Assembly: GCF_001574435.1 (NCBI RefSeq) | Contig: NZ_LOCN01000003.1 | Location: 62,181-126,180 of the forward strand | Source: Moritella sp. JT01 | Lineage (GTDB): Bacteria; Pseudomonadota; Gammaproteobacteria; Enterobacterales; Moritellaceae | Length of the DNA stretch: 64,000 nucleotides | Reading direction: 5' to 3' | Shown here: in pieces, positions 1 through 64,000 of the stretch | Position numbering within the stretch: the first letter of the stretch is position 1 | How the letters are laid out: each line of letters begins with the position of its first letter | Translations under genes and position numbers: made by a program | Notes under the pieces: model-generated | The model's database searches: none | Seen by the model: only the letters and a program-made list of their open reading frames with translations | Told to the model about the DNA's origin: nothing

Positions 1-753
<753 letters not shown>

Positions 754-767
754 GGAATAGTATTGTT

Positions 768-2051
768 ATGATCCCTTATGGTAAGCAGGATATTAACCAG
801 CAAGACATTGATGCGGTCATTGCCGTATTACAATCCGATTTTCTCACCCAAGGTCCACAAGTCCCTTTGTTTGAACAAGCATTAATCGCGCATACTGGCG
901 CTGACTATGCCGTGGCTTGTAACAGTGCGACATCGGCCTTGCATCTCGCTTGTTTAGCATTAGAACTCGGTGAGGGGGATTGGTTATGGACAACCCCTAT
1001 AACATTCGTCGCCTCGGCTAATTGTGGACTATATTGTGGTGCAAAAGTTGATTTTGTCGATATTGATCCTGCGACTTATAACCTTTGTCCAAAGGCGCTT
1101 GAAAAAAAGTTAATTACTGCAAAAGCACAAAACAAATTACCTAAAGTCGTTATTCCGGTGCACTTGTGTGGTCAATCCTGTGATATGGCCGCTATTCATG
1201 CATTATCATTACAATATGGTTTTAAGATCATTGAAGACGCCGCCCATGCCATTGGCGGGACTTACCAAGGTTCGCCGATCGGTTGTGGCCAATATGCCGA
1301 TATTACTGTGTTTAGCTTTCATCCCGTGAAAATTGTTACCACAGCAGAAGGTGGTGCGGCATTAACGAATCAACGTGCATTAGCCGATAAAATGATGCGG
1401 TTACGCAGCCATGGCATTACCCGTGATAAAACGTTAATGATGCCTATTTCAGGTTTCGACATTGATGAGCAGGGGGATTGGTATTACCAGCAACTGGAAC
1501 TTGGTTTTAATTACCGAATGACAGAGCTGCAAGCCGCGCTAGGCGTGAGCCAAATACAACGTTTGCAGGCGTTTGTGACTAAGCGTCGACGTCTTGCTAA
1601 TCGTTATAATACATTACTAGCTGATTTACCGTTAACGTTACCGACGCAGCTAGAAAAAACGAATTCGGCTTGGCACTTATATGTTGTCGGTCTGCAATTG
1701 GAACCCATGGACCTGTTGCAAAAAAACAGTGCTAAAAAGGACTTACTTAAGACGTCTTCGTCTCAGGCGTTCTTACCTAAAAATAAGGTGTTCAAGCAAT
1801 TACGTGAACTGGGGATTGGCGTTAACTTGCATTATATCCCTGTACATACTCAGCCTTATTATCAGCAAATGGGTTTTGCCTATGGCGATTTTCCTGTGGC
1901 TGAAAACTATTATCAGCAAGCACTCTCGTTACCGTTATTCCATGGAATGACTGATCAGCAGCAAGATGAAGTGGTGGCTGCATTACAGACTGTGTTAGTA
2001 CAGTCTGTATTAGTAAATAGTGTATTACTTATTGATGGCTCAAGGAATTAA
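768..2051 (+). CDS. pseC: UDP-4-amino-4,6-dideoxy-AltNAc aminotransferase
   Basis: PLP-dependent aminotransferase of the DegT/DnrJ/EryC1 family that aminates the PseB product at C4. The N-terminus (MIPYGKQDINQQDIDAV), the EDAAHAIGGTY segment and the presumed PLP lysine in FSFHPVKIVTTAEGG are all present, as is the PseC-type C-terminal GIGVNLHYIPVHTQPYY. At 427 residues it is longer than usual for the family. The excess appears to be a Lys/Ser-rich insert around residues 305-345 (QKNSAKKDLLKTSSSQAF), just before the conserved C-terminal block. The start ATG follows an AAGGA ribosome site. It is the second gene of the pse operon. Confidence 0.95.
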   Translation: MIPYGKQDINQQDIDAVIAVLQSDFLTQGPQVPLFEQALIAHTGADYAVACNSATSALHLACLALELGEGDWLWTTPITFVASANCGLYCGAKVDFVDIDPATYNLCPKALEKKLITAKAQNKLPKVVIPVHLCGQSCDMAAIHALSLQYGFKIIEDAAHAIGGTYQGSPIGCGQYADITVFSFHPVKIVTTAEGGAALTNQRALADKMMRLRSHGITRDKTLMMPISGFDIDEQGDWYYQQLELGFNYRMTELQAALGVSQIQRLQAFVTKRRRLANRYNTLLADLPLTLPTQLEKTNSAWHLYVVGLQLEPMDLLQKNSAKKDLLKTSSSQAFLPKNKVFKQLRELGIGVNLHYIPVHTQPYYQQMGFAYGDFPVAENYYQQALSLPLFHGMTDQQQDEVVAALQTVLVQSVLVNSVLLIDGSRN

Positions 2052-2052
2052 T

Positions 2053-2745
2053 ATGCACATCGCGATAATTCCAGCCCGCGGCGGTAGTAAACGTATTCCG
2101 CGTAAAAACATCAAATTATTTCATGGCAAGCCCATGATTGCTTATTCAATTGAAGCCGCGCAAAAATCAGGTTGTTTTGATAAAATTATTGTATCGACAG
2201 ATGATCAAGAGATTGCCGATATCGCCCGTGAACTTGGTGCTGAAGTGCCTTTTTTACGTCCTGCAGACATCGCGGATGATCATGCGTCGACGATGGATGT
2301 GATGGAACATGCCATTGACTGGTGTCAAAGTCATGGACTGAATGCCGAGTTTGTCTGCTGTATTTACGCCACCGCGCCTTTTATTACCCCTGCGTCATTA
2401 CAACGCGGCTTAACTGAAATGAAAACAAATAAATTCAGTTATGCTTTCACCGCGACAACATTTTCTTTTCCGATCCAGCGTGCTATTCGTCGAACGGGTG
2501 AAATGTTTGATGATCGTAATTTGACTATACGCTCACAAGATTTAGAAGAAGCCTTTCATGATGCGGGACAATTTTATTGGGGTAAACCCGAAGCTTTCGT
2601 TTGTCGTAAATCCGTGTTTAGTGATGATTCATATTTAATTTTATTGCCTCGCACTGTGGTTCAAGACATTGATAGTGAAGAAGACTGGCTGACAGCGGAA
2701 GTGATGTATCAAGTGATGAAATCCACGGGTGAGTGGCAGTTATAA
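2053..2745 (+). CDS. pseF: CMP-pseudaminic acid cytidylyltransferase
   Basis: Activates pseudaminic acid with CTP to give the nucleotide sugar used by flagellin glycosyltransferases. It has the N-terminal nucleotide-binding signature IPARGGSKRIPRKNIK and the later FHDAGQFYWG and IDSEEDW segments of the NeuA/PseF family; 230 residues is normal. I chose the ATG at 2053 because it follows an AAGGA ribosome site at 2042 and begins MHIAIIPARGG like the family; an in-frame ATG at 2020 lies inside the end of pseC. The stop codon overlaps the pseG start by one base (TAATG), suggesting translational coupling. Confidence 0.96.
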   Translation: MHIAIIPARGGSKRIPRKNIKLFHGKPMIAYSIEAAQKSGCFDKIIVSTDDQEIADIARELGAEVPFLRPADIADDHASTMDVMEHAIDWCQSHGLNAEFVCCIYATAPFITPASLQRGLTEMKTNKFSYAFTATTFSFPIQRAIRRTGEMFDDRNLTIRSQDLEEAFHDAGQFYWGKPEAFVCRKSVFSDDSYLILLPRTVVQDIDSEEDWLTAEVMYQVMKSTGEWQL

Positions 2746-3881
2746 TGAAGGTTACTTTTAGAGTCGATGCATCATTAACGATAGGCACTGGACATGTTAT
2801 GCGCTGCCTAACATTAGCGAATGTATTACGGCTGCGTGGACATCAGTGTACATTCGTTTGTGTGCAACATGCAGGCAATATGATCACTGCGATTAAGATG
2901 GCGGGTTTTCAGGTTCATCTGTTAGCTGCGCGGCATGGTCAGTATCAAATTAATGAACAAGAACCAAATAATTATGCGCAATGGCTCGGCTGTTCGCAGC
3001 ATGAAGATGCTAAGCAAACTAAGAATATATTGGCGTTTAATAACCAACCGTCACTTGAGAGTTTGGGGATGAAACCAGATTGGTTAGTGGTTGATAGTTA
3101 CGCGTTAAATCAACAATGGCAGAATCAATTTACTGGGTTTGGCATTAAAATATTTGTTATTGATGATTTAGCCGATCGGTTACATCAATGCGATCTATTA
3201 CTTGATCAAACCTTTGGTCGCGCAGCGCTTGATTATCGACACTTGGTTCCCGTGAAGAGTGAAATACTCGCCGGTGTCGACTATTGCTTATTACGTCCTG
3301 AATTTTTACAGCATAGACGTATCAATAATGACGTTAGCAGGACAGGGCTGCAAGTTAATAATAAATATCAGATATTGATAACACTTGGTGGTATTGATGA
3401 GCATAATGTCACTGAACGTATACTCACTATTTTTAATCAATTATCTTTGCTTAATACGCGCTTTGTTGTCGTGCTTGGGGTAAACAGTCCATGGCAAGCG
3501 CGAATAAAAACATTGGCTGTAAAATTGAACATCGCGGTCACTGTGCATGTCGGTGTTAATAATATGGCGGCATTAATGAGTCAATGTGACTTTGCGATCG
3601 GCGCTGCTGGGTCAACGACTTGGGAGCGCTGTTGTGTCGGTTTACCGTCTGCGTTGCTCGCCATTGCTGATAATCAAGAGTTTGCATTATCGGTGTTAGC
3701 GAATGAAGGCATAGTGGCCAAATTTGATCTGGGTACGTTAGAAGAGGATATTAAGTCCTTTTTCTATGATAAAAATAAAGACGAAATTATTTCAACGTTA
3801 ACTGCTCACTGTAAGCGACTGGTTGATGGTGCCGGGTGTAGGCGGGTTGTCGATAAAATGGAGAGTATGCATGCACTGTAA
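2745..3881 (+). CDS. pseG: UDP-2,4-diacetamido-2,4,6-trideoxy-beta-L-altropyranose hydrolase
   Basis: Removes UDP from the di-N-acetylated altrose derivative before condensation with phosphoenolpyruvate. It has the N-terminal loop FRVDASLTIGTGHVMRCL containing the catalytic His of the family, and the C-terminal GAAGSTTWERCCVGLPS nucleotide-binding segment of GT-B-like folds. The length of 378 residues is slightly above the usual size. The ATG overlaps the pseF stop by one base. The gene's end overlaps the start of pseH by 11 bases, so the whole block is probably translated as a coupled unit. Confidence 0.95.
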   Translation: MKVTFRVDASLTIGTGHVMRCLTLANVLRLRGHQCTFVCVQHAGNMITAIKMAGFQVHLLAARHGQYQINEQEPNNYAQWLGCSQHEDAKQTKNILAFNNQPSLESLGMKPDWLVVDSYALNQQWQNQFTGFGIKIFVIDDLADRLHQCDLLLDQTFGRAALDYRHLVPVKSEILAGVDYCLLRPEFLQHRRINNDVSRTGLQVNNKYQILITLGGIDEHNVTERILTIFNQLSLLNTRFVVVLGVNSPWQARIKTLAVKLNIAVTVHVGVNNMAALMSQCDFAIGAAGSTTWERCCVGLPSALLAIADNQEFALSVLANEGIVAKFDLGTLEEDIKSFFYDKNKDEIISTLTAHCKRLVDGAGCRRVVDKMESMHAL

Positions 3882-4827
3882 CCTTCGGAAAATGCAAGAA
3901 AGTGATTTAGCCTTGGTATTAGAATGGCGTAATCGAGATGAAGTTAGGCACAATATGTATACTAACGCCATTATCAGTATGGAAGCGCATATAGGCTGGT
4001 GGCATAGAGAAAGTGTGAATAGTGCCACGCATTTACTGATTGCAGATGTGGATGGTAAAGCCGCTGGTGTGGTTAACTTTACGCATTATACCGGTGAAGC
4101 TGGCATTGCTTCATGGGCTTTTTACACTGGTGATAGCCGAGTCCGTGGTATTGGCAGTTTAATGGAAGTTGCGGCACTTGAATATGCATTCGAGGTGCTA
4201 AAGGTAAGACGCCTAGAATGTGAAGTACTGGCGTTTAATTATCCTGTCGTTCGATTCCATCGTAAGTTTGGCTTTAAAGTTGAAGGTATTAAGCAACAAG
4301 CTTATCAACGTGATGGGGAGTGCTACGATATATATAGCTTAGCGATGTTGGCTGAACATTGGCGCTTTAACCAGAGTGTAGCAAAAGCAAAGACCGTGAA
4401 TAAAATCCCCAAAATTATCAGTAAAACTGCCTTTATCAGTGATGGGATGGTCGCAAAATTTGCGGACTTGAGTGATGATCATAACCCTATCCATTTTGAG
4501 GATGAAGCGGCTAAAATGCATGGTTTTGATGGCCGTATTTGTCATGGCATGCTAGCGAGTAGTTTATTTTCTGGGTTGTTTGCATCGTCTGACTTTGGCG
4601 CTGGGACTATTTATCTTGCACAAAGTTTAAAATTTACAAATCCCATCAGGGTTAATTCAGAGGTTACTGTCACGGGTAAACTCTTGTCTCAAATCGGCCG
4701 CAAAGTGATATTAGAAACCACTATATCGTCAGGCGAACAGGTGTGTATTCGGGGTGAAGCCGAGATTCTGTTAGCAAATGAAACCGCCACTGAATTAACA
4801 AGTGAAGTAGCCAAGGATATTGTGTGA
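3871..4827 (+). CDS. pseH: PseH N-acetyltransferase fused to a PhaJ/MaoC-type (R)-enoyl-CoA hydratase domain
   Basis: Residues 1-170 are a GNAT acyltransferase of the PseH type (ESDLALVLEWRN, acetyl-CoA loop near SRVRGIGSLMEV, FHRKFGFKVEG), which acylates the 4-amino group of the pseudaminic acid precursor. After a linker rich in Lys and Ala (about 171-184), residues 185-305 form a hot-dog domain closely resembling PhaJ (R)-specific enoyl-CoA hydratases. The hydratase motif SDDHNPIH supplies the expected Asp203 and His208, and GRICHGMLASSLFSGL follows. Ordinary PseH ends after the GNAT domain, at roughly 160-180 residues. The start at 3871 overlaps pseG; the TGA overlaps the GTG start of pseI. 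The fusion is seen directly; that the second domain makes a hydroxyacyl-CoA for the first is inference. Confidence 0.93.
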   Translation: MHCNLRKMQESDLALVLEWRNRDEVRHNMYTNAIISMEAHIGWWHRESVNSATHLLIADVDGKAAGVVNFTHYTGEAGIASWAFYTGDSRVRGIGSLMEVAALEYAFEVLKVRRLECEVLAFNYPVVRFHRKFGFKVEGIKQQAYQRDGECYDIYSLAMLAEHWRFNQSVAKAKTVNKIPKIISKTAFISDGMVAKFADLSDDHNPIHFEDEAAKMHGFDGRICHGMLASSLFSGLFASSDFGAGTIYLAQSLKFTNPIRVNSEVTVTGKLLSQIGRKVILETTISSGEQVCIRGEAEILLANETATELTSEVAKDIV

Positions 4828-5879
4828 GCATTGAAACCGAAATAACAATTGATGGTCGTAAAATTGGCCCTGCACATCGTCCTTATATTATTGCTGAATT
4901 GTCCGCCAATCATAATGGCGACATCAATCGTGCTTTTGCAATAATGGAAGCGGCTAAAGAAGCGGGTGCTGATGCGATAAAATTACAAACTTATACCCAA
5001 GATACGATAACGATGGACTGCGACAGTGATGAGTTCCAAATCAAGGGGGGCTTGTGGCACGGACAAAGTTTATATCAGTTGTATACCAGTGCGCATATGC
5101 CGTGGGAATGGCACCAACCATTATTTGCGAAAGCGAAAGAACTCGATATTACTATTTTTAGTTCGCCTTTTGATTTTACTGCGGTGGATTTATTAGAACA
5201 ACTGGATGCACCAGCGTACAAAATTGCCTCATTCGAGGTTGTTGATTTACCCTTAATTAAACGGGTTGCGCAAACCGGTAAACCGATGATTATTTCAACC
5301 GGCATGGCGGATCAACACGAGATTGAACTCGCGATACAAACAGCTAAAGATAATGGTTGTGATGAGTTGGTGGTATTGCATTGTGTGAGTGGTTACCCAG
5401 CGCCGGCAGCGCAATATAATCTACGTACAATCGCTGATATTAGTCAACGTTTTGACGTGCTAGCAGGGTTATCTGATCATACCATTGATAATGCAACCGC
5501 GGTTGTTTCTGTTGCTTTCGGTGCTTGTGTTATTGAAAAACACGTGACTTTAGATCGTAGTGCGGGCGGTGCGGATGATAGTTTCTCTCTTGAACCGGAT
5601 GAATTAGCGCGGCTTTGTCGTGATACCTATACCGCTTGGCAAGCAATGGGGAACGTAAATTATCAGCGCACACCAGCAGAGCAAGGTAACGTTAAATTTC
5701 GTCGCTCGTTATATGTCGTTAAGGATATTGCCGCTGGTGAGTTACTTACAGCGGATAATGTTCGCAGTATTCGTCCTGGTTTTGGTTTGGAACCAAAGTA
5801 TTATGAGCAAGTATTAGGAAAAAAAGCTAACGTTATAATATCTAAAGGTACGGCGCTGAGTTTCGGACTAATAAGTTAG
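4824..5879 (+). CDS. pseI: pseudaminic acid synthase
   Basis: Condenses the trideoxy-altrose intermediate with phosphoenolpyruvate to form pseudaminic acid. Residues about 15-270 form the NeuB-type barrel (PYIIAELSANHNGD, KLQTYTQDTIT, SSPFDFTAVDLLE, LSDHT, VIEKHVTLDR), and the C-terminus is an antifreeze-like SAF domain (RRSLYVVKDIAAGE). Its 351 residues are typical. Translation starts at a GTG that shares four bases with the pseH stop (GTGA). It is the last gene of the pse operon and is followed by a strong bidirectional hairpin terminator. Confidence 0.96.
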   Translation: MSIETEITIDGRKIGPAHRPYIIAELSANHNGDINRAFAIMEAAKEAGADAIKLQTYTQDTITMDCDSDEFQIKGGLWHGQSLYQLYTSAHMPWEWHQPLFAKAKELDITIFSSPFDFTAVDLLEQLDAPAYKIASFEVVDLPLIKRVAQTGKPMIISTGMADQHEIELAIQTAKDNGCDELVVLHCVSGYPAPAAQYNLRTIADISQRFDVLAGLSDHTIDNATAVVSVAFGACVIEKHVTLDRSAGGADDSFSLEPDELARLCRDTYTAWQAMGNVNYQRTPAEQGNVKFRRSLYVVKDIAAGELLTADNVRSIRPGFGLEPKYYEQVLGKKANVIISKGTALSFGLIS

Positions 5880-5903
5880 AGGAACGGTGAGTATTGTGAA
5901 TCT

Positions 5904-5945
5904 TAGTTACACTAACTGCGTCTGCAGCTAGTGTAACTATTTTAT
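5904..5945. terminator. bidirectional terminator between pseI and the glycosyltransferase
   Basis: A perfect 11-base inverted repeat (tagttacacta, 5904-5914, against 5929-5939) with an inner ctgc/gcag pairing and a following T-rich tract. It lies between two convergent genes and probably ends both transcripts. Confidence 0.85.
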
Positions 5946-5947
5946 TG

Positions 5948-7033
5948 TTAATCCAATAACGACTCAAAGTATTTGATATGCTCATCAACTGTGCGTTCAG
6001 CAGTGAATAGCTTGGCTAAACGCTGTTTACAAGCCACAGACATATCGCTGACAATCGCTTCGTTGTTATATAAATATTCAATTTTATCTGCAATGGCTAA
6101 TGCATCTTTGACTGGTACAATACAGCCATTAACACCGTCTACTACAACTTCTTTACTACCGCCTGTTACAGTCACAATTGAAGGTACGCCATAACTCATC
6201 GCTTCCATTACCGTTCTTGGTAATCCTTCACCACTGATTGAGGCTTGAACTAAAATATTACACGCAGCCATTAATTCTGGCGCATCGGTACGGTAGCCGG
6301 TAACGTGGATACGATTACCTAATGCAGAGTTTTTTATTGCACTAAGATAAGGTTCTTTATCCATGCCTGAGCCAACCAGTAATAGATGAAAATTGTCTAA
6401 ATGGGCAACTTTATTTACTGCTTCAAGTAATACTGATAAACCTTTAGTTGGTCTAACATTAGCAACCGCAATAGCAACGAAAGCCCCCTCTGGAATACCA
6501 AATTCAGAGAGATCACTAGGTTGGGACTGGTACCAAGCCGGATCATGACCTTTATAAATCGTGACTACTTTATCCTTGTTTTTCCATACTTGCGCTTGAA
6601 TATCTTCGGTTACCGCATTAGATACACAAATGATACCGTCAACGCGAGGGTGTAAGTGGGTTAAGTAAGCACTTGGATCATGGCGATATAACCCGCCTGT
6701 AGTACCTCGATAATTAACCATTTTAACAGGGAAGCCGATACACGCAAACGCGGCGTTTGGAATTGTTTTAGAGTTTAGTGCATAAACAATATCGTAATCG
6801 CCTGTACGTAATTCAGCTCTGATCATTTTAATCGTGTTTAAACAGATTTTTTTGGTCGGGTATTGTTCAATTACCTTGATCCCGAGGTTTTCAAAAATTG
6901 GCGTGTAAGCAGAGTTTGGTCGAGTAAATACCGTTATATCATGACCTTTATTCGCAAGACCTATGGTTATCATTACCTCTGGTCGAATTGCATTTGAAGT
7001 CTTGAGATAATCACCCACAACCAAAATTTTCAT
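5948..7033 (-). CDS. glycosyltransferase family 4 (GT-B fold)
   Basis: A 361-residue retaining glycosyltransferase. The N-terminal half starts MKILVVGDYLKTSNAIRPEV and contains VNYRGTTGG. The C-terminal nucleotide-sugar-binding half has VANVRPTKGLSVLLEAV and the E-x7-E type signature in QASISGEGLPRTVMEAMSYG. No membrane segment is seen, so it is probably a cytosolic or membrane-associated enzyme adding a sugar to a lipid- or protein-linked glycan. It lies between the pse operon and the UDP-uronate genes, so a role in capsule, O-antigen or flagellin glycan assembly is inferred; donor and acceptor cannot be told from sequence. It is transcribed towards pseI. Confidence 0.88.
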   Translation of the reverse strand: MKILVVGDYLKTSNAIRPEVMITIGLANKGHDITVFTRPNSAYTPIFENLGIKVIEQYPTKKICLNTIKMIRAELRTGDYDIVYALNSKTIPNAAFACIGFPVKMVNYRGTTGGLYRHDPSAYLTHLHPRVDGIICVSNAVTEDIQAQVWKNKDKVVTIYKGHDPAWYQSQPSDLSEFGIPEGAFVAIAVANVRPTKGLSVLLEAVNKVAHLDNFHLLLVGSGMDKEPYLSAIKNSALGNRIHVTGYRTDAPELMAACNILVQASISGEGLPRTVMEAMSYGVPSIVTVTGGSKEVVVDGVNGCIVPVKDALAIADKIEYLYNNEAIVSDMSVACKQRLAKLFTAERTVDEHIKYFESLLD

Positions 7034-7233
7034 ATACAGCCTTATTTAATATAAATTACAGAATTAAGCAGGAGATAATAACATATTGTACATTTTCACA
7101 GATAGAGTCGACGACGAAATGCATCCTGCTTTAATAATAGTATCGTATTAAGATGATGTTGTTTGGCTATAGTTATTATTTTACTGTTAGAATATAAGGA
7201 TATATTATTTCCATCCATAATCAGGTCAACATC
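7034..7233. promoter_or_regulatory. divergent promoter region between glycosyltransferase and ugd
   Basis: A 200-base AT-rich gap between divergent genes, so it must hold both promoters. It contains an imperfect inverted repeat (attaagcagga at 7063-7073, tcctgctttaat at 7123-7134) about 50 bases apart, which could be a regulator site. No ops or JUMPstart-like element was recognised. Confidence 0.5.
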
Positions 7234-8400
7234 ATGAACATTACCATTGCCGGTACAGGTTACGTTGGTTTATCAAATGCGGTGTTATTAGCACAGCATA
7301 ATCGCGTGATAGCGTTAGATATTATTGCTGAAAAAGTAAATCTTATTAATGCTAAAAAATCGCCGATTTCCGATAACGAAATTGAAGATTTCCTTGCCAA
7401 TAAAGCACTTGATCTAACCGCGACGACTGACAAAGAACTTGCTTATAGTAATGCTGATTATGTGATTATCGCAACACCGACAGATTATGACGTGGTGCAT
7501 AATTATTTTAATACCAAGTCTGTTGAAGCTGTGATTAAAGATGTAATGGCGATTAACCCAAATGCAATAATGGTGATTAAATCGACGGTACCGGTTGGTT
7601 ATACCAAAGAAGTCAAACAACGCCTAGGCTGCGATAATATCTTGTTCTCTCCTGAGTTTTTACGTGAAGGCAGTGCCTTATACGATAACTTACACCCATC
7701 ACGTATTATTGTTGGTGAACAGTCTGAGCGTGCACAAGTGTTTGCTGGTCTGTTAATGCAAGGTGCGGTTAAAACTGACATCGATGTGTTGTTTACTGAT
7801 TCTACCGAAGCGGAAGCGGTTAAACTGTTCTCTAATACTTATTTGGCGATGCGGGTGGCTTATTTCAATGAGCTGGATAGTTATGCCGAAACCCACGATT
7901 TAGATACCCGTCAGATCATACAAGGCGTAGGCTTAGACCCGCGTATTGGTAGCCATTATAATAATCCGTCATTTGGCTATGGTGGTTACTGCTTACCAAA
8001 AGATACCAAGCAATTACGTGCGAACTATGAAAATGTACCAAACAGTTTAATCAGTGCCATTGTTGATGCTAATTCGACACGTAAAGATCATATTGCCGAT
8101 GCTATTATTGCGAAAAATCCGCAAGTGGTTGGTGTTTATCGTTTGATCATGAAATCGGGTTCGGATAATTTCCGCGCTTCATCGATTCAAGGCATCATGA
8201 AGCGAATTAAAGCGAAAGGTATCAAGGTCGTGGTATATGAGCCGGTATTGACTGAAAGCGAATTCTTTAAATCACCGGTATTGACGGACCTGAATGAATT
8301 TAAAGCCCTTTCTGATGTCATAGTATCGAACCGTTTAGCGGACGAACTGCTTGATGTTGCGGATAAAGTCTATACTCGTGACCTATTTGGTAATGATTAG
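7234..8400 (+). CDS. ugd: UDP-glucose 6-dehydrogenase
   Basis: Oxidises UDP-glucose to UDP-glucuronate with two NAD molecules. The N-terminal Rossmann motif ([18 protein letters not shown]), the [13 protein letters not shown] segment and the catalytic-cysteine motif [14 protein letters not shown] are all present, followed by the C-terminal UDP-binding domain. The length (388 residues) matches the short bacterial Ugd class. It precedes a UDP-glucuronate 4-epimerase and galU in the same direction, giving a complete route from glucose-1-phosphate to UDP-galacturonate. Confidence 0.96.
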
Positions 8401-8462
8401 ATTGCTCATGATTAAGTCAGTAAAATTACACTTATTATCCGAATTCAGGAAGTGAAAAATAA

Positions 8463-9470
8463 ATGAAATATTTAATTACAGGCGCCGCTGGATTTATTGG
8501 CTCGCGCTGTGCCGAATTATTATGTCAACAAGGCCACCATGTTATTGGTGTTGATAATCTAAATGATTATTACGATGTAAATTTAAAGCATGCTCGTTTA
8601 GCGAATACGACTAAATCGGCTCTATTTACGTTTATTGAACTCGACCTTGCCGATCGTGACGGTGTTGCGGCGTTGTTTGCTGAACATCAATTTGATCGCG
8701 TGATCCACCTTGCGGCTCAAGCGGGTGTACGTTATTCCATTGATAATCCAATGGCGTATGCCGACAGCAATTTAACCGGCTTCTTAACGGTATTAGAAGG
8801 TTGCCGTAATAATAAAGTGAAGCATTTAGTCTATGCATCATCAAGCTCTGTGTATGGCTTGAATAACAAAACCCCGTTTAGTACCAGTGATAGTGTTGAC
8901 CATCCCATCTCACTGTATGCGGCATCCAAAAAATCAAATGAATTAATGGCGCATACCTATTCACATTTATATGGTATGCCGACAACTGGCTTGCGCTTCT
9001 TTACTGTGTATGGTCCTTGGGGTCGTCCGGATATGGCGTTATTCAAGTTTACCAAGGCAATTATTGCTGGTGAAACCATTGATGTGTATAACAATGGCGA
9101 TATGTTACGTGATTTTACTTACATTGATGATATCGTTGCAGGGGTATTACAAATTCAAGATGTAATCCCCACACTGGATGCGGACTGGAAAGTTGAAACG
9201 GGAAGTCCCGCAACCAGCAGTGCGCCTTATCGAGTGTATAATATTGGCCACGGTAGTCCGGTTAAATTAATGGATTACATTGAAGCGTTAGAAGATTCTT
9301 TAGGTATTAAAGCCAAGAAAAACTTTATGCCTATGCAGCCGGGTGATGTCTACGCGACGTATGCCGATACCCAGGATTTATTTGCAGTTACTGGTTACAC
9401 ATCGAAAGTAAAAGTACAAGAAGGCGTGAAAGCCTTTGTCGATTGGTATCGCGACTTTTATAACGTATAA
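8463..9470 (+). CDS. UDP-glucuronate 4-epimerase
   Basis: An extended short-chain dehydrogenase that interconverts UDP-glucuronate and UDP-galacturonate. It shows the GAAGFIGSRCAELL nucleotide-binding motif, the catalytic SSSSVYG serine region and the YAASKKSNE Tyr/Lys pair. The VDNLNDYYDVNLKHARL segment is characteristic of the CapI/LpsL/WbnF type rather than GalE. Its 335 residues are normal. It sits between ugd and galU, whose product feeds the pathway. The exact substrate is assigned by subfamily resemblance and context. Confidence 0.9.
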   Translation: MKYLITGAAGFIGSRCAELLCQQGHHVIGVDNLNDYYDVNLKHARLANTTKSALFTFIELDLADRDGVAALFAEHQFDRVIHLAAQAGVRYSIDNPMAYADSNLTGFLTVLEGCRNNKVKHLVYASSSSVYGLNNKTPFSTSDSVDHPISLYAASKKSNELMAHTYSHLYGMPTTGLRFFTVYGPWGRPDMALFKFTKAIIAGETIDVYNNGDMLRDFTYIDDIVAGVLQIQDVIPTLDADWKVETGSPATSSAPYRVYNIGHGSPVKLMDYIEALEDSLGIKAKKNFMPMQPGDVYATYADTQDLFAVTGYTSKVKVQEGVKAFVDWYRDFYNV

Positions 9471-9521
9471 ACTACACTGTATATAAAAAGTACCGTATAT
9501 GAGTACAAAAAGGATAATACT

Positions 9522-10418
9522 TTGAAGCAAACCAAAATAACGAAAGCGGTCATTCCCGTTGCAGGCTTAGGTACGCGCATGTTACCTGCAACCAAAGCGA
9601 TTCCAAAAGAGATGTTACCAGTCGCAGATAAGCCACTTATTCAATACATAGTAAATGAATGTGCAGCTGCGGGGATTACCGAGATTGTGCTTGTTACGCA
9701 TGCTTCTAAAAATGCCATCGAAAACCATTTTGATACGTCGTTTGAACTAGAATCGACGTTAGAGCACCGAGTTAAACGCCAACTATTAGCGGAAGTACAA
9801 GCAATTGCACCAAAAGGTGTGACGATCATGCATATTCGTCAAGGTGTCGCGAAAGGGTTAGGGCATGCAGTATTGTGTGCCAAACCCATTATTGGTGATG
9901 AACCGTTTGCGGTAGTATTACCTGATGTATTGATGGATGAAGTGAGTGCAGATCTAAAAACTGAAAACTTAGCCAGCATGATGCGCCGCTTTAATGAAAC
10001 CGGTTTTAGTCAGATAATGGTTGAACCTGTACCAATGCACTTAGTGTCTGGTTACGGAGTTGCTGATTGCGGTGGTGTTGAGCTTAGCGCAGGTGAATCA
10101 ACTAAGATGACTGCGGTGATTGAAAAACCAGCACAAGATAAAGCGCCGTCAAATCTTGCTGTTGCAGGGCGTTATGTATTACCAGCAGCGATCTGGGATC
10201 TGCTTGCCCGTACAGTACCTGGCGCAGGTGATGAAATTCAGTTAACGGATGCGATTGATGACCTGATGAAATTACAAACGGTTGAAGCTTTCCACATTAG
10301 CGGCAAGTTACATGATTGTGGTTCAAAATTAGGTTACATGAAAGCATTCATTGAGTATGGCTTACGTCACCCTGAAGTAGGCGCTGATTTACAAGAATTT
10401 ATTAGTGGCTTGAAATAA
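9522..10418 (+). CDS. galU: UTP-glucose-1-phosphate uridylyltransferase
   Basis: Makes UDP-glucose from UTP and glucose-1-phosphate. The nucleotidyltransferase signature [19 protein letters not shown], the [15 protein letters not shown] segment and [11 protein letters not shown] identify GalU; 298 residues is typical. Translation appears to start at a TTG at 9522, about nine bases after an AAGGAT ribosome site, since no suitable ATG precedes the conserved [16 protein letters not shown]-terminus. It closes the ugd-epimerase-galU group and is followed by a hairpin terminator. Confidence 0.95.
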
Positions 10419-10450
10419 CACGTGAGTTTGACGTTATAATGTGATGAAAA

Positions 10451-10476
10451 AAAGGGCAGTTTACTGCCCTTTGTTG
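10451..10476. terminator. bidirectional terminator after galU
   Basis: A perfect 10-base stem (aaagggcagt, 10451-10460, with 10463-10472) and A/T tracts on both sides, between convergent galU and the TorD-like gene. Confidence 0.88.
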
Positions 10477-10490
10477 TATCTAAATAGAGA

Positions 10491-11144
10491 TTAATCTAAT
10501 TCAGTTTCTAACCAATCTGAATCTAGCTGTGCGAATGCTAATAGCAATTCTACTACCGCCGCATAAAACCCAAATTTATCACAGTCTTTAACCTTCATTT
10601 CAAAATCACCTAACCAGTTAAGTAAGTGCGTTTGTAAAAAGTCGTGCTGCATTGCGAAGTTAGCGCGGATCTGGGCTTCTGATTCCGAATCTAATGTTTT
10701 TAAGATCAAGTTACCCATGAAGTCTAACTGAATCGCAATGTGATCGGCAGGCTCGCTGTATTTATCACTGATATTGATGTTGTGCTTATCGAGTAGCGCA
10801 GTCATTTTTTGATACGCTTCTTGCATCAAGTGACCATCTTCACTGGTGAATACAGACTCATACGGGGGCGCAGATGATTTACTGTTGCCGAGGAATACTT
10901 GTGCGTAATCGGCACATAACTCTAAACGTGCGTTGTTACGTAGGTTTGCTGCCGCTAATGAACTGATTAGCTTTTCAACTGAAACGGTTAACGCGGGTGT
11001 TGCCGCTAAGCCTTGCAAGAAACTTTGGATTTCTGCTGACTGGTATTGACCGAGTTGCTCATCAGATAATTCAGTTGCAAGTGTGCTTGAAAGCCACCAG
11101 TAGATCTCTGAACGGGTTTGGCATAATTGGGTTAGTTCATCCAT
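10491..11144 (-). CDS. TorD/DmsD-family redox-enzyme chaperone
   Basis: A 217-residue all-helical protein of the TorD type, cytosolic chaperones that bind the Tat signal and assist cofactor loading of molybdoenzymes. Family marks are LELCADYAQVFLG followed by SAPPYESVFTSEDG, and EPADHIAIQLDFMGNL. I chose the ATG at 11144 because GGAG stands ten bases before it; an upstream in-frame TTG would overlap that ribosome site. No TMAO, DMSO or other molybdoenzyme gene lies nearby, so its client is elsewhere. The symbol is left blank because TorD and DmsD cannot be separated here. Confidence 0.85.
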   Translation of the reverse strand: MDELTQLCQTRSEIYWWLSSTLATELSDEQLGQYQSAEIQSFLQGLAATPALTVSVEKLISSLAAANLRNNARLELCADYAQVFLGNSKSSAPPYESVFTSEDGHLMQEAYQKMTALLDKHNINISDKYSEPADHIAIQLDFMGNLILKTLDSESEAQIRANFAMQHDFLQTHLLNWLGDFEMKVKDCDKFGFYAAVVELLLAFAQLDSDWLETELD

Positions 11145-11369
11145 TGTGTTCTCCAAATGGGAATGAGTGCTGTAATTGCGCAGTATTATAGCGAATAAAT
11201 TTAACCTAGGAGTCAGTTTTGATCAAAGTTAAATTAAAATGCAGTCTTTTCACGCAAAATTGAAATTTTCTCAAGTCTTTACTGTAGGAACTTGGTATTA
11301 GTCGCGTTACAATGTGGCCGAAATTTAGTTTACAAACCAACTTGTATTATCTCAATCAGGAGAAAACGG

Positions 11370-12623
11370 ATGTTTACACGTGATATGAATATAGCTGACT
11401 ATGATGCAGAATTATGGGCAGCAATGACACAAGAAGTAACTCGTCAGGAAGATCATATCGAGCTTATTGCTTCAGAGAACTATACAAGCCCACGCGTAAT
11501 GGAAGCTCAAGGCTCTCAGCTTACAAATAAGTATGCAGAAGGCTACCCAGGCAAACGCTACTATGGCGGTTGTGAGTATGTTGATATTGCTGAGTCTTTA
11601 GCAATCGAACGTGCTAAGCAATTGTTTGGTGCTGATTACGCGAATGTACAACCACACTCTGGTTCACAAGCAAATGCTGCAGTTTACATGGCATTAGTTA
11701 AACCAGGTGATACTGTACTAGGCATGAGCCTTGCTCATGGTGGTCACTTAACACACGGTGCAAGCGTAAGCTTCTCGGGTAAAATCTACAACTCAGTTCA
11801 GTATGGTATTAACCCTGAAACGGGTGAGCTAGATTACGCTGAAGTTGAAGCGTTAGCAATTGAACACCAACCAAAAATGATTGTTGCTGGTTTCTCTGCG
11901 TACTCAGGTGTTGTTGATTGGGCTAAATTCCGTGAAATCGCTGATAAAGTAGGTGCTTTCCTATTCGTTGATATGGCACACGTTGCAGGTTTAGTTGCAG
12001 TTGGTCTCTATCCAAACCCAATGAAACATGCACACGTTGTTACAACAACGACGCATAAAACATTAGGTGGTCCACGTGGTGGCCTGATCCTTGCGCAAGC
12101 AGACGAAGTGATTGAGAAAAAACTAAACTCAGCAATCTTCCCTGGTGGTCAAGGTGGTCCTTTAATGCACGTTATCGCTGCTAAAGCGGTTGCATTCAAA
12201 GAAGCGATGGAACCTGAATTTGCAGTTTACCAACAAAATGTACTTGATTGTGCAAAAAGCATGGTTGCAGTATTACAAGAACGTGGTTTTAAGATCGTTT
12301 CTAACGGTACTGAAAATCACCTATTCTTAGTTGATCTGATTGGCAAAGAATACTCAGGTAAAGATGCAGATGCTGCACTGGGTAATGCACATATCACAGT
12401 AAACAAAAACTCGGTACCAAACGATCCTCGTTCTCCATTTGTTACATCTGGTCTACGTATCGGTACGCCTGCACTGGCTCGCCGTGGTATCCCTGCAGAT
12501 AAAGCAGGCGTACTTGCTGGTTGGATGTGTGACGTATTAGATAACATCGGTAATGAAGATGTAGCTGCAACAGTACGTGCTAACGTACAAGCGCTATGTG
12601 CTGAATACCCTGTATACAAGTAA
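11370..12623 (+). CDS. glyA: serine hydroxymethyltransferase
   Basis: PLP enzyme converting serine and tetrahydrofolate to glycine and methylene-tetrahydrofolate. It shows [36 protein letters not shown] and the PLP-lysine motif [14 protein letters not shown]. The 417-residue length is that of the E. coli enzyme. The ATG at 11370 follows CAGGAG and gives the normal [17 protein letters not shown]-terminus; an in-frame start at 11292 has no support. It is a single-gene unit with a terminator downstream. No clear PurR operator was seen upstream. Confidence 0.98.
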
Positions 12624-12670
12624 TCTAATTTATAGGCCTAACGGTTTATAATAATGCGATTAATTTATTA

Positions 12671-12728
12671 ACCGTAAATGATGCTTAACTTGAATCAAAG
12701 TTTAAGTTTGTCATTTACGGTTTTTTTG
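12671..12728 (+). terminator. glyA terminator
   Basis: Long hairpin with arms accgtaaatga (12671-12681) and tcatttacggt (12711-12721), an imperfect inner stem (cttaactt / aagtttaag), and a run of T at 12721-12727. Confidence 0.92.
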
Positions 12729-12918
12729 TACTTATTTTTCATGATCACAATATTATCCTTCTCTAGCTTCTCTAGCTTCACACCTTCATACTTACTCATG
12801 GATCAAACCATGCTATTTCCATGCTTTTTAATTGCCTTACGATCGTATGATCAGCTGTTATATAACACCAGTTACCGAACCGCCGTTAATCCAGTTTCAT
12901 AGACCAAGGATGGGAAAT

Positions 12919-13212
12919 ATGATGAATAAATCTCTATTAAAAAATGCAGTAAATAAAATACCTCTGCAAATATGTAAAGGAATAAGCATTGCAGTATTTG
13001 CTGTTGCGGTGACTGGTTGTAGCTCTGTTGATGTATTAACTAAAACCGAAAATGGTGCTTCTTATGAATATCAACTCGGTCAATTTGACACGATAGAGGT
13101 GGTTGATATGGCGCAGGAACATTGTGGCAAGTATGGTAAAAATGCCGATCTAACTAATCGTTACTCTGACGCTAACCGCATATTCAATACACTTATATTT
13201 AATTGTAGCTAG
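12919..13212 (+). CDS. small predicted lipoprotein of unknown function
   Basis: A 97-residue protein with a lipoprotein signal: a basic N-terminus, hydrophobic GISIAVFAVA, then lipobox VTGC with Cys34. The mature part (SSVDVLTKTENGASYEYQL, DMAQEHCGKYGKNA, FNTLIFNCS) has two further cysteines that could form a disulphide. The start at 12919 is supported by AAGGA at 12906; 12922 and 12910 are possible alternatives. I do not recognise the family. It stands alone between glyA and the DUF4124 gene, with 200 bases before the next gene. Confidence 0.75.
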   Translation: MMNKSLLKNAVNKIPLQICKGISIAVFAVAVTGCSSVDVLTKTENGASYEYQLGQFDTIEVVDMAQEHCGKYGKNADLTNRYSDANRIFNTLIFNCS

Positions 13213-13412
13213 CAGGTTTTATCGTTTAATTGTGAAGCCTACGAGATTAAATTTAATGAGAGAGTTTTAAATCACACCCGTGGGTGTTAACATGTTCGCA
13301 ACATTTCATTCTATTTGCGGTTTGGTAGTTATAGATGGATGACATAAATAGCTAAATAAACATTTGAGATAGCATTCTCAAATTTGGCAATAAATAGGGT
13401 GAGGTATAAAGG

Positions 13413-14780
13413 ATGATGCTGAATTCAATAAGTAATTATAAGCGGTTAATATTAGCGTTAGTATGTGGCTCAATGAGCTATTCTACATTTGCTAAAGTAT
13501 ATAGTTGGCGCGATACCGATGGTGCAATGCATTATAGCCAGTTTCCACGTCAGATTGTGGAAAAAAATGCGGCGCAGAGTAGGGCTAGTCGTAAGCCAGT
13601 CGAAATGAAGGATATCGTAAACGATTTATCAGCAACTAAAAATAGTAACTTATTGGATGGGCTTGATGATATTATTGCTAATGCGAGCGTCGAACGTCAA
13701 GTTGAAAAGGTACTGACGCGTCGTGATCCTCAGTTGATCTTAATTGAACAGCAACTCGTCCGTCAGCAAGCGAAGCTGCGTGCTCTCGTTATTGCGAAAC
13801 AAGCAGCACTTGAAAAAGAGATAGCCCTTGTTGCGGCAAATAATATCATTGAAATAAATCATATAAAACCGAAGAAAAAATCACCTCAAAATAGTTTTAT
13901 GGCTGGGATTCATAAGCGTGCTTATGGTAATGCAGTGACAAAAACGAATGGTGTACACGTTATTACACCGACACTGCTTGCATCTACAACGCCGAAAGAT
14001 TCAACCGTTATTGAGAATGTTGGCGTAAAGCAACAACATAATAAGTTCTTAGCGAAAATTCAGAACAAATTAAAACGTCAACATGTACCGGAAGCCGTTC
14101 AAATATCTCCAAGCATTGCACCTATAGTCGTTGTTAATGCTAAACCTAAGCCTTTGATTAAGCCTGTCGAGTTAATAGCAGCCACATATATCTTAGCGCC
14201 TGTTGTTGAATCTCGTTCGATAGCAAAGGTTAAGCGGAAGAACAAATCAACCGCGACTAACGCATTTTTAGCGGGTATTAACAAAAAATTAAATCGTAAA
14301 GATAAAACGCTGACCATTGATGAAGCTGTGTTCGTTGCGAACAAAAGTGAATTGAGTCGTGGTAACAAACTGCAAGTGACAGCAGAGCAAGTGCAGAATA
14401 AATTCTTAGCTGAAATTAATAAAAAGTTATTCCGAGCGAGACTCGGTTCTGATATTACCCCTGTGGCTGAATTAGCTAAGTCTGAGTCGATTACTCATGC
14501 GAAGGGACAGGGGCGCGCGACAGTGAAAAATAAAGAATTAACGCAGAGTGCAGATCAAATTAAAGCGATTGAAAGTGAAATCAGCAGTCGGAGTCATAAA
14601 TCGAATGACGTGAAACAACCTTCAGAAAAACAGGTTAACTCTGCGTTAATGTTAAGTCGACTAAGCTATAATCACGATGCGGGCTTACCCTTATCACGGG
14701 CGGGAATGAGTCAACTCGATAGACAAGGTATTGATGTATCGAGTCAGTTTGTCAATGACGTGAATCGCAGTGCAGAATAA
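13413..14780 (+). CDS. secreted DUF4124-type protein with four internal repeats
   Basis: A 455-residue protein with a signal peptide (hydrophobic 11-25, cleavage near STFA). It is followed directly by a DUF4124-like segment (KVYSWRDTDGAMHYSQFP, residues 28-45), a module common at the N-terminus of envelope proteins. The rest is basic and low in recognisable folds, with a coiled-coil-like stretch around 100-145. The motif N-x-F-(L/M)-A-x-I-x-(K/N)-(K/R)-(L/A) recurs at residues 160, 210, 283 and 329 (for example NAFLAGINKKL and NKFLAEINKKL). GAGG at 13401 supports the start. Function unknown; it is not obviously linked to the downstream nrdR operon. Confidence 0.8.
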   Translation: MMLNSISNYKRLILALVCGSMSYSTFAKVYSWRDTDGAMHYSQFPRQIVEKNAAQSRASRKPVEMKDIVNDLSATKNSNLLDGLDDIIANASVERQVEKVLTRRDPQLILIEQQLVRQQAKLRALVIAKQAALEKEIALVAANNIIEINHIKPKKKSPQNSFMAGIHKRAYGNAVTKTNGVHVITPTLLASTTPKDSTVIENVGVKQQHNKFLAKIQNKLKRQHVPEAVQISPSIAPIVVVNAKPKPLIKPVELIAATYILAPVVESRSIAKVKRKNKSTATNAFLAGINKKLNRKDKTLTIDEAVFVANKSELSRGNKLQVTAEQVQNKFLAEINKKLFRARLGSDITPVAELAKSESITHAKGQGRATVKNKELTQSADQIKAIESEISSRSHKSNDVKQPSEKQVNSALMLSRLSYNHDAGLPLSRAGMSQLDRQGIDVSSQFVNDVNRSAE

Positions 14781-14954
14781 GCAATCCTAAAATATTGGTC
14801 GGTTTTTATCTCATTAAAATAGTGATTGAAAACCGACTGATTATTCAACAATTTGTTAACTTATTTATTAATTCCACGAAATTACCTTCACTTTTCTGTA
14901 CCCGCCTGCTGTTTAACGATAGACTCAGAATAATATTATTCAATAGGATTGTTT

Positions 14955-15404
14955 ATGTTCTGTCCATTTTGTTCTGCGACTGAAACTAAAGTTATCGACT
15001 CTCGTCTTGTGGCTGAAGGCCATCAAGTGCGTCGCCGCCGTGAGTGTGCGAAATGTCATGAACGTTTTACTACCTTTGAAACTGCAGAATTAGTGATGCC
15101 ACGTATCATTAAAACGGATGATACACGTGAACCTTTTAACGAAGATAAACTCGTTAATGGTATTTATCGTGCGTTAGAAAAACGTCCGGTTGCCGCAGAG
15201 CAGATTGAACTCGGTATTAATCAAATCAAATCGAGTTTAAGAGCCACTGGTGAGCGTGAAATAGAATCAAGCTTTTTGGGTGAACTGGTGATGGACGTAT
15301 TGAAAAAACTCGATAAAGTCGCTTATGTACGGTTCGCTTCTGTTTATCGTTCTTTTGAAGATGTAAAAGAATTTAATGAAGAAATCGCCAAGCTCGACAA
15401 ATAA
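14955..15404 (+). CDS. nrdR: transcriptional repressor NrdR
   Basis: Zinc-ribbon/ATP-cone repressor of ribonucleotide reductase genes. The N-terminal zinc ribbon has Cys3, Cys6, Cys31 and Cys34 ([31 protein letters not shown]). The ATP-cone follows ([20 protein letters not shown]), and 149 residues is the usual size. The ATG at 14955 gives the canonical MFCPFC start and has AGGA nine bases upstream. It heads the conserved nrdR-rib-nusB-thiL-pgpA arrangement. Confidence 0.97.
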
Positions 15405-15429
15405 TCCGTTATCTGAGTCCTCATTGATT

Positions 15430-16725
15430 ATGCCAAACAAATCACGTGCCGAGCTAGATCTACTATTGGAAGAAATTGTATCCATTAGCCAGTTCAATGA
15501 TACTGACCATTTGCATATGCAACGTGCGCTCGATCTTGCACAAAAAGGTCGTTTTACCACTGCGCCGAATCCAAATGTTGGCTGTGTGCTTGTTAAAGCT
15601 GGTAAAGTCATCGGTGAAGGTTTTCATTTACGTGCGGGTGAGGCTCATGCTGAAATCCATGCTTTAAATGCCGCAGGTGATAATGCTCAGGGAGCCACTT
15701 GTTATGTGACGCTAGAACCATGTAGTCATTATGGTCGTACACCCCCTTGCGCAGCAGCCTTGGTTAATGCGAACGTAAATGAAGTCGTTATTGCCATGGT
15801 CGATCCCAATCCGAAAGTGGCAGGTAATGGCATTGCGATACTAATCGCCGCGGGCATTAAAGTGCGGATCGGTTTATTATCGACGCAAGCACATGCATTG
15901 AACCCTGGCTTTATCTTACGCATGCAGGAACAACGTCCGTTTGTACGCTTAAAAATGGCGGCAAGCTTAGATGGGCGTACAGCATTGAAAAACGGTGAGA
16001 GCAAATGGATCACCGGTCCTGCAGCACGGTCTGATGTGCAAGTATACCGGGCTCAAGCCAGTGCAATTTTATCAACCGCCAGCACGGTTATTATGGACGA
16101 TGCTTCACTTAATGTGCGTTATAGCGAATTAGGTGCAAGCCAAGCCGACTATCCACGAATTAAAACAGATAAGTCACGAATTCAAGGAGACAAGTCTTTG
16201 TCTCACGATGAGTTATTAGAACCACAGCTACGTCAGCCAATACGAGTGGTACTGGATAATCATCGCCGTTTGGATGCGCACCTTGAACAGTCCGCTAAAG
16301 AATTGAAACTATTTGGGCAGCCCGGTAAGATACTATTAGTTAATGGGGTTAAAAATATAGTCAATGGCGTGACTGAAAATCCTGCTGTCGAGCAGTTATT
16401 GGTGAATGAATCGGTATCACGAATTGAAATTGAGCAAGATAGTCACCATAACATAGATCTAAAACAGTTAATGACCGTATTAGCCCAACAGGATATTAAT
16501 GACCTGTGGGTGGAAGCCGGCGCGACGTTGGCTGGCGCATTACTTGAAAATAAGCTGGTGGATGAGATAATTATTTATCTGGCACCTAAGCTCATGGGTG
16601 ATAGTGCCAGAGGACTCGCAGTATTAAGCGAGCTAACTGAAATGGCGAAAGTGCCTACATTTAGCTTTACCGATATCACGCAGGTCGGTGACGATCTTCG
16701 AATTACAGCAAAACCGGAATACTAA
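15430..16725 (+). CDS. ribD: bifunctional pyrimidine deaminase/reductase of riboflavin synthesis
   Basis: Catalyses the second and third steps of riboflavin synthesis. The N-terminal deaminase carries the zinc site H73-A-E75 and Cys98/Cys107 (LEPCSHYGRTPPC). The C-terminal reductase includes MAASLDGRTALKNGESKWITG. It is 431 residues from this start, long for the family: there are about 28 extra N-terminal residues and a Lys/Gln-rich insertion (YPRIKTDKSRIQGDKS) around residues 239-254. The start is uncertain; an ATG at 15517 would begin at the conserved MQRALDLAQKGRFTT but trims the domain edge. The stop overlaps ribE by one base. Confidence 0.94.
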   Translation: MPNKSRAELDLLLEEIVSISQFNDTDHLHMQRALDLAQKGRFTTAPNPNVGCVLVKAGKVIGEGFHLRAGEAHAEIHALNAAGDNAQGATCYVTLEPCSHYGRTPPCAAALVNANVNEVVIAMVDPNPKVAGNGIAILIAAGIKVRIGLLSTQAHALNPGFILRMQEQRPFVRLKMAASLDGRTALKNGESKWITGPAARSDVQVYRAQASAILSTASTVIMDDASLNVRYSELGASQADYPRIKTDKSRIQGDKSLSHDELLEPQLRQPIRVVLDNHRRLDAHLEQSAKELKLFGQPGKILLVNGVKNIVNGVTENPAVEQLLVNESVSRIEIEQDSHHNIDLKQLMTVLAQQDINDLWVEAGATLAGALLENKLVDEIIIYLAPKLMGDSARGLAVLSELTEMAKVPTFSFTDITQVGDDLRITAKPEY

Positions 16726-17390
16726 TGTTTACAGGAATTATTGAAACCGTGGGTACGCTCACTGGTTTAACCCCAAAAGGGGCCGATGTGAGCATCACTG
16801 TTGATAGTGGTGATCTTGATTTAAGTGACGTAAAACTCGGTGATAGTATCGCGACGAATGGCGTATGCCTTACTGTTGTTGAATTACTCGGCAATGGTTA
16901 CCGCGCAGATGTGTCATTAGAAACGATTAAACGCTCTGGTTTTGCGCATTACCGTATTGGTGATAAGGTAAACTTAGAAAAAGCGTTAACCCTAAGCACG
17001 CGCCTCGGTGGTCACTTAGTCAGTGGTCATGTAGATGGCGTTGCCGAGATTATTAAGATCAGTAAACTTGGTCGTGCGACTGAGTATTGGTTACAAGCAC
17101 CGAACGAATTAGCACGTTATATTGCGGAAAAAGGCTCAATTACTATTGATGGTATCAGTTTAACTATTAATGAAATTGACGGCGCTAAATTCAAATTGAC
17201 GATCGTACCGCATACTGCATTAGAAACAACGATAGAAAGTTATGTAGTCGGTCGTAAAGTTAACTTAGAAGTAGATGTGATTGCCCGTTATTTAGAACGG
17301 ATCATGCTAGGTGATAAAGCTGCTGAATCAAGCCGCCCTGAACAAGGTATCACTATGGATTTTCTTGCGAGTAATGGATTTTTAAAGTAA
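16725..17390 (+). CDS. ribE: riboflavin synthase, alpha subunit
   Basis: Dismutates two lumazine molecules to riboflavin. It has the tandem lumazine-binding barrels: MFTGIIETVGTLTGL and GVCLTVVEL in the first, GHLVSGHVDGVAEI and SLTINEIDG in the second; 221 residues. The ATG overlaps the ribD TAA by one base. It is called ribC in some E. coli nomenclature. It is followed by ribBX in the same direction after about 48 bases. Confidence 0.97.
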   Translation: MFTGIIETVGTLTGLTPKGADVSITVDSGDLDLSDVKLGDSIATNGVCLTVVELLGNGYRADVSLETIKRSGFAHYRIGDKVNLEKALTLSTRLGGHLVSGHVDGVAEIIKISKLGRATEYWLQAPNELARYIAEKGSITIDGISLTINEIDGAKFKLTIVPHTALETTIESYVVGRKVNLEVDVIARYLERIMLGDKAAESSRPEQGITMDFLASNGFLK

Positions 17391-17438
17391 AACATCTATT
17401 CACGATCAGTTTTTAATTGTTATAAAAGGGCTATGAGC

Positions 17439-18548
17439 ATGGCACTAAGTCGTATTGAAGATATTATTGAAGACATCCGCCAAGGTAAAATGGTTATCTT
17501 GATGGATGATGAAGATCGCGAGAATGAAGGTGATCTGATCATGGCGGCTGACAAAGTAACGCCAGAAGCGATTAACTTTATGGCGACACACGGTCGTGGT
17601 TTAATTTGTCTAACGTTAACCAAAGCACGTGTAGCGAAACTGCAACTGCCTTTGATGGTTCAAGACAATACGGCGCAATTCTCGACTAACTTCACGGTAT
17701 CGATTGAAGCGGCTGAAGGCGTGACAACCGGTATTTCAGCAACAGACCGTGCTGTGACGGTATTATCTGCGGTTGCTGGTGATGCGAAACCTGCTGATAT
17801 TGTGATGCCTGGGCACATATTCCCACTTGCTGCACAAGACGGCGGTGTATTAACACGTGCTGGTCATACTGAAGCGGGTTGTGATCTTGCACGTCTAGCG
17901 GGTTGTGAGCCTGCTGGTGTGATTGTTGAGATCCTAAAAGATGATGGTGAAATGGCGCGTCGTCCAGATCTCGAAATATTCGCTGAGAAACACGGTCTTA
18001 AATTGGGCACCGTGGCTGATTTAATTGAATACCGTAATGGTAATGAAACTACTATTGAGCGTGTAGCGGAATGTAAATTACCAACCGAACACGGTGATTT
18101 TGATTTAGTTACTTACCGTGACACCATTGATAATCAAGTGCACTACGCACTACGCAAAGGTGATGTTGTTGCCGAGCAGCCAACATTAGTACGTGTGCAT
18201 GTACAAAATACCATGTCAGATATTTTGCATACCGACCGCGCAAGTAAAATATCATGGTCGTTAGCGGATGCGATGGCACGTATCGGTCGTGATGGTGGTG
18301 TAATGGTTATCTTAGGGAATGAAGAAAACTCTAACGATATCATTGAAAAAGTGAAACAATTTGCTAAAGAAGATAAAGGCGAAACTCAGCCAAAAGCCAA
18401 ATGGCAAGGTACTTCACGCCGCGTAGGTGTAGGTTCTCAAATTTTAGCCGATATGGGTGTGTCGAAGATGAAGCTACTAAGCTCAGACAAACGTTACCAT
18501 TCACTATCTGGCTTTGGTTTAGAAGTTGTCGAATATATCTCTAAATAA
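17439..18548 (+). CDS. ribB: DHBP synthase with a degenerate GTP cyclohydrolase II-like domain (RibBX type)
   Basis: Residues 1-205 are an intact 3,4-dihydroxy-2-butanone-4-phosphate synthase ([40 protein letters not shown]). Residues about 207-369 align with GTP cyclohydrolase II ([13 protein letters not shown]) but have lost its active site. The three zinc cysteines expected after the RVH motif are absent ([18 protein letters not shown]), and the QEGRNIG-type catalytic stretch is replaced. This is the known RibBX variant of Proteobacteria, so this gene should not supply cyclohydrolase activity and a separate ribA is expected elsewhere. The start at 17439 is preferred over 17433 for spacing from AAGGG. 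Confidence 0.94.
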
Positions 18549-18679
18549 GTTTTAGAGATAGGCGTAGAATAAGTTTGCTTGCTGGCGAAAGCTTGGTACA
18601 ATCCGAGCCCTTTCGTCAGCCGATTCATAATAATTAAAATTGGCCGTAAATTACGCGCCGTGATATAGGATTTGTACAC

Positions 18680-19165
18680 ATGAAAGTTATCGAAGGAAAT
18701 GTTCCTGCTCCAGAAGCAAAAATTGCAATTGTAATTTCTCGTTTTAACAGCTTCATCAATGAAAGTTTGTTAGCGGGTGCTATCGATTCACTAAAACGTT
18801 TTGGTCAAGTTAGCGAAGACAACATCACTATTGTGCGTGTTCCTGGCGCTGTAGAATTACCGCTTATCACTAAGCGTGTTGCTGCAACAAAACAGTTTGA
18901 TGCAATTATTGCTTTAGGTACGGTAATTCGTGGTGGTACACCACATTTTGAATTCGTAGCTGGCGAATGTAATAAAGGTCTTGCTCAAGTTGCAATGGAC
19001 TATGATATTCCTGTTGCATTTGGTGTGTTAACTACTGACACAATTGAGCAAGCAATTGAGCGTGCTGGAACCAAGGCTGGTAATAAAGGGTCGGAGGCTG
19101 CTCTAAGTGCACTTGAAATGGTGAATGTTTTGCATCAATTAGATGTATCATTGGAGAAAAAATGA
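18680..19165 (+). CDS. ribH: 6,7-dimethyl-8-ribityllumazine synthase
   Basis: Condenses the RibB and RibD-pathway products to lumazine, the substrate of RibE; forms icosahedral or pentameric shells. It has the family segments [48 protein letters not shown] and [19 protein letters not shown]; 161 residues. The ribosome site is AGGA at about 18667. The TGA overlaps the nusB ATG (ATGA). Confidence 0.98.
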
Positions 19166-19584
19166 AACCTTCGGAACGTAGTAAGGCACGTCAGTTTGCC
19201 ACACAAGCAATTTATCAATGGCAAATGACGCAAGAAACTGTTGCAAATATTGAACACCAATTTGTAACAGATCAAGATTTTAGTGACACAGATGCAGTTT
19301 ACTTCCGTGAATTGGTATTAGGCGTAAGCTTAAATCATGCTGAACTTGATGAGTTAATGAGCCCATTCTTATCTCGTCCTTTGAATGATTTAGACTTGGT
19401 TGAGAAAGCGATTTTACGTCTTTCTACATTTGAGCTACTAAAGCGTCAAGATGTACCTTATAAAGTTGTGATCAATGAATCTATCGAATTAGCGAAAGAT
19501 TTTGGCGCTGAAGATAGCCATAAATTCGTTAACGGCGTATTAGATAAAATTGTAAGTAAATTGCAATTACGTTTGAAAAAATAA
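19162..19584 (+). CDS. nusB: transcription antitermination factor NusB
   Basis: All-helical RNA-binding factor that works with NusE/S10 in ribosomal RNA antitermination. It has the N-terminal [17 protein letters not shown], the central [13 protein letters not shown] and the C-terminal [14 protein letters not shown] plus [11 protein letters not shown]; 140 residues. It overlaps ribH by four bases and is followed by a hairpin terminator, so the rib operon probably ends here before thiL. Confidence 0.97.
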
Positions 19585-19605
19585 TTTAATTATTTTCTTC
19601 AATAC

Positions 19606-19637
19606 AAAAAAGCTAGCACAGGTTGCTGGCTTTTTTT
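19606..19637 (+). terminator. terminator after nusB
   Basis: Stem formed by aaaaagctagca and tgctggcttttt (one G-U pair) followed by a T run, just after the nusB stop. Confidence 0.85.
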
Positions 19638-19677
19638 ATGCCTAAAATTCACTCTCTAGACATTAATTAACAATACG

Positions 19678-19723
19678 ATTAGGGCTTAATTAAAAATACA
19701 ATTAGGGCTTAATTAAAAGTACA
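19678..19723. repeat. two-copy 23-base tandem repeat upstream of thiL
   Basis: Two adjacent copies of a 23-base unit beginning attagggcttaatta, differing at one base, lie between the nusB terminator and thiL. Their function is unknown. Confidence 0.85.
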
Positions 19724-19787
19724 ATAGCAAGATTAATTGCAACCTATGCCTAAGTAGCTTGGGTATAATAATGGAAACAGCAGCACT

Positions 19788-20855
19788 ATGGCGACAGGCG
19801 AGTTTGATTTAATTGGACAATATTTTACGAATAAATCGGTTTCACGGAATGATGTCATCGCCGGTATTGGTGATGATTGTGCGATCTTGTCTGTGCCAGC
19901 GGGCAAACAGTTAGTGGTGACCACAGATACCATGGTCAGTGGTATTCATTTTCTTCGCGATGCGAGCCCTGCGGATGTGGCGCATAAATTGGTTGCAGTG
20001 AACATCAGTGATATTGCCGCGATGGGTGGGCAACCTGCGTGGGCTTCATTGGCTATCACCTTACCAAATTATGATCGAGAGTGGTTAACGGCTTTCAGTG
20101 ATTGTTTACATCAACAATTACATCGTTATGGTGTGAGTTTGATTGGTGGTGATACCACGAAAGGCAATATGACGTTGACGCTTACCTTACAAGGTTTTGT
20201 TGAGCAAGGTAAAGCCTTACCAAGGCACGGGGCCAAAGCGGGTGATTTAATTTATTGCAGTGGCACCATTGGTGATGCCGCTGCAGGCTTAAAATTACTT
20301 ATCGATGCGAATAACCCTGATAACGCTATCTCTGAAAATACCAATGAAGCATTATTAACGGGCACCGAGAAAGGTTTTTTGATTGCTCGTCATCAACGTC
20401 CGACCGCGAGAGTCAGTACGGGTCAAGCGTTGGTTGATGTTGCAAGCAGCTGTATTGATCTGTCCGATGGCTTGGCGTCAGACTTGAAACATATACTTAA
20501 TGCCTCGAGTCGTGCTTGTGGTGCTAATCTGGTGGCAAATATTGAGCTATCTGCGCTGCCGATATCAAGCGCATTGCAAACTTATGTAATTAAAGCGTTA
20601 TGGCCGCAGTATGCACTTGCTGGTGGTGATGATTATGAATTATTATTTACCGTATCGCCAGAGAATAGCGCACAACTAGAAAAAGTGATGGTTGAGCATG
20701 ATTTACCATGTACTCATATTGGTGAAATAGCCAGTGTTTCGGCTGATCAACCTAAACAAATAGAACGATCGAAACAAGTAGAACCACAAATTAACTATTT
20801 TAACGACAAGCAATTAACCTCGTTAGCTTTGCAAGGATGGGATCACTTCCAATGA
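19788..20855 (+). CDS. thiL: thiamine-monophosphate kinase
   Basis: Phosphorylates thiamine monophosphate to the active diphosphate. It has the PurM/ThiL fold signatures: MATGEFDLIGQYF start, GIGDDCAIL, TTDTMVSGIHF, VAVNISDIAAMGGQPAW, IGGDTTKGNMTLT, IDLSDGLASDLKHIL and ALAGGDDYELLFT. At 355 residues it is longer than the E. coli enzyme (325), with extra residues near TEKGFLIARHQRP and before the C-terminus. The stop overlaps the pgpA start. Confidence 0.96.
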   Translation: MATGEFDLIGQYFTNKSVSRNDVIAGIGDDCAILSVPAGKQLVVTTDTMVSGIHFLRDASPADVAHKLVAVNISDIAAMGGQPAWASLAITLPNYDREWLTAFSDCLHQQLHRYGVSLIGGDTTKGNMTLTLTLQGFVEQGKALPRHGAKAGDLIYCSGTIGDAAAGLKLLIDANNPDNAISENTNEALLTGTEKGFLIARHQRPTARVSTGQALVDVASSCIDLSDGLASDLKHILNASSRACGANLVANIELSALPISSALQTYVIKALWPQYALAGGDDYELLFTVSPENSAQLEKVMVEHDLPCTHIGEIASVSADQPKQIERSKQVEPQINYFNDKQLTSLALQGWDHFQ

Positions 20856-21355
20856 AAAAAGATTTTTTATCACCAGAATTACAAAAATTAAACTACGCCA
20901 ACCCAGTGCATCTCGCCGCTGTTGGTTTTGGTAGTGGTTTATTTCCTAAAGCGCCAGGTACGATGGGAACGCTTGTTGCTATCCCGTTGTATTTACTGAT
21001 GACGAGCGTCTTAGAGTTGGGCTTATGGCAATATATCGGCATTGTGGCGTTGGCGTCAGTGATTGGTGTATATATTTGCGCGAGTGCCAGTAAAGCGATG
21101 GGCGTACACGATCATGGCGCTATCGTTTGGGATGAAATTGCCGGTTATGGCATTACCATGATTGCGGCCCCACAAGGCTGGGTTTGGGTTATTCTCGGTT
21201 TTGCGCTATTTCGATTTTTTGACATTGTGAAACCAGGACCGATTGGTTGGTTGGATAGAAATACCCATGGTGGTTTTGGTATTATGGTTGATGATGTACT
21301 GGCTGGTGTGTTTGCTTTAGCGGGTGTTCAACTTATTTATTACATTACGCTGTAA
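20852..21355 (+). CDS. pgpA: phosphatidylglycerophosphatase A
   Basis: Inner-membrane enzyme that dephosphorylates phosphatidylglycerophosphate. Family signatures are GFGSGLFPKAPGTMGT near the N-terminus, DHGAIVWDEIAGYGITM in the middle and DIVKPGPIGWLDRNTHGGFGIMVDDVLAG; three to four hydrophobic segments. The ATG at 20852 shares ATGA with the thiL stop; an alternative in-frame ATG at 20837 lies inside thiL. It is 167 residues and the last gene before a strong terminator. Confidence 0.96.
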   Translation: MKKDFLSPELQKLNYANPVHLAAVGFGSGLFPKAPGTMGTLVAIPLYLLMTSVLELGLWQYIGIVALASVIGVYICASASKAMGVHDHGAIVWDEIAGYGITMIAAPQGWVWVILGFALFRFFDIVKPGPIGWLDRNTHGGFGIMVDDVLAGVFALAGVQLIYYITL

Positions 21356-21360
21356 AATTC

Positions 21361-21401
21361 AAAAAGGCGCTACTTGATATTAATCGAGTAGCGCCTTTTT
21401 T
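21361..21401. terminator. bidirectional terminator between pgpA and dxs
   Basis: Fourteen-base perfect stem (aaaaaggcgctact, 21361-21374, with 21387-21400) with A and T tracts at the two ends, between convergent genes. Confidence 0.95.
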
Positions 21402-21429
21402 AATGGCGATCAATTTGTAATCATTAACA

Positions 21430-23295
21430 TTATAGGGCGATGAACGCCTTAATGCTCGCTTCAATACCAATATCGTCTAGGCCTAATTCAGCGTAGATCT
21501 CATCTTGAGTACCTTGGTGAATAAACTTATCTGGCAGACCTAAGTTTAATGTTGGTGTCATTAACTTATTCGCCATTAGGTATTCATTCACACCAGAACC
21601 GGCACCGCCCATGATCGCACCATCTTCGATAGTGACTAAGATATCATGGCTATTCGCCATCTCAGCTAACAATACTTCATCTAAGGGTTTGGCAAAACGC
21701 ATATCCACAACGGTTGCATTTAAACGTTCAGCTGCTGGAATAGCTTTATGCATTAACGTACCGAAACATAAGATCGCTACTTTTTCGCCTTGACGACGAA
21801 CGATACCTTTACCGATTTCAAATTCAGTAAATGCTTGTTCAACGTCAATACCAGTGCCACTACCACGTGGGTAACGTACTGCGGCAGGACCATTATACTG
21901 GTAGCCCGTATGCAGCATTTGACGACATTCATTTTCGTCACTTGGCGTCATGATCACCATTTTAGGAATACAGCGCATAAAGCTAATATCAAATGCGCCT
22001 TGGTGAGTTTGACCATCTGCGCCTACTAGACCAGCACGGTCAATGGCAAATAATACTGGAATATCTTGGATCGCCACATCGTGGATTAGTTGATCATAAC
22101 CACGTTGTAAAAACGTAGAGTAAATAGCAACCACAGGTTTATGACCACCAATCGCGAGACCTGCTGCGAAAGTCACACAGTGTTGTTCGGCAATCGCGAC
22201 ATCAAAATATTGCTTTGGATAAGTCTCAGAGAACTTGATCATACCCGAGCCTGCGCCCATTGCTGGTGTCACTGCGGCTAGCTTGTTGTCTGTTGCTGCT
22301 ACATCACATAACCAATTACCAAATATCTTTGAGAAAGTTGGTTTTGATGGGGCTGCGACTGGCAATGTATCTTCTTCAGGATTGAATTTAGGCACTGCAT
22401 GGTAACCAAGCTGATCTTGCTCGGCAGGCGCGTAACCTTTCCCTTTTTTGGTGATTACGTGTAAGAATTGTGGGCCTTTAAGACTACGCATATTACGCAG
22501 CGTTTCAACCAAGCCATTGACATCATGACCATCAATCGGACCAATATAGTTAAATCCGAATTCTTCAAATAATGTGCTCGGTACCACCATGCCTTTTAAA
22601 TGTTCTTCGGCGCGACGGGCAAGCTCTTTAATTGGTGGAATACCTGACAGTACTCTCTTACCGTTTTCACGGAAATTTGAGTAAGCAACACCAGACAATA
22701 ATTTTGCTAAGTGTTTGTTTACTGCACCGACATTTTCTGAAATAGACATGTCGTTATCATTTAAAATAACCAGTACATCTTTGTCAATATGGCCTGCATG
22801 GTTTAACGCTTCAAATGCCATACCACCGGTAATAGCACCATCACCAATAATGGCGACTGTTTTACGGTTTTTATCTTCTTGATCTGCAGCAACCGCAAGA
22901 CCGAGAGCCGCGCTGATTGAAGTTGATGAATGACCAACATTGAGGTGGTCGTATTCACTTTCATCACGCCAAGGGAATGGATGTAGTCCCCCTTTTTGGC
23001 GGATCGTTGACATACGGTCACGGCGACCCGTTAAAATTTTGTGCGGGTAGGCTTGATGACCTACATCCCATAATAATTTGTCGAATGGGGTATTGTAAAC
23101 ATAATGCAGGGCAACGGTTAATTCTACGACACCTAAGCCTGAAGCAAAGTGACCGCCACTTTTACCGACGGTGTGTAATAAATAGCTACGCAGTTCATCA
23201 CATAAGTCATTCAGACGATCTGCTGGTAATTGGCGCAACTCTTCTGGGATGTCTGCTAATGCCAATGTAGGGTAATTCGAAATATCTAAGCTCAT
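21430..23295 (-). CDS. dxs: 1-deoxy-D-xylulose-5-phosphate synthase
   Basis: Thiamine-diphosphate enzyme joining pyruvate and glyceraldehyde-3-phosphate, the entry step of the MEP isoprenoid pathway. It has [23 protein letters not shown], the thiamine-diphosphate motif [18 protein letters not shown] ending in NDNDMSIS, and the transketolase-type [17 protein letters not shown]. The length of 621 residues is standard. It follows ispA by 32 bases on the same strand, forming the common xseB-ispA-dxs operon. Confidence 0.98.
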
Positions 23296-23327
23296 AATTT
23301 TATAATTTTATACTTTGTTAGAATCAG

Positions 23328-24218
23328 TTACTTATTTCGCTCGATGATGTACTGCGTAAATAAAGCGAGAACGGTCGTATCATGCGGAATTATTTCTAAG
23401 GCGAACATCGCTTGTTGATACAGTGCTTGGGCTTTTTCTTGTGCCCCAGCTAAGCCGAGTAATGCAGGGTATGTTGATTTATTTAATTCAACATCTGAAC
23501 CTTGAGGTTTACCGAGCGTTTCAGTATCACTGATTATATCGAGAATGTCATCTTGTACTTGGAATGCTAAACCAATAGCATTCGACCATTTATCCAGCGC
23601 TGCTAATAATTCAACCGAGCAATGTGGTGATGCGAGGCAACCCAGTTTTGCTGCACAATTAATAAGTGCCCCCGTTTTATTATTGTGGATAGCTTCTAGT
23701 TGTGCCAGTGAGATCTGTTTATCAGTCGCGGCTAGATCCATTGCTTGACCACCACACATACCACTATAGCCACTGGCTTGGGTCAGTGATTTCAGCATTG
23801 CCAAACGATTTTTTTCAGCTACAGGTGCCAGTGCGCAATCAAGTAATAATTCAAAAGCAAAAGGTTGCAGTGCATCACCGGCTAAGATAGCGGTAGCATG
23901 ATCGAATTTAATATGGCAAGTCGGTTGACCGCGGCGTAAGTCATCATCGTCCATTGCAGGTAAATCATCATGAATTAATGAATACGCATGAATTGATTCG
24001 ACTGCGGCGGCTGGACCATCAAGGTCGCTAAGGTTTACGCCTAGCATTTCGCCCACGGCATATACGATCACTGGGCGAATACGTTTACCACCTTGTAACA
24101 GGCCATATTCCATCGCGGCTGCAAGTTGGGTGTCATGTGTTGGTAGCAAGTTTATTTGCTGTTGCAAATAGCCATTGATACGACCCTGATATTGGGTAAT
24201 AGAATTTGAAAGCTGCAC
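23328..24218 (-). CDS. ispA: farnesyl diphosphate synthase
   Basis: Adds isopentenyl diphosphate to allylic diphosphates to form the C15 precursor of quinones and undecaprenyl lipids. Both aspartate-rich motifs are visible: LIHDDLPAMDDDDLRRG and FQVQDDILDI; GGKRIRP binds diphosphate. It has 296 residues, as in E. coli. It begins with GTG at 24218, three bases after the xseB stop, and lies upstream of dxs. Confidence 0.97.
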   Translation of the reverse strand: MQLSNSITQYQGRINGYLQQQINLLPTHDTQLAAAMEYGLLQGGKRIRPVIVYAVGEMLGVNLSDLDGPAAAVESIHAYSLIHDDLPAMDDDDLRRGQPTCHIKFDHATAILAGDALQPFAFELLLDCALAPVAEKNRLAMLKSLTQASGYSGMCGGQAMDLAATDKQISLAQLEAIHNNKTGALINCAAKLGCLASPHCSVELLAALDKWSNAIGLAFQVQDDILDIISDTETLGKPQGSDVELNKSTYPALLGLAGAQEKAQALYQQAMFALEIIPHDTTVLALFTQYIIERNK

Positions 24219-24221
24219 TAT

Positions 24222-24467
24222 TTAATTACTACTGTCAGAATTGAAGGGAGAAAGCGTTTGCTGGTCACCGTCGGCGAGTAATATGGCTACTTGCTGTTCA
24301 GCATGCTGAAGTTTCTGCGAGCTCGCGCGTGTTAAACTAATACCACGTTCAAATTGCTTTAACGCATTATCAAGCTCACAATCACCTTGCTCTAGACTGT
24401 TCACAATAGTCTCTAGCTCTGTAATAGACGCTTCGAACGTCATATTTTCTGGTTTTTTTACCGCCAT
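24222..24467 (-). CDS. xseB: exodeoxyribonuclease VII small subunit
   Basis: Small helical partner of XseA. It has the typical MTFEASITELETIVNSLEQGDCELDNALKQFE pattern (here broken by no indels) and 81 residues. It is the first gene of the xseB-ispA-dxs unit; GAGGG precedes the ATG. xseA is not in this window. Confidence 0.95.
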   Translation of the reverse strand: MAVKKPENMTFEASITELETIVNSLEQGDCELDNALKQFERGISLTRASSQKLQHAEQQVAILLADGDQQTLSPFNSDSSN

Positions 24468-24652
24468 CGGGTGTCCCTCTGATAATATACTCAGGTATTA
24501 TACCCAAGTTAATAAGGTATATACAGCTTAACTGTGCGATGGCAGTAATAAGCAAGATAAGATTACTTAAGAATTTTGTGTGTTTGCCGATATAGATCGA
24601 TGAATACACTCGTTAGACATTTGATGATAATTTGCTTGGGATGGGGAATGTT

Positions 24653-25417
24653 GTGGATTTAGCAACTTTAATAGGGTTAGTTGGCTCGTTTGCGTTTGTA
24701 GTGATGGCAATGGTGCTGGGCGGTGATATAAGTACGTTTGTTGATACGCAATCGATATTGATTGTATTTGTTGGTTCATTGTTTGTGGTATTAATGCATT
24801 TTAATTTTGGCCAATTTTTAGCCGCAGCAAAAATCGCCGTAAAAGCATTCATGTTTAAAATAGATAAACCAGAAGAATTAATCGAACAAGCGGTTGAAAT
24901 GGCGGATGCAGCACGTAAAGGTGGGTTCTTAGCGCTCGAAGAAGCTGAAGTTAAGAATGCATTTATGCAGAAGGGGATCGATTTATTAGTGGATGGTCAC
25001 GATGCAACCGTGGTAAGTCAGACATTGCAAAAAGACATTAAACTGACCACGGCTCGCCATAAAGCAGGTATTCATGTATTTAATATGATTGGTGAAGTAG
25101 CCCCGGCGATGGGGATGATTGGTACGCTGATTGGTCTGGTGGCGATGTTATCTAATATGGATGATCCAAAATCCATTGGTCCGGCAATGGCGGTGGCCTT
25201 GCTAACAACATTATATGGCGCGGTTTTTGCCAATATGATTGCTATCCCGATTGCGGGTAAATTAAAATTGCGTTCTGAAGAGGAAATGCTGAATAATACT
25301 CTGATTATGGATGCAATTTTAGGCATTCAAGAAGGACGTAATCCGCGGGTTATCGAAAGTTTATTAAAGAATTACCTTCATTCATCAAAACGAGGATTGG
25401 CGGATACAGACGTTTAG
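24653..25417 (+). CDS. pomA: sodium-type flagellar motor stator protein PomA
   Basis: MotA-family stator subunit with four transmembrane segments. The N-terminal pair is DLATLIGLVGSFAFVVMAM and ILIVFVGSLFVVLM. The cytoplasmic loop contains EMADAARKGGFLALEE, and the C-terminal pair includes APAMGMIGTLIGLVAML and MAVALLTTLYGAVFANM. The GTG at 24653 gives MDLATL and 254 residues, matching Vibrio PomA; earlier in-frame TTG and ATG codons would add an unsupported tail. GGGGA at 24643 serves as ribosome site. It is followed by pomB after 41 bases. Confidence 0.95.
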   Translation: MDLATLIGLVGSFAFVVMAMVLGGDISTFVDTQSILIVFVGSLFVVLMHFNFGQFLAAAKIAVKAFMFKIDKPEELIEQAVEMADAARKGGFLALEEAEVKNAFMQKGIDLLVDGHDATVVSQTLQKDIKLTTARHKAGIHVFNMIGEVAPAMGMIGTLIGLVAMLSNMDDPKSIGPAMAVALLTTLYGAVFANMIAIPIAGKLKLRSEEEMLNNTLIMDAILGIQEGRNPRVIESLLKNYLHSSKRGLADTDV

Positions 25418-25458
25418 TTTACACCATGATGACCGCTGAATAAGTAGAGAGATAACGT

Positions 25459-26376
25459 ATGTCTGATGAATGTGATTGCCCACCCCCAGGCCTCCCCGCG
25501 TGGATGGGTACCTTTGCCGATTTAATGAGCCTGTTAATGTGCTTCTTTGTATTACTATTGTCATTTTCTGAGATGGATGTAGTGAAATTTAAGCAGATTG
25601 CGGGGTCTATGCAATTTGCTTTTGGTGTACAAAATCAAATTGATGTAAAGAATATTCCCAAGGGTACGACGGTGATTGCACAAGAATTTCGTCCTGGCCG
25701 ACCGGATCCCACGCCGATTGAAACCATTATGCAGCACACCATTGATAATAGTGAAGCGGAGTTAGACTTCAAAGATGGCGAAGATCAAAATGCGGGAGGT
25801 AAGAATAAACGCGAAGAAGAAAGTAATGGTGGTAAATCACCAGAAACGTCGACCCGTGATAATACGCCAACAGAAAATGTCGAAGTAACGGAAGATACCA
25901 GTGAGCTAGTCAAGGCTCTCGCGGAAGCCTTAAAAGAAGAAGTCGATAGTGGTGGTGTTGAGGTTGAAAACTTGGGGCAACAAATCATCATTCGTATTAA
26001 TGAAAAGGGTTCATTTCCAGCTGGTTCTGCCTTTTTACAACCTCGCTTTCGTCCCGTGATCCAAAAGGTCGCACAGCTATTAGCGACGATACCGGGGATA
26101 ATTACGGTTGCCGGACACACAGGTAAAGAAAAGTTACATTCAGAGCTTTATCGCTCTAAATGGGATTTGTCGAGCCAACGTGCGGTTTCTGTGGCACATG
26201 AGATGTTAAAGGTTAAAGAATTCAATGAGAACCGCTTAATTGTGCAAGGCATGGCAGATACCCAACCATTGACGGATAAAGAAAGTGAATTACGCCGTAA
26301 CCGCCGTGTAGAAATTAGTATTATGCAAGGTAAAGCGAAACTATCAGAGCCACTCAGTGTGATGACGGACAAGTAG
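25459..26376 (+). CDS. pomB: sodium-type flagellar motor stator protein PomB
   Basis: MotB-family stator subunit. A single transmembrane helix (about 14-36, PAWMGTFADLMSLLMCFF) holds Asp21, the ion-binding residue. A charged, acidic/Asn-rich linker (about 95-150) precedes the OmpA-like peptidoglycan-binding domain (TVAGHTGKEKLHSELYRSKWDLSS..., ending NRRVEISIM); 305 residues. The pairing with PomA and resemblance to Vibrio proteins point to a Na+-driven polar flagellum, consistent with the flagellin-sugar genes at the start of the window. Confidence 0.95.
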   Translation: MSDECDCPPPGLPAWMGTFADLMSLLMCFFVLLLSFSEMDVVKFKQIAGSMQFAFGVQNQIDVKNIPKGTTVIAQEFRPGRPDPTPIETIMQHTIDNSEAELDFKDGEDQNAGGKNKREEESNGGKSPETSTRDNTPTENVEVTEDTSELVKALAEALKEEVDSGGVEVENLGQQIIIRINEKGSFPAGSAFLQPRFRPVIQKVAQLLATIPGIITVAGHTGKEKLHSELYRSKWDLSSQRAVSVAHEMLKVKEFNENRLIVQGMADTQPLTDKESELRRNRRVEISIMQGKAKLSEPLSVMTDK

Positions 26377-26420
26377 TCTTCGTACTTTATTTGTTGGTTG
26401 GCGGGTAAGCGGCTCATAAC

Positions 26421-26460
26421 AAAAAGGCTCATCACATAACGTTATGTGATGAGCCTTTTT
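26421..26460. terminator. 40-base perfect palindromic terminator after pomB
   Basis: Two 20-base arms beginning aaaaaggctcatcacataac meet with no unpaired spacer, and the distal arm ends in a T tract. It is perfectly symmetrical, so it could act in both directions. Confidence 0.93.
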
Positions 26461-26787
26461 ATTTGAGCGGTGGTTTAGCTGTTGATCCAGCTGGTTATTT
26501 TCCTGTCATAAGTATTAATACTGATGGATTGTGGAGTATATGTTCGAATAAGGAGTAATTAAGTATATTAATGTCACATTTAGATACTTAATCTTAATAA
26601 TTATCGAATTGCAGGTATTAACGGTTGTCGATTGATGATAGTTTGGAATTAATAGCAATTAACTGAATTAATTGCTATTGTCGAGACTACTACTTTAGAG
26701 ATGTTTGATATTTATGTAATAAAAATATCAAACAAACTCTAAAGATCATGGATGTAATGGATGTAATTGTCGTACAGGAGTTTGTAC
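26461..26787 (+). promoter_or_regulatory. oppA upstream/leader region with two hairpins
   Basis: A long AT-rich gap before oppA. It contains a 12-base inverted repeat (aatagcaattaa, 26651-26662, with 26668-26679). It also has a larger two-part hairpin: ctttagag at 26693-26700 pairs with 26737-26744, and gtttgatattt at 26703-26713 pairs with 26723-26733. The second ends 43 bases before the oppA start and could lie in the mRNA leader. No promoter was assigned with confidence. Confidence 0.6.
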
Positions 26788-28452
26788 ATGTTAAAAAATA
26801 AAATAACCCGCACCTTATTGGTTGCTACTAGTCTATCTCTTACCTTAGCTGCTTGTAGTGATAAGCCTGAAGAAAAAACCATTGTTAAAAAATCGCCGGA
26901 TGCATCTGCTAGCACTGAAATTAAATTAGCGAAAGTTCAAGAACTGGTACGTAATAACGGCTCGGAAGTGGCTTCTTTAGACCCGCATAAATCTGAAGGT
27001 GTACCAGCAGCACATGTTATTCGTGATTTATTAGAAGGCCTAGTAAACCAAGATAGTGATGGTAATACCATTCCCGGTGTTGCTGTAAGTTGGGAAACCA
27101 AAGATAACAAAACATATACCTTCCACCTGCGTCAAGATGCAAAATGGTCCAATGGTGATCCGGTAACGGCGGACGATTTTGTATATAGCTTCCAGCGCGC
27201 TGTTGATCCAAATACAGCATCGCCTTATTCATGGTATTTTGAAATGACAACCATGAAAAATGCGGCAGATATTATAGCGGGCAAGAAAGACAAATCTACG
27301 CTTGGCGTGAAAGCGTTAGATGCATATACTTTAGAAATTAATCTTGACAGCGCAATCCCATATTTTGTGATGATGATGGGTCATACCACAACGAAGCCTG
27401 TGCATAAGGCAACCATTGAAAAATATGGTGAGAAATGGACTAAAGCAGAGAATTTTGTTGGTAATGGTGCATATGTGCTAAGCAATTGGGTCGTTAACGA
27501 GCGTCTTGAACTGGTTCGCAATGAACAATACTGGGATAATGCCAATACTAAGTTAACAAAAGTCACTTTCCTGCCGATTGAAAGCCAAGTGGCGGCAATG
27601 AATCGCTTCCTCGCGGGTGAAATTGATATGACTTATGAGCTGCCAAACGAGCATTTCCGTAACCTGCAAAAAGAACATCCCGAATCGGTTTCAATCAAAG
27701 GCGATCTTTGTACTTATTACTACAATTTTAATACCCATAAACCGCCTTTCGATGATGTGCGTGTACGTAAAGCAATTTCATACAGTATTGACCGCGGTAT
27801 TATCTCGGATATTATTCTTGGACAAGGTCAAAAACCTGCATATTTCTTAACGCCTGAAATTGTGGCCAATTTTAGCCCTGAACTGCCAGCATACGGTAAA
27901 ATTACTCAAGATGAACGTAATGCTAAGGCTAAAACTCTGTTGGAAGAAGCGGGTTATAATGACTCTAATCCACTGCAATTCAGCCTGCTTTATAATACAT
28001 CAGATAACCACAAAAAGATTGCTGTAGCAATCGCTTCAATGTGGAAGAAAAACTTAGGTGTTGACGTAATACTTGAAAACCAAGAGTGGAAAACTTACCT
28101 AGAATCGAAAAAACAAGGTGATTTCCAAGTCGCTCGTGCCGGTTGGTGTGGTGACTATAATGAAGCATCGACCTTTACTTCGCTGATGGAAGGTAAAAAC
28201 ACTACAGGTGGTATCCACTATCAGAGTGCTGAATACGACAAGCTTACGGCTGATGCCCTTCGCGCCACGTCTGAAGAGCAACGTCAGGCACTTTACTACG
28301 CACAAGAAGCCCTTCTGGCAAAAGATATGCCACTCGCTCCAATCTATCAGTATGTTAAAGCGCGCCTAGTTAACCCACATGTTGGTGGCTACGCGAAGAA
28401 TAACGCTGAAGACAAACTTTATTCTAAAGATATGTACATCATCGCAGAATAA
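26788..28452 (+). CDS. oppA: oligopeptide ABC transporter, substrate-binding lipoprotein
   Basis: Binds peptides and delivers them to OppBCDF. A lipoprotein signal ends in LAAC with Cys23. The SBP family-5 body includes GLVNQDSDGNTIPGVAVSWE, TFHLRQDAKWSNGDPVTADDF and DDVRVRKAISYSIDR; 554 residues. Although many enterobacterial OppA proteins are soluble periplasmic proteins, a lipobox is visible here. The ATG at 26788 follows CAGGAG at 26774. It is first in the oppABCDF operon. Confidence 0.95.
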   Translation: MLKNKITRTLLVATSLSLTLAACSDKPEEKTIVKKSPDASASTEIKLAKVQELVRNNGSEVASLDPHKSEGVPAAHVIRDLLEGLVNQDSDGNTIPGVAVSWETKDNKTYTFHLRQDAKWSNGDPVTADDFVYSFQRAVDPNTASPYSWYFEMTTMKNAADIIAGKKDKSTLGVKALDAYTLEINLDSAIPYFVMMMGHTTTKPVHKATIEKYGEKWTKAENFVGNGAYVLSNWVVNERLELVRNEQYWDNANTKLTKVTFLPIESQVAAMNRFLAGEIDMTYELPNEHFRNLQKEHPESVSIKGDLCTYYYNFNTHKPPFDDVRVRKAISYSIDRGIISDIILGQGQKPAYFLTPEIVANFSPELPAYGKITQDERNAKAKTLLEEAGYNDSNPLQFSLLYNTSDNHKKIAVAIASMWKKNLGVDVILENQEWKTYLESKKQGDFQVARAGWCGDYNEASTFTSLMEGKNTTGGIHYQSAEYDKLTADALRATSEEQRQALYYAQEALLAKDMPLAPIYQYVKARLVNPHVGGYAKNNAEDKLYSKDMYIIAE

Positions 28453-28536
28453 ATACCTCTTGTAATATGGTACTGCATGCATACAGCTGTATGCAGTATT
28501 TTGTTACATTGAAATAATCATAGATTGAGTGAAATT

Positions 28537-29457
28537 ATGCTTAAATTCATTTTAAAACGTTTTTTGGAAGCAATACCGACTATGTTGGTCTTGATCACGA
28601 TTTCTTTTTTCCTGATGCGTTTTGCACCGGGTAGTCCTTTTTCAAGTGAGAGAACGCTTGCGCCACAAGTGATGGCCAATATTAATGCTAAGTATGGTTT
28701 AGATAAACCGGTACTTGAGCAATACACCACGTATTTAACGAATGTTATTCAGGGGGACTTAGGACCTTCGTTTAAATATAAGGATTTTACCGTGAATGAA
28801 CTGGTAAGCGCTGCTTTACCGGTATCAACTAAGATCGGTATTGCCGCATTCATATTTACGGTATTACTCGGCGTTGCCATCGGCACACTTGCCGCGCTGC
28901 GGCAAAATACGTGGTTTGATTACAGCATTATGTCAACGGCGATGATCGGGGTGGTCATGCCCTCATTTGTATTAGCTCCAGCACTTATTTACTTATTTTC
29001 TATTAAGTTAGGCTGGTTACCTGCGGGTGGCTGGAATGATGGTTCTTGGACGTATATGCTCCTGCCAGTTGCTGCTATGTCGATGTTATATATTGCAACC
29101 TTTGCCCGTATTACCCGTGGTAGCATGATTGAAGTGATGAACAGTAACTTTATTCGTACTGCGCGTTCGAAAGGTCTAAGTTACCCGCATATTGTGATGA
29201 AACATGCATTAAAACCAGCCATGTTACCCGTTGTTTCATACATGGGACCTGCGTTCGTGGGCATTATTACCGGCTCGGTGGTGATTGAAACCATATTTGG
29301 TTTACCGGGTATTGGTAAGTTGTTTGTTAACGCGGCGTTTAACCGTGATTATTCCTTAGTGATGGGCGTGACCATTTTGATTGGTTTCTTATTCATCTTA
29401 TTTAATGCAGTCGTTGATATTTTGCTTGCTTATATCGATCCGAAAATTCGCTACTAA
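28537..29457 (+). CDS. oppB: oligopeptide ABC transporter, permease
   Basis: Inner-membrane permease with six predicted helices (MLKFILKRFLEAIPTMLVLI first). The binding-protein-dependent transport loop is near ARSKGLSYPHIVMKHALKPAM, which contacts the ATPases. It has 306 residues from the ATG at 28537; an in-frame earlier codon at 28525 is less likely. It follows oppA and precedes oppC. Confidence 0.96.
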   Translation: MLKFILKRFLEAIPTMLVLITISFFLMRFAPGSPFSSERTLAPQVMANINAKYGLDKPVLEQYTTYLTNVIQGDLGPSFKYKDFTVNELVSAALPVSTKIGIAAFIFTVLLGVAIGTLAALRQNTWFDYSIMSTAMIGVVMPSFVLAPALIYLFSIKLGWLPAGGWNDGSWTYMLLPVAAMSMLYIATFARITRGSMIEVMNSNFIRTARSKGLSYPHIVMKHALKPAMLPVVSYMGPAFVGIITGSVVIETIFGLPGIGKLFVNAAFNRDYSLVMGVTILIGFLFILFNAVVDILLAYIDPKIRY

Positions 29458-29467
29458 GGGACTAGGT

Positions 29468-30370
29468 ATGTTATCTAAAACAGACAAAGTAGAAGCGTTA
29501 ACCAACTTCTCGACAAATTTAGAAATTGAAGGCCGCAGTTTGTGGCAAGACGCCCGCATTCGTTTTATGCGTAACAAAGCGGCGATGGTGAGTTTATGTA
29601 TTTTATTCTTAATCACCTTGTCGGTTATTCTTGTACCTATGCTTAGCCAGCATGCTTTTGATGATACCGACTGGTATGCGATACATCAGTCACCTTCTTG
29701 GGATCACCTATTTGGTACCGACAGCCTTGGTCGTGACCTGTTTGTGCGTACCTTTATCGGTGGTCGAATTTCGATGATGGTCGGTGTGATGGGGGCATTA
29801 GTAGCTGTCGTCATCGGTACCCTATATGGCGCAGCATCGGGTTTTATTGGTGGTAAAACGGATCGCGTGATGATGCGTGTCCTTGAGATTTTGTATGCTA
29901 TTCCATTTATGTTTCTTGTGATCGTATTAGTGACATTTTTTGGTCGTGACATTGTCTTAATTTTTGTGGCTATTGGTGCCATTGCCTGGTTAGACATGGC
30001 GCGTATTGTACGAGGTCAAACCTTAAGCTTACGCAATAAAGAGTTTATCGAAGCGGCGCGAGTGTGTGGTGTGAGCCAATGGGGCATTATTACCCGTCAT
30101 ATTGTACCGAATGTATTGGGTATTGTGGCAGTATATTCAACGCTGTTGATCCCAAGCATGATCTTAACGGAATCATTTTTAAGTTTCCTTGGTCTTGGCG
30201 TGCAAGAGCCAATGACCAGTTGGGGTGCCCTATTACAAGACGGTGCACAAACCATGGAAATTGCGATTTGGCAATTAGCTTTCCCAGCTGCATTTATGGT
30301 GTTAACACTGTTTTGCTTTAACTATGTTGGCGACGGTCTACGTGATGCGTTGGATCCAAAAGATAGATAA
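29468..30370 (+). CDS. oppC: oligopeptide ABC transporter, permease
   Basis: Second permease of the importer; 300 residues. The N-terminal cytosolic part (EIEGRSLWQDARIRFMRNKAA) precedes the first helix. HLFGTDSLGRDLFVRTFIGGRISM is the conserved periplasmic/TM entry of the DppC/OppC family. The EAA loop is in EAARVCGVSQWGIITRHIVPN. It starts ten bases after the oppB stop. Confidence 0.96.
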   Translation: MLSKTDKVEALTNFSTNLEIEGRSLWQDARIRFMRNKAAMVSLCILFLITLSVILVPMLSQHAFDDTDWYAIHQSPSWDHLFGTDSLGRDLFVRTFIGGRISMMVGVMGALVAVVIGTLYGAASGFIGGKTDRVMMRVLEILYAIPFMFLVIVLVTFFGRDIVLIFVAIGAIAWLDMARIVRGQTLSLRNKEFIEAARVCGVSQWGIITRHIVPNVLGIVAVYSTLLIPSMILTESFLSFLGLGVQEPMTSWGALLQDGAQTMEIAIWQLAFPAAFMVLTLFCFNYVGDGLRDALDPKDR

Positions 30371-30424
30371 ATCAAAAATAGATAGCCCGCAAGAAGGCAG
30401 ATAAATAAAGATTAAGGAAGTCGT

Positions 30425-31390
30425 ATGAGCTTATTAAATGTTACCGATCTACGCGTTGAGTTTAGTACCCCGGACGGTACAGTCACAGCAGTTAATGATT
30501 TAAATTTCTCCCTCAATCCCGGTGAAACACTGGGCATTGTAGGCGAGTCAGGTTCAGGTAAATCACAAACCGTATTTGCGATCATGGGATTGTTAGCGAA
30601 AAACGGTATTATCTCTGGTAGTGCTAAGTTCGAAGGTAAAGAGATCTTAAATTTACCAGAAAAAGAACTTAACCATGTTCGAGCAGAACAGATTGCAATG
30701 ATCTTCCAAGACCCGATGACTTCACTCAACCCTTACATGAAGGTAAGTCAGCAAATGATGGAAGTGCTGATCTTACATAAAGGCATGAGTAAAAAAGAAG
30801 CCTTTGAAGAATCGGTATTTATGTTAGAAGCGGTGAAAATACCTGATGCTCGCGTTCGTATTAATATGTATCCACATGAATTCTCGGGTGGTATGCGTCA
30901 GCGTGTGATGATTGCAATGGCATTGTTGTGTCGTCCTAAACTGCTTATTGCAGATGAACCAACAACCGCATTGGATGTAACCATTCAAGCGCAGATCATG
31001 CAGTTGTTGAATGAGTTAAAAGAAAAGTTTAATACTGCGATTATTATGATCACACATGATTTAGGGGTGGTAGCAGGGAGTTGTGACAAGGTATTGGTGA
31101 TGTATGCTGGTCGTACCATGGAGTATGGCAAGGTGAACGATATCTTCTATACGCCAAGTCACCCTTATACTGAAGGTTTACTTAAGTCGATCCCGCGTTT
31201 AGATACCGAAGGTGATATTTTACCGACTATTCCGGGCAACCCACCTAACTTGTTATCATTGCCAAAAGGTTGCGCATACCAAGAACGTTGCCATCGAGCC
31301 CAAGAAAACTGTCAACAAGAACAACCACAATTAATCCCGTTTGCTGGCGACCGTTTACGTGCCTGCTTCTCAGACCAGGGGACATGGTAA
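30425..31390 (+). CDS. oppD: oligopeptide ABC transporter, ATP-binding protein
   Basis: ATPase subunit with Walker [10 protein letters not shown], signature FSGGMRQRV and Walker [13 protein letters not shown]. The C-terminal oligopeptide-transporter domain carries the Cys motif near [17 protein letters not shown], typical of an iron-sulphur or metal-binding tail. It has 321 residues. The stop overlaps the oppF start by one base. Confidence 0.96.
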
Positions 31391-32406
31391 TGACTGATAT
31401 AGCCAAGAAAGATTTAGTAGCCGTAGAGAAAAAGTTATTATTAGAAGTGAATGACCTGAAGGTGCAATTTGATATTCCGTCGAAGTCGTTATGGCCTTGG
31501 GCACCACCAAGCAAGCTTAAAGCCGTTGACGGTATCAGTATCAAGTTATACGAAGGCGAAACACTGGGTGTAGTCGGTGAGTCAGGTTGTGGTAAATCGA
31601 CGTTTGCCCGCGCCTTAATTGGGCTAGTGCCAGCCGCTGCCGGTAACGTAGTTTGGTTAGGTCAGGATCTTACCCGGTTACCACGTGAAGAAATGCGTGA
31701 AAAGCGTAAAGAAATTCAAATGATCTTCCAAGACCCATTAGCCTCGCTAAACCCGCGTATGACGGTGGGCGATATTATAGCTGAGCCGCTACGCACTTTC
31801 TTTCCTCGACTCTCTAAAGTGGAAGTGAAAGAACAGGTGAAGGACATGATGACTAAGGTAGGTTTACTGCCCAATGTAATCAATCGTTATCCGCATGAGT
31901 TCTCGGGTGGTCAGTGTCAGCGTATTGGTATTGCCCGTGCGCTTATCTTAAAACCCAAGATGATTATTTGTGATGAACCAGTATCGGCATTGGATGTATC
32001 AATTCAAGCGCAGGTAGTGAATTTATTACAATCTCTGCAGAAAGAATTGGGTTTAAGTTTGATCTTCATTGCCCATGATTTATCGATTGTGAAACACATT
32101 TCAGATCGTGTATTGGTGATGTATCTTGGTAATGCTGTAGAACTCGGTGAGTCAAAAGCTTTGTTTGCTGAGCCTAAACATCCGTACACCAAAGCCTTGA
32201 TGTCGGCCGTGCCGATCCCTGATCCGATACTTGAGCGTAAGAAAAAAATTGAAATGCTGGAAGGCGATTTACCTTCCCCGCTAAACCCGCCATCAGGTTG
32301 TGTATTCCGTACTCGTTGTCCTGTGGCGAAAGCAAGTTGTGCCGAGACTAAACCTCAGTTAACCGGTAATGAAGAACACTCAGTGTCTTGTTTGATGGTT
32401 GCTTAA
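31390..32406 (+). CDS. oppF: oligopeptide ABC transporter, ATP-binding protein
   Basis: Second ATPase subunit: Walker A GESGCGKST, signature FSGGQCQRIGIARAL, Walker B MIICDEPVSALD, and the C-terminal cysteine-containing PPSGCVFRTRCPVAKASC. The family-specific WPWAPPSKLKAVDG occurs near the N-terminus. It has 338 residues from the ATG at 31390; 31384 is an alternative. It is followed by a hairpin terminator. Confidence 0.96.
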   Translation: MTDIAKKDLVAVEKKLLLEVNDLKVQFDIPSKSLWPWAPPSKLKAVDGISIKLYEGETLGVVGESGCGKSTFARALIGLVPAAAGNVVWLGQDLTRLPREEMREKRKEIQMIFQDPLASLNPRMTVGDIIAEPLRTFFPRLSKVEVKEQVKDMMTKVGLLPNVINRYPHEFSGGQCQRIGIARALILKPKMIICDEPVSALDVSIQAQVVNLLQSLQKELGLSLIFIAHDLSIVKHISDRVLVMYLGNAVELGESKALFAEPKHPYTKALMSAVPIPDPILERKKKIEMLEGDLPSPLNPPSGCVFRTRCPVAKASCAETKPQLTGNEEHSVSCLMVA

Positions 32407-32423
32407 TTTCTTTATCATTATCT

Positions 32424-32462
32424 AAAATAAAGTCTCTTATTTTCAATAGAGGCTTTATTTTC
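32424..32462 (+). terminator. opp operon terminator
   Basis: Stem of aaaataaagtctct against agaggctttatttt with one mismatch or G-U pair and a terminal T run. Confidence 0.8.
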
Positions 32463-32491
32463 CTAACATTCCTGATTAATCGGACAACTCG

Positions 32492-34141
32492 ATGAAACTT
32501 AAAAATATAGCGCTCTCTGCTTTAACAATGGCTATTGCAGCGGGTTGCGCTACAACGGACCAACAGCCTAAGCATGAATGGAAGCAAGATAAAGAATACA
32601 ATATCACCATCTTACACACCAATGATAACCATGGTAATTTCTGGCAGAATAAATACGGTGAACGCGGTATGGCTGCACGTGCCACGCTGATTAATAACAT
32701 CCGTGCAGAGGTTAAAGCCGAAGGCGGTTCTGTACTATTGTTATCTGGCGGTGATATTAATACTGGCGTACCAGAATCAGATCTGCAAGATGCTGAACCA
32801 GATTTCATTGGTATGAACATGATTGGTTACGATGCGATGACATTAGGTAATCATGAATTTGATAACCCGCTTGACGTACTCGCGAAACAAGAAGGTTGGG
32901 CAAACTTCCCATTCATCTCTGCCAACATCTATAAAGATGGCAAGCGCATGTTCGATGCTTATAAGATCTTTAATAAAGAGGGTATCAAAATTGCTGTTAT
33001 TGGCCTAACGACCGAAGATACAGCAAAGATTGGTAATCCTGAATTTATCAGCGAATTGGAATTCCGTGATCCAAAAGTGGAAGCCAAAGCCATCATCGCT
33101 GAATTGAAAGAAACTGAAAATCCAGATGTGATCATCGCAGCAACGCACATGGGCCATTACCTTAACGGTGACAACGGTTCCAATGCACCGGGTGATGTGC
33201 AGCTGGCACGCTACCTGAACGAAGGTGATTTAGATATGATCGTGGGTGGCCACTCACAAGAACCTTTGTGTATGGAAGGCGCTGAATACGCGAAATTCAA
33301 ACCAGGGCAAGATTGTACACCTGACGTGCAAAATGGGACTGATATCGTACAGGCACATGAATGGGGAAAATATGTAGGTCGTGCGGATTATACCTTTAAA
33401 AATGGTGAGTTTACATTACAGTCATACAATCTTATTCCCGTTAATTTAAAGAAAAAAATCAAAGTTGATGGTAAGAAAAAACGAGTCTTAATCCAAAATG
33501 AGATTGCTCAAGATCCAGCTGTTTTCGCAAAACTTAAACCGTTCCAAGAAAAAGGTCAAGTAGCATTAGGCATCAAGATTGGTTACTCTGATGGCCTATT
33601 ACAAGGTGATCGTGACATCGTGCGTAACAACCAAACAAACCTGGGTCGTTTGATTGCAACAGCGCATATGCAACGTGCAAAAGCAGATTTTGGTGTAATG
33701 AATTCAGGTGGTGTACGTGCGTCAATTGAAGCCGGTGTAATAACATATAAAGACGTATTAACCGTACAGCCATTTGGCAACATAGTGACTTATGTAGAGA
33801 TGTCTGGTGCTGAAGTGATCGATTACTTAAATGTAGTCGCCACTAAGATGAAAGACTCAGGTGCGTTCGCACAGTTCGCTGGTATTTCGATGACCGTTGC
33901 AAACAAGCAGGTGTCTAACGTTGTTATTGCGGGTAATGCTATTGATCTGAAGAAAACCTATCGTTTTACTATTCCCTCGTTTAATGCGGCGGGCGGTGAC
34001 GGTTATCCAAAAATCACTACGCACTCAGCATTTGTCAATACTGGCTATGTCGATGCAGAAGTACTGAAAGAGTTCATTGAAGCAAATTCACCGATTAACG
34101 TCGCTGATTTTGAGCCAAAAAATGACATGGTTTATAATTAA
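32492..34141 (+). CDS. ushA: 5'-nucleotidase/UDP-sugar hydrolase lipoprotein (UshA/NutA type)
   Basis: Hydrolyses extracellular nucleotides to nucleosides and phosphate. The lipoprotein signal ends AAGC with Cys19, as in Vibrio NutA, rather than the soluble E. coli UshA. The metallophosphoesterase domain shows ILHTNDNHGNF, LLSGGDINTG, LGNHEFDNP, ATHMGHY and GGHSQEP. The C-terminal substrate domain has NSGGVRASIEAG, FGNIVTYVEMSG and FNAAGGDGYP. It has 549 residues. It stands between opp and the nuclease genes, and its products would suit the OmpK channels and rbs genes downstream. Confidence 0.94.
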   Translation: MKLKNIALSALTMAIAAGCATTDQQPKHEWKQDKEYNITILHTNDNHGNFWQNKYGERGMAARATLINNIRAEVKAEGGSVLLLSGGDINTGVPESDLQDAEPDFIGMNMIGYDAMTLGNHEFDNPLDVLAKQEGWANFPFISANIYKDGKRMFDAYKIFNKEGIKIAVIGLTTEDTAKIGNPEFISELEFRDPKVEAKAIIAELKETENPDVIIAATHMGHYLNGDNGSNAPGDVQLARYLNEGDLDMIVGGHSQEPLCMEGAEYAKFKPGQDCTPDVQNGTDIVQAHEWGKYVGRADYTFKNGEFTLQSYNLIPVNLKKKIKVDGKKKRVLIQNEIAQDPAVFAKLKPFQEKGQVALGIKIGYSDGLLQGDRDIVRNNQTNLGRLIATAHMQRAKADFGVMNSGGVRASIEAGVITYKDVLTVQPFGNIVTYVEMSGAEVIDYLNVVATKMKDSGAFAQFAGISMTVANKQVSNVVIAGNAIDLKKTYRFTIPSFNAAGGDGYPKITTHSAFVNTGYVDAEVLKEFIEANSPINVADFEPKNDMVYN

Positions 34142-34193
34142 TACAAGTATGTAGCATTGCTAAATAGCAAGGTTTATACAAAGATGTAAAAGT

Positions 34194-34226
34194 AAAAGCC
34201 ATGGCGATAAACCGTCATGGCTTTTT
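34194..34226 (+). terminator. terminator after the 5'-nucleotidase gene
   Basis: Stem aaaagccatggcg / cgtcatggctttt (one mismatch) with a loop of about four bases and a T tract. Confidence 0.8.
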
Positions 34227-34308
34227 CATTATGCATCTATTAGTCAGCGTAAATAATGATGTTAAATATCTCTATCGTACTGATGAAATTACCATTACCT
34301 TCTTCGAT

Positions 34309-35202
34309 TTAAGTTTGATCTGGCACCTTACTTTTACTACATCTTCCTTCATAGATAGTATCAACCCATTCTGGGTTATCAATGAATGGATTACGGTTGC
34401 CTTGGTATTCATAAATAGCATTGTTGCGTGCTCGCTCAAAATCATTGACGGGATCTTGAAAATGCCATTCTATGAGGGTACATAACTTGCCCAGTTTAGG
34501 TAGATTCTTACCGCTGGTCGGATTCGTGTTTATTGCGTCAACCAAAATCAAGTTAGGCATATTTATACCTGTATTCTTATCATAACGGACATCCATATAA
34601 AACATCATCCGAGCTATGTCTCCTTTCACTTCGTCTCTAGGTTCCCAAGTATACTTAGTGCTTAGGTTTCTATTGTCTTCAGCTACTGGCGTTCCGCCGT
34701 TATGAAAGTCTTTGTTACCGCGAGCACTATTCATCGAAATATCGGCAGGGCGGAGGTGGTGGATATCGGTATAACCTTGCTGAGATTTCTTTGGGAAACC
34801 GTGACTTTTAGGCCAAGTATGCTCACGATTCCAATAATCCTGATTAGCGCTAGCTGCACCTGAACCATTGTGGTTTTTAGGAATTGAATTACCTTTATAA
34901 AGTAAAATAACATTATCAGGATTTTGGGGATCTTCATCGGTATGCGTTAATGCAGTCCAAACTTCACCATAACTTAGTTGTTTTTGACCTTTGGAGATAT
35001 CAGAAATGATGGCTTTTCTGAATGTAACGAGATCACCACCGTATGCCGCTTGAGAGTTGGCATAATAAGTACCTGGGGCATAGTTTGTGATGTCTTTAAC
35101 TTTGTTTAATACCGGACAGTTGGTACAGATATTGGGACTGGCAAGTACGGAGCCTGCGCTTATCGTAGCGAATACTGCAAAGAGGAGTAAAAATTTATTC
35201 AT
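34309..35202 (-). CDS. secreted endonuclease I (EndA/Dns family)
   Basis: A periplasmic or extracellular DNase. A signal peptide (MNKFLLLFAVFATISAGSVLA) precedes a Cys-containing mature N-terminus. The endonuclease I core has NREHTWPKSHGFP, TDIHHLRPAD and NSARGNKDF with the presumed metal-binding His/Asn, then MMFYMDVRYD. It has 297 residues from the ATG at 35202, which has GAGG upstream. It is on the same strand as, and just downstream of, the large ExeM/NucH nuclease gene, so the two may serve DNA degradation together. Confidence 0.92.
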   Translation of the reverse strand: MNKFLLLFAVFATISAGSVLASPNICTNCPVLNKVKDITNYAPGTYYANSQAAYGGDLVTFRKAIISDISKGQKQLSYGEVWTALTHTDEDPQNPDNVILLYKGNSIPKNHNGSGAASANQDYWNREHTWPKSHGFPKKSQQGYTDIHHLRPADISMNSARGNKDFHNGGTPVAEDNRNLSTKYTWEPRDEVKGDIARMMFYMDVRYDKNTGINMPNLILVDAINTNPTSGKNLPKLGKLCTLIEWHFQDPVNDFERARNNAIYEYQGNRNPFIDNPEWVDTIYEGRCSKSKVPDQT

Positions 35203-35317
35203 AGTTAGCCTCATATATTAGTTGTTAATGAATTCAACATATTGAAGAAATGCCAAATAGTTATGTGGTGTATGATAACCAAGGGATGTGAAGAATATAT
35301 GTCGATTAGCTCTTACC

Positions 35318-35352
35318 CTAGCTTATGCGCTAATGGATAACGCATAAGCTAG
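35318..35352. other. hairpin between exeM-like gene and endonuclease I gene
   Basis: A perfect 12-base inverted repeat (ctagcttatgcg, 35318-35329, with 35341-35352) directly after the nuclease stop codon. It lacks a clear T run, so it may stabilise the mRNA end or weakly terminate. Confidence 0.6.
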
Positions 35353-35358
35353 TTGTCG

Positions 35359-38300
35359 TTATTTAGTTTTACGACGTAAGAATCCCAACCCTAGTAATGA
35401 CATGATACTGAAGAGACTAAATGAACCAGCTGTATTTTCTTCTGTAGATAAAACAGATTGCACCACCGTAATATCCATGCTGACGTCTGAACCTGCTACC
35501 GCAACTTCTTTGTTACCGTCAACCCGAAGTAACTGCATCTTAATTGTGAAATCGCCAGTTTGAATGTCTTTGATCTTCATTGGGATGATACTTTGATCGT
35601 TATTCTCTAATACAAAGCGTAGAGTTTTAGTTTTTGCAGTCGTTTTAGATGTAATTTTAACGGTTAAAATATTACCTTTTTTCGTTTCTATGCCATTAGG
35701 AACCGCGTATGTTAGGTTAATCGTATTATTAAGAATAGGTAATACTACCGCTTGACCTACATCGGCTTCACCATACTTATAGCTAAGTGACATGAACGCA
35801 GGATCGTGATCTGATGAACGGAATGGTGTTGCTTCTCCACCATTATATGCATCATATGCAGCATCACTGATTACAGGGCCGTATTTACCCTCTTTGTTAT
35901 ATTGGAAATAAGTAGACTCGGTACTGTTGATGTGCCAATCACCCGCATCAATTACACGCGCTTCAAGTGACGCATTAACGAGCATATGATCCAGAGAACC
36001 AATTTCATCATTGTATGAATAGCTCCAACCTGTTTTACCCTTCACTTTATCCATTTTGTCTACAATATTGACGTAGTTAAATGATTTATCAACTGTAAAC
36101 GGTGTTCCTTCAGGATTGAATTGTGGTGTACCTAGGGTGTCTTTATCGCCGCCGATATAGGTATTTCGTGCTGTTGTAAGTACTTTGTTTGTAAGGTTTT
36201 GAGTTAATACTAATAGTGGATCTTCAGAACCGTAAGCGTTTAAGTCACCTAGAATGACACTGTCGCCTTTAAGTTTACCGAATTCAGTGCCAAGTTGATA
36301 AGCGGCGGCTACACGGAAATTTTCGCAGGAACCTTGTAGATCATTATCGACTTTTTCGCCACTTTCAACATCTTCCCAACAAGTTGAGCCTTTTGATTTA
36401 AAGTGATTAACAGCAATATTTAGTTTTTTACCTGTTTGATTAACAATAAATGTTGCAGCGAGAGTGTCACGTTGATAATTATCGCCACTTTCAATTTCTT
36501 TGCCATCTTCATTAACGACTGCTGGTGCATGTTGCTGTGGCATTTGGATGATACCAGAACTATACAAAGTGACGTTACTTGGGCGGTACAGCAGTCCTGT
36601 TGTGATCGCATCAGTACCAATGGTATCTTCGTTATTTAATTTGCCATCGTTATTGCTGTCTATGCCAACGAAAACATAATGATTCTTAGTATCGGTAATA
36701 TCACTATTAATGCTTTCGACTAAGGCTTTCAACGCGCCATTATCACCAAAGCCATTATTTTCAATTTCCATTAAACCGACGATATCGGTATCTAATGCAA
36801 GTATTGCTGTCGTGATTTTAGCTAATTGTCGATCATATTCAGCTTGTGATAGGGCGCCACGGTTTTGCCCTGTTGGGTTTTCATCCCCACCGACAGGCGA
36901 GTTAAATAAATTCAGTACATTTTGAGTTGCAATAGTAATAGAGAATTCGCGATCAACAGTGTCTGTGTTTAATGATGGCTTGTCTGTTCTTGGGGTAGCG
37001 TGCTTGAATGTATCCACCGTTGCTTCATTGGTCACGGTAAGACTAAAGTTACCATAACTATGGCTTAATATACCTTCAATACCCACGACACTGTCATTAA
37101 CGCGAATGTAATTAACATTGGGGTTATCGAGGAATGTTGGGTAATAAGGAATGCTTCCGTCATTCTCTACTTTTTCGTTACTTTCCAGTATCATTCGGTA
37201 GTTTTTATTTTCTGCTATCTGAGCTTTTGCTTCATCACTGCCTGCGACATGTTCTTGGTTAGGCTGCATGTTAGGGCGTTTATAAGCAAGAGAGATATTG
37301 TCTCTTCTTGCTCCATAATCACGAGAGAACGTTCTTGATACGCGCATGGTTTGCTCGCCATCTACGTTTGAATCCATATCGGCTGGTAAGCGAACTAACA
37401 TGCCTTCATAACGCTCAAGTGTTTTTTGGAAATCAAAATCACCTTTATCATTAACGTCAGTATCTAGAATTTTAATTTCAACTGCTTCCGGTACCGCTGT
37501 GCCTGCATCAATAATGTCAAAGTTACTTGTTTTCAGTTTAGTAAAGCCATAATCTTCATAAACTTTACTACTTAAACAAACGGTCTTGCCGATAAGATCA
37601 GTTGTCGCCACATTCGTTTCGACAAAAATACCCTCTGAGCTGAGTGGGTCAGAGCCTGTTTGCTGAAGGTATAAACCCACTCTCGGTAGGCTAGTGACTG
37701 CAGTGACGATCGCTTCAACATAAATACTGTCTGTTGATTCGTATTTACCTTTAGCAATAAGTGGTGATTTCCAACTATCGCCTTGAATGTCTTCAATGGT
37801 CGTTTTTATATTATCTTCTGTACAGGTGAATTTCACCGAAGCAGGTGCGAGATCCGCGATAGCAAGACCTGTGTAGTCATCTTTATTTAATTCTAACCAT
37901 TCTTTAGGATCGTAAGTTACTTTTTGTACTGGCGTATTATCACCCTCTAGCAAACGACGGCGTAGTGTGAGATCTTTCCCCCAATTTTTACTGCTATCAA
38001 CAACGCCAACTACATCAATTAATACTGGATTTTCAGGATCAGTAATATCGGCAATAGCCAGGGCATCGTTACCATTAGCAAAACTTGCCGTTGCAAGGAC
38101 TGGGGTACCATCATTCGCCGTAATCGCATCTCTTATAACTTGAGAGCGACTGTTTTTTTCAACTAAAACAAATGTGTTACCAGCTGTAATAATGGTTCCT
38201 TCAAGATCAAATAGAGTAGCCCAACCATCAGTCTTGCCATCCCCTTGTTTACTAATACCTATGTTGGCAGGAAACTCATAGTCAGTATCACCGAGATTAG

Positions 38301-38430
38301 TCAGCTCAAGCGCTTTATTGTAGCCACCACCTTCTACATACTCAGTAATTAAAATATCTGTTAATGCGGCTTGTACACCGCCTGAGATAACACTGCTAAT
38401 GGCAAGCGCTAATATTTTCTTTTTCATCAT
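35359..38430 (-). CDS. ExeM/NucH-type extracellular nuclease with sorting tail
   Basis: A 1023-residue secreted DNase. In order: a signal peptide (to about 21, ending VQA); a lamin-tail domain (ILITEYVEGGGYNKALELTN); a middle OB-fold-like region with paired cysteines; and an endonuclease/exonuclease/phosphatase domain from about residue 500 (ATQNVLNLFNSPVGG) to 880, with GLMEIENNGFGD, VNHFKSKGSTC, LGDLNAYGSEDP and the catalytic SSDHDPAF. An Ig-like stretch follows. The end, a Gly-Ser-rich turn, a hydrophobic helix (SIMSLLGLGFL) and RRKTK, looks like a GlyGly-CTERM signal, which predicts rhombosortase processing. Likely role: release of nutrients from extracellular or biofilm DNA. Confidence 0.93.
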   Translation of the reverse strand: MMKKKILALAISSVISGGVQAALTDILITEYVEGGGYNKALELTNLGDTDYEFPANIGISKQGDGKTDGWATLFDLEGTIITAGNTFVLVEKNSRSQVIRDAITANDGTPVLATASFANGNDALAIADITDPENPVLIDVVGVVDSSKNWGKDLTLRRRLLEGDNTPVQKVTYDPKEWLELNKDDYTGLAIADLAPASVKFTCTEDNIKTTIEDIQGDSWKSPLIAKGKYESTDSIYVEAIVTAVTSLPRVGLYLQQTGSDPLSSEGIFVETNVATTDLIGKTVCLSSKVYEDYGFTKLKTSNFDIIDAGTAVPEAVEIKILDTDVNDKGDFDFQKTLERYEGMLVRLPADMDSNVDGEQTMRVSRTFSRDYGARRDNISLAYKRPNMQPNQEHVAGSDEAKAQIAENKNYRMILESNEKVENDGSIPYYPTFLDNPNVNYIRVNDSVVGIEGILSHSYGNFSLTVTNEATVDTFKHATPRTDKPSLNTDTVDREFSITIATQNVLNLFNSPVGGDENPTGQNRGALSQAEYDRQLAKITTAILALDTDIVGLMEIENNGFGDNGALKALVESINSDITDTKNHYVFVGIDSNNDGKLNNEDTIGTDAITTGLLYRPSNVTLYSSGIIQMPQQHAPAVVNEDGKEIESGDNYQRDTLAATFIVNQTGKKLNIAVNHFKSKGSTCWEDVESGEKVDNDLQGSCENFRVAAAYQLGTEFGKLKGDSVILGDLNAYGSEDPLLVLTQNLTNKVLTTARNTYIGGDKDTLGTPQFNPEGTPFTVDKSFNYVNIVDKMDKVKGKTGWSYSYNDEIGSLDHMLVNASLEARVIDAGDWHINSTESTYFQYNKEGKYGPVISDAAYDAYNGGEATPFRSSDHDPAFMSLSYKYGEADVGQAVVLPILNNTINLTYAVPNGIETKKGNILTVKITSKTTAKTKTLRFVLENNDQSIIPMKIKDIQTGDFTIKMQLLRVDGNKEVAVAGSDVSMDITVVQSVLSTEENTAGSFSLFSIMSLLGLGFLRRKTK

Positions 38431-39228
38431 TTATCCTAAGTTAGTTAGACATTATTATTATGTTAAGGCTTAAATGCATGGACATTTGTATGCCTCGTTA
38501 GGGACTGCACACAATAGTGCTGGTTGTGAAACTGCAGAGTAAAACCGTCATTTAGGTAATGACTTATGTGGGTAGGTGAACTCATCATGCTACGAATGCG
38601 GAAATCTTTATCATTACCTATATTCCAACTAATCTGATTGTTATCAATGCTTAATGTAGGGAAACAAACTATACATCAATGTTCAAAATAGATAGGTTCG
38701 TAACAGGTCAAATCCTTAAACTGTGATTTAGAGCTATTGCTTCATCATTTTTAGTAACAAAAATGAAACATTCATCAAATATTTTTAATGCATGATAAAT
38801 CTGATGTGTGACTTTTATTTTTTAATGCTCAGATTGGAGTATGTTTAGGCTTGTTTTTTATAAATATTTGATTGTTGAGTTGGTTGTTTATCGTACATGA
38901 TGAAAATAGACAGTTAGTTTGGATTTAAATTAAGGAATTATTAAAAGTAATTATAATCAATTGTTTAATTAACACTTATTTTCTATGAATAAAATAAATA
39001 TTTAAAAATCCTTTTATCAACAATAACTTACTTAATACCAATTTATATGTAGTCTAAACGTTTATCAGTTGTGGCTAATTTAGTTAATTATGCTGCCGAT
39101 CACATTTTTTCACATTCAGTACTGTGTTTGTTACAGATTTATTGAACTTTTTATAAATCGCGATACACTCGCGCCATAAAAATAGCGCTGACTCATACAG
39201 AGTTGTGCACCATAAAATGGAAGTAATG
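38431..39228. promoter_or_regulatory. divergent control region between the nuclease and ompK genes
   Basis: About 800 AT-rich bases without a gene. A LacI-family-like operator core taaacgttta lies at 39055-39064. A plausible promoter for ompK is ttgaac (39142-39147), 16 bases, tacact (39164-39169). A half-matching CRP-like site with TCACA is near 39089-39104, which is weak. The nuclease promoter should lie near 38431-38700 but was not resolved. I see no hidden coding sequence. Confidence 0.5.
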
Positions 39229-40035
39229 ATGAAAAATGTTAAAAATATAGCATTAGCTGCAACTACGCTTGCTGCTATCTCTTGCAACGCGTTCGCGGCT
39301 GATTATTCTGATGATATCCACAAGAATGATTACCAATGGTCACAGTTCAACTTAATGTATGCCGTTGGTGAAAAGCCAAGTGGTAAAGACAATCTAAAAC
39401 ATGACTATCTAGAAATGGAATTTGGCGGCCGTTCAGGGGTTGTTGATCTATATGGTTATGTTGACGTATTTAATCTAACGAATAAAAACTCTAGCGGCTC
39501 AGATAAAAATGATGGCGCGAGCAAGATGTTTATGAAATTTGCTCCACGTTTTTCACTTGATGGTATGACAGGTCAAGATCTGTCTTTCGGCCCAGTACAA
39601 GAAGTATATATTGCTACTTTATTTAACTGGGGTGGTGGTGCGATTGGTAGTGATATTAATAATGCTTTCTTTGGTTTAGGTTCTGATGTGATGGTGCCTT
39701 GGTTAGGTAAAGTAGGTATGAATGTTTATGGTTTATACGATATTAACGCGAAAGACTGGAACGGTTATCAATTCTCAATGAACTGGTTCAAACCTTTCGT
39801 TAACTTTGATAACGGTAGCTTCATCTCTTACCAAGGTTACATTGATTACCAATTTGGTATGGACACAGGTGTAAGTAATGGCGGCGCGATGTTTAATGGT
39901 GTTTATTGGCATTCAGATCGTTACTCAGTTGGTTACGGCCTAAAAGCGTACCGCGACGTTTACGGTATTAAAGATAGCAATTCTTTTGAATCGACAGGCG
40001 TTGCACATTACTTAGCTGCATCTTACAAATTCTAA
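39229..40035 (+). CDS. ompK: OmpK/Tsx-type outer membrane channel, copy 1
   Basis: Outer-membrane beta-barrel of the nucleoside-specific channel family. The signal peptide (MKNVKNIALAATTLAAISC..., cleavage after AFA) is followed by ADYSDDIHKNDYQWSQFNLM, then the strongly conserved EFGGRSGVVDLYGYVDVFNL, KFAPRFSLDGMTGQDLSFGP and NGVYWHSDRYSVGYGLK. It ends in Phe, as expected for barrel assembly; 268 residues. It resembles Vibrio OmpK, the KVP40 phage receptor and a Tsx relative. GGAAG precedes the ATG pair at 39226/39229. A second copy follows 330 bases downstream. Confidence 0.93.
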   Translation: MKNVKNIALAATTLAAISCNAFAADYSDDIHKNDYQWSQFNLMYAVGEKPSGKDNLKHDYLEMEFGGRSGVVDLYGYVDVFNLTNKNSSGSDKNDGASKMFMKFAPRFSLDGMTGQDLSFGPVQEVYIATLFNWGGGAIGSDINNAFFGLGSDVMVPWLGKVGMNVYGLYDINAKDWNGYQFSMNWFKPFVNFDNGSFISYQGYIDYQFGMDTGVSNGGAMFNGVYWHSDRYSVGYGLKAYRDVYGIKDSNSFESTGVAHYLAASYKF

Positions 40036-40039
40036 GACT

Positions 40040-40073
40040 CTTATTCTAAAAACCTAATTTTAGAATAAGTTTG
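40040..40073 (+). terminator. hairpin after first ompK
   Basis: A perfect 12-base stem (cttattctaaaa, 40040-40051, with 40058-40069) and a six-base loop, with only a short T tract after it. Confidence 0.65.
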
Positions 40074-40263
40074 TGGAGTCACTGTCAGCGTGCCTCCACA
40101 TGTTACGTCATTCATTTTCTATTATTTACTGACTGCTTAAATCCCCCTGTAATGACCTCTTCTGTATAATTTATTTTCAACTTTATTTTATCGTTTTACA
40201 GTGATCTTATAATTCATTATTGCTGATTTATAAGCTAATAAAGGCCGTTTATAGCGCTTGGTC

Positions 40264-40341
40264 TATAATTATGTGTTTATTGTATCTAGCTCAATAAACT
40301 TAGATTTAGCAGCACTGAATTTATTGAGACTAAACGTTTAG
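40264..40341 (+). promoter_or_regulatory. promoter/operator region of the second ompK
   Basis: A consensus -10 TATAAT at 40264-40269, without an obvious -35, is followed by a 9-base inverted repeat (ctcaataaa, 40290-40298, with 40320-40328). Next comes a 12-base palindrome, ctaaacgtttag (40330-40341), a LacI-family operator core, 28 bases before the start codon. The rest of the 330-base gap shows nothing else. Confidence 0.55.
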
Positions 40342-40369
40342 ACACCATAATTACAGGGTTTGGTTGGCG

Positions 40370-41233
40370 ATGAATATCTACAAATTATTATTCTTTAGTG
40401 CTGCGTTGGCGACTTTTTCGAATACTGCTGTTGCTGCAGATTATAGTGATGGGCTACATAAGAAAGACTATAAATGGATGCAGTTTAATATGATGTATGC
40501 CATTAGCGAAAAGCCGAGTATTGAAGATAATTTAGACCATGATTACCTTGAAATAGAGTTTGGTGGTCGTTCTGGCATTGTTGATTTATATGGTTACGTA
40601 GACGTGTTTAATTTAGCCAATACAGATTCTAGAGATTCGGACAAAACCAATGGTGAAAGTAAGATATTCATGAAATTATCGCCACGTTTCTCACTCGATG
40701 CAATGACGGGCAAAGATTTATCGTTTGGACCTGTGCAAGAGGTTTACGTTGCCACGTTATTTAATTGGGGTGGGGGGGGAATTACAGGCGTTGATAGCGG
40801 TGGTAAGTCGATAATTGGTGATGTTAATAACTCATTTTGGGGCTTAGGTAGTGATGTCTCGGTACCTTGGTTTGGTAAAGTGGGAATGAACCTATATGGT
40901 TTGTATGATCTAAATACGAAAGATTGGAACGGTTATCAGTTTTCAATGAATTGGTTTAAGTCATTTGTAACTTTTGGCAATGGCAGTTTTATTGCTTATC
41001 AGGGGTATGTTGATTATCAGTTTGATGCCGATGCTATCGATGATCTTTACGTGCCAAAGACAACGCATGGCGGGGTGATGTTTAATGGTATTTACTGGCA
41101 CTCTAAGCGCTACTCTTTAGGTTATGGCGTGAAAATATACAAGGATGTATACACCATTGAAGATGGTGGGGGTCTAGATGCTTTAGACTCGTCTGGTTTT
41201 GCCCATTATTTTGCTGCGATTTATAAATTATAG
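40370..41233 (+). CDS. OmpK/Tsx-type outer membrane channel, copy 2
   Basis: Paralogue of the preceding gene, with the same barrel blocks: signal peptide ending AVA, ADYSDGLHKKDYKWMQFNMM, EFGGRSGIVDLYGYVDVFNL, LSPRFSLDAMTGKDLSFGP and NWFKSFVTFGNGSFIAYQG. It is longer (287 residues), with extra loop residues around GGITGVDSGGKSI and DADAIDDLYVPKTTHGG, probably external loops. It ends in Leu rather than Phe. The start at 40370 avoids an upstream in-frame TTG. Both copies carry a similar operator upstream, and the rbs operon follows. Confidence 0.92.
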   Translation: MNIYKLLFFSAALATFSNTAVAADYSDGLHKKDYKWMQFNMMYAISEKPSIEDNLDHDYLEIEFGGRSGIVDLYGYVDVFNLANTDSRDSDKTNGESKIFMKLSPRFSLDAMTGKDLSFGPVQEVYVATLFNWGGGGITGVDSGGKSIIGDVNNSFWGLGSDVSVPWFGKVGMNLYGLYDLNTKDWNGYQFSMNWFKSFVTFGNGSFIAYQGYVDYQFDADAIDDLYVPKTTHGGVMFNGIYWHSKRYSLGYGVKIYKDVYTIEDGGGLDALDSSGFAHYFAAIYKL

Positions 41234-41465
41234 TGTCGATGGTTAAAAACTAAGCGTTTATTTTATTAAAGTAGCGTCCTCGTTTTATCGGCTCTATTTT
41301 ATTTGCTACTCCATTTTCACAGCTCTATTACTTTCGATATAATCGATTTTCTTCGTAAAAATAACCTCTCCATTTCAAATGAAATAAATTCAACTCGTTC
41401 TTCGATCTAACTCGCATTTTTATACTTAAATACTAGAATTATCCTCATTTTTAACTATATTCAAC

Positions 41466-41497
41466 CCATCGAAACGTTTGCGCAAACGTTTCGATGG
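41466..41497. promoter_or_regulatory. 32-base perfect palindrome, presumed RbsR operator
   Basis: Arms ccatcgaaacgtttgc (41466-41481) and its exact reverse complement (41482-41497). It contains two LacI-family cores, aaacgttt, at 41472 and 41484, exactly 12 bases apart. It lies 62 bases before the rbsD start and directly upstream of a possible promoter. Binding by the RbsR encoded at the end of the operon is inferred from motif and position. Confidence 0.85.
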
Positions 41498-41499
41498 CG

Positions 41500-41529
41500 T
41501 TAACATCCATTTAATCGAAGACTTATATT
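41500..41529 (+). promoter_or_regulatory. candidate rbs operon promoter
   Basis: TTAACA at 41500-41505 and TATATT at 41524-41529, with an 18-base spacer, immediately downstream of the palindromic operator. A perfect TATAAT also occurs at 41338-41343 further upstream with a poor -35. Confidence 0.5.
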
Positions 41530-41559
41530 TTGCTATTTTCACTTTGTAAGGCGTGTTCC

Positions 41560-41979
41560 ATGAAGAAAAATGCACTTATCAACGCAGACTTATCTTATTT
41601 AGTTGCGACGCTTGGCCATACTAACGAGATCACCATTTGTGATGCTGGTTTACCTGTTCCAGACTCAACGCAGCGTATCGATCTTGCGTTGATTCCGGGT
41701 GTTCCAACATTCATCGCGACCGTTAAAGCGATACTCGGCGAAATGCAAATTGAAGGCATCGTACTTGCAGAAGAGTTTGCTGCGGTTAGCTCAGAGTTAC
41801 ATGCAGCCTTACTTGATGTGATCGCTAATGAAGAACAACTCACCAACAAAATAATTGCAATCACCTATATTAGCCACGAAGCATTTAAACAACGAACACA
41901 CCAGAGCAAAGCCGTTGTGCGCACGGGTGAATGTACACCTTATGCCAATGTGATCTTTCAATCTGGCGTGGTGTTTTAA
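41560..41979 (+). CDS. rbsD: D-ribose pyranase
   Basis: Interconverts the pyranose and furanose forms of ribose so that the kinase can use it. It has MKKNALINADLSYLVATLGHTNEITICDAGLPVP, with the catalytic His, and the C-terminal VVRTGECTPYANVIFQSGVVF; 139 residues as in E. coli. The start at 41560 is chosen because it follows AAGG and gives the family N-terminus. First gene of rbsDACBKR. Confidence 0.97.
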   Translation: MKKNALINADLSYLVATLGHTNEITICDAGLPVPDSTQRIDLALIPGVPTFIATVKAILGEMQIEGIVLAEEFAAVSSELHAALLDVIANEEQLTNKIIAITYISHEAFKQRTHQSKAVVRTGECTPYANVIFQSGVVF

Positions 41980-42046
41980 CCTCGCTCAGCAGTGATTGTA
42001 CGACACGTAATAATAGCGATTTATGCGGAATAAAGTAGGGACTGAC

Positions 42047-43552
42047 ATGACGCAAGCAATTTTAAAACTCAGTGGTATCGAAAAATCATTTCCTGGTGTG
42101 AAAGCGCTAGATAATGCTTGTTTGAATGTATACCCAGGTAAGGTAATGGCATTACTGGGCGAAAATGGTGCCGGTAAGTCGACGTTGATGAAGGTAATCA
42201 CGGGTATCTATCACATGGACAAAGGTAATATTAACTATCAAGGTAGTGATGTTACTTTTAACGGACCTCGTCATTCTCAAGAAATGGGCATTAGTATTAT
42301 TCATCAAGAGTTAAACTTGATCCCTGAGTTAACGATTGCTGAAAATATCTATTTAGGCCGTGAAAAAACCAATGCGTTTGGCGGTATTAAATGGGCTCAG
42401 ATGTACCGTGATGCCGATGCTTTATTACAACGCTTAAACGTCAAACACAGTTCGCGTCAATTATTGGGTGAACTAAGTTTAGGCGAACAGCAAATGGTCG
42501 AAATTGCCAAAGCGCTGTCATTTCAATCCCAAGTTATCGTGATGGATGAACCGACTGATGCCTTGACGGAAAGCGAAACCAAATCATTATTCAAAGTGAT
42601 TAATGAACTGCGCAATGAAGGCTGCGGCATTGTTTATATCTCTCATCGTTTAAAAGAGATCTTCGAGATCTGTGATGATATTACCGTATTGCGTGATGGT
42701 AAATTTATTGACGAAATAGCGGTGACTGATATTGACGAAGATGGCCTGATTGAGAAAATGGTGGGTCGTCGTTTAGACGAGATCTATCCACGTATCGACG
42801 CAACACATGGCACAACATGCATGGAAGTTGAAAATATTGTGGCACCGGGTGTGCGTGACGTCAGTTTCAAATTAGACCATGGTGAAATATTAGGTATCTC
42901 GGGCTTAATGGGCGCTGGCCGTACTGAATTAATGAAAGCCATTTACGGGGCATTACCACGTGATTCGGGTGATGTGATTTTAGACGGTAAGGTTGTTAGT
43001 CCAGTAACCCCTCGCGACGGCTTGGCTAATGGTATTGCCTACATTTCTGAAGATCGTAAAGGTGATGGACTCGTCCTTGGTTTGTCGGTAAAAGAAAATA
43101 TGTCCTTGTGCGCATTAGACCAACTGTCAAAAGGTCTGCAATTAGATCACGCGAAAGAAGCGACTGCAGTAGAAGACTTCATGCGTCAGTTTAATGTTAA
43201 AACCCCAAGCCGCGATCAGATTATTGGTAACTTATCTGGTGGTAACCAGCAGAAAGTGGCGATAGCCAAAGGTTTAATGACCCGCCCTAAAGTACTTATT
43301 TTAGATGAGCCTACCCGTGGTGTTGATGTTGGCGCTAAAAAAGAGATCTACCAGTTAATCAATCAATTTAAAGCAGAAGGCATGAGTATCATTCTAGTGT
43401 CGTCAGAAATGCCAGAAGTATTGGGCATGAGTGACCGAATTTTAGTGATGCACGAAGGTCGTATCAGCGGTGAGTTTATGGCAGAACATGCTAACCAAGA
43501 AAAACTAATGGCGTGTGCCGTTGGCAAAAAAATGAATGAGGCAGGGCTATGA
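42047..43552 (+). CDS. rbsA: ribose ABC transporter, ATP-binding protein
   Basis: Two fused ATPase domains that power ribose import. The first has Walker [10 protein letters not shown] and [11 protein letters not shown]. The second has the divergent GLMGAGRTE loop typical of sugar transporters, signature [15 protein letters not shown] and [11 protein letters not shown]. It has 501 residues, the E. coli length. The ATG at 42047 follows TAGGGA. Its TGA overlaps the rbsC ATG (ATGA). Confidence 0.97.
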
Positions 43553-44565
43553 GCCAGAACCAAGCAGTTAATAAAAATTCCAGTAATAATGTGAACGGTG
43601 ATGTTATGACGAAAACTTTAACCAGAAAATTTTTCACTAAAGAATGGTTGTTTGAACAAAAATCATTAATCGCTTTAATTTTGTTGATTGTGGTGGTGTC
43701 TTTCTTAAATCCTCATTTTTTCACTATGGGGAATATTTTAAACATATTACGTCAAACATCGGTGAGCGCGATCATCGCTGTGGGCATGACCTTAGTGATC
43801 TTAACCGGCGGTATTGATTTAGGTGTCGGCTCGGTATTAGCCCTATGTGGTGCCTTTGCCGCGTCCTTAATAGCAATGGAAGTGTCGGTTATGATAGCCG
43901 TTCCAGTGGCATTATTTGCGGGTGCAGCATTAGGTGCGATGAGCGGTATTATTATTGCCATCGGTAAGGTGCAAGCCTTTATTGCGACGCTGGTGACCAT
44001 GACATTATTGCGTGGTGTCACCATGGTATATACCGACGGTCGTCCAATCTCAACCGGTTTTACTGATGTTGCCGATAGTTTTTCATGGATCGGTACGGGT
44101 TATTTATTAGGTGTGCCAGTACCAATCTGGTTAATGGTGATGGTATTTGCTTCGGTATGGTACTTACTTAATCATACGCGTTTTGGTCGTTATGTTTATG
44201 CCCTTGGTGGCAACGAAGCAGCGACACGTTTATCGGGTATTAACGTAGATAAAGTGAAGATTGGTGTTTATGCCATCTGTGGTGTACTGGCTGCACTAGC
44301 CGGTTTGATTGTGACATCACGTCTATCATCTGCGCAACCTACCGCTGGTATGGGTTATGAATTAGATGCGATTGCAGCTGTAGTCGTCGGCGGCACCAGT
44401 CTTGCTGGTGGTAAAGGTCGTATTATGGGCACGCTGATCGGCGCATTAATTATCGGCTTCCTAAATAACGCATTAAATCTATTGGATGTGTCTTCATACT
44501 TCCAAATGATTGCTAAAGCTGTGGTGATCTTACTTGCTGTATTAGTTGAAACGAAAAAGAAATAA
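43549..44565 (+). CDS. rbsC: ribose ABC transporter, permease
   Basis: Inner-membrane permease with multiple helices. It has [20 protein letters not shown] at the first segment, [21 protein letters not shown] and the cytosolic loop [16 protein letters not shown]. From 43549, where the ATG overlaps the rbsA stop and GAGGCAGGG precedes, the protein has 338 residues. An internal ATG at 43606 would give 319 residues, closer to E. coli (321). I favour the coupled start, but the Asn-rich N-terminal 19 residues may not be made. Confidence 0.95.
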
Positions 44566-44576
44566 AGACATAAAAA

Positions 44577-44611
44577 ACAGAAGAATAACAACAATAATAA
44601 TAACAATAAAA
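44577..44611. repeat. AAC/AAT trinucleotide-like tract before rbsB
   Basis: A low-complexity stretch of aac/aat triplets (gaataacaacaataataata and onward) in the 133-base rbsC-rbsB gap. Confidence 0.8.
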
Positions 44612-44698
44612 GTACGATAAAAGAGTCGTAATACATAACCTGTGAACCTCAATACCCTATCTGAGGCAGCAGAATTAACGTAAAAGAAGGTATATGTA

Positions 44699-45580
44699 AT
44701 GAAAAAATTAGCAACTTTGATCTCTGCTGCTGTAGTTTCAGCATCTTTCAGTGCAACAGTAATGGCGCAAGATACGATTGCAATGGTGGTATCGACGCTA
44801 AACAACCCTTTCTTTGTAACAATGAAAGAAGGTGCGGAAGCGAAAGCAAAAACATTAGGTTATAAGTTAATTGTGCTGGATTCACAGAACGATCCAAGTA
44901 AAGAATTATCAAACGTTGAAGACCTGACCGTGCGTGGCGTAAAAGCGATCTTAATTAACCCAACGGATTCAGACGCAGTATCGAACGCCATTCGTATGGC
45001 TAACCGCTCTAACATTCCAGTAATCACATTAGATCGTGGTGCGAGTCGCGGAAAAGTAGTGAGCCACATTGCTTCTGATAACGTTGCTGGTGGCGAAATG
45101 GCCGGTCAATATATTAGTGATACGATTGGCGCTAATGCAAAAGTGATTCAACTAGAAGGCATCGCAGGTACATCTGCGGCACGTGAACGTGGTCAAGGCT
45201 TCATGCAAGCGGTTGATAAAAATAAAATGAATTTGCTAGGTAGCCAACCTGCTGATTTTGATCGTACTAAAGGCCTTAACGTAATGGAAAACATGCTTGC
45301 TGCTAACTCAGATGTACAAGCTGTATTCGCGCAAAATGATGAAATGGCATTAGGTGCATTACGTGCCGTTCAAGCATCAGGTAAAGACGTATTAATCGTT
45401 GGCTTCGATGGTACTAAAGACGGTATTGCTGCCGTTAATCGCGGTATCTTAGGCGCGACAATTGCACAACAACCAGCGCTAATTGGTGCTCTTGGTGTTG
45501 AAACGGCTGACAAAGTACTTAAAGGTCAGTCTGTAGAGAAAAGCATCGCTGTACCACTAAAAGTAATCACTAAGTCATAA
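44699..45580 (+). CDS. rbsB: ribose ABC transporter, periplasmic binding protein
   Basis: Binds ribose in the periplasm and may also feed a chemoreceptor. A signal peptide ([23 protein letters not shown]) precedes [23 protein letters not shown] and the LacI-like two-lobe sugar-binding body ([34 protein letters not shown]); 293 residues. AGAAGG precedes the ATG. It is followed by a hairpin and then rbsK. Confidence 0.97.
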
Positions 45581-45586
45581 TGACCA

Positions 45587-45620
45587 AAAGGGAATAACGT
45601 TAACGGTTATTCCCTTTATT
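45587..45620 (+). terminator. intercistronic hairpin between rbsB and rbsK
   Basis: A perfect 12-base stem (aaagggaataac, 45587-45598, with 45606-45617), a seven-base loop and a weak T tract. It could partly terminate, or protect the 3' end of the abundant rbsB message. Confidence 0.75.
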
Positions 45621-45651
45621 CTCATCAGTTACAAAGTATTAAGGCTTCTTT

Positions 45652-46572
45652 ATGAATAAATTAGTTGTGTTAGGTAGCGTTAACGCTGATCATGTTTTAC
45701 AAGTGGCTTCTTTTCCGCGTCCAGGCGAAACCTTACTTGGCCATGGTTATGCCGTGATCCCAGGTGGTAAAGGGGCTAATCAAGCCGTTGCAGCCGCGCG
45801 TTTAGGTGCCGATATTGCCTTTATTGCCTGTGTTGGTGATGATAGTTTTGGCCGTAATATGATTAACGAATTTGATCGTGATGGTATCAATACCCAAGCT
45901 GTGATGATTGAACAAGATACACCGACTGGGATCGCGATGATTCAAGTTGCGGCAACGGGTGAAAACAGCATTTGTATTTCGGCAGAAGCCAATGCCTGCT
46001 TAACCCCTGAGCGACTTACCCCACATCGCGAGTTAATTGCGCAAGCTGATACATTATTGATGCAATTAGAAACGCCGATTGCAACTATTACCCAAGCCGC
46101 TAAAATAGCTAAACAAGCGGGTACGCGTGTCGTATTAAACCCTGCGCCTGCACAGCCATTAAATGATGCGCTATTATCTGTTGTTGATTTGATCACCCCA
46201 AATGAAACCGAAGCGGAATTATTAACGGGCATTAAAGTGAGCGACATGGCATCGGCGCAAGTGGCTGCGGATGTATTACATGATAAAGGTATTGCTGAGG
46301 TGATGATCACTTTAGGTAGCCAAGGTGTGTGGATCAGTCGAGAAGGCAAGGGTAAACAAGTTAAAGGCTTCCGTGTTGATGCTGTTGATACCACGGCTGC
46401 AGGTGATACTTTTAATGGCGGTTTGTTAGCTGGACTACAAGCGGGTTTAGTATTGGATGATGCGATTCGTTTTGCTCATGCTGCCGCTGCAATTTCAGTG
46501 ACGCGTGTCGGTGCACAAACATCGATACCAACTAAGTCGGATGTTGATGTTTTTTTAGCGTTACAAGGTTAA
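45652..46572 (+). CDS. rbsK: ribokinase
   Basis: Phosphorylates ribose to ribose-5-phosphate. PfkB-family signatures: VLGSVNADHVLQVASFPRPGET, GGKGANQAVAAARLGA near the N-terminus, NPAPAQPLND in the middle, and the catalytic DTTAAGDTFNGGLLAGL near the C-terminus; 306 residues. It lies between rbsB and rbsR, as in E. coli. Confidence 0.97.
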   Translation: MNKLVVLGSVNADHVLQVASFPRPGETLLGHGYAVIPGGKGANQAVAAARLGADIAFIACVGDDSFGRNMINEFDRDGINTQAVMIEQDTPTGIAMIQVAATGENSICISAEANACLTPERLTPHRELIAQADTLLMQLETPIATITQAAKIAKQAGTRVVLNPAPAQPLNDALLSVVDLITPNETEAELLTGIKVSDMASAQVAADVLHDKGIAEVMITLGSQGVWISREGKGKQVKGFRVDAVDTTAAGDTFNGGLLAGLQAGLVLDDAIRFAHAAAAISVTRVGAQTSIPTKSDVDVFLALQG

Positions 46573-46622
46573 CGTGAACAATACTTTACTTTCACAATAC
46601 AAGATGATGGATAAATTAGCTA

Positions 46623-47630
46623 ATGGCAACAATTAAAGACGTAGCAAGACATGCAGGCGTATCAACGTCAACAGTGAGTCATGTATTAAATAATACACGC
46701 TATGTCAGTGACGATGTGTCTGCGCGAGTGCGAACGGCTGTTGAAGAGTTACGTTACGCACCGTCGGCATTGGCGCGTAGTCTTAAAGTCCAAAGTACCA
46801 AAACATTTGGTATGCTGGTAACAACCTCGACCAATCCGTTTTTTGGTGAAGTATTGAAAGGTGTTGAACGTCGTTGCTATGAGTATGGTTATAATTTAAT
46901 TCTATGTAATACCGAAGGTGATGTTACACGTATGCATGCGAATCTCGATATCTTATTACAAAAGCGTGTCGATGGTTTAATGTTGATGTGCAGTGAAGTT
47001 GAAAGCCAAGGTTTTAATCTATTTGAACGTCACAAACCAGTACCGACAGTCGTGATGGATTGGGGCCCAACTAATTTTCCTTGCGATAAGATCCAAGATA
47101 ACTCTCATCGCGGTGGTTATATGGCCACACAACATCTTATTGCTAAAGGTCATACCGAGATCGGTTGCATTACGGGTGTATTAGATAAGCTAACCGCACA
47201 GCAGCGTTTTTCGGGATTTACTCAAGCCATGGAAGAAGCGGGCTTGGCCATTAATCCGAAATGGATTACAGCGGGTGACTTTGAATGCGAAGGCGGCGAA
47301 AAAGCGTTTGCCGAAATGGTTGCCAACGGCCCATTACCATCTGCATTATTTGTTTGTAACGATATGATGGCGATGAGTGTGATCAATAGCGCCAGTAAAA
47401 AGGGTATTTCAGTACCGGAAGATTTGTCTATTATCGGTTATGATGATATTAAACTCGCTAAATATATTACCCCCTCATTAACTACTATTCACCAGCCGAA
47501 ACATCGTTTAGGACAAAAAGCGGTCGATATGTTACTCGAACAAATTAATTCAAAGACTGAAAGTAACCAGATTATTGAATTAGAACCTACTTTAGTCGAA
47601 CGTGATAGTGTTAAAGCATTAAATTGTTGA
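46623..47630 (+). CDS. rbsR: ribose operon repressor
   Basis: LacI-family regulator. The N-terminal helix-turn-helix is MATIKDVARHAGVSTSTVSHV with hinge helix SALARSLK. The ligand domain resembles RbsB (TSTNPFFGEVLKGVERRCYEYG, GYDDIKLAKYITPSLTTI); 335 residues. It presumably binds the palindrome before rbsD and perhaps the related cores before the two ompK genes. Last gene of the rbs operon. Confidence 0.95.
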   Translation: MATIKDVARHAGVSTSTVSHVLNNTRYVSDDVSARVRTAVEELRYAPSALARSLKVQSTKTFGMLVTTSTNPFFGEVLKGVERRCYEYGYNLILCNTEGDVTRMHANLDILLQKRVDGLMLMCSEVESQGFNLFERHKPVPTVVMDWGPTNFPCDKIQDNSHRGGYMATQHLIAKGHTEIGCITGVLDKLTAQQRFSGFTQAMEEAGLAINPKWITAGDFECEGGEKAFAEMVANGPLPSALFVCNDMMAMSVINSASKKGISVPEDLSIIGYDDIKLAKYITPSLTTIHQPKHRLGQKAVDMLLEQINSKTESNQIIELEPTLVERDSVKALNC

Positions 47631-47689
47631 TACAGCGCAAGACCATTTAATCCTGCCCCTACAATCGCTACTTTCAGATTTTTTTGTCC
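47627..47689 (-). pseudogene. fragment of a flavoprotein gene (FAD-binding N-terminus), frameshifted
   Basis: Read on the minus strand, about 20 codons give LKVAIVGAGLNGLALYQ, a clear dinucleotide-binding GxGxxG motif as at the start of FAD-dependent monooxygenases or oxidoreductases. An ATG plus MDKK-like codons lies just upstream, out of frame by one base across a seven-A run. The homology-like reading stops at the rbsR end, where the rest of the gene is missing. I infer a truncated, inactivated remnant left by a deletion or recombination next to rbsR. Confidence 0.6.
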
Positions 47690-47942
47690 ATTAACTTCTC
47701 AGTTGTTCTCAAGTGCACTTTGTTGCATTGGATATGACTGACTGTCCGAGTCTGGAAATGTAACATAATATCGCGTCTGTTCACATAAATGGCAATGTTA
47801 ACCTGCTGTTTAACATCACTATTAGAATGATCATCACTATGGCGTAAATGTTTAAGTTGTTGATTGTAGGTACTTTTTTCTAATTGAATTTGTTTAAAAT
47901 TGTAACGTAAGGATTATATGTATTTTAAAAGAGGGATTAAAG

Positions 47943-48065
47943 ATGAAATGTTGTGAAAACGCGACAGTGAAGAGAGTGAGTCGAAATTGGTTTGAAAAAT
48001 TATTTTATAGCAGTATTCATAAATGTAATCACTGCGGTAATGTGTTTAAGCTTAAAGCGGGTTAA
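47943..48065 (+). CDS. 40-residue zinc-ribbon-like protein
   Basis: A very short gene preceded by a strong GAGGG ribosome site seven bases before the ATG. It encodes Cys3-Cys4, a basic/aromatic middle (RVSRNWFEKLFYSS) and a C-terminal Cys28-x-x-Cys31 (HKCNHCGNVF), so four cysteines could bind zinc. A hairpin terminator follows at 48141, which supports a real transcription unit. A 12-codon reading frame with its own AAGGA (ATG at 47918) overlaps its start out of frame. Function unknown; small zinc ribbons often act in regulation or RNA/protein binding. Confidence 0.68.
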   Translation: MKCCENATVKRVSRNWFEKLFYSSIHKCNHCGNVFKLKAG

Positions 48066-48137
48066 TTATAGTTATCGAATATAAGTTCGATAATAACAAC
48101 GAACTTAGAGGTCGTTTATGAAGGTCATATTGACATA

Positions 48138-48177
48138 AATAAGTCCATGCTTTGAGCTGAATGGACTTTTATTTTTA
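48138..48177 (+). terminator. terminator after the zinc-ribbon gene
   Basis: Arms aagtccat (48141-48148) and atggactt (48161-48168) followed by a T-rich run. Confidence 0.75.
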
Positions 48178-48577
48178 ATCCAAGCGTATTAATATTCCCT
48201 TCTTGTACCCCATTCAAATTCAATCTTCCTTGTTCACACACTATGCTATAAGTCACATCGCCTGATTTTTATTTCAAACTTTCATCTAACTCGAATATTA
48301 CTAATTTTTAAATTTTTTCTTCTAACTATAAATATGTCGTTAAAATGTCATAAACTCAGTGATATCGCGCATACTCACAAAGAGATACTTGAACTCGCTT
48401 GCAAATGTAGTAACTCGCTTTAAATTTAAAAATGAGGATGCTAATTTCTATTCTGTTCATTAACAATAAAAAGAGTAGTAACAAAATGATAAGTAATAGA
48501 TTATTAACATTACGCTTAATAGTGTTCAGCACCGGAACGCGAGTAAACTCCATGATATTTGAAGCAGGAGTCATGGA
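48178..48577. other. 400-base AT-rich gap
   Basis: No gene or clear promoter is recognised. A 29-codon open frame at 48334-48423 has no ribosome site and is not called. The ribosome site of the next gene (CAGGAG) is at its end. Confidence 0.5.
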
Positions 48578-49225
48578 ATGACAAAGCAAATAGCAGCTGT
48601 ATGTTTTTTTGCCTGCCTGAGTACTCAGACTTATGCAGAAAGTGAACAAGAGATCACTAGTTCAACTGCAGGAGGGGTGTATACAGCATATGAATCTATT
48701 CATCAGGTAAGAGATTTGATGAAAGAACGTGGGTTCACTCTACATCGCTGTGGAATTCAAAAAATACAAAAACTTGCTTCAGAAGATGAAACACCTTATA
48801 GCCAAATCCAATGTTTGTACTCAAAACCAGGACAGGCTCCCAGCGAAATATCGGAGGAAGCCTACTGGCATTTAAATATTTTTTATGATGTAGATAGTGG
48901 ATATTATAGAGCAGGTAGTGAATTTACTGATAATTATCAAAGTCGTGTCTATACACATGCTCCGGATTACCTTTTCGATGTTGGACCTAAGTATTATCGA
49001 GAACGCGCGAGGGTTTTGGATCTTGGTATGAAGGTGGAAGACTGCAATCTTCAGAGAATTTACTACATTGTGCAACCAGCTGAGGATACTTATTTGTCTC
49101 ATATCGCATCCTGCTCTGTATATCAAAGTGAGGGGGAGTTATTTGGGAATATTAATATGGAAATTAACTACACACCAGAAAACATGGGCTACAGTGAGGG
49201 TTTTGTAACATTTAATGAGCTTTAG
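48578..49225 (+). CDS. secreted protein of unknown function
   Basis: A 215-residue protein with a short signal peptide (MTKQIAAVCFFACLSTQTYA) and a mature part rich in Tyr and acidic residues. Four cysteines are spaced as two possible pairs (HRCGIQKIQ / IQCLYSK and VEDCNLQ / ASCSVYQ). The two halves each contain a Cys-then-I/L-Q-x-I pattern, hinting at an internal duplication. CAGGAG stands at 48565. I do not recognise a family. It is followed by a hairpin terminator, so it is probably a single-gene unit. Confidence 0.75.
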   Translation: MTKQIAAVCFFACLSTQTYAESEQEITSSTAGGVYTAYESIHQVRDLMKERGFTLHRCGIQKIQKLASEDETPYSQIQCLYSKPGQAPSEISEEAYWHLNIFYDVDSGYYRAGSEFTDNYQSRVYTHAPDYLFDVGPKYYRERARVLDLGMKVEDCNLQRIYYIVQPAEDTYLSHIASCSVYQSEGELFGNINMEINYTPENMGYSEGFVTFNEL

Positions 49226-49274
49226 GAGGAAATAAAGCTTTGTCTCTTATCCCTTGCTCGTTGATGTAAATCAA

Positions 49275-49316
49275 AATACACACTTTTATATCTAGGTACA
49301 AAAGTGTGTATTTTTT
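49275..49316 (+). terminator. terminator after the unknown secreted protein
   Basis: A perfect 13-base stem (aatacacactttt, 49275-49287, with 49300-49312) and a T run to 49316. Confidence 0.88.
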
Positions 49317-49392
49317 ATCGATGGACTTATATTGTCATATTAGCCAGTTGCCTAAACAAGACGCGTAAGGTATCTAACGCTTTAATATTGCA

Positions 49393-49488
49393 TACGAAAA
49401 AGTGGTTTACCTGATAGAGCCTACAGATGAAACCGCCCGTTTAGCAGGTAAGAACGTCATGATATATGACTACCCGGAGGCACATTAA
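49393..49488 (+). pseudogene. remnant of an ISNCY-type transposase
   Basis: About 31 codons in one frame read YEKVVYLIEPTDETARLAGK, then YDYPEAH and a stop. I recognise this as the segment found in ISNCY-family transposases, where a LxPTE...LAGKRVTVYDYPDG block is common. Both sides are lost: an in-frame stop lies about six codons upstream and the frame ends where the conserved block would continue. No terminal repeats were seen. It is a decayed insertion-sequence relic. Confidence 0.65.
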
Positions 49489-49959
49489 GCATAAAGCATT
49501 GTGGTAAGACGTAGGCTATCCAAAATTAGAATAAAAGCAGGAAATAATATCACTATAAGACACTAATTTAGTGTAACCCAATCTATCATCGGATCGTTTG
49601 TTATCTTGTTCCATAGTTAAAATGCAGTCATATCAGCCACAATTACTTCTCCTCCCTCTTATTTTTAAATATCCCATGATTGGACTGATGATACCCAAGC
49701 TGACAATTTATATTTTCAATACATGATATCGCCTATGAATATATATTAAGTGGTTAATAATCAATCATTTTAGAGTGTGTTTATTATTACAGTGTTATGA
49801 ATTTTAGTTATAAAAATACTTAAAGTGTGATGCATGCACTAATTATTTCTATTACTTTTGGAATACCTCTCAAGTTTAGTTTATTTATTTTGCAAAAAAA
49901 TTCATTAGTAATAAATTAACGAAACATTTACAAATAATTTACAAATTAAGAGTGGTTAA
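49489..49959. other. 470-base AT-rich gap before the PrtV locus
   Basis: No coding sequence is seen. It probably holds the promoter for the propeptide-like gene and prtV. The palindrome acactaatttagtgt (near 49560) is the only symmetry noticed. Confidence 0.45.
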
Positions 49960-50298
49960 ATGAAAATAGTCTTTTGTTTGGCGATGTCGCTTATTAGTCA
50001 CTTAGTGTTTGCTTCTGTTCCTGCGGATGAACACGAAAGGTTACTCGGTGCCTTGATAGCCAGAGGTGTCATTTGCGAAGGCCTTAATCGCGATCAGCAA
50101 CAAAAGGCTTTGGCAATATATTTACAGCGTAAGCAGCGGCATAACAGCATGAATAAACCGAGTAATCTAAAGCATTCGGTGTATTCCGACAGCGATGCTC
50201 CTAACGTCAAAACTGCTAACGACTTACATGCAGAAATGCCTAATTCGGAGCGTGTAAATTCGAATAAAAAAAATACCTGCATTCTACCGCCTGAATAA
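49960..50298 (+). CDS. small secreted protein resembling the PrtV propeptide
   Basis: A 112-residue protein with a signal peptide (MKIVFCLAMSLISHLVFA). Residues 26-61 (ERLLGALIARGVICEG, then an Ala-x-x-x-Tyr-Leu-x-x-Lys block) align without gaps to residues 36-71 of the downstream protease (EKLAEMLVRRGLLDD). Ten of 36 positions are identical and most hydrophobic positions are kept. The rest is polar and Asn/Ser-rich. It lies 111 bases before the protease gene on the same strand. A role as inhibitor or folding aid is inference. Confidence 0.75.
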   Translation: MKIVFCLAMSLISHLVFASVPADEHERLLGALIARGVICEGLNRDQQQKALAIYLQRKQRHNSMNKPSNLKHSVYSDSDAPNVKTANDLHAEMPNSERVNSNKKNTCILPPE

Positions 50299-50409
50299 TC
50301 CCGGTTGAGAATACTCATAAGGAATCAATTAGCATGTTTGCTGATCCTAATTAACAGGTTCAGCGGAGCGTGGTGATAATAAAATGGAAAATAATAACAA
50401 GGAAATATA

Positions 50410-53169
50410 ATGAAAAAACTCAAACATACACTGGTTGCAACCGCGATCATCAGCTTACTTGGTGTCAATGCTGTGCATGCGAAAACACCGGTAGACTTGG
50501 GGGTGGTTAATGAAGAAAAGTTGGCCGAAATGCTGGTTCGCAGGGGATTACTTGATGACTCTGCGTCATTACAGGAAAGATCTGATGCAGTAAAAAGTTA
50601 TTTAGACAATAAGATAAAACATGGATTTAGCGGTGATGCTCAATTTGGGAAGCAAGCCAAACTTCATCAAAGTCGAATTATTAATGTTATCGAAAAACAG
50701 CAGGGTTTGAAAAAATCGAGTGTATTTACGCTGGAAATTACGAATAAGCGCACCGATAAAGTCTTGGCACTTTTGATCGATTTTCCCGACCTACCATGGG
50801 ATGATAATCAGCTTACTGAAGAGCATACTTCGATGCTTTACCCTAGCTATTCTCCAGAACATTATCAGACCCTGTTATTCTCAGATACAGGCTACACTGG
50901 CCCGAAAGGTAATAACTTAATCTCTATGCGTCAATATTACGAGCAAGAATCAGGAGATAGTTACAGTGTTTCGGGTCAAGCTACAGGTTGGTATAGAGCG
51001 GAGAACAATGCCGCTTATTACGGAGGTAACTCTGCGACAACAGACAATGACAAAAATGCCCAAGCGTTAGTGCGCGAGGCGCTGGCACAGCTCGCTAAAG
51101 ATCCGAGTGTGAATCTGGCCGACTATGATATCGAAGATCGTTATGACTTTGACGGTGACGGTAACTTCCGTGAACCCGATGGTGTTATCGATCATCTTAT
51201 GGTCTTTCATGCCTCTGTTGGTGAAGAAGCGGGTGGTGGTGTATTGGGCCCTGATGCGATTTGGTCTCATCGCTTTAACCTTGGTCAGCCATATGTGCTT
51301 GAAGGTACGACGAGTTCTGTACCTGCACAATTTAATGGTAACTATGCAGCGTTTGATTATACGATGCAGCCAATAGACGCCGCAGCAGGGGTTTGTGCGC
51401 ATGAATATGGTCACGATTTAGGCCTGCCTGATGAGTATGATACTCAGTATACCGGCGCTGGAGAACCTGTGTCTTACTGGTCTATCATGTCTTCTGGTAG
51501 CTGGGCTGGTAAAATTGGTGGGACCCAACCGACAGCGTTCAGCTCATGGGCTAAAACCTTTTTGCAAACTGCAATTGGTGGTCGCTGGATCAATGACGAA
51601 CGATTATCTATTGAAGAGCTAAAAGATAAAGAGCTGTTCTTTACCCTGTTCCAAACGACAGATAACGATCGCCCGAATATGGTTCGCATTGACTTACCTG
51701 TGAAGAAAAGCGAAGGGTTAAAACCGTTCGAAGGTTTAGCTCAGTTCCATTCTGAACAGGGTGACGGCCTGAAAAATTCGATGAGCAGAAGCTTAGATAT
51801 TCCGACGGCTGATACAGTTAAGCTGACATTTAAAGCTTGGTATCAAATCGAAAAAGATTATGATTTTGCTCGTGTACTTATTAACGGAAAACCAATCACG
51901 GGTAATATTACGACTCTGGATGATCCGCTTAATACTGGTTTAGCGCCAGCGATTAGTGGTGAATCTGATGGTTGGATCGATGCTGAATTTGATCTGTCGG
52001 CTTACGCAGGACAAACGGTTACGCTTGGTTTTGATTACATCACGGATGGTGGCCTAGCAATGAAAGGACTGTTCCTTGATAACATTGCACTGGTTAGTGA
52101 TGGTGAGCGTACGCTGATTGATGATGCAGAATCAACGTCGACATTCGACCTTAACGGCTTTAAAACCAACACTGGATTCTATGAGTCTAACCATTATTAC
52201 TTGCTACAATGGCGTAGTCATAACGGCGTTGATGAAGGTTTAAAAAATATTAAACGTATGGACCAGCTAATGACCTTTGAGCCTGGACTGGTTATTTGGT
52301 ACGTTGACGATTCATTTAAGGACAACGCGGTAGGCAAACATCCAGGTCAAGGTTGGCTTGGTGTTTTAGATGCAGATCAGAACGCGCTATTATGGGCGGA
52401 CACTGGTCTTGCGGCACAAACTCGTTTTCAAGTTCGTGATGCCGCGTTCTCGTTACATGATCAAACTGAATTTCGTTTGACTGCTAGCGATGGCAATGTA
52501 CTGGAAGATAGTAATCTTGCGGCCAATGGTCATTTTGCTGATAATCAAGATTACAGTTTACCACAAGCGCCAGATTCAGGGCGTATCGTGACTGAATATG
52601 GTCTCGTTATCGATGTACTCAACCAGGCAGATAACAACGAATACGGTGTGCTCAAAGTTTCTTATTCTGAGGCTCCGAATGTTGCACCTCAAGCTATATT
52701 TGACGTTGTTGTTGACGGACTTGAGGTTACAGCTACAAACAGAAGTACTGATAGTGATGGTAAGATTACGAGTTATCTGTGGGATTTTGGTAACGGTCAG
52801 AGCAGTGCTGAAAACTCACCAGTGTGGAAGTACACTGAAAGCGGTAGCTATACGGTAACCCTGACGGTAACTGATAATGATGGCGCAACTGCGACAGTAT
52901 CGGAAACAATTAACGTTGTTGCTCCAAATGTTGAACCTGAAGTGGGTGCGAAATACATTCACTTAGGTCGTCTAGTCACATTATGGTCAACAAGTACTGA
53001 CAGTGACGGTCGTATTGTTGATACCGAATGGCAATTACCGAACGGTAAGACTAAGCGTGGTCGCCTTATTACGGCAATGTTTCCTTCATACGGTCACCAT
53101 GTTGTGACATTGAAGGTAATTGATAATGATGGTGCTGTTGTCAGCAAGGTTATTAACGTTAAAATATAA
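50410..53169 (+). CDS. prtV: M6-family secreted metalloprotease with PKD domains (PrtV-like)
   Basis: A 919-residue zinc protease. In order: signal peptide (to about 24, ending VHA); propeptide (about 25-105); and the M6 immune-inhibitor-A-type catalytic domain, with active site HEYGHDLGLPDEYD at 331-344 and the later WSIMSSGSWAG. A beta-rich region follows (about 440-740), then two PKD-type domains at about 757-838 (DSDGKITSYLWDFGNG) and 840-919 (DSDGRIVDTEWQLPNG). Length and architecture match Vibrio cholerae PrtV. Likely extracellular nutrient protease or toxin. AAGGAAA precedes the ATG; a strong terminator follows. Confidence 0.92.
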   Translation: MKKLKHTLVATAIISLLGVNAVHAKTPVDLGVVNEEKLAEMLVRRGLLDDSASLQERSDAVKSYLDNKIKHGFSGDAQFGKQAKLHQSRIINVIEKQQGLKKSSVFTLEITNKRTDKVLALLIDFPDLPWDDNQLTEEHTSMLYPSYSPEHYQTLLFSDTGYTGPKGNNLISMRQYYEQESGDSYSVSGQATGWYRAENNAAYYGGNSATTDNDKNAQALVREALAQLAKDPSVNLADYDIEDRYDFDGDGNFREPDGVIDHLMVFHASVGEEAGGGVLGPDAIWSHRFNLGQPYVLEGTTSSVPAQFNGNYAAFDYTMQPIDAAAGVCAHEYGHDLGLPDEYDTQYTGAGEPVSYWSIMSSGSWAGKIGGTQPTAFSSWAKTFLQTAIGGRWINDERLSIEELKDKELFFTLFQTTDNDRPNMVRIDLPVKKSEGLKPFEGLAQFHSEQGDGLKNSMSRSLDIPTADTVKLTFKAWYQIEKDYDFARVLINGKPITGNITTLDDPLNTGLAPAISGESDGWIDAEFDLSAYAGQTVTLGFDYITDGGLAMKGLFLDNIALVSDGERTLIDDAESTSTFDLNGFKTNTGFYESNHYYLLQWRSHNGVDEGLKNIKRMDQLMTFEPGLVIWYVDDSFKDNAVGKHPGQGWLGVLDADQNALLWADTGLAAQTRFQVRDAAFSLHDQTEFRLTASDGNVLEDSNLAANGHFADNQDYSLPQAPDSGRIVTEYGLVIDVLNQADNNEYGVLKVSYSEAPNVAPQAIFDVVVDGLEVTATNRSTDSDGKITSYLWDFGNGQSSAENSPVWKYTESGSYTVTLTVTDNDGATATVSETINVVAPNVEPEVGAKYIHLGRLVTLWSTSTDSDGRIVDTEWQLPNGKTKRGRLITAMFPSYGHHVVTLKVIDNDGAVVSKVINVKI

Positions 53170-53188
53170 ATGTAATAAAGGATGAGTT

Positions 53189-53214
53189 AAAGCGCCCTGT
53201 TGTGGGCGCTTTTT
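53189..53214 (+). terminator. prtV terminator
   Basis: Nine-base perfect stem (aaagcgccc, 53189-53197, with 53204-53212) followed by TTTT. Confidence 0.9.
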
Positions 53215-53382
53215 AGCTATTTATTATTTTGATGTATCACTTAGTGAGTGGCAGGGCTCAGGACATAAATAATAAGGGGAGACAATATCGTTATTATATA
53301 AATTGATTCATCTATAGTTTATATAATACAGAATATAGGTGTATTTGCAGGAAGCGTAAAATGAAATATTTAGGAAAATGAG

Positions 53383-53417
53383 CCTATGCTTTGTGAGGCA
53401 TCGACTCATTTACGTGC
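53383..53417. repeat. dispersed repeat, copy 1
   Basis: The segment cctatgctttgtgaggca and following bases (gactcatttacgtgc) recurs at 56251-56286 with a few differences. Both copies have the same orientation and both lie just beyond the 3' end of a minus-strand gene. Confidence 0.75.
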
Positions 53418-53489
53418 TGAACTTACAATCAGTAAGAACGTGGTTTTGGCTCTTCTAATTTATAGCCATAAGAGGGAGGCTTATACATT

Positions 53490-54371
53490 TCAATTACAGA
53501 TGTCATTTAAATTATTTTTAAGCGCTTTATCGTAGTTATCTAACCAATCATATCGTTCACTGTACATTTTTCTCTTTGTGCGTTTGATATCTTCGATATT
53601 CTTGCGTTCAGCCTTAAGCGGTAGTTTATAGAAGTAATCATTATGGGGTTCTCCATTATGCTCTTCCCATAGGCTATTATAATCTAGATATAGTGTTCTA
53701 CTATAACGTTTGGAAACCAATACATGTGCCGAATTTTGTATGGCATAAATATGTTTTATATCCAAATTAACAGCGAGTAAACGTAATGTTTCAATCATGA
53801 ATGATTTCGGACGTAAACCATAAAGTGTTTTGGTAAATAATCGGCTAAAGCCATTATCACTCGATCCACCTTGTATGCGACCAATATAAATGTCGTTATT
53901 CATAACAGTAAATGCAAGTACATAATAGTTAGTATTTTCTGTGTCTGTTAGCGTAAGAGTAAGCTCTCCTTCTTTTCTAGAACTACGCTCAAAACTCAGA
54001 TTGATAAAATACTGCTTCTCGTTAATTTCTAGTCTGTAAATCGTCAATGCATCGTTATAAACTTGATGTCGAGCGTCAGCTGAAAATTTGTCTTCAAACC
54101 AGTTATAATGCTGAATTAAAGTATCAACAACTTCTTTTTTACTGAAGCCATTGGATAAGTAAGGCGTTACGCATTTGAATAAGAATGCTGGTTGTTTTTT
54201 AAGAAGCATTTTTCGTTCATTATTAGCGAAATTGTCATGCATTTTTTTTACGTAGGGATAGTATACCAAAGCTCGAATGATGAACTTAATGATAGTTTTA
54301 ATCTTTCCCTTGTCTTTATTATTATTGGCTTCAATGGCCATGCTAATTATATTCATGATAATTATATTCAT
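53490..54371 (-). CDS. VirK/YbjX family protein (DUF535)
   Basis: A 293-residue protein matching the DUF535 pattern: RHQVYNDALTIYRLE, YFINLSFERSSRKEGELTLTL, IGRIQGGSSDNG and the C-terminal KRTKRKMYSERYDWLDNYDK. Members are named after Shigella VirK and E. coli YbjX; the biochemical role is unclear. The N-terminal 20 residues come from a duplicated atgaatataatta-type sequence, so the true start may be an ATG at 54356 or 54341; no strong ribosome site was seen. It stands alone among accessory genes. Confidence 0.82.
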   Translation of the reverse strand: MNIIIMNIISMAIEANNNKDKGKIKTIIKFIIRALVYYPYVKKMHDNFANNERKMLLKKQPAFLFKCVTPYLSNGFSKKEVVDTLIQHYNWFEDKFSADARHQVYNDALTIYRLEINEKQYFINLSFERSSRKEGELTLTLTDTENTNYYVLAFTVMNNDIYIGRIQGGSSDNGFSRLFTKTLYGLRPKSFMIETLRLLAVNLDIKHIYAIQNSAHVLVSKRYSRTLYLDYNSLWEEHNGEPHNDYFYKLPLKAERKNIEDIKRTKRKMYSERYDWLDNYDKALKNNLNDICN

Positions 54372-54852
54372 GTTCAGTTATTAAAAGAAACAAGATATAT
54401 ATAAAGTGTAGTGGTCAAAAAATTGGGGCCATAGTTTTGTATGTAATTGTCAGTGAATTTCGGGCCGCATGTTGTTGTAGTGATTCAGTGCGTTTGACCC
54501 TCTGTCGGAGGCTTTTAGTGTCTTATTTATTATAGTTTGATTCTTTAAATATACAAAACCGATTGTCACATCGACCTGATGGTCGTCACTATGATATTGG
54601 CAAGGTGTTGTAATTATTGGTTATTAAAAGCTTGCTTTAGGTGGGGTAATCCATAACTAAAATATATCAATACAGTTGGGATGGGGGAGTCTGGACATGA
54701 ACAATATTTCAGAAAATAAGGGGATTAGTGAGTTTAAATTAAAGATTAGAATTGTAATGATAGCGTGATTTTGTACTATTTTGGTGAATGTCTATTTCAG
54801 CGTAAATGTAACGTGATCCCCCCATTTTCTATTGAATTGTGTTTATTCATAC
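54372..54852. other. 480-base gap with a possible IS3-type end
   Basis: At 54408-54430 the sequence tgtagtggtcaaaaaattgg resembles IS3-family terminal repeats. The minus strand next to it, 54451-54540, reads ALNHYNNMRPEIH followed by a stop, like a transposase C-terminus. This is weak evidence for a relic. A 23-codon frame at 54699 with GGGAG upstream is too short to call. Confidence 0.35.
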
Positions 54853-55071
54853 CTACGTCAGAATGACCATTCTAGCTATTGACTGAAAAAGAAATAGGAT
54901 TAGTACTGAGCAAGTCGTTAGCCTTAATATTAGGTCTGAATACTTGCTTATCGCTGTGTCATATTTCCATTCCTGAGTCGCCACTATCGTGTAGAAATGA
55001 TATGCAATAAATAAGAGGATGATAATTTGTGTAGCGATATGGCTAATTTCTAATATTGTATCGGTATTCAT
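54853..55071 (-). CDS. small two-helix membrane protein
   Basis: A 72-residue protein with two hydrophobic helices (TQIIILLFIAYHFYTIV and LTTCSVLILFLFQSIAR) separated by a charged loop (QEWKYDTAISKYSDLI). No family was recognised. The ribosome site is weak, so the gene is plausible rather than proven. It lies among short accessory genes. Confidence 0.5.
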   Translation of the reverse strand: MNTDTILEISHIATQIIILLFIAYHFYTIVATQEWKYDTAISKYSDLILRLTTCSVLILFLFQSIARMVILT

Positions 55072-55298
55072 TGTGTCGTCTCAATCATTGAGTTTTAACT
55101 AAACCTAGCAACAATGTTGATTTTGAATGGGCGAGTACACTTCCTTTTACTGAAATGTGACAGGGTAGGATAGGTTAATTATTTTTTTGAGATGTGAGTT
55201 GTTCGCTAGGTACAATATGTTAAATAGGCAAAAGTAGTTCGCTAGTCTTACATAGCGAACTACTGATTATTTAGATTTCATGTAGCATGCGTTATTAG

Positions 55299-55541
55299 CT
55301 ATAGTTTTCTACCGAGGCGTTTTTCTACTTGCTTCTTTTCCCAGTCAGCACCAAAAAAATTTAAAATTTCAAAGGCACTTAAACCATGACTCACAATACC
55401 AATCCCCCAACCTATTGCAGGCCACCACGCCCAAATATAATTTGGACCTGTGATCAAGTTTATAGCGAAGAGTAATGTTATAACTGACACATAAGAAATA
55501 AGGTTTGAGTAGAAAGCCTTAATAGACTTTACTTGCCACAA
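55299..55541 (-). CDS. 2TM-domain protein, possibly 5'-truncated
   Basis: About 80 residues fit the 2TM domain: two helices (ISYVSVITLLFAINLITG and WPAIGWGIGIVSHGLSAF) with the characteristic NYIWAWWPAIGWG between them, and a C-terminal WEKKQVEKRLGRKL. The only start available is a TTG with no ribosome site, and an in-frame stop lies six codons upstream. The usual N-terminal lead-in is short. The gene may be decayed or use an unrecognised start. Confidence 0.6.
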   Translation of the reverse strand: MWQVKSIKAFYSNLISYVSVITLLFAINLITGPNYIWAWWPAIGWGIGIVSHGLSAFEILNFFGADWEKKQVEKRLGRKL

Positions 55542-55814
55542 ATGATTAGCGTAACGTCATAAGCACGACACGAACATGACAAGCTTTAAATTACAACGTG
55601 TTAACTTGGGGGGGCGTTGGTTAATACTGTCACAACCGTAATGTATTAGAGGCTTTTCTTTAACCATACAGCATAGTGTCGTACTATTTTGGTGAGTTTA
55701 GTGTTCAGAGAAAATTTAATACGAACGCATGTTTATATATGAAATACTCATTTATTACCTATGTTTTTCCGTGTTAATGTATTGGCTTAATTGAGTTAAC
55801 TTAAGGATGAGTTT

Positions 55815-56099
55815 ATGCGGTCAAAACTTATATGGATATTTTTTATCTTATCATTTTCATCACTATCTAACGCGAAGGATTTCTTTCGTGTTAGCGGTGG
55901 CGATCTACTGATTAGTGACAATGGTATGACGCACTCAGAAGTAATGGAAATAATTAATAATGAAAAATCATGGACACGAATTGGATATAATCATTATATT
56001 TTAGAAGCGTCTGTTGGAGGTGAATTTGATGTGCGCTTAAGGTTTACAGGCGATAAGCTAGCTAAAATTATTTCCAAGCAATTAGGGCGAATGGACTAG
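55815..56099 (+). CDS. small secreted protein of unknown function
   Basis: A 94-residue protein with a signal peptide (MRSKLIWIFFILSFSSLSNA) and a mature part, KDFFRVSGGDLLISDNGMTHSEV..., ending in a basic tail. The middle (EIINNEKSWTRIGYNHYILE, then a GEFDVRLRFTGDKL strand pattern) resembles small BLIP/SmpA-like folds, but I cannot assign it. AAGGA precedes the ATG. Single gene; neighbours unrelated. Confidence 0.65.
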   Translation: MRSKLIWIFFILSFSSLSNAKDFFRVSGGDLLISDNGMTHSEVMEIINNEKSWTRIGYNHYILEASVGGEFDVRLRFTGDKLAKIISKQLGRMD

Positions 56100-56250
56100 C
56101 GTGCGACCAGTTCAGTCGATATCGGAATAGTACGAGGTTTATTACCTTTGGTATTAACAAAACGTTACTTTGGTATCGTGAATGTGTTCATCTTTTTAAT
56201 TTTCGGTTTTACTTCAACGTCTGATATTCTGTGATTGATTGACACACCGT

Positions 56251-56286
56251 CCATGCTTTGTGAGGCACTGACTCATTTTACGCGCC
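56251..56286. repeat. dispersed repeat, copy 2
   Basis: The segment ccatgctttgtgaggca plus gactcattttacgcgc, nearly identical to 53383-53417, ends nine bases before the 3' end of the pilin gene. Confidence 0.75.
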
Positions 56287-56294
56287 TATATTAT

Positions 56295-56756
56295 TTATAA
56301 ACATTCGCCAGTTGGTATCAATGTTCCTTCGTAAATCTTAAAAGAACTATTGGAACTTGCCTGCTGATATTGAATGCAGGCATCACCAGTATCATTTGAG
56401 TCTTCAAGGTTGATGATAGTCGTACCAATGTATTTACCAAGACGAACTTCAAATCCTTCTAGGGTTACGATTTTGTTTATATCTTCAGGCGTGCCATAAG
56501 GGTATGAATAAAAAAGATTAACGACTTCGCCATTGATCTTAACGGTACTTCGTTCTAATTTATTGACACCGTCTAACTGAGCTCTATAGTGAACGAGATT
56601 AGCCGCGCTATTTAATGCCCCACTTGCTGCATGTAGTGATACATCTTTAGCATCGTCTTGTATATTTATAAACTTAGGCACAGCAGCTGCGGCTAATATG
56701 CCTAATACAATAATGACGATAACTAATTCGAGTAGCGTAAAGCCTTGGTTTCTCAT
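56295..56756 (-). CDS. MSHA-like type IV pilin
   Basis: A 153-residue prepilin with a five-residue leader ending in Gly, cleaved before Phe (MRNQG|FTLLELVIVIIVLG), then a hydrophobic assembly helix and VPKFINIQDDAKDVSLHAASGAL. The latter matches MshA-type major or minor pilins. Two cysteines near the C-terminus (GDACIQYQQ and TGECL) would form the usual disulphide loop. No other msh or pil genes are present, so it is an isolated pilin. It lies downstream of two small lipoprotein genes on the same strand, probably co-transcribed. Confidence 0.9.
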   Translation of the reverse strand: MRNQGFTLLELVIVIIVLGILAAAAVPKFINIQDDAKDVSLHAASGALNSAANLVHYRAQLDGVNKLERSTVKINGEVVNLFYSYPYGTPEDINKIVTLEGFEVRLGKYIGTTIINLEDSNDTGDACIQYQQASSNSSFKIYEGTLIPTGECL

Positions 56757-56768
56757 TTTATTAATTGG

Positions 56769-57113
56769 TTACAGCCAATAAGACTTTGGTTCTGGCATAA
56801 AGTCGCTGGTATCAGACATATTTCTAATTTCACCTTTAGCATTTTCTTGCTCTGGCTTTTTTGTAAGTTCTTTTTTAGTTTCTTCTAGTTTCTTACCGTC
56901 ATCATAGACGATATCACTTGAATCAATTTGTTGTGAGCCTAAAGCGTCAACGCTAATTGGTTGATCTTCTATGGCATCTTCAACTATTGCAGGCGCTAAC
57001 GCTTGAATATGACTCATTGGCTGGTTCATTGGTAGGTTCATTGGCAGGTTGGAATGGGAGCTGCAACCTTGATTTAACAGACAAAGAAAGATGACTAATT
57101 TTAAATGTTTCAT
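56769..57113 (-). CDS. small lipoprotein, Pro/Met repeat at N-terminus
   Basis: A 114-residue predicted lipoprotein: hydrophobic start, lipobox NQGC with Cys17, then a short repeat (NLPMNLPMNQPM), an acidic middle and a Lys/Glu-rich stretch (KKLEETKKELTKK). It ends PEPKSYWL. GAGG precedes the ATG. It lies 12 bases upstream of the pilin gene, which suggests a shared transcript and possibly a role in pilus secretion or anchoring. No family recognised. Confidence 0.75.
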   Translation of the reverse strand: MKHLKLVIFLCLLNQGCSSHSNLPMNLPMNQPMSHIQALAPAIVEDAIEDQPISVDALGSQQIDSSDIVYDDGKKLEETKKELTKKPEQENAKGEIRNMSDTSDFMPEPKSYWL

Positions 57114-57157
57114 TATTGCCTCGTGGAACCATTGCTTTGTAATAAGGTGTTATTAAT

Positions 57158-57346
57158 TTAATCTACTTGGGTTTTTAGTAGCGTCATTACTGTCATGAAT
57201 TGTGTAATGGCAAGGAGGCCATTCTTTCCTTGTTTTTTAGGCTTTGCTGCTGGTTCTGCTTTATCTTCAGGTTCGGGAGTGTAGCCGAAACTGCTACAAC
57301 CTTGAAGTGACACGCACAGTAAAATCATTAAAACTATCTTGTTCAT
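57158..57346 (-). CDS. very small lipoprotein
   Basis: A 62-residue predicted lipoprotein: MNKIVLMILLCVSLQGC with lipobox Cys17, a Pro/Glu/Lys-rich linker (EPEDKAEPAAKPKKQ) and a hydrophobic C-terminal segment (LLAITQFMTVMTLL). GGAG five bases before the ATG at 57346 supports the start; an in-frame GTG at 57352 is less likely. It precedes the second lipoprotein and the pilin on the same strand. Confidence 0.7.
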   Translation of the reverse strand: MNKIVLMILLCVSLQGCSSFGYTPEPEDKAEPAAKPKKQGKNGLLAITQFMTVMTLLKTQVD

Positions 57347-57412
57347 AACCACTCCGTTGATTTAATTACTAAAAGAAAACAGCATTTTATGGGCTTTTGT
57401 TGAATTTTAGAT

Positions 57413-57449
57413 AAAGAAAAGCCCATTGAATCAAACCATTCAATGGGCT
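57413..57449 (-). terminator. ssrA terminator
   Basis: A perfect 12-base stem (agcccattgaat, 57420-57431, with 57438-57449). Read on the minus strand it ends in a T-rich run at 57420-57413, about 35 bases past the tmRNA 3' end. Confidence 0.9.
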
Positions 57450-57484
57450 GCGACACTTAGGAGGGTGCCGTTCTAACTTGCGTT

Positions 57485-57843
57485 TGGTGGAGTCGGGGGG
57501 AGTTGAACCCCCGTCCGAAAAACCTACATCCGCGGTACTACATGTTTAGTCATCTCTATTGATTTAACTTTTTATTAAGCCGAGTGACAGGCCGAACAAA
57601 AGCGTGCTCGATTGGTTTTAGCACTTTCTCTACGAGCGAAGAGTCCATGCGATCCCGATATTTAATGACCATACAATATTAGAGACCCTCGGGCAGGGTT
57701 CTAAATGATGGCTAGCTAGCCTAAGCTGCTAGAGAGTAGTTAGAGTCGTTTGCAACTATAACAGTGCGGCTTTTTACGAGGCCAACCGCCCCTCGACATG
57801 CACCTAGGGTTTCGTGAATCTCGTCGAATCCTAAATCGACCCC
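57485..57843 (-). ncRNA. ssrA: transfer-messenger RNA (tmRNA)
   Basis: Rescues stalled ribosomes together with SmpB. The 5' end (GGGGTCGATTTAGGATTCGAC) and 3' end (GTTCAACTCCCCCCGACTCC, then ACCA) pair as the tRNA-like domain, with the T-loop visible. The tag-reading frame runs from 57753 down to 57721 and encodes ANDSNYSLAA then a stop. This differs from the E. coli tag (ANDENYALAA) at two positions and keeps the C-terminal LAA needed for proteolysis. The length of about 359 bases is typical. smpB lies just upstream on the same strand. Confidence 0.97.
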
Positions 57844-57884
57844 AGAACTAAAATTCTACGCGAATAGTGTAGAATTGCAACAAA

Positions 57885-58364
57885 TTAACGAACTTTGTGC
57901 TTCATCATTCGTTCTTTGTCTATTTTCCATTCACGATCTTTCACATCTGAACGTTTATCGTGCTCTTTCTTACCTTTAGCAAGACCTATGTTGATTTTTA
58001 CCCAAGCTTGCTTCCAGTACATTGACGTTGCAACAATAGTATAACCCTGACGTTCTACTTTACTTGCTAGTACTTCTAATTCACGCTTGTTTAATAATAA
58101 CTTACGAATACGTGTCGGGTTACAAACTACGTGTGTAGACGCGGCGTCGAGTGGCATGATCTGCGCACCAGACATAAATGCTTCACCGTTTTTAATAAAC
58201 ACATAACTTTCGGTAATATTTACTTTACCGGCACGTAATGATTTAACTTCCCAACCTTGGAGTTCTAGCCCTGCTTCCAAGCGATCTTCGATTGTATATT
58301 CGAAACTAGCCGTTTTATTTCTCGCGATGGTGTTTTCGCTTTTTTTTGGTTTTTTCTTAGCCAT
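57885..58364 (-). CDS. smpB: tmRNA-binding protein SmpB
   Basis: Binds the tRNA-like domain of tmRNA and delivers it to stalled ribosomes. It has [38 protein letters not shown] and the family [13 protein letters not shown]. The Lys/Arg-rich C-terminal tail ([20 protein letters not shown]...) enters the mRNA channel; 159 residues. It lies 41 bases upstream of ssrA. Confidence 0.98.
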
Positions 58365-58585
58365 AATTTATCTTTATGCACCCATCATTGACGGAATTTA
58401 ATGTTATAAATCTTATAACAAAATCGAATTTTATCCTAGTACTAGTCTTACTTTACGCGGAATAACAAATGAATTTTATACAGATAAATGCTAAAGTTGC
58501 CTACTTATTACTACTGGCAGAGAGATATTGAGCCATTAGTAAGCGATTTAATTTTTTGATTGTTGTTTTCAATATAGGGACACGT

Positions 58586-59029
58586 ATGCCACGGATAACG
58601 CGCAGCGCACTGTTAATGTATAGCGCTGACCAAATGTTTAATTTAGTAAACGATGTTAATGCATACCCAGATTTTTTACCAGGTTGTACTGGTACTCGCA
58701 TTTTAGATGAACATGATAATCAAATGACAGCGGCTGTTGTTGTTGCTAAAGCTGGTATTAGCAAAACATTCACCACCAAGAATACCTTGATACCAGGGCA
58801 AGAAGTCAAAATGGACCTCGTTAATGGACCGTTTAAAAAACTTACTGGTGGTTGGACGTTTAAAGCGTTAGATGAAACAGCATGTAAAGTAACGTTGGAT
58901 TTAGAGTTTGTATTTAGCAGTAAATTAGTGGAAGTTGCGTTTGGGCGTATTTTCACTGACTTAGTGAATAACATGGTGCAATCTTTTACAGAGCGTGCAA
59001 AAGAGGTTTATGGTGTCGACCAAAATTAA
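58586..59029 (+). CDS. ratA: ribosome-association/ubiquinone-binding START-domain protein RatA
   Basis: Coenzyme Q-binding START-like protein; in E. coli it is reported as a toxin-like inhibitor of 70S ribosome association. It has [34 protein letters not shown] and the C-terminal [25 protein letters not shown]; 147 residues. The ATG at 58586 follows AGGGA. It overlaps ratB by 20 bases; the pair diverges from smpB, as is usual in gammaproteobacteria. Confidence 0.95.
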
Positions 59030-59339
59030 TGTAGACGTTATTTATGCATTACCGAAAGAACAAATTACCTTTACGGTAAGTTTAGAACAAGGCTCGACAG
59101 CACAACAAGCGATTGAAGCATCGGGTATATTAGTCAAATATCCGGAGATTGAGCTAAACAAAAATAAATTAGGTATCTATAGTCGTTTAATCAAACTAGA
59201 TACTGTGGTTGAAGATGGTGAACGTGTTGAGATATATAGGCCGTTAACTGCCGACCCTAAAGAGATGCGTAAACGCCGGGCTGAAAAAGCCAAAGAAGAT
59301 GGGCGAATTCACGAAAAGACTGGCCAAAAAATAAGATAG
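59010..59339 (+). CDS. ratB: RnfH-family ubiquitin-like protein RatB
   Basis: UPF0125 beta-grasp protein: [64 protein letters not shown] and a basic C-terminus. It is about 109 residues from the ATG at 59010; a GTG at 59013 is equally possible. Its role is uncertain in the family despite linkage to ratA. It is followed by a bidirectional terminator. Confidence 0.94.
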
Positions 59340-59347
59340 ATAATAAT

Positions 59348-59382
59348 AATCACAACTTAGTTTAGGTTGTGATTTTTATTAT
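59348..59382. terminator. bidirectional terminator between ratB and bamE
   Basis: Stem aatcacaac (59348-59356) with 59366-59374, with T-rich flanks on both strands between convergent genes. Confidence 0.82.
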
Positions 59383-59403
59383 CAAGCACTGCTCGTTCTT
59401 AAT

Positions 59404-59760
59404 TTATCTATCAAGTGGCGTTGAAAAATTAGGGCTCAGCGGATAGTCACCAACCACCGTTTTCAATTTATCACTTTCAAAGGTTAATACCAGTTGCTTA
59501 CTTGTTACTTCACCACGGCCTGTTTTGAAGCGATATAAGTAATTCCAAACATCATGGTCGAACGAATCAACGAGCATTGGAGTACCAAGTACAAAAGTAA
59601 CTTGCTCTTTAGTCATATCAACACGTAATTTTTCTACTTGATTATCTTCAACATAATTACCTTGTGGGATATCAATTTTATAAACTAGTTTTTCAAGAAT
59701 TGAGCAGCCCGATAAACTGAAGATGGCCAAGCCTGCAATAAGTAAGTGTTTTAAGCGCAT
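59404..59760 (-). CDS. bamE: outer membrane assembly lipoprotein BamE (SmpA)
   Basis: Small lipoprotein of the BAM complex. The signal ends LSGC with Cys19 from the ATG at 59760. The mature part has VYKIDIPQGNYVEDNQVEKL, GTPMLVDSFDHDVWNYLYRFKTG and LTFESDKL, the conserved BamE fold; 118 residues. An upstream in-frame ATG at 59784 would add eight residues but lengthens the signal unusually. It lies next to recN, as in related genomes. Confidence 0.96.
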   Translation of the reverse strand: MRLKHLLIAGLAIFSLSGCSILEKLVYKIDIPQGNYVEDNQVEKLRVDMTKEQVTFVLGTPMLVDSFDHDVWNYLYRFKTGRGEVTSKQLVLTFESDKLKTVVGDYPLSPNFSTPLDR

Positions 59761-59913
59761 AAGTATTTTGCTAATTAAGTCCATATAGATAGGTAAATAG
59801 TAACTCGGCTGGCGAGTGAAGTAAATCGATGTATTTAGTCGGCTTACTTAGGGTTTAGCCAATTAGAAGACAAAAGCAGGAATTAGTTCCCGCATTGTCT
59901 TTACTGTGAGAGG

Positions 59914-61575
59914 TTAAACTAACATTTCTGCGGCATTACTTAACGTCGACGCGGTGATCTTGTCTCCACCGAGTAAACGCGCTAACTCTTCAATACGTTT
60001 TTCTTGGCTTAAGGGCTTCATGAAGGTTTCGGTAGTTTTCCCATCCGTGGTTTTACTTACAAACATTTGTTGATGACCTTTGGATGCGACTTGCGGTAAA
60101 TGAGTTACGCACATAACTTGGGTTTTATTGCCTAGTTGACGTAATAGTTTACCAACAATGGATGCCGTTTTGCCTGAGATACCCACATCCACTTCATCAA
60201 ATATTAACGTTGGCGTTGATATTTTTTGTGCCGTTATTACTTGGATCGCTAAGCTAATACGTGACAATTCACCACCTGATGCCACTTTACCTAGCGCTTG
60301 TAATGGTTGTCCTGGATTCGTTGAAACTAAGAAATTAATATTATCCAAGCCTTGTGGATTTGGTGTTTTATGTTCATAACTTTCAAGGGTTATTTCAAAA
60401 CAACCATTTTCCATACTCAGTTCATGCATGCTTGCCGTGATCAGCTTATTTAGCTGTTTTGCGTATTTTTGACGACTCGATGATAGTTTTGTGGCTTGTT
60501 GATGATATGTAGCTTCGGATTCTTGTAGCTCGAGTTTGATACTTTCAATGCGTTCATCGTCACCCGCAATATTTTCTAATTCAGCTTTTAACATTTGGTG
60601 GTGTGTTGCGAGTTGATCGGCAGGTACTTGATGTTTACGTGCCAATTCTAAGGCCTTACCTAAACGTTCATCAAGGTATTCAAACTGTTCTGGGTTGCGG
60701 TCAAGATTATCTGTGTAACTGCGCAGTTCATTACCAGCTTCTTCGGCCAGCACCACCGCTTCTTGTAAGGTATCCGTGATTGACTTTAATTTCGGGTCCA
60801 TGTCTAACAAGTTTTCTAAACGCTGAGTTACTATTTGCAACATGCTGCAGATGGTATTGTCTTCATTCTCATACAATGTGTCTAAACTCGTCATGCACTC
60901 TTGGACTAATTCAGTGCTGTTGGCTAACAGTTTATGTTCAGCTTCAATCTGGCTATATTCACCATCAGCTAATGCAAAATCGTTAAGTTCTGACACTTGA
61001 TATTGTAATAGCTGTTGTCTCGCGGCTCGTTGTTGCTGATTTTGTAATAGCTTTCTTTCTTCATTCGCTAAATTGTGCCAAGTGCGGTAACTATCACGGA
61101 CACTGGCCTGTAATTTTGTATGGCTGGCATAGCCATCAAGGATCGATAATTGGATCTCTGGTTTTAATAAAGCTTGGTGTGCATGCTGTCCATGTACCTG
61201 AACCAAAAATTGAGACAGTGCTTTAAGTTGTTGTAATGGGACGGGGACACCGTTGATATAGCCTTTAGAGCGGCCTTCTGCAGTGATAACACGGCGCAGG
61301 ATACATTCATCTTCATTATTTAATTCGTGCTCGGCTAACCATTTGTAGGCGAGGGAACTTGCTTCTACGGTAAAAATCGCGCTGATTTCCGCTTTTTTCT
61401 CCCCGGGCCTTACTGTACTGGCATCGGCACGAGAACCTAAAGCGAGACCTAATGCATCAATTGCAATGGATTTACCGGCACCGGTTTCGCCTGTAACCGT
61501 CGTCATTCCTGACTTCAGTTCAAGTTCTAAAAATTTAACGATAGCAAAATTATGAATAGTGAGTTGCGTAAGCAT
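59914..61575 (-). CDS. recN: DNA repair protein RecN
   Basis: SMC-like ATPase acting in double-strand-break repair. It has MLTQLTIHNFAIVKFLELEL, Walker A GETGAGKSIAID, a long coiled-coil centre (about 160-370), LASGGELSRISLAIQVI and Walker B LIFDEVDVGISG, then VTHLPQVAS; 553 residues, the E. coli length. It probably has its own promoter in the gap at 61576-61752; a clear LexA box was not resolved, although ctgt and acag elements occur near 61575-61620. Confidence 0.97.
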   Translation of the reverse strand: MLTQLTIHNFAIVKFLELELKSGMTTVTGETGAGKSIAIDALGLALGSRADASTVRPGEKKAEISAIFTVEASSLAYKWLAEHELNNEDECILRRVITAEGRSKGYINGVPVPLQQLKALSQFLVQVHGQHAHQALLKPEIQLSILDGYASHTKLQASVRDSYRTWHNLANEERKLLQNQQQRAARQQLLQYQVSELNDFALADGEYSQIEAEHKLLANSTELVQECMTSLDTLYENEDNTICSMLQIVTQRLENLLDMDPKLKSITDTLQEAVVLAEEAGNELRSYTDNLDRNPEQFEYLDERLGKALELARKHQVPADQLATHHQMLKAELENIAGDDERIESIKLELQESEATYHQQATKLSSSRQKYAKQLNKLITASMHELSMENGCFEITLESYEHKTPNPQGLDNINFLVSTNPGQPLQALGKVASGGELSRISLAIQVITAQKISTPTLIFDEVDVGISGKTASIVGKLLRQLGNKTQVMCVTHLPQVASKGHQQMFVSKTTDGKTTETFMKPLSQEKRIEELARLLGGDKITASTLSNAAEMLV

Positions 61576-61620
61576 ACTGTACCCTGTGTATTTTATCAGG
61601 CTGGTTTTATATACAGTATA
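61576..61620 (-). promoter_or_regulatory. possible SOS-controlled region upstream of recN
   Basis: The sequence actgtaccctgtgtattttat and, further on, tatatacagtatatatacac contain CTG...CAG-like elements. On the minus strand, ACTGTATATAAAACCAGCCT begins with a LexA half-site. recN is an SOS gene in E. coli; the box here is tentative. Confidence 0.45.
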
Positions 61621-61752
61621 TATACACTAACCTATAAGTGTAAATACTTTGCTTTTAGTTGAGGGGTTTATTTTCAATTTGTGATCAAGATACAGGGACG
61701 TGTAAGGATCAGGCTTAACATTGAGTTAAGCCTTTATAGCGCTGCGTTCAGA

Positions 61753-62634
61753 CTAAAATAATTTACTACCCCAGCCTAATTTCTCACGTAAAACATTAAA
61801 ATAATCATAGCTTTTTGGGTGGATCAAATTGAGATTGTTTTTATCTCGTTTGATGATGATTTCATCACCAGGAAGCACACCAATGTGGACGTGACCGTCA
61901 CAACTGACCATCATATTTTCTTCATTATTTAAAGAAACAACTAATCTAATCGTACTATTGGCGTTGATGACAATAGGGCGGCTTGACAGCGTATGAGGGA
62001 ACATCGCCATTAATGTGATTGCTTCTAGGCTTGGCGATAGGATTGGCCCTCCGGCAGATAATGAATAAGCGGTTGAGCCTGTTGGTGTTGAAACTAATAG
62101 GCCGTCGGCACGTTGGCTAAGCATAAAGCTATTATCAATATAGACTTCAAACTCTATCATAGCGGGGATCTTACCTGGGTGTAAGATGGTTTCATTGAAG
62201 GCCAAGTTGGTTGCTTTTAACATCCCGTAGCGATAAATCGAAGTATTTAATAAAATACGTTTTTCCGAGATGTAATCGCCTTGAAGTACGCCCAATAATT
62301 GCTCATCAAAGGCTTCAGGATCAAGATCGGTCAGGAAACCTAAATTACCCCGGTTAACCCCGATAACGGCAATATCAAAACGAGATAATACGCGACCTGC
62401 GCCAAGCATGTTGCCGTCACCACCCACCACAATGGCAAGGTCAGCTTCTTCACCTAAGTCCATCAGTGGCCGTGATGCGATATTATCCATGTCTAGGTCT
62501 TGCGATACACGGCTATCAACAATAACCTTGTATTTGTGTTCGGTTAAAAAATTGTGCAGGGCAATAAGGGTTTTGGTTGTTTCTGGGTGTTTGGGTTTTC
62601 CGATTAACCCGATGGTTTTGAATTCTCTCTTCAT
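61753..62634 (-). CDS. nadK: NAD kinase
   Basis: Phosphorylates NAD to NADP. It has [18 protein letters not shown], the ATP-binding [25 protein letters not shown] and the NAD-binding [14 protein letters not shown]; 293 residues as in E. coli. The ATG at 62634 with AAGG upstream is chosen; an earlier in-frame ATG at 62688 would add 18 hydrophobic residues not normal for the family. It diverges from grpE, the usual arrangement. Confidence 0.97.
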
Positions 62635-62790
62635 TGCCTTGATTCCACTAAGTAAGTATGGGGTCAGTATATACTCAAGCCACTTCAAGATTCAAAGTAT
62701 AAAAGCGATCTAAATGTCGCTTAGTTAATAATTTATAGTGGGCGATTTAGAACTATTTTTACCATAGGGTGTAACTAGGGATGAATTTGA

Positions 62791-62819
62791 CTTGAATCTC
62801 GTGTTAGGATCCCCATTAT
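62791..62819 (+). promoter_or_regulatory. sigma-32 heat-shock promoter of grpE
   Basis: CTTGAA at 62791-62796, 14 bases, then CCCCATTAT at 62811-62819, which is essentially the sigma-32 consensus. It lies 76 bases before the grpE start. Confidence 0.9.
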
Positions 62820-62894
62820 ATTTCGGTATAAACCATTAATTGTAATATAGCGTACTAATTATAGAGTATGCTGAATCTAATGTCGGAGAAAGTA

Positions 62895-63557
62895 ATGAGC
62901 AGCGAAGAGCAAAAAGTACAGGCTGAAAAGAAAGTTGAAGAGCAGTTAGTTACAGAAACTGAAGCACAGCCTGTAGTTGAAGATGTTACAGTTGAAGAGG
63001 TTGTTGTTGAAGACGCAACTGTGGAAGTTGATGAGTCTGTAGCACGCATCGCTGCATTAGAAGCTGAACTAGCGAAAGCAACTGCATCAGCAGCTGAATT
63101 TAAAGATACTGCATTACGTGCGAAAGCGGATGCTGATAACATTCGTCGCCGTGCTGCGATTGATGTTGATAAAGCAAAGAAATTCGCGCTAGAAAAGTTT
63201 GCTAATGAATTACTGCCTGTTATTGATAACATGGAACGTGGTCTGTTACATGTTGATAAAACAAATGAAGCATTACTACCATTGATTGAAGGTATTGAGC
63301 TAACGGCTAAATCACTGGAAGCTGCATTAGAAAAATTTGGGGTTAAATCTGTTAACCCTGAAGGTGAAAAATTCAACCCTGAGTTACATCAGGCAATGAG
63401 CATGATCGAAAGTGCTGATGTTGAACCAAATACAGTGATTACTGTGATGCAAAAAGGTTATGAACTAAATGGTCGTCTAATTCGTCCTGCTATGGTTATG
63501 ATCTCAAAAGCTGCAGCAACACCAACACCAACACCAACAATTGATACGCAAGCTTAA
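62895..63557 (+). CDS. grpE: nucleotide exchange factor GrpE
   Basis: Exchanges ADP for ATP on DnaK. An acidic N-terminal part (about 1-55, Val/Glu-rich, [16 protein letters not shown]) precedes the long dimer helix ([20 protein letters not shown]). The conserved head follows: [41 protein letters not shown] and [20 protein letters not shown]; 220 residues. The tail holds a Thr-Pro repeat (TPTPTPT). The ATG at 62895 follows GGAG; 62868 is an unlikely alternative. Confidence 0.97.
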
Positions 63558-63583
63558 TTGTCGATATAAGTAAGAATCGAATG

Positions 63584-63613
63584 AAAATAGAGCCGTTTGG
63601 CTCTATTTTTTTA
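63584..63613. terminator. bidirectional terminator between grpE and anmK
   Basis: Eleven-base perfect stem (aaaatagagcc, 63584-63594, with 63599-63609), four-base loop and T run. Confidence 0.92.
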
Positions 63614-63651
63614 TCTGCTTTTTATGTTCGCTAGTATGGTGAGCCATGGTA

Positions 63652-64000
63652 TTAACCAGCAGGATAGAATGCACCTAAAATGGCTAAGCGACTTGCGCCT
63701 GTGACCGCCGGTAAATTACCCGGCAGTTTATGGATATGTTGTTTCGCTAACCAAGCAAACGCAATCGCTTCAACCCAATCAGGATCAATGCCTATCTCTG
63801 TGGTCGTCATTACAGGTGTGATTGGTAATAATTGTGCTAAATCTGCCATTAATAATGGATTGGCCGCGCCGCCACCACAAATGTACACTTCATTCGTTAT
63901 ATTCACGTTATCACTTTTATTCACGACACCACTTTTGTTCCCGATACTATTATGCATCAATTTAGTGACTTCATTGGCAATAGAAACGGCGGTAAAACGC
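63652..64000 (-). CDS. anmK: anhydro-N-acetylmuramic acid kinase, C-terminal part
   Basis: Phosphorylates 1,6-anhydroMurNAc in cell-wall recycling. The window shows only the last 115 or so codons; the frame is open to base 64000, where it continues with [13 protein letters not shown]. Family motifs are [38 protein letters not shown] and [22 protein letters not shown]. An Asn/Lys-rich insertion ([13 protein letters not shown]) before the conserved block is unusual. Convergent with grpE. Confidence 0.93.

What the first reader, a model, noticed from the sequence alone, without database searches (positions are those of the whole stretch)
3871..4827. PseH acetyltransferase fused to a PhaJ-like (R)-enoyl-CoA hydratase
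Seen: one uninterrupted frame encodes a GNAT domain (1-170) and a hot-dog domain (185-305) with the hydratase motif SDDHNPIH (Asp203, His208) and GRICHGMLASSLFSGL. Known: PseH normally uses acetyl-CoA, while some bacterial pseudaminic acids carry a 3-hydroxybutyryl group at the nitrogen PseH acylates; PhaJ makes (R)-3-hydroxyacyl-CoA from crotonyl-type CoA. Inference: the second domain produces (R)-3-hydroxybutyryl-CoA and hands it to the first, so the flagellin sugar would be a hydroxybutyryl pseudaminic acid made by a two-domain enzyme.
Basis: partly seen in the sequence, partly recalled or inferred. Interest (0 to 1): 0.78.

Follow-up and report, generated by a model that had tools for sequence, protein, structure and literature searches.

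The report
Sugar acyltransferase fused to a hydratase
In two bacteria the enzyme that hangs an acyl group on the surface sugar pseudaminic acid is fused to an enzyme that probably makes an unusual acyl group, 3-hydroxybutyryl, so these cells may decorate the sugar differently from the textbook form.

Summary
Window 3871-4827 (+) encodes one 318-residue protein: a PseH-type GNAT domain (TIGR03585, 124.8 bits, cut-off 93.1) and a MaoC hot-dog domain (PF01575, 66 bits) closest among solved structures to PhaJ (R)-enoyl-CoA hydratases, with their Asp/His dyad (D203, H208) and serine (S234) intact. Vibrio sp. CK2-1 has the same fusion (51% identity) in the same pseB-C-F-G-[H-MaoC]-I order, so it is no frameshift; both domains of the pair group together. 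The searches found no third fusion.

Most likely the hydratase makes (R)-3-hydroxybutyryl-CoA from crotonyl-CoA and the GNAT transfers it, giving Pse5Ac7(R3Hb), a known sugar. Neither fusion genome has a PhaC_N-type PHA synthase, so a dedicated supply makes sense. The acyl choice is inference: tested pocket residues do not differ from single-domain relatives.

The flagellin claim is half-supported: the cluster abuts a polysaccharide locus, but its PseI is the genome's only NeuB-family match, and a Maf gene lies beside three flagellin-like genes. The Vibrio genome has no Maf match. New architecture, known chemistry.

The parts
3871..4374 (+). PseH-type GNAT N-acyltransferase domain, residues 1-168 (border chosen by me)
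   Evidence: TIGR03585 124.8 bits, residues 4-157; PDB PseH 4xpk E 8e-10 with residues 1-177 alone
4375..4401 (+). linker between the domains, residues 169-177
   Evidence: between domain matches; 4 residues shorter in the Vibrio fusion
4402..4785 (+). PhaJ-like MaoC hot-dog domain, residues 178-305; dyad D203/H208, S234, chain-length positions F237 and I299
   Evidence: PF01575 66 bits; 1iq6 E 1.3e-16; residue mapping
1..753 (+). pseB, 3' part (the gene begins upstream of the window, L082:18933-19934)
   Evidence: TIGR03589 353.9 bits for the 239-aa piece 34-753, below the cut-off of 407.75 because cut short; whole frame
768..2051 (+). pseC aminotransferase
   Evidence: TIGR03588 551 bits, cut-off 423.5
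2053..2745 (+). pseF CMP-Pse synthetase (ATG 2053 read from the translation; scored from 2050)
   Evidence: TIGR03584 318.6 bits, cut-off 205.7
2733..3881 (+). pseG UDP-sugar hydrolase, overlaps the fusion by 11 bases
   Evidence: TIGR03590 293.2 bits, cut-off 153.55
4824..5879 (+). pseI pseudaminic acid synthase, start overlaps the fusion's stop
   Evidence: TIGR03586 521.8 bits, cut-off 340.25; only NeuB-family match of the genome
5948..7033 (-). glycosyltransferase (PF00534/PF13439) beside the cluster, role unknown
   Evidence: PF00534 115 bits

Best explanation
The protein is a two-domain, self-supplying N-acyltransferase of pseudaminic acid synthesis. Inferred steps: the C-terminal PhaJ-like domain hydrates crotonyl-CoA (from beta-oxidation) to (R)-3-hydroxybutyryl-CoA; the N-terminal PseH-like GNAT domain transfers that acyl group to the 4-amine of UDP-4-amino-4,6-dideoxy-beta-L-AltNAc; PseG, PseI and PseF then give CMP-Pse5Ac7(R3Hb), 44.03 Da (C2H4O) heavier than the di-N-acetyl form. 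Shown by sequence: the fusion, family membership of both domains, intact hydratase residues, complete pathway context, a second conserved case. Not shown: any activity, the acyl chain, the crotonyl-CoA supply, or channelling between the sites. Destination: surface polysaccharide and/or Maf-dependent flagellin.
For: Domain scores. PhaJ enzymes as nearest solved relatives, and the Asp/His dyad plus Ser62 kept in both fusions although the domain is only 48% identical between them. Complete pse operon with overlapping genes. Same architecture and gene order in Vibrio sp. CK2-1; the two fusions are sisters for the GNAT (100/99) and for the MaoC domain (100/100). No PhaC_N-type PHA synthase in G000 or G089 (0 of 12 genomes; 1 of 14 controls positive, Caulobacter), hence no obvious PHB-linked pool. 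Nearest plasmid-borne GNAT relatives are Sinorhizobium pse loci (43-45%), a genus in which 3-hydroxybutyryl Pse is reported (PMC9037385, passages). In Acinetobacter, psaG/psaH in place of psaD/psaE go with Pse5Ac7R, R being acetyl or 3-hydroxybutanoyl (PMC6586298; PMC9676051 gives 3-hydroxybutanoyl; passages), so the donor at hand may matter as much as the transferase. An unfused GNAT plus acyl dehydratase pair is reported in an A. media flagellar pse island (PMC7874193, passages).
Against: The positions that contact the acetyl group in H. pylori PseH (125, 126) are Cys-Glu in the fusions as in 22 of 39 PseH rows in all, so no change there marks the fusion. The wider 14-row GNAT group (support 90/90) also holds loci L029 and L030 of a genus that I take to be Aeromonas (its PhaJ copies nearly equal A. 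caviae PhaJ), and A. caviae flagellin carries Pse5Ac7Ac (PMC4065374, passages), though whether with this PseH type is unknown. Of 37 pse loci only the two fusions hold a MaoC match, so a hydratase is not a usual partner. PseG, which is exchanged together with the acyltransferase in Acinetobacter, is only 34% identical between the two fusion operons, against 53% for the GNAT and 78% for PseI. The Rm41 report places hydroxybutyryl on N5, not N7 (PMC9037385), and the three S. fredii records listed match the GNAT at only 26-27%. In A. baumannii, gene sets assigned to Pse5Ac7(R3Hb) were reported in strains whose published structure lacks the sugar (PMC3726653, passages), so acyl prediction from genes can fail.
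Confidence: 0.6

Rival explanations
1. An ordinary acetyl-CoA-dependent PseH whose fused hydratase does something unrelated to the acyl group (a metabolic side role, a dimerisation module, or a fusion kept by chance).
For: Acetyl-contact residues are those of single-domain PseH relatives; gene fusions occur in other pse clusters: PseG with a GNAT in R. tumorigenes and E. coli O165, and with PseI as well in E. coli O136 (by annotation and weak GNAT matches).
Against: Hydratase residues are kept in both fusions at about half identity; the domain belongs to a CoA-thioester hydratase family whose product class is a known Pse N-acyl group.
Confidence: 0.2
2. The pair installs another acyl group: crotonyl used directly, 3-hydroxypropionyl, a branched hydroxyacyl, or a longer 3-hydroxyacyl, possibly from ACP instead of CoA.
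For: Chain length cannot be read from sequence; the PhaJ chain-length position Leu65 is Phe in both fusions and Val130 is Ile or Val; glyceroyl, lactyl and 4-hydroxybutyryl groups on Pse are mentioned in PMC9912281 (passages).
Against: A bulkier residue at 65 would favour short acyls (inference), and 3-hydroxybutyryl is the non-acetyl N7 group met in the papers seen here for Acinetobacter, Shigella and Sinorhizobium.
Confidence: 0.15
3. Two separately working enzymes that happen to be joined: the hydratase runs in the other direction or feeds general metabolism, with the Pse product unaffected.
For: PhaJ reactions are reversible (PMC4823750, passages); with the fusion as query, one search found only one other MaoC-like match in the genome at E 0.001, so this could be the cell's main PhaJ-type enzyme.
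Against: Position inside an overlapping pse operon and the same operon order with the paired domains in a second genus.
Confidence: 0.05

Closest known systems
PseH (UDP-4-amino-4,6-dideoxy-N-acetyl-beta-L-altrosamine N-acetyltransferase, TIGR03585)
   Same: Family score above cut-off, place in the pathway and operon.
   Different: H. pylori and C. jejuni PseH use acetyl-CoA (PMC4964394, passages; PMC4363471) and have no second enzyme domain in the solved chains of 186 and 163 residues; here a hydratase domain follows. H. pylori's general acid Tyr138 is His130, as in 33 of 39 rows compared.
PhaJ, (R)-specific enoyl-CoA hydratase (1iq6; 5cpg)
   Same: Domain family, Asp31/His36 dyad, Ser62.
   Different: Fused to a sugar N-acyltransferase; no PhaC_N-type PHA synthase in the genome; Leu65 replaced by Phe.
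Psb4/Psb5 of Shigella boydii 7 and PsaG/PsaH of Acinetobacter baumannii, linked with Pse5Ac7(R3Hb)
   Same: Same proposed product and pathway step (PMC3628348, PMC6586298, passages).
Aeromonas media flagellar island with adjacent GNAT and acyl dehydratase genes (subgroup IIIC, PMC7874193)
   Same: Same two kinds of gene in a pse island (passages).
   Different: Two genes, not fused; no function given in the passages seen; sequence not seen here.
PRK08190-type bifunctional enoyl-CoA hydratase/phosphate acetyltransferase (NF006045)
   Same: A MaoC hydratase joined to an acyl-CoA-using transferase; matches residues 194-307 at 60 bits, below its cut-off of 282.
   Different: Partner is a phosphotransacylase, not a sugar N-acyltransferase.

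Membership tests
PseH (TIGR03585) | Score above the curated cut-off | tested here: met
   124.8 versus 93.1 bits
PseH (TIGR03585) | Encoded within a complete pse pathway | tested here: met
   pseC, F, G, I above cut-off; pseB piece at 353.9 of 407.75 bits because cut by the window edge
PseH (TIGR03585) | Proposed catalytic Tyr138 and Ser78 of H. pylori PseH | tested here: not met
   His130 and Asn69 at those columns; but His is found in 33 of 39 rows and Ser in 13 of 39, so neither is diagnostic of the family (residues from PMC4363471 sections 10 and 11)
PseH (TIGR03585) | Uses acetyl-CoA (EC 2.3.1.202) | not testable with these tools
   needs an assay
PhaJ / (R)-specific enoyl-CoA hydratase | Asp31-His36 dyad (and Ser62, recalled as an active-site residue) | tested here: met
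   D203, H208, S234
PhaJ / (R)-specific enoyl-CoA hydratase | C4-C6 chain-length positions Leu65 and Val130 | tested here: inconclusive
   F237 and I299 in the window, F and V in Vibrio
PhaJ / (R)-specific enoyl-CoA hydratase | Feeds a PHA synthase | tested here: not met
   PhaC_N PF07167 in 0 of 12 genomes incl. both fusion genomes; 1 of 14 controls positive. Synthases without this domain were not sought
R3Hb-Pse acyltransferases (Psb5/PsaH) | Sequence relationship to Psb5 or PsaH | not tested
   no labelled sequence of either was fetched; the one A. baumannii locus seen (L100) carries no annotation
Maf-dependent flagellin glycosylation | Maf transferase near flagellin genes and a NulO pathway in the genome | tested here: met
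   L090: three flagellin-like, fliD- and fliS-like frames (named by reading) and Maf (PF20157 175 bits, PF01973 111 bits); single NeuB-family match = window pseI
Maf-dependent flagellin glycosylation | Pse found on flagellin | not testable with these tools
   needs mass spectrometry

The most novel reading that the evidence does not exclude
A bacterium without PHB metabolism builds a private supply of (R)-3-hydroxybutyryl-CoA into the sugar acyltransferase itself, passes the intermediate between the joined active sites, and displays hydroxybutyryl-pseudaminic acid on flagellin through Maf. It would be the first PseH of this architecture that I know of, and a flagellin sugar of which I saw no report in the listings (most of those papers were not opened).
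Probability: 0.25. Interest if true: 0.7.

Novelty: new variant of a known kind. Interest (0 to 1): 0.55.

Why it matters
In the gene-cluster papers seen here, where the (R)-3-hydroxybutyryl group of surface sugars comes from is not addressed in the passages read. A fused hydratase would name the supplier, would help to predict the Pse acyl type from sequence, and offers a compact catalyst for acyl-modified Pse synthesis. It also gives a Rosetta-stone reading for unfused GNAT plus acyl-dehydratase pairs such as the one reported in Aeromonas (PMC7874193).

Tried and rejected
Frameshift or misassembly: rejected, because the same fusion exists in Vibrio sp. CK2-1.

Acyl choice from pocket residues: tried by mapping H. 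pylori PseH contact positions on 39 rows. Two main types appear (Cys-Glu in 22, Gly-Gln in 7, others in 10), but neither is tied to a known acyl group here, and the fusion is of the common type. Residues shared by both fusions and absent from all 37 other rows were found (C3, E47, V49, E116, Y124), E116 next to the acetyl-contact pair; no reading of them is claimed.

Hydratase as a usual neighbour of pseH: not found. Among 37 pse loci (GNAT match at 1e-8 plus at least one more pse gene; flanks about 1.5 to 9 kb, less at contig ends) only the two fusions have a MaoC match at E 1e-5.

Fusion in viruses: no relative in three viral-contig scans. The genome-contig scan used only two short patterns and is a weak negative beyond Vibrio. 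In the larger whole-genome searches at most 5 to 9 first-look candidates per genome were scored.

Labelled 3-hydroxybutyryl transferases as tree references: none was fetched. E. coli O136 and O165 carry a divergent GNAT joined to PseG and, failing the 1e-8 limit, are not in the tree. Literature, in the held open library only: 0 papers hold both 'pseudaminic' and 'MaoC', 0 hold anthrose with enoyl-CoA hydratase and acyltransferase. The anthrose operon as a hydratase-plus-acyltransferase precedent is recalled only.

Full report
What is there. Window 3871-4827 (+) is one open frame of 318 residues. Residues 4-157 match PseH (TIGR03585, 124.8 bits, cut-off 93.1) and residues 187-273 match MaoC (PF01575, 66 bits, cut-off 27). 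Of 28 solved sequences matched at E 0.001, the best two are (R)-specific enoyl-CoA hydratases (5cpg, 1iq6), and PseH 4xpk is fifth. The frame sits in a complete pseudaminic acid operon, pseB-C-F-G-[H-MaoC]-I, overlapping its neighbours by 11 and 4 bases.

The fusion is real and rare. A 304-aa protein, 51% identical over both domains, lies between pseG and pseI in Vibrio sp. CK2-1 (L055). Matches spanning both domains: 1 of 11 genomes in the genus, 2 of 394 in the order, 1 of 227 in the genus of the Vibrio, 1 of 369 in the class and 2 of 398 in the phylum. These sets overlap, and the matches are always the same two genomes. None of the 119 matching plasmid records covers 80% of the query. The genome-contig scan found only the Vibrio as a fusion, with two short patterns. 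In a 39-row GNAT tree the two fusion rows are sisters (100/99); around them, with weaker support (85/79 and 90/90), lie Vibrio, genus-g35 and Sinorhizobium pse loci. In a 23-row MaoC tree they are sisters too (100/100), though 12 of its 20 inner branches are open. One joining event followed by transfer or loss is the simplest reading. Within the genus only the window's genome has a PseH above cut-off (1 of 11; the next best match reaches 72.5 bits), which suggests that the operon was acquired.

The hydratase half looks active. PhaJ residues Asp31, His36 and Ser62 are D203, H208 and S234; the dyad is present in 23 of 23 hot-dog rows compared and Ser62 in 19 of 23. The positions reported to set chain length in PhaJ, Leu65 and Val130 (PMC4823750, passages), are Phe237 and Ile299. 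Phe at 65 occurs in 4 of 23 rows, among them both fusions. A narrower pocket, hence a C4 substrate, is an inference.

The transferase half looks like a normal PseH of its type. Mapping the H. pylori contacts (PMC4363471; abstract and sections 10 and 11 read) gives Cys117-Glu118 for Leu125-Glu126 and His130 for the general acid Tyr138. Cys-Glu occurs in 22 of 39 rows and His in 33 of 39. So the sequence does not itself show a hydroxybutyryl preference; this is the weakest link.

Why hydroxybutyryl is still the best reading. Pse5Ac7(R3Hb) is an established sugar. In Acinetobacter it goes with psaG/psaH in place of psaD/psaE; one paper gives the group as acetyl or 3-hydroxybutanoyl (PMC6586298), the other as 3-hydroxybutanoyl (PMC9676051) (passages). 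In Shigella boydii 7 it goes with psb genes (PMC3628348, passages). S. fredii HH103 has a 7-(3-hydroxybutyramido) K-antigen, while the same review puts the group on N5 in S. meliloti Rm41 (PMC9037385, passages). Sinorhizobium loci, Rm41's among them, are the nearest plasmid relatives of the GNAT (43-45%), but the three S. fredii records listed match only at 26-27%, and HH103 was not seen. Rhizobia make PHB (recalled) and so have (R)-3-hydroxybutyryl-CoA; the two fusion genomes have no PhaC_N-type PHA synthase (0 of 12 genomes searched; 1 of 14 controls, Caulobacter, positive), so a private hydratase would fill that gap. (R)-3-hydroxybutyryl-ACP from fatty acid synthesis remains an alternative source and was not tested; neither was the crotonyl-CoA supply. 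An A. media flagellar island with adjacent GNAT and acyl dehydratase genes is reported, with no function given in the passages seen (PMC7874193).

Results against. PseG, which is exchanged with the acyltransferase in Acinetobacter, is only 34% identical between the two fusion operons (PseI 78%, GNAT 53%). No other pse locus of 37 has a hydratase nearby. Gene sets assigned to Pse5Ac7(R3Hb) do not always go with the sugar (PMC3726653, passages).

Where the sugar goes. Upstream of the operon lie a polysaccharide pyruvyl transferase, a Wzy_C protein, glycosyltransferases, an initiating sugar transferase, a large Polysacc_synt_2 dehydratase and a second Wzy_C protein; in the Vibrio, an ABC-2 membrane protein and an ABC ATPase precede pseB. 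That points to LPS or capsule. But window pseI is the only NeuB-family match of the genome, and a 703-aa Maf protein (PF20157, PF01973) lies behind flgK-, flgL-, fliD- and fliS-like frames and three flagellin-like frames on another contig (these names by reading the translations). Maf1 of A. caviae is a putative pseudaminyltransferase needed for flagellin glycosylation (PMC4065374, passages). Maf is in 11 of 11 genomes of the genus, and whether the other ten have a NulO synthase was not tested; the Vibrio fusion genome has no Maf match. Both destinations remain open.

Verdict. Observation confirmed. A new domain architecture of a known pathway step; interest moderate, because the chemistry is precedented but the supply logic is new to me and easy to test.

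Noticed in passing
G000:C1:190000-209999 (L090:9511-11622 and L090:3373-6753): Maf glycosyltransferase beside three flagellin-like genes; Maf is in 11 of 11 genomes of the genus although only one has a PseH above cut-off, so the sugar used by the others is unclear.
   Followed up: partly
L082:17627-18739 and window 5948-7033 (-): Two glycosyltransferases that share Pfam domains flank the pse operon on opposite strands and look like paralogues by eye (shared motif runs); not compared quantitatively.
   Followed up: no
L055:8892-13121 (Vibrio sp. CK2-1): AMP-binding enzyme, SDR, Antibiotic_NAT (PF02522) protein and DUF4910 protein downstream of the fused pse operon: perhaps a second sugar acylation route.
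   Followed up: no
L101:2625-6558 (Ponticoccus alexandrii plasmid): A PseH-like GNAT lies in an acyl carrier protein / SDR / AMP-binding / acyl-protein synthetase set, like the fatty-acid genes of Aeromonas group II flagellar islands described in PMC7874193.
   Followed up: no
L086:5459-8038 and L089:5458-6996 (E. coli O136, O165): PseG, a divergent GNAT and (O136) PseI appear joined in one protein; R. tumorigenes has a PseG-GNAT protein too.
   Followed up: partly
L003:1420-1908 (G000:C40): The only other MaoC-like match of the genome at E 0.001 with the fusion as query, next to an ammonia-lyase-like gene (the latter by reading).
   Followed up: partly
window 50410-53169 (+): Immune inhibitor A type M6 metallopeptidase with PKD domains.
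   Followed up: no
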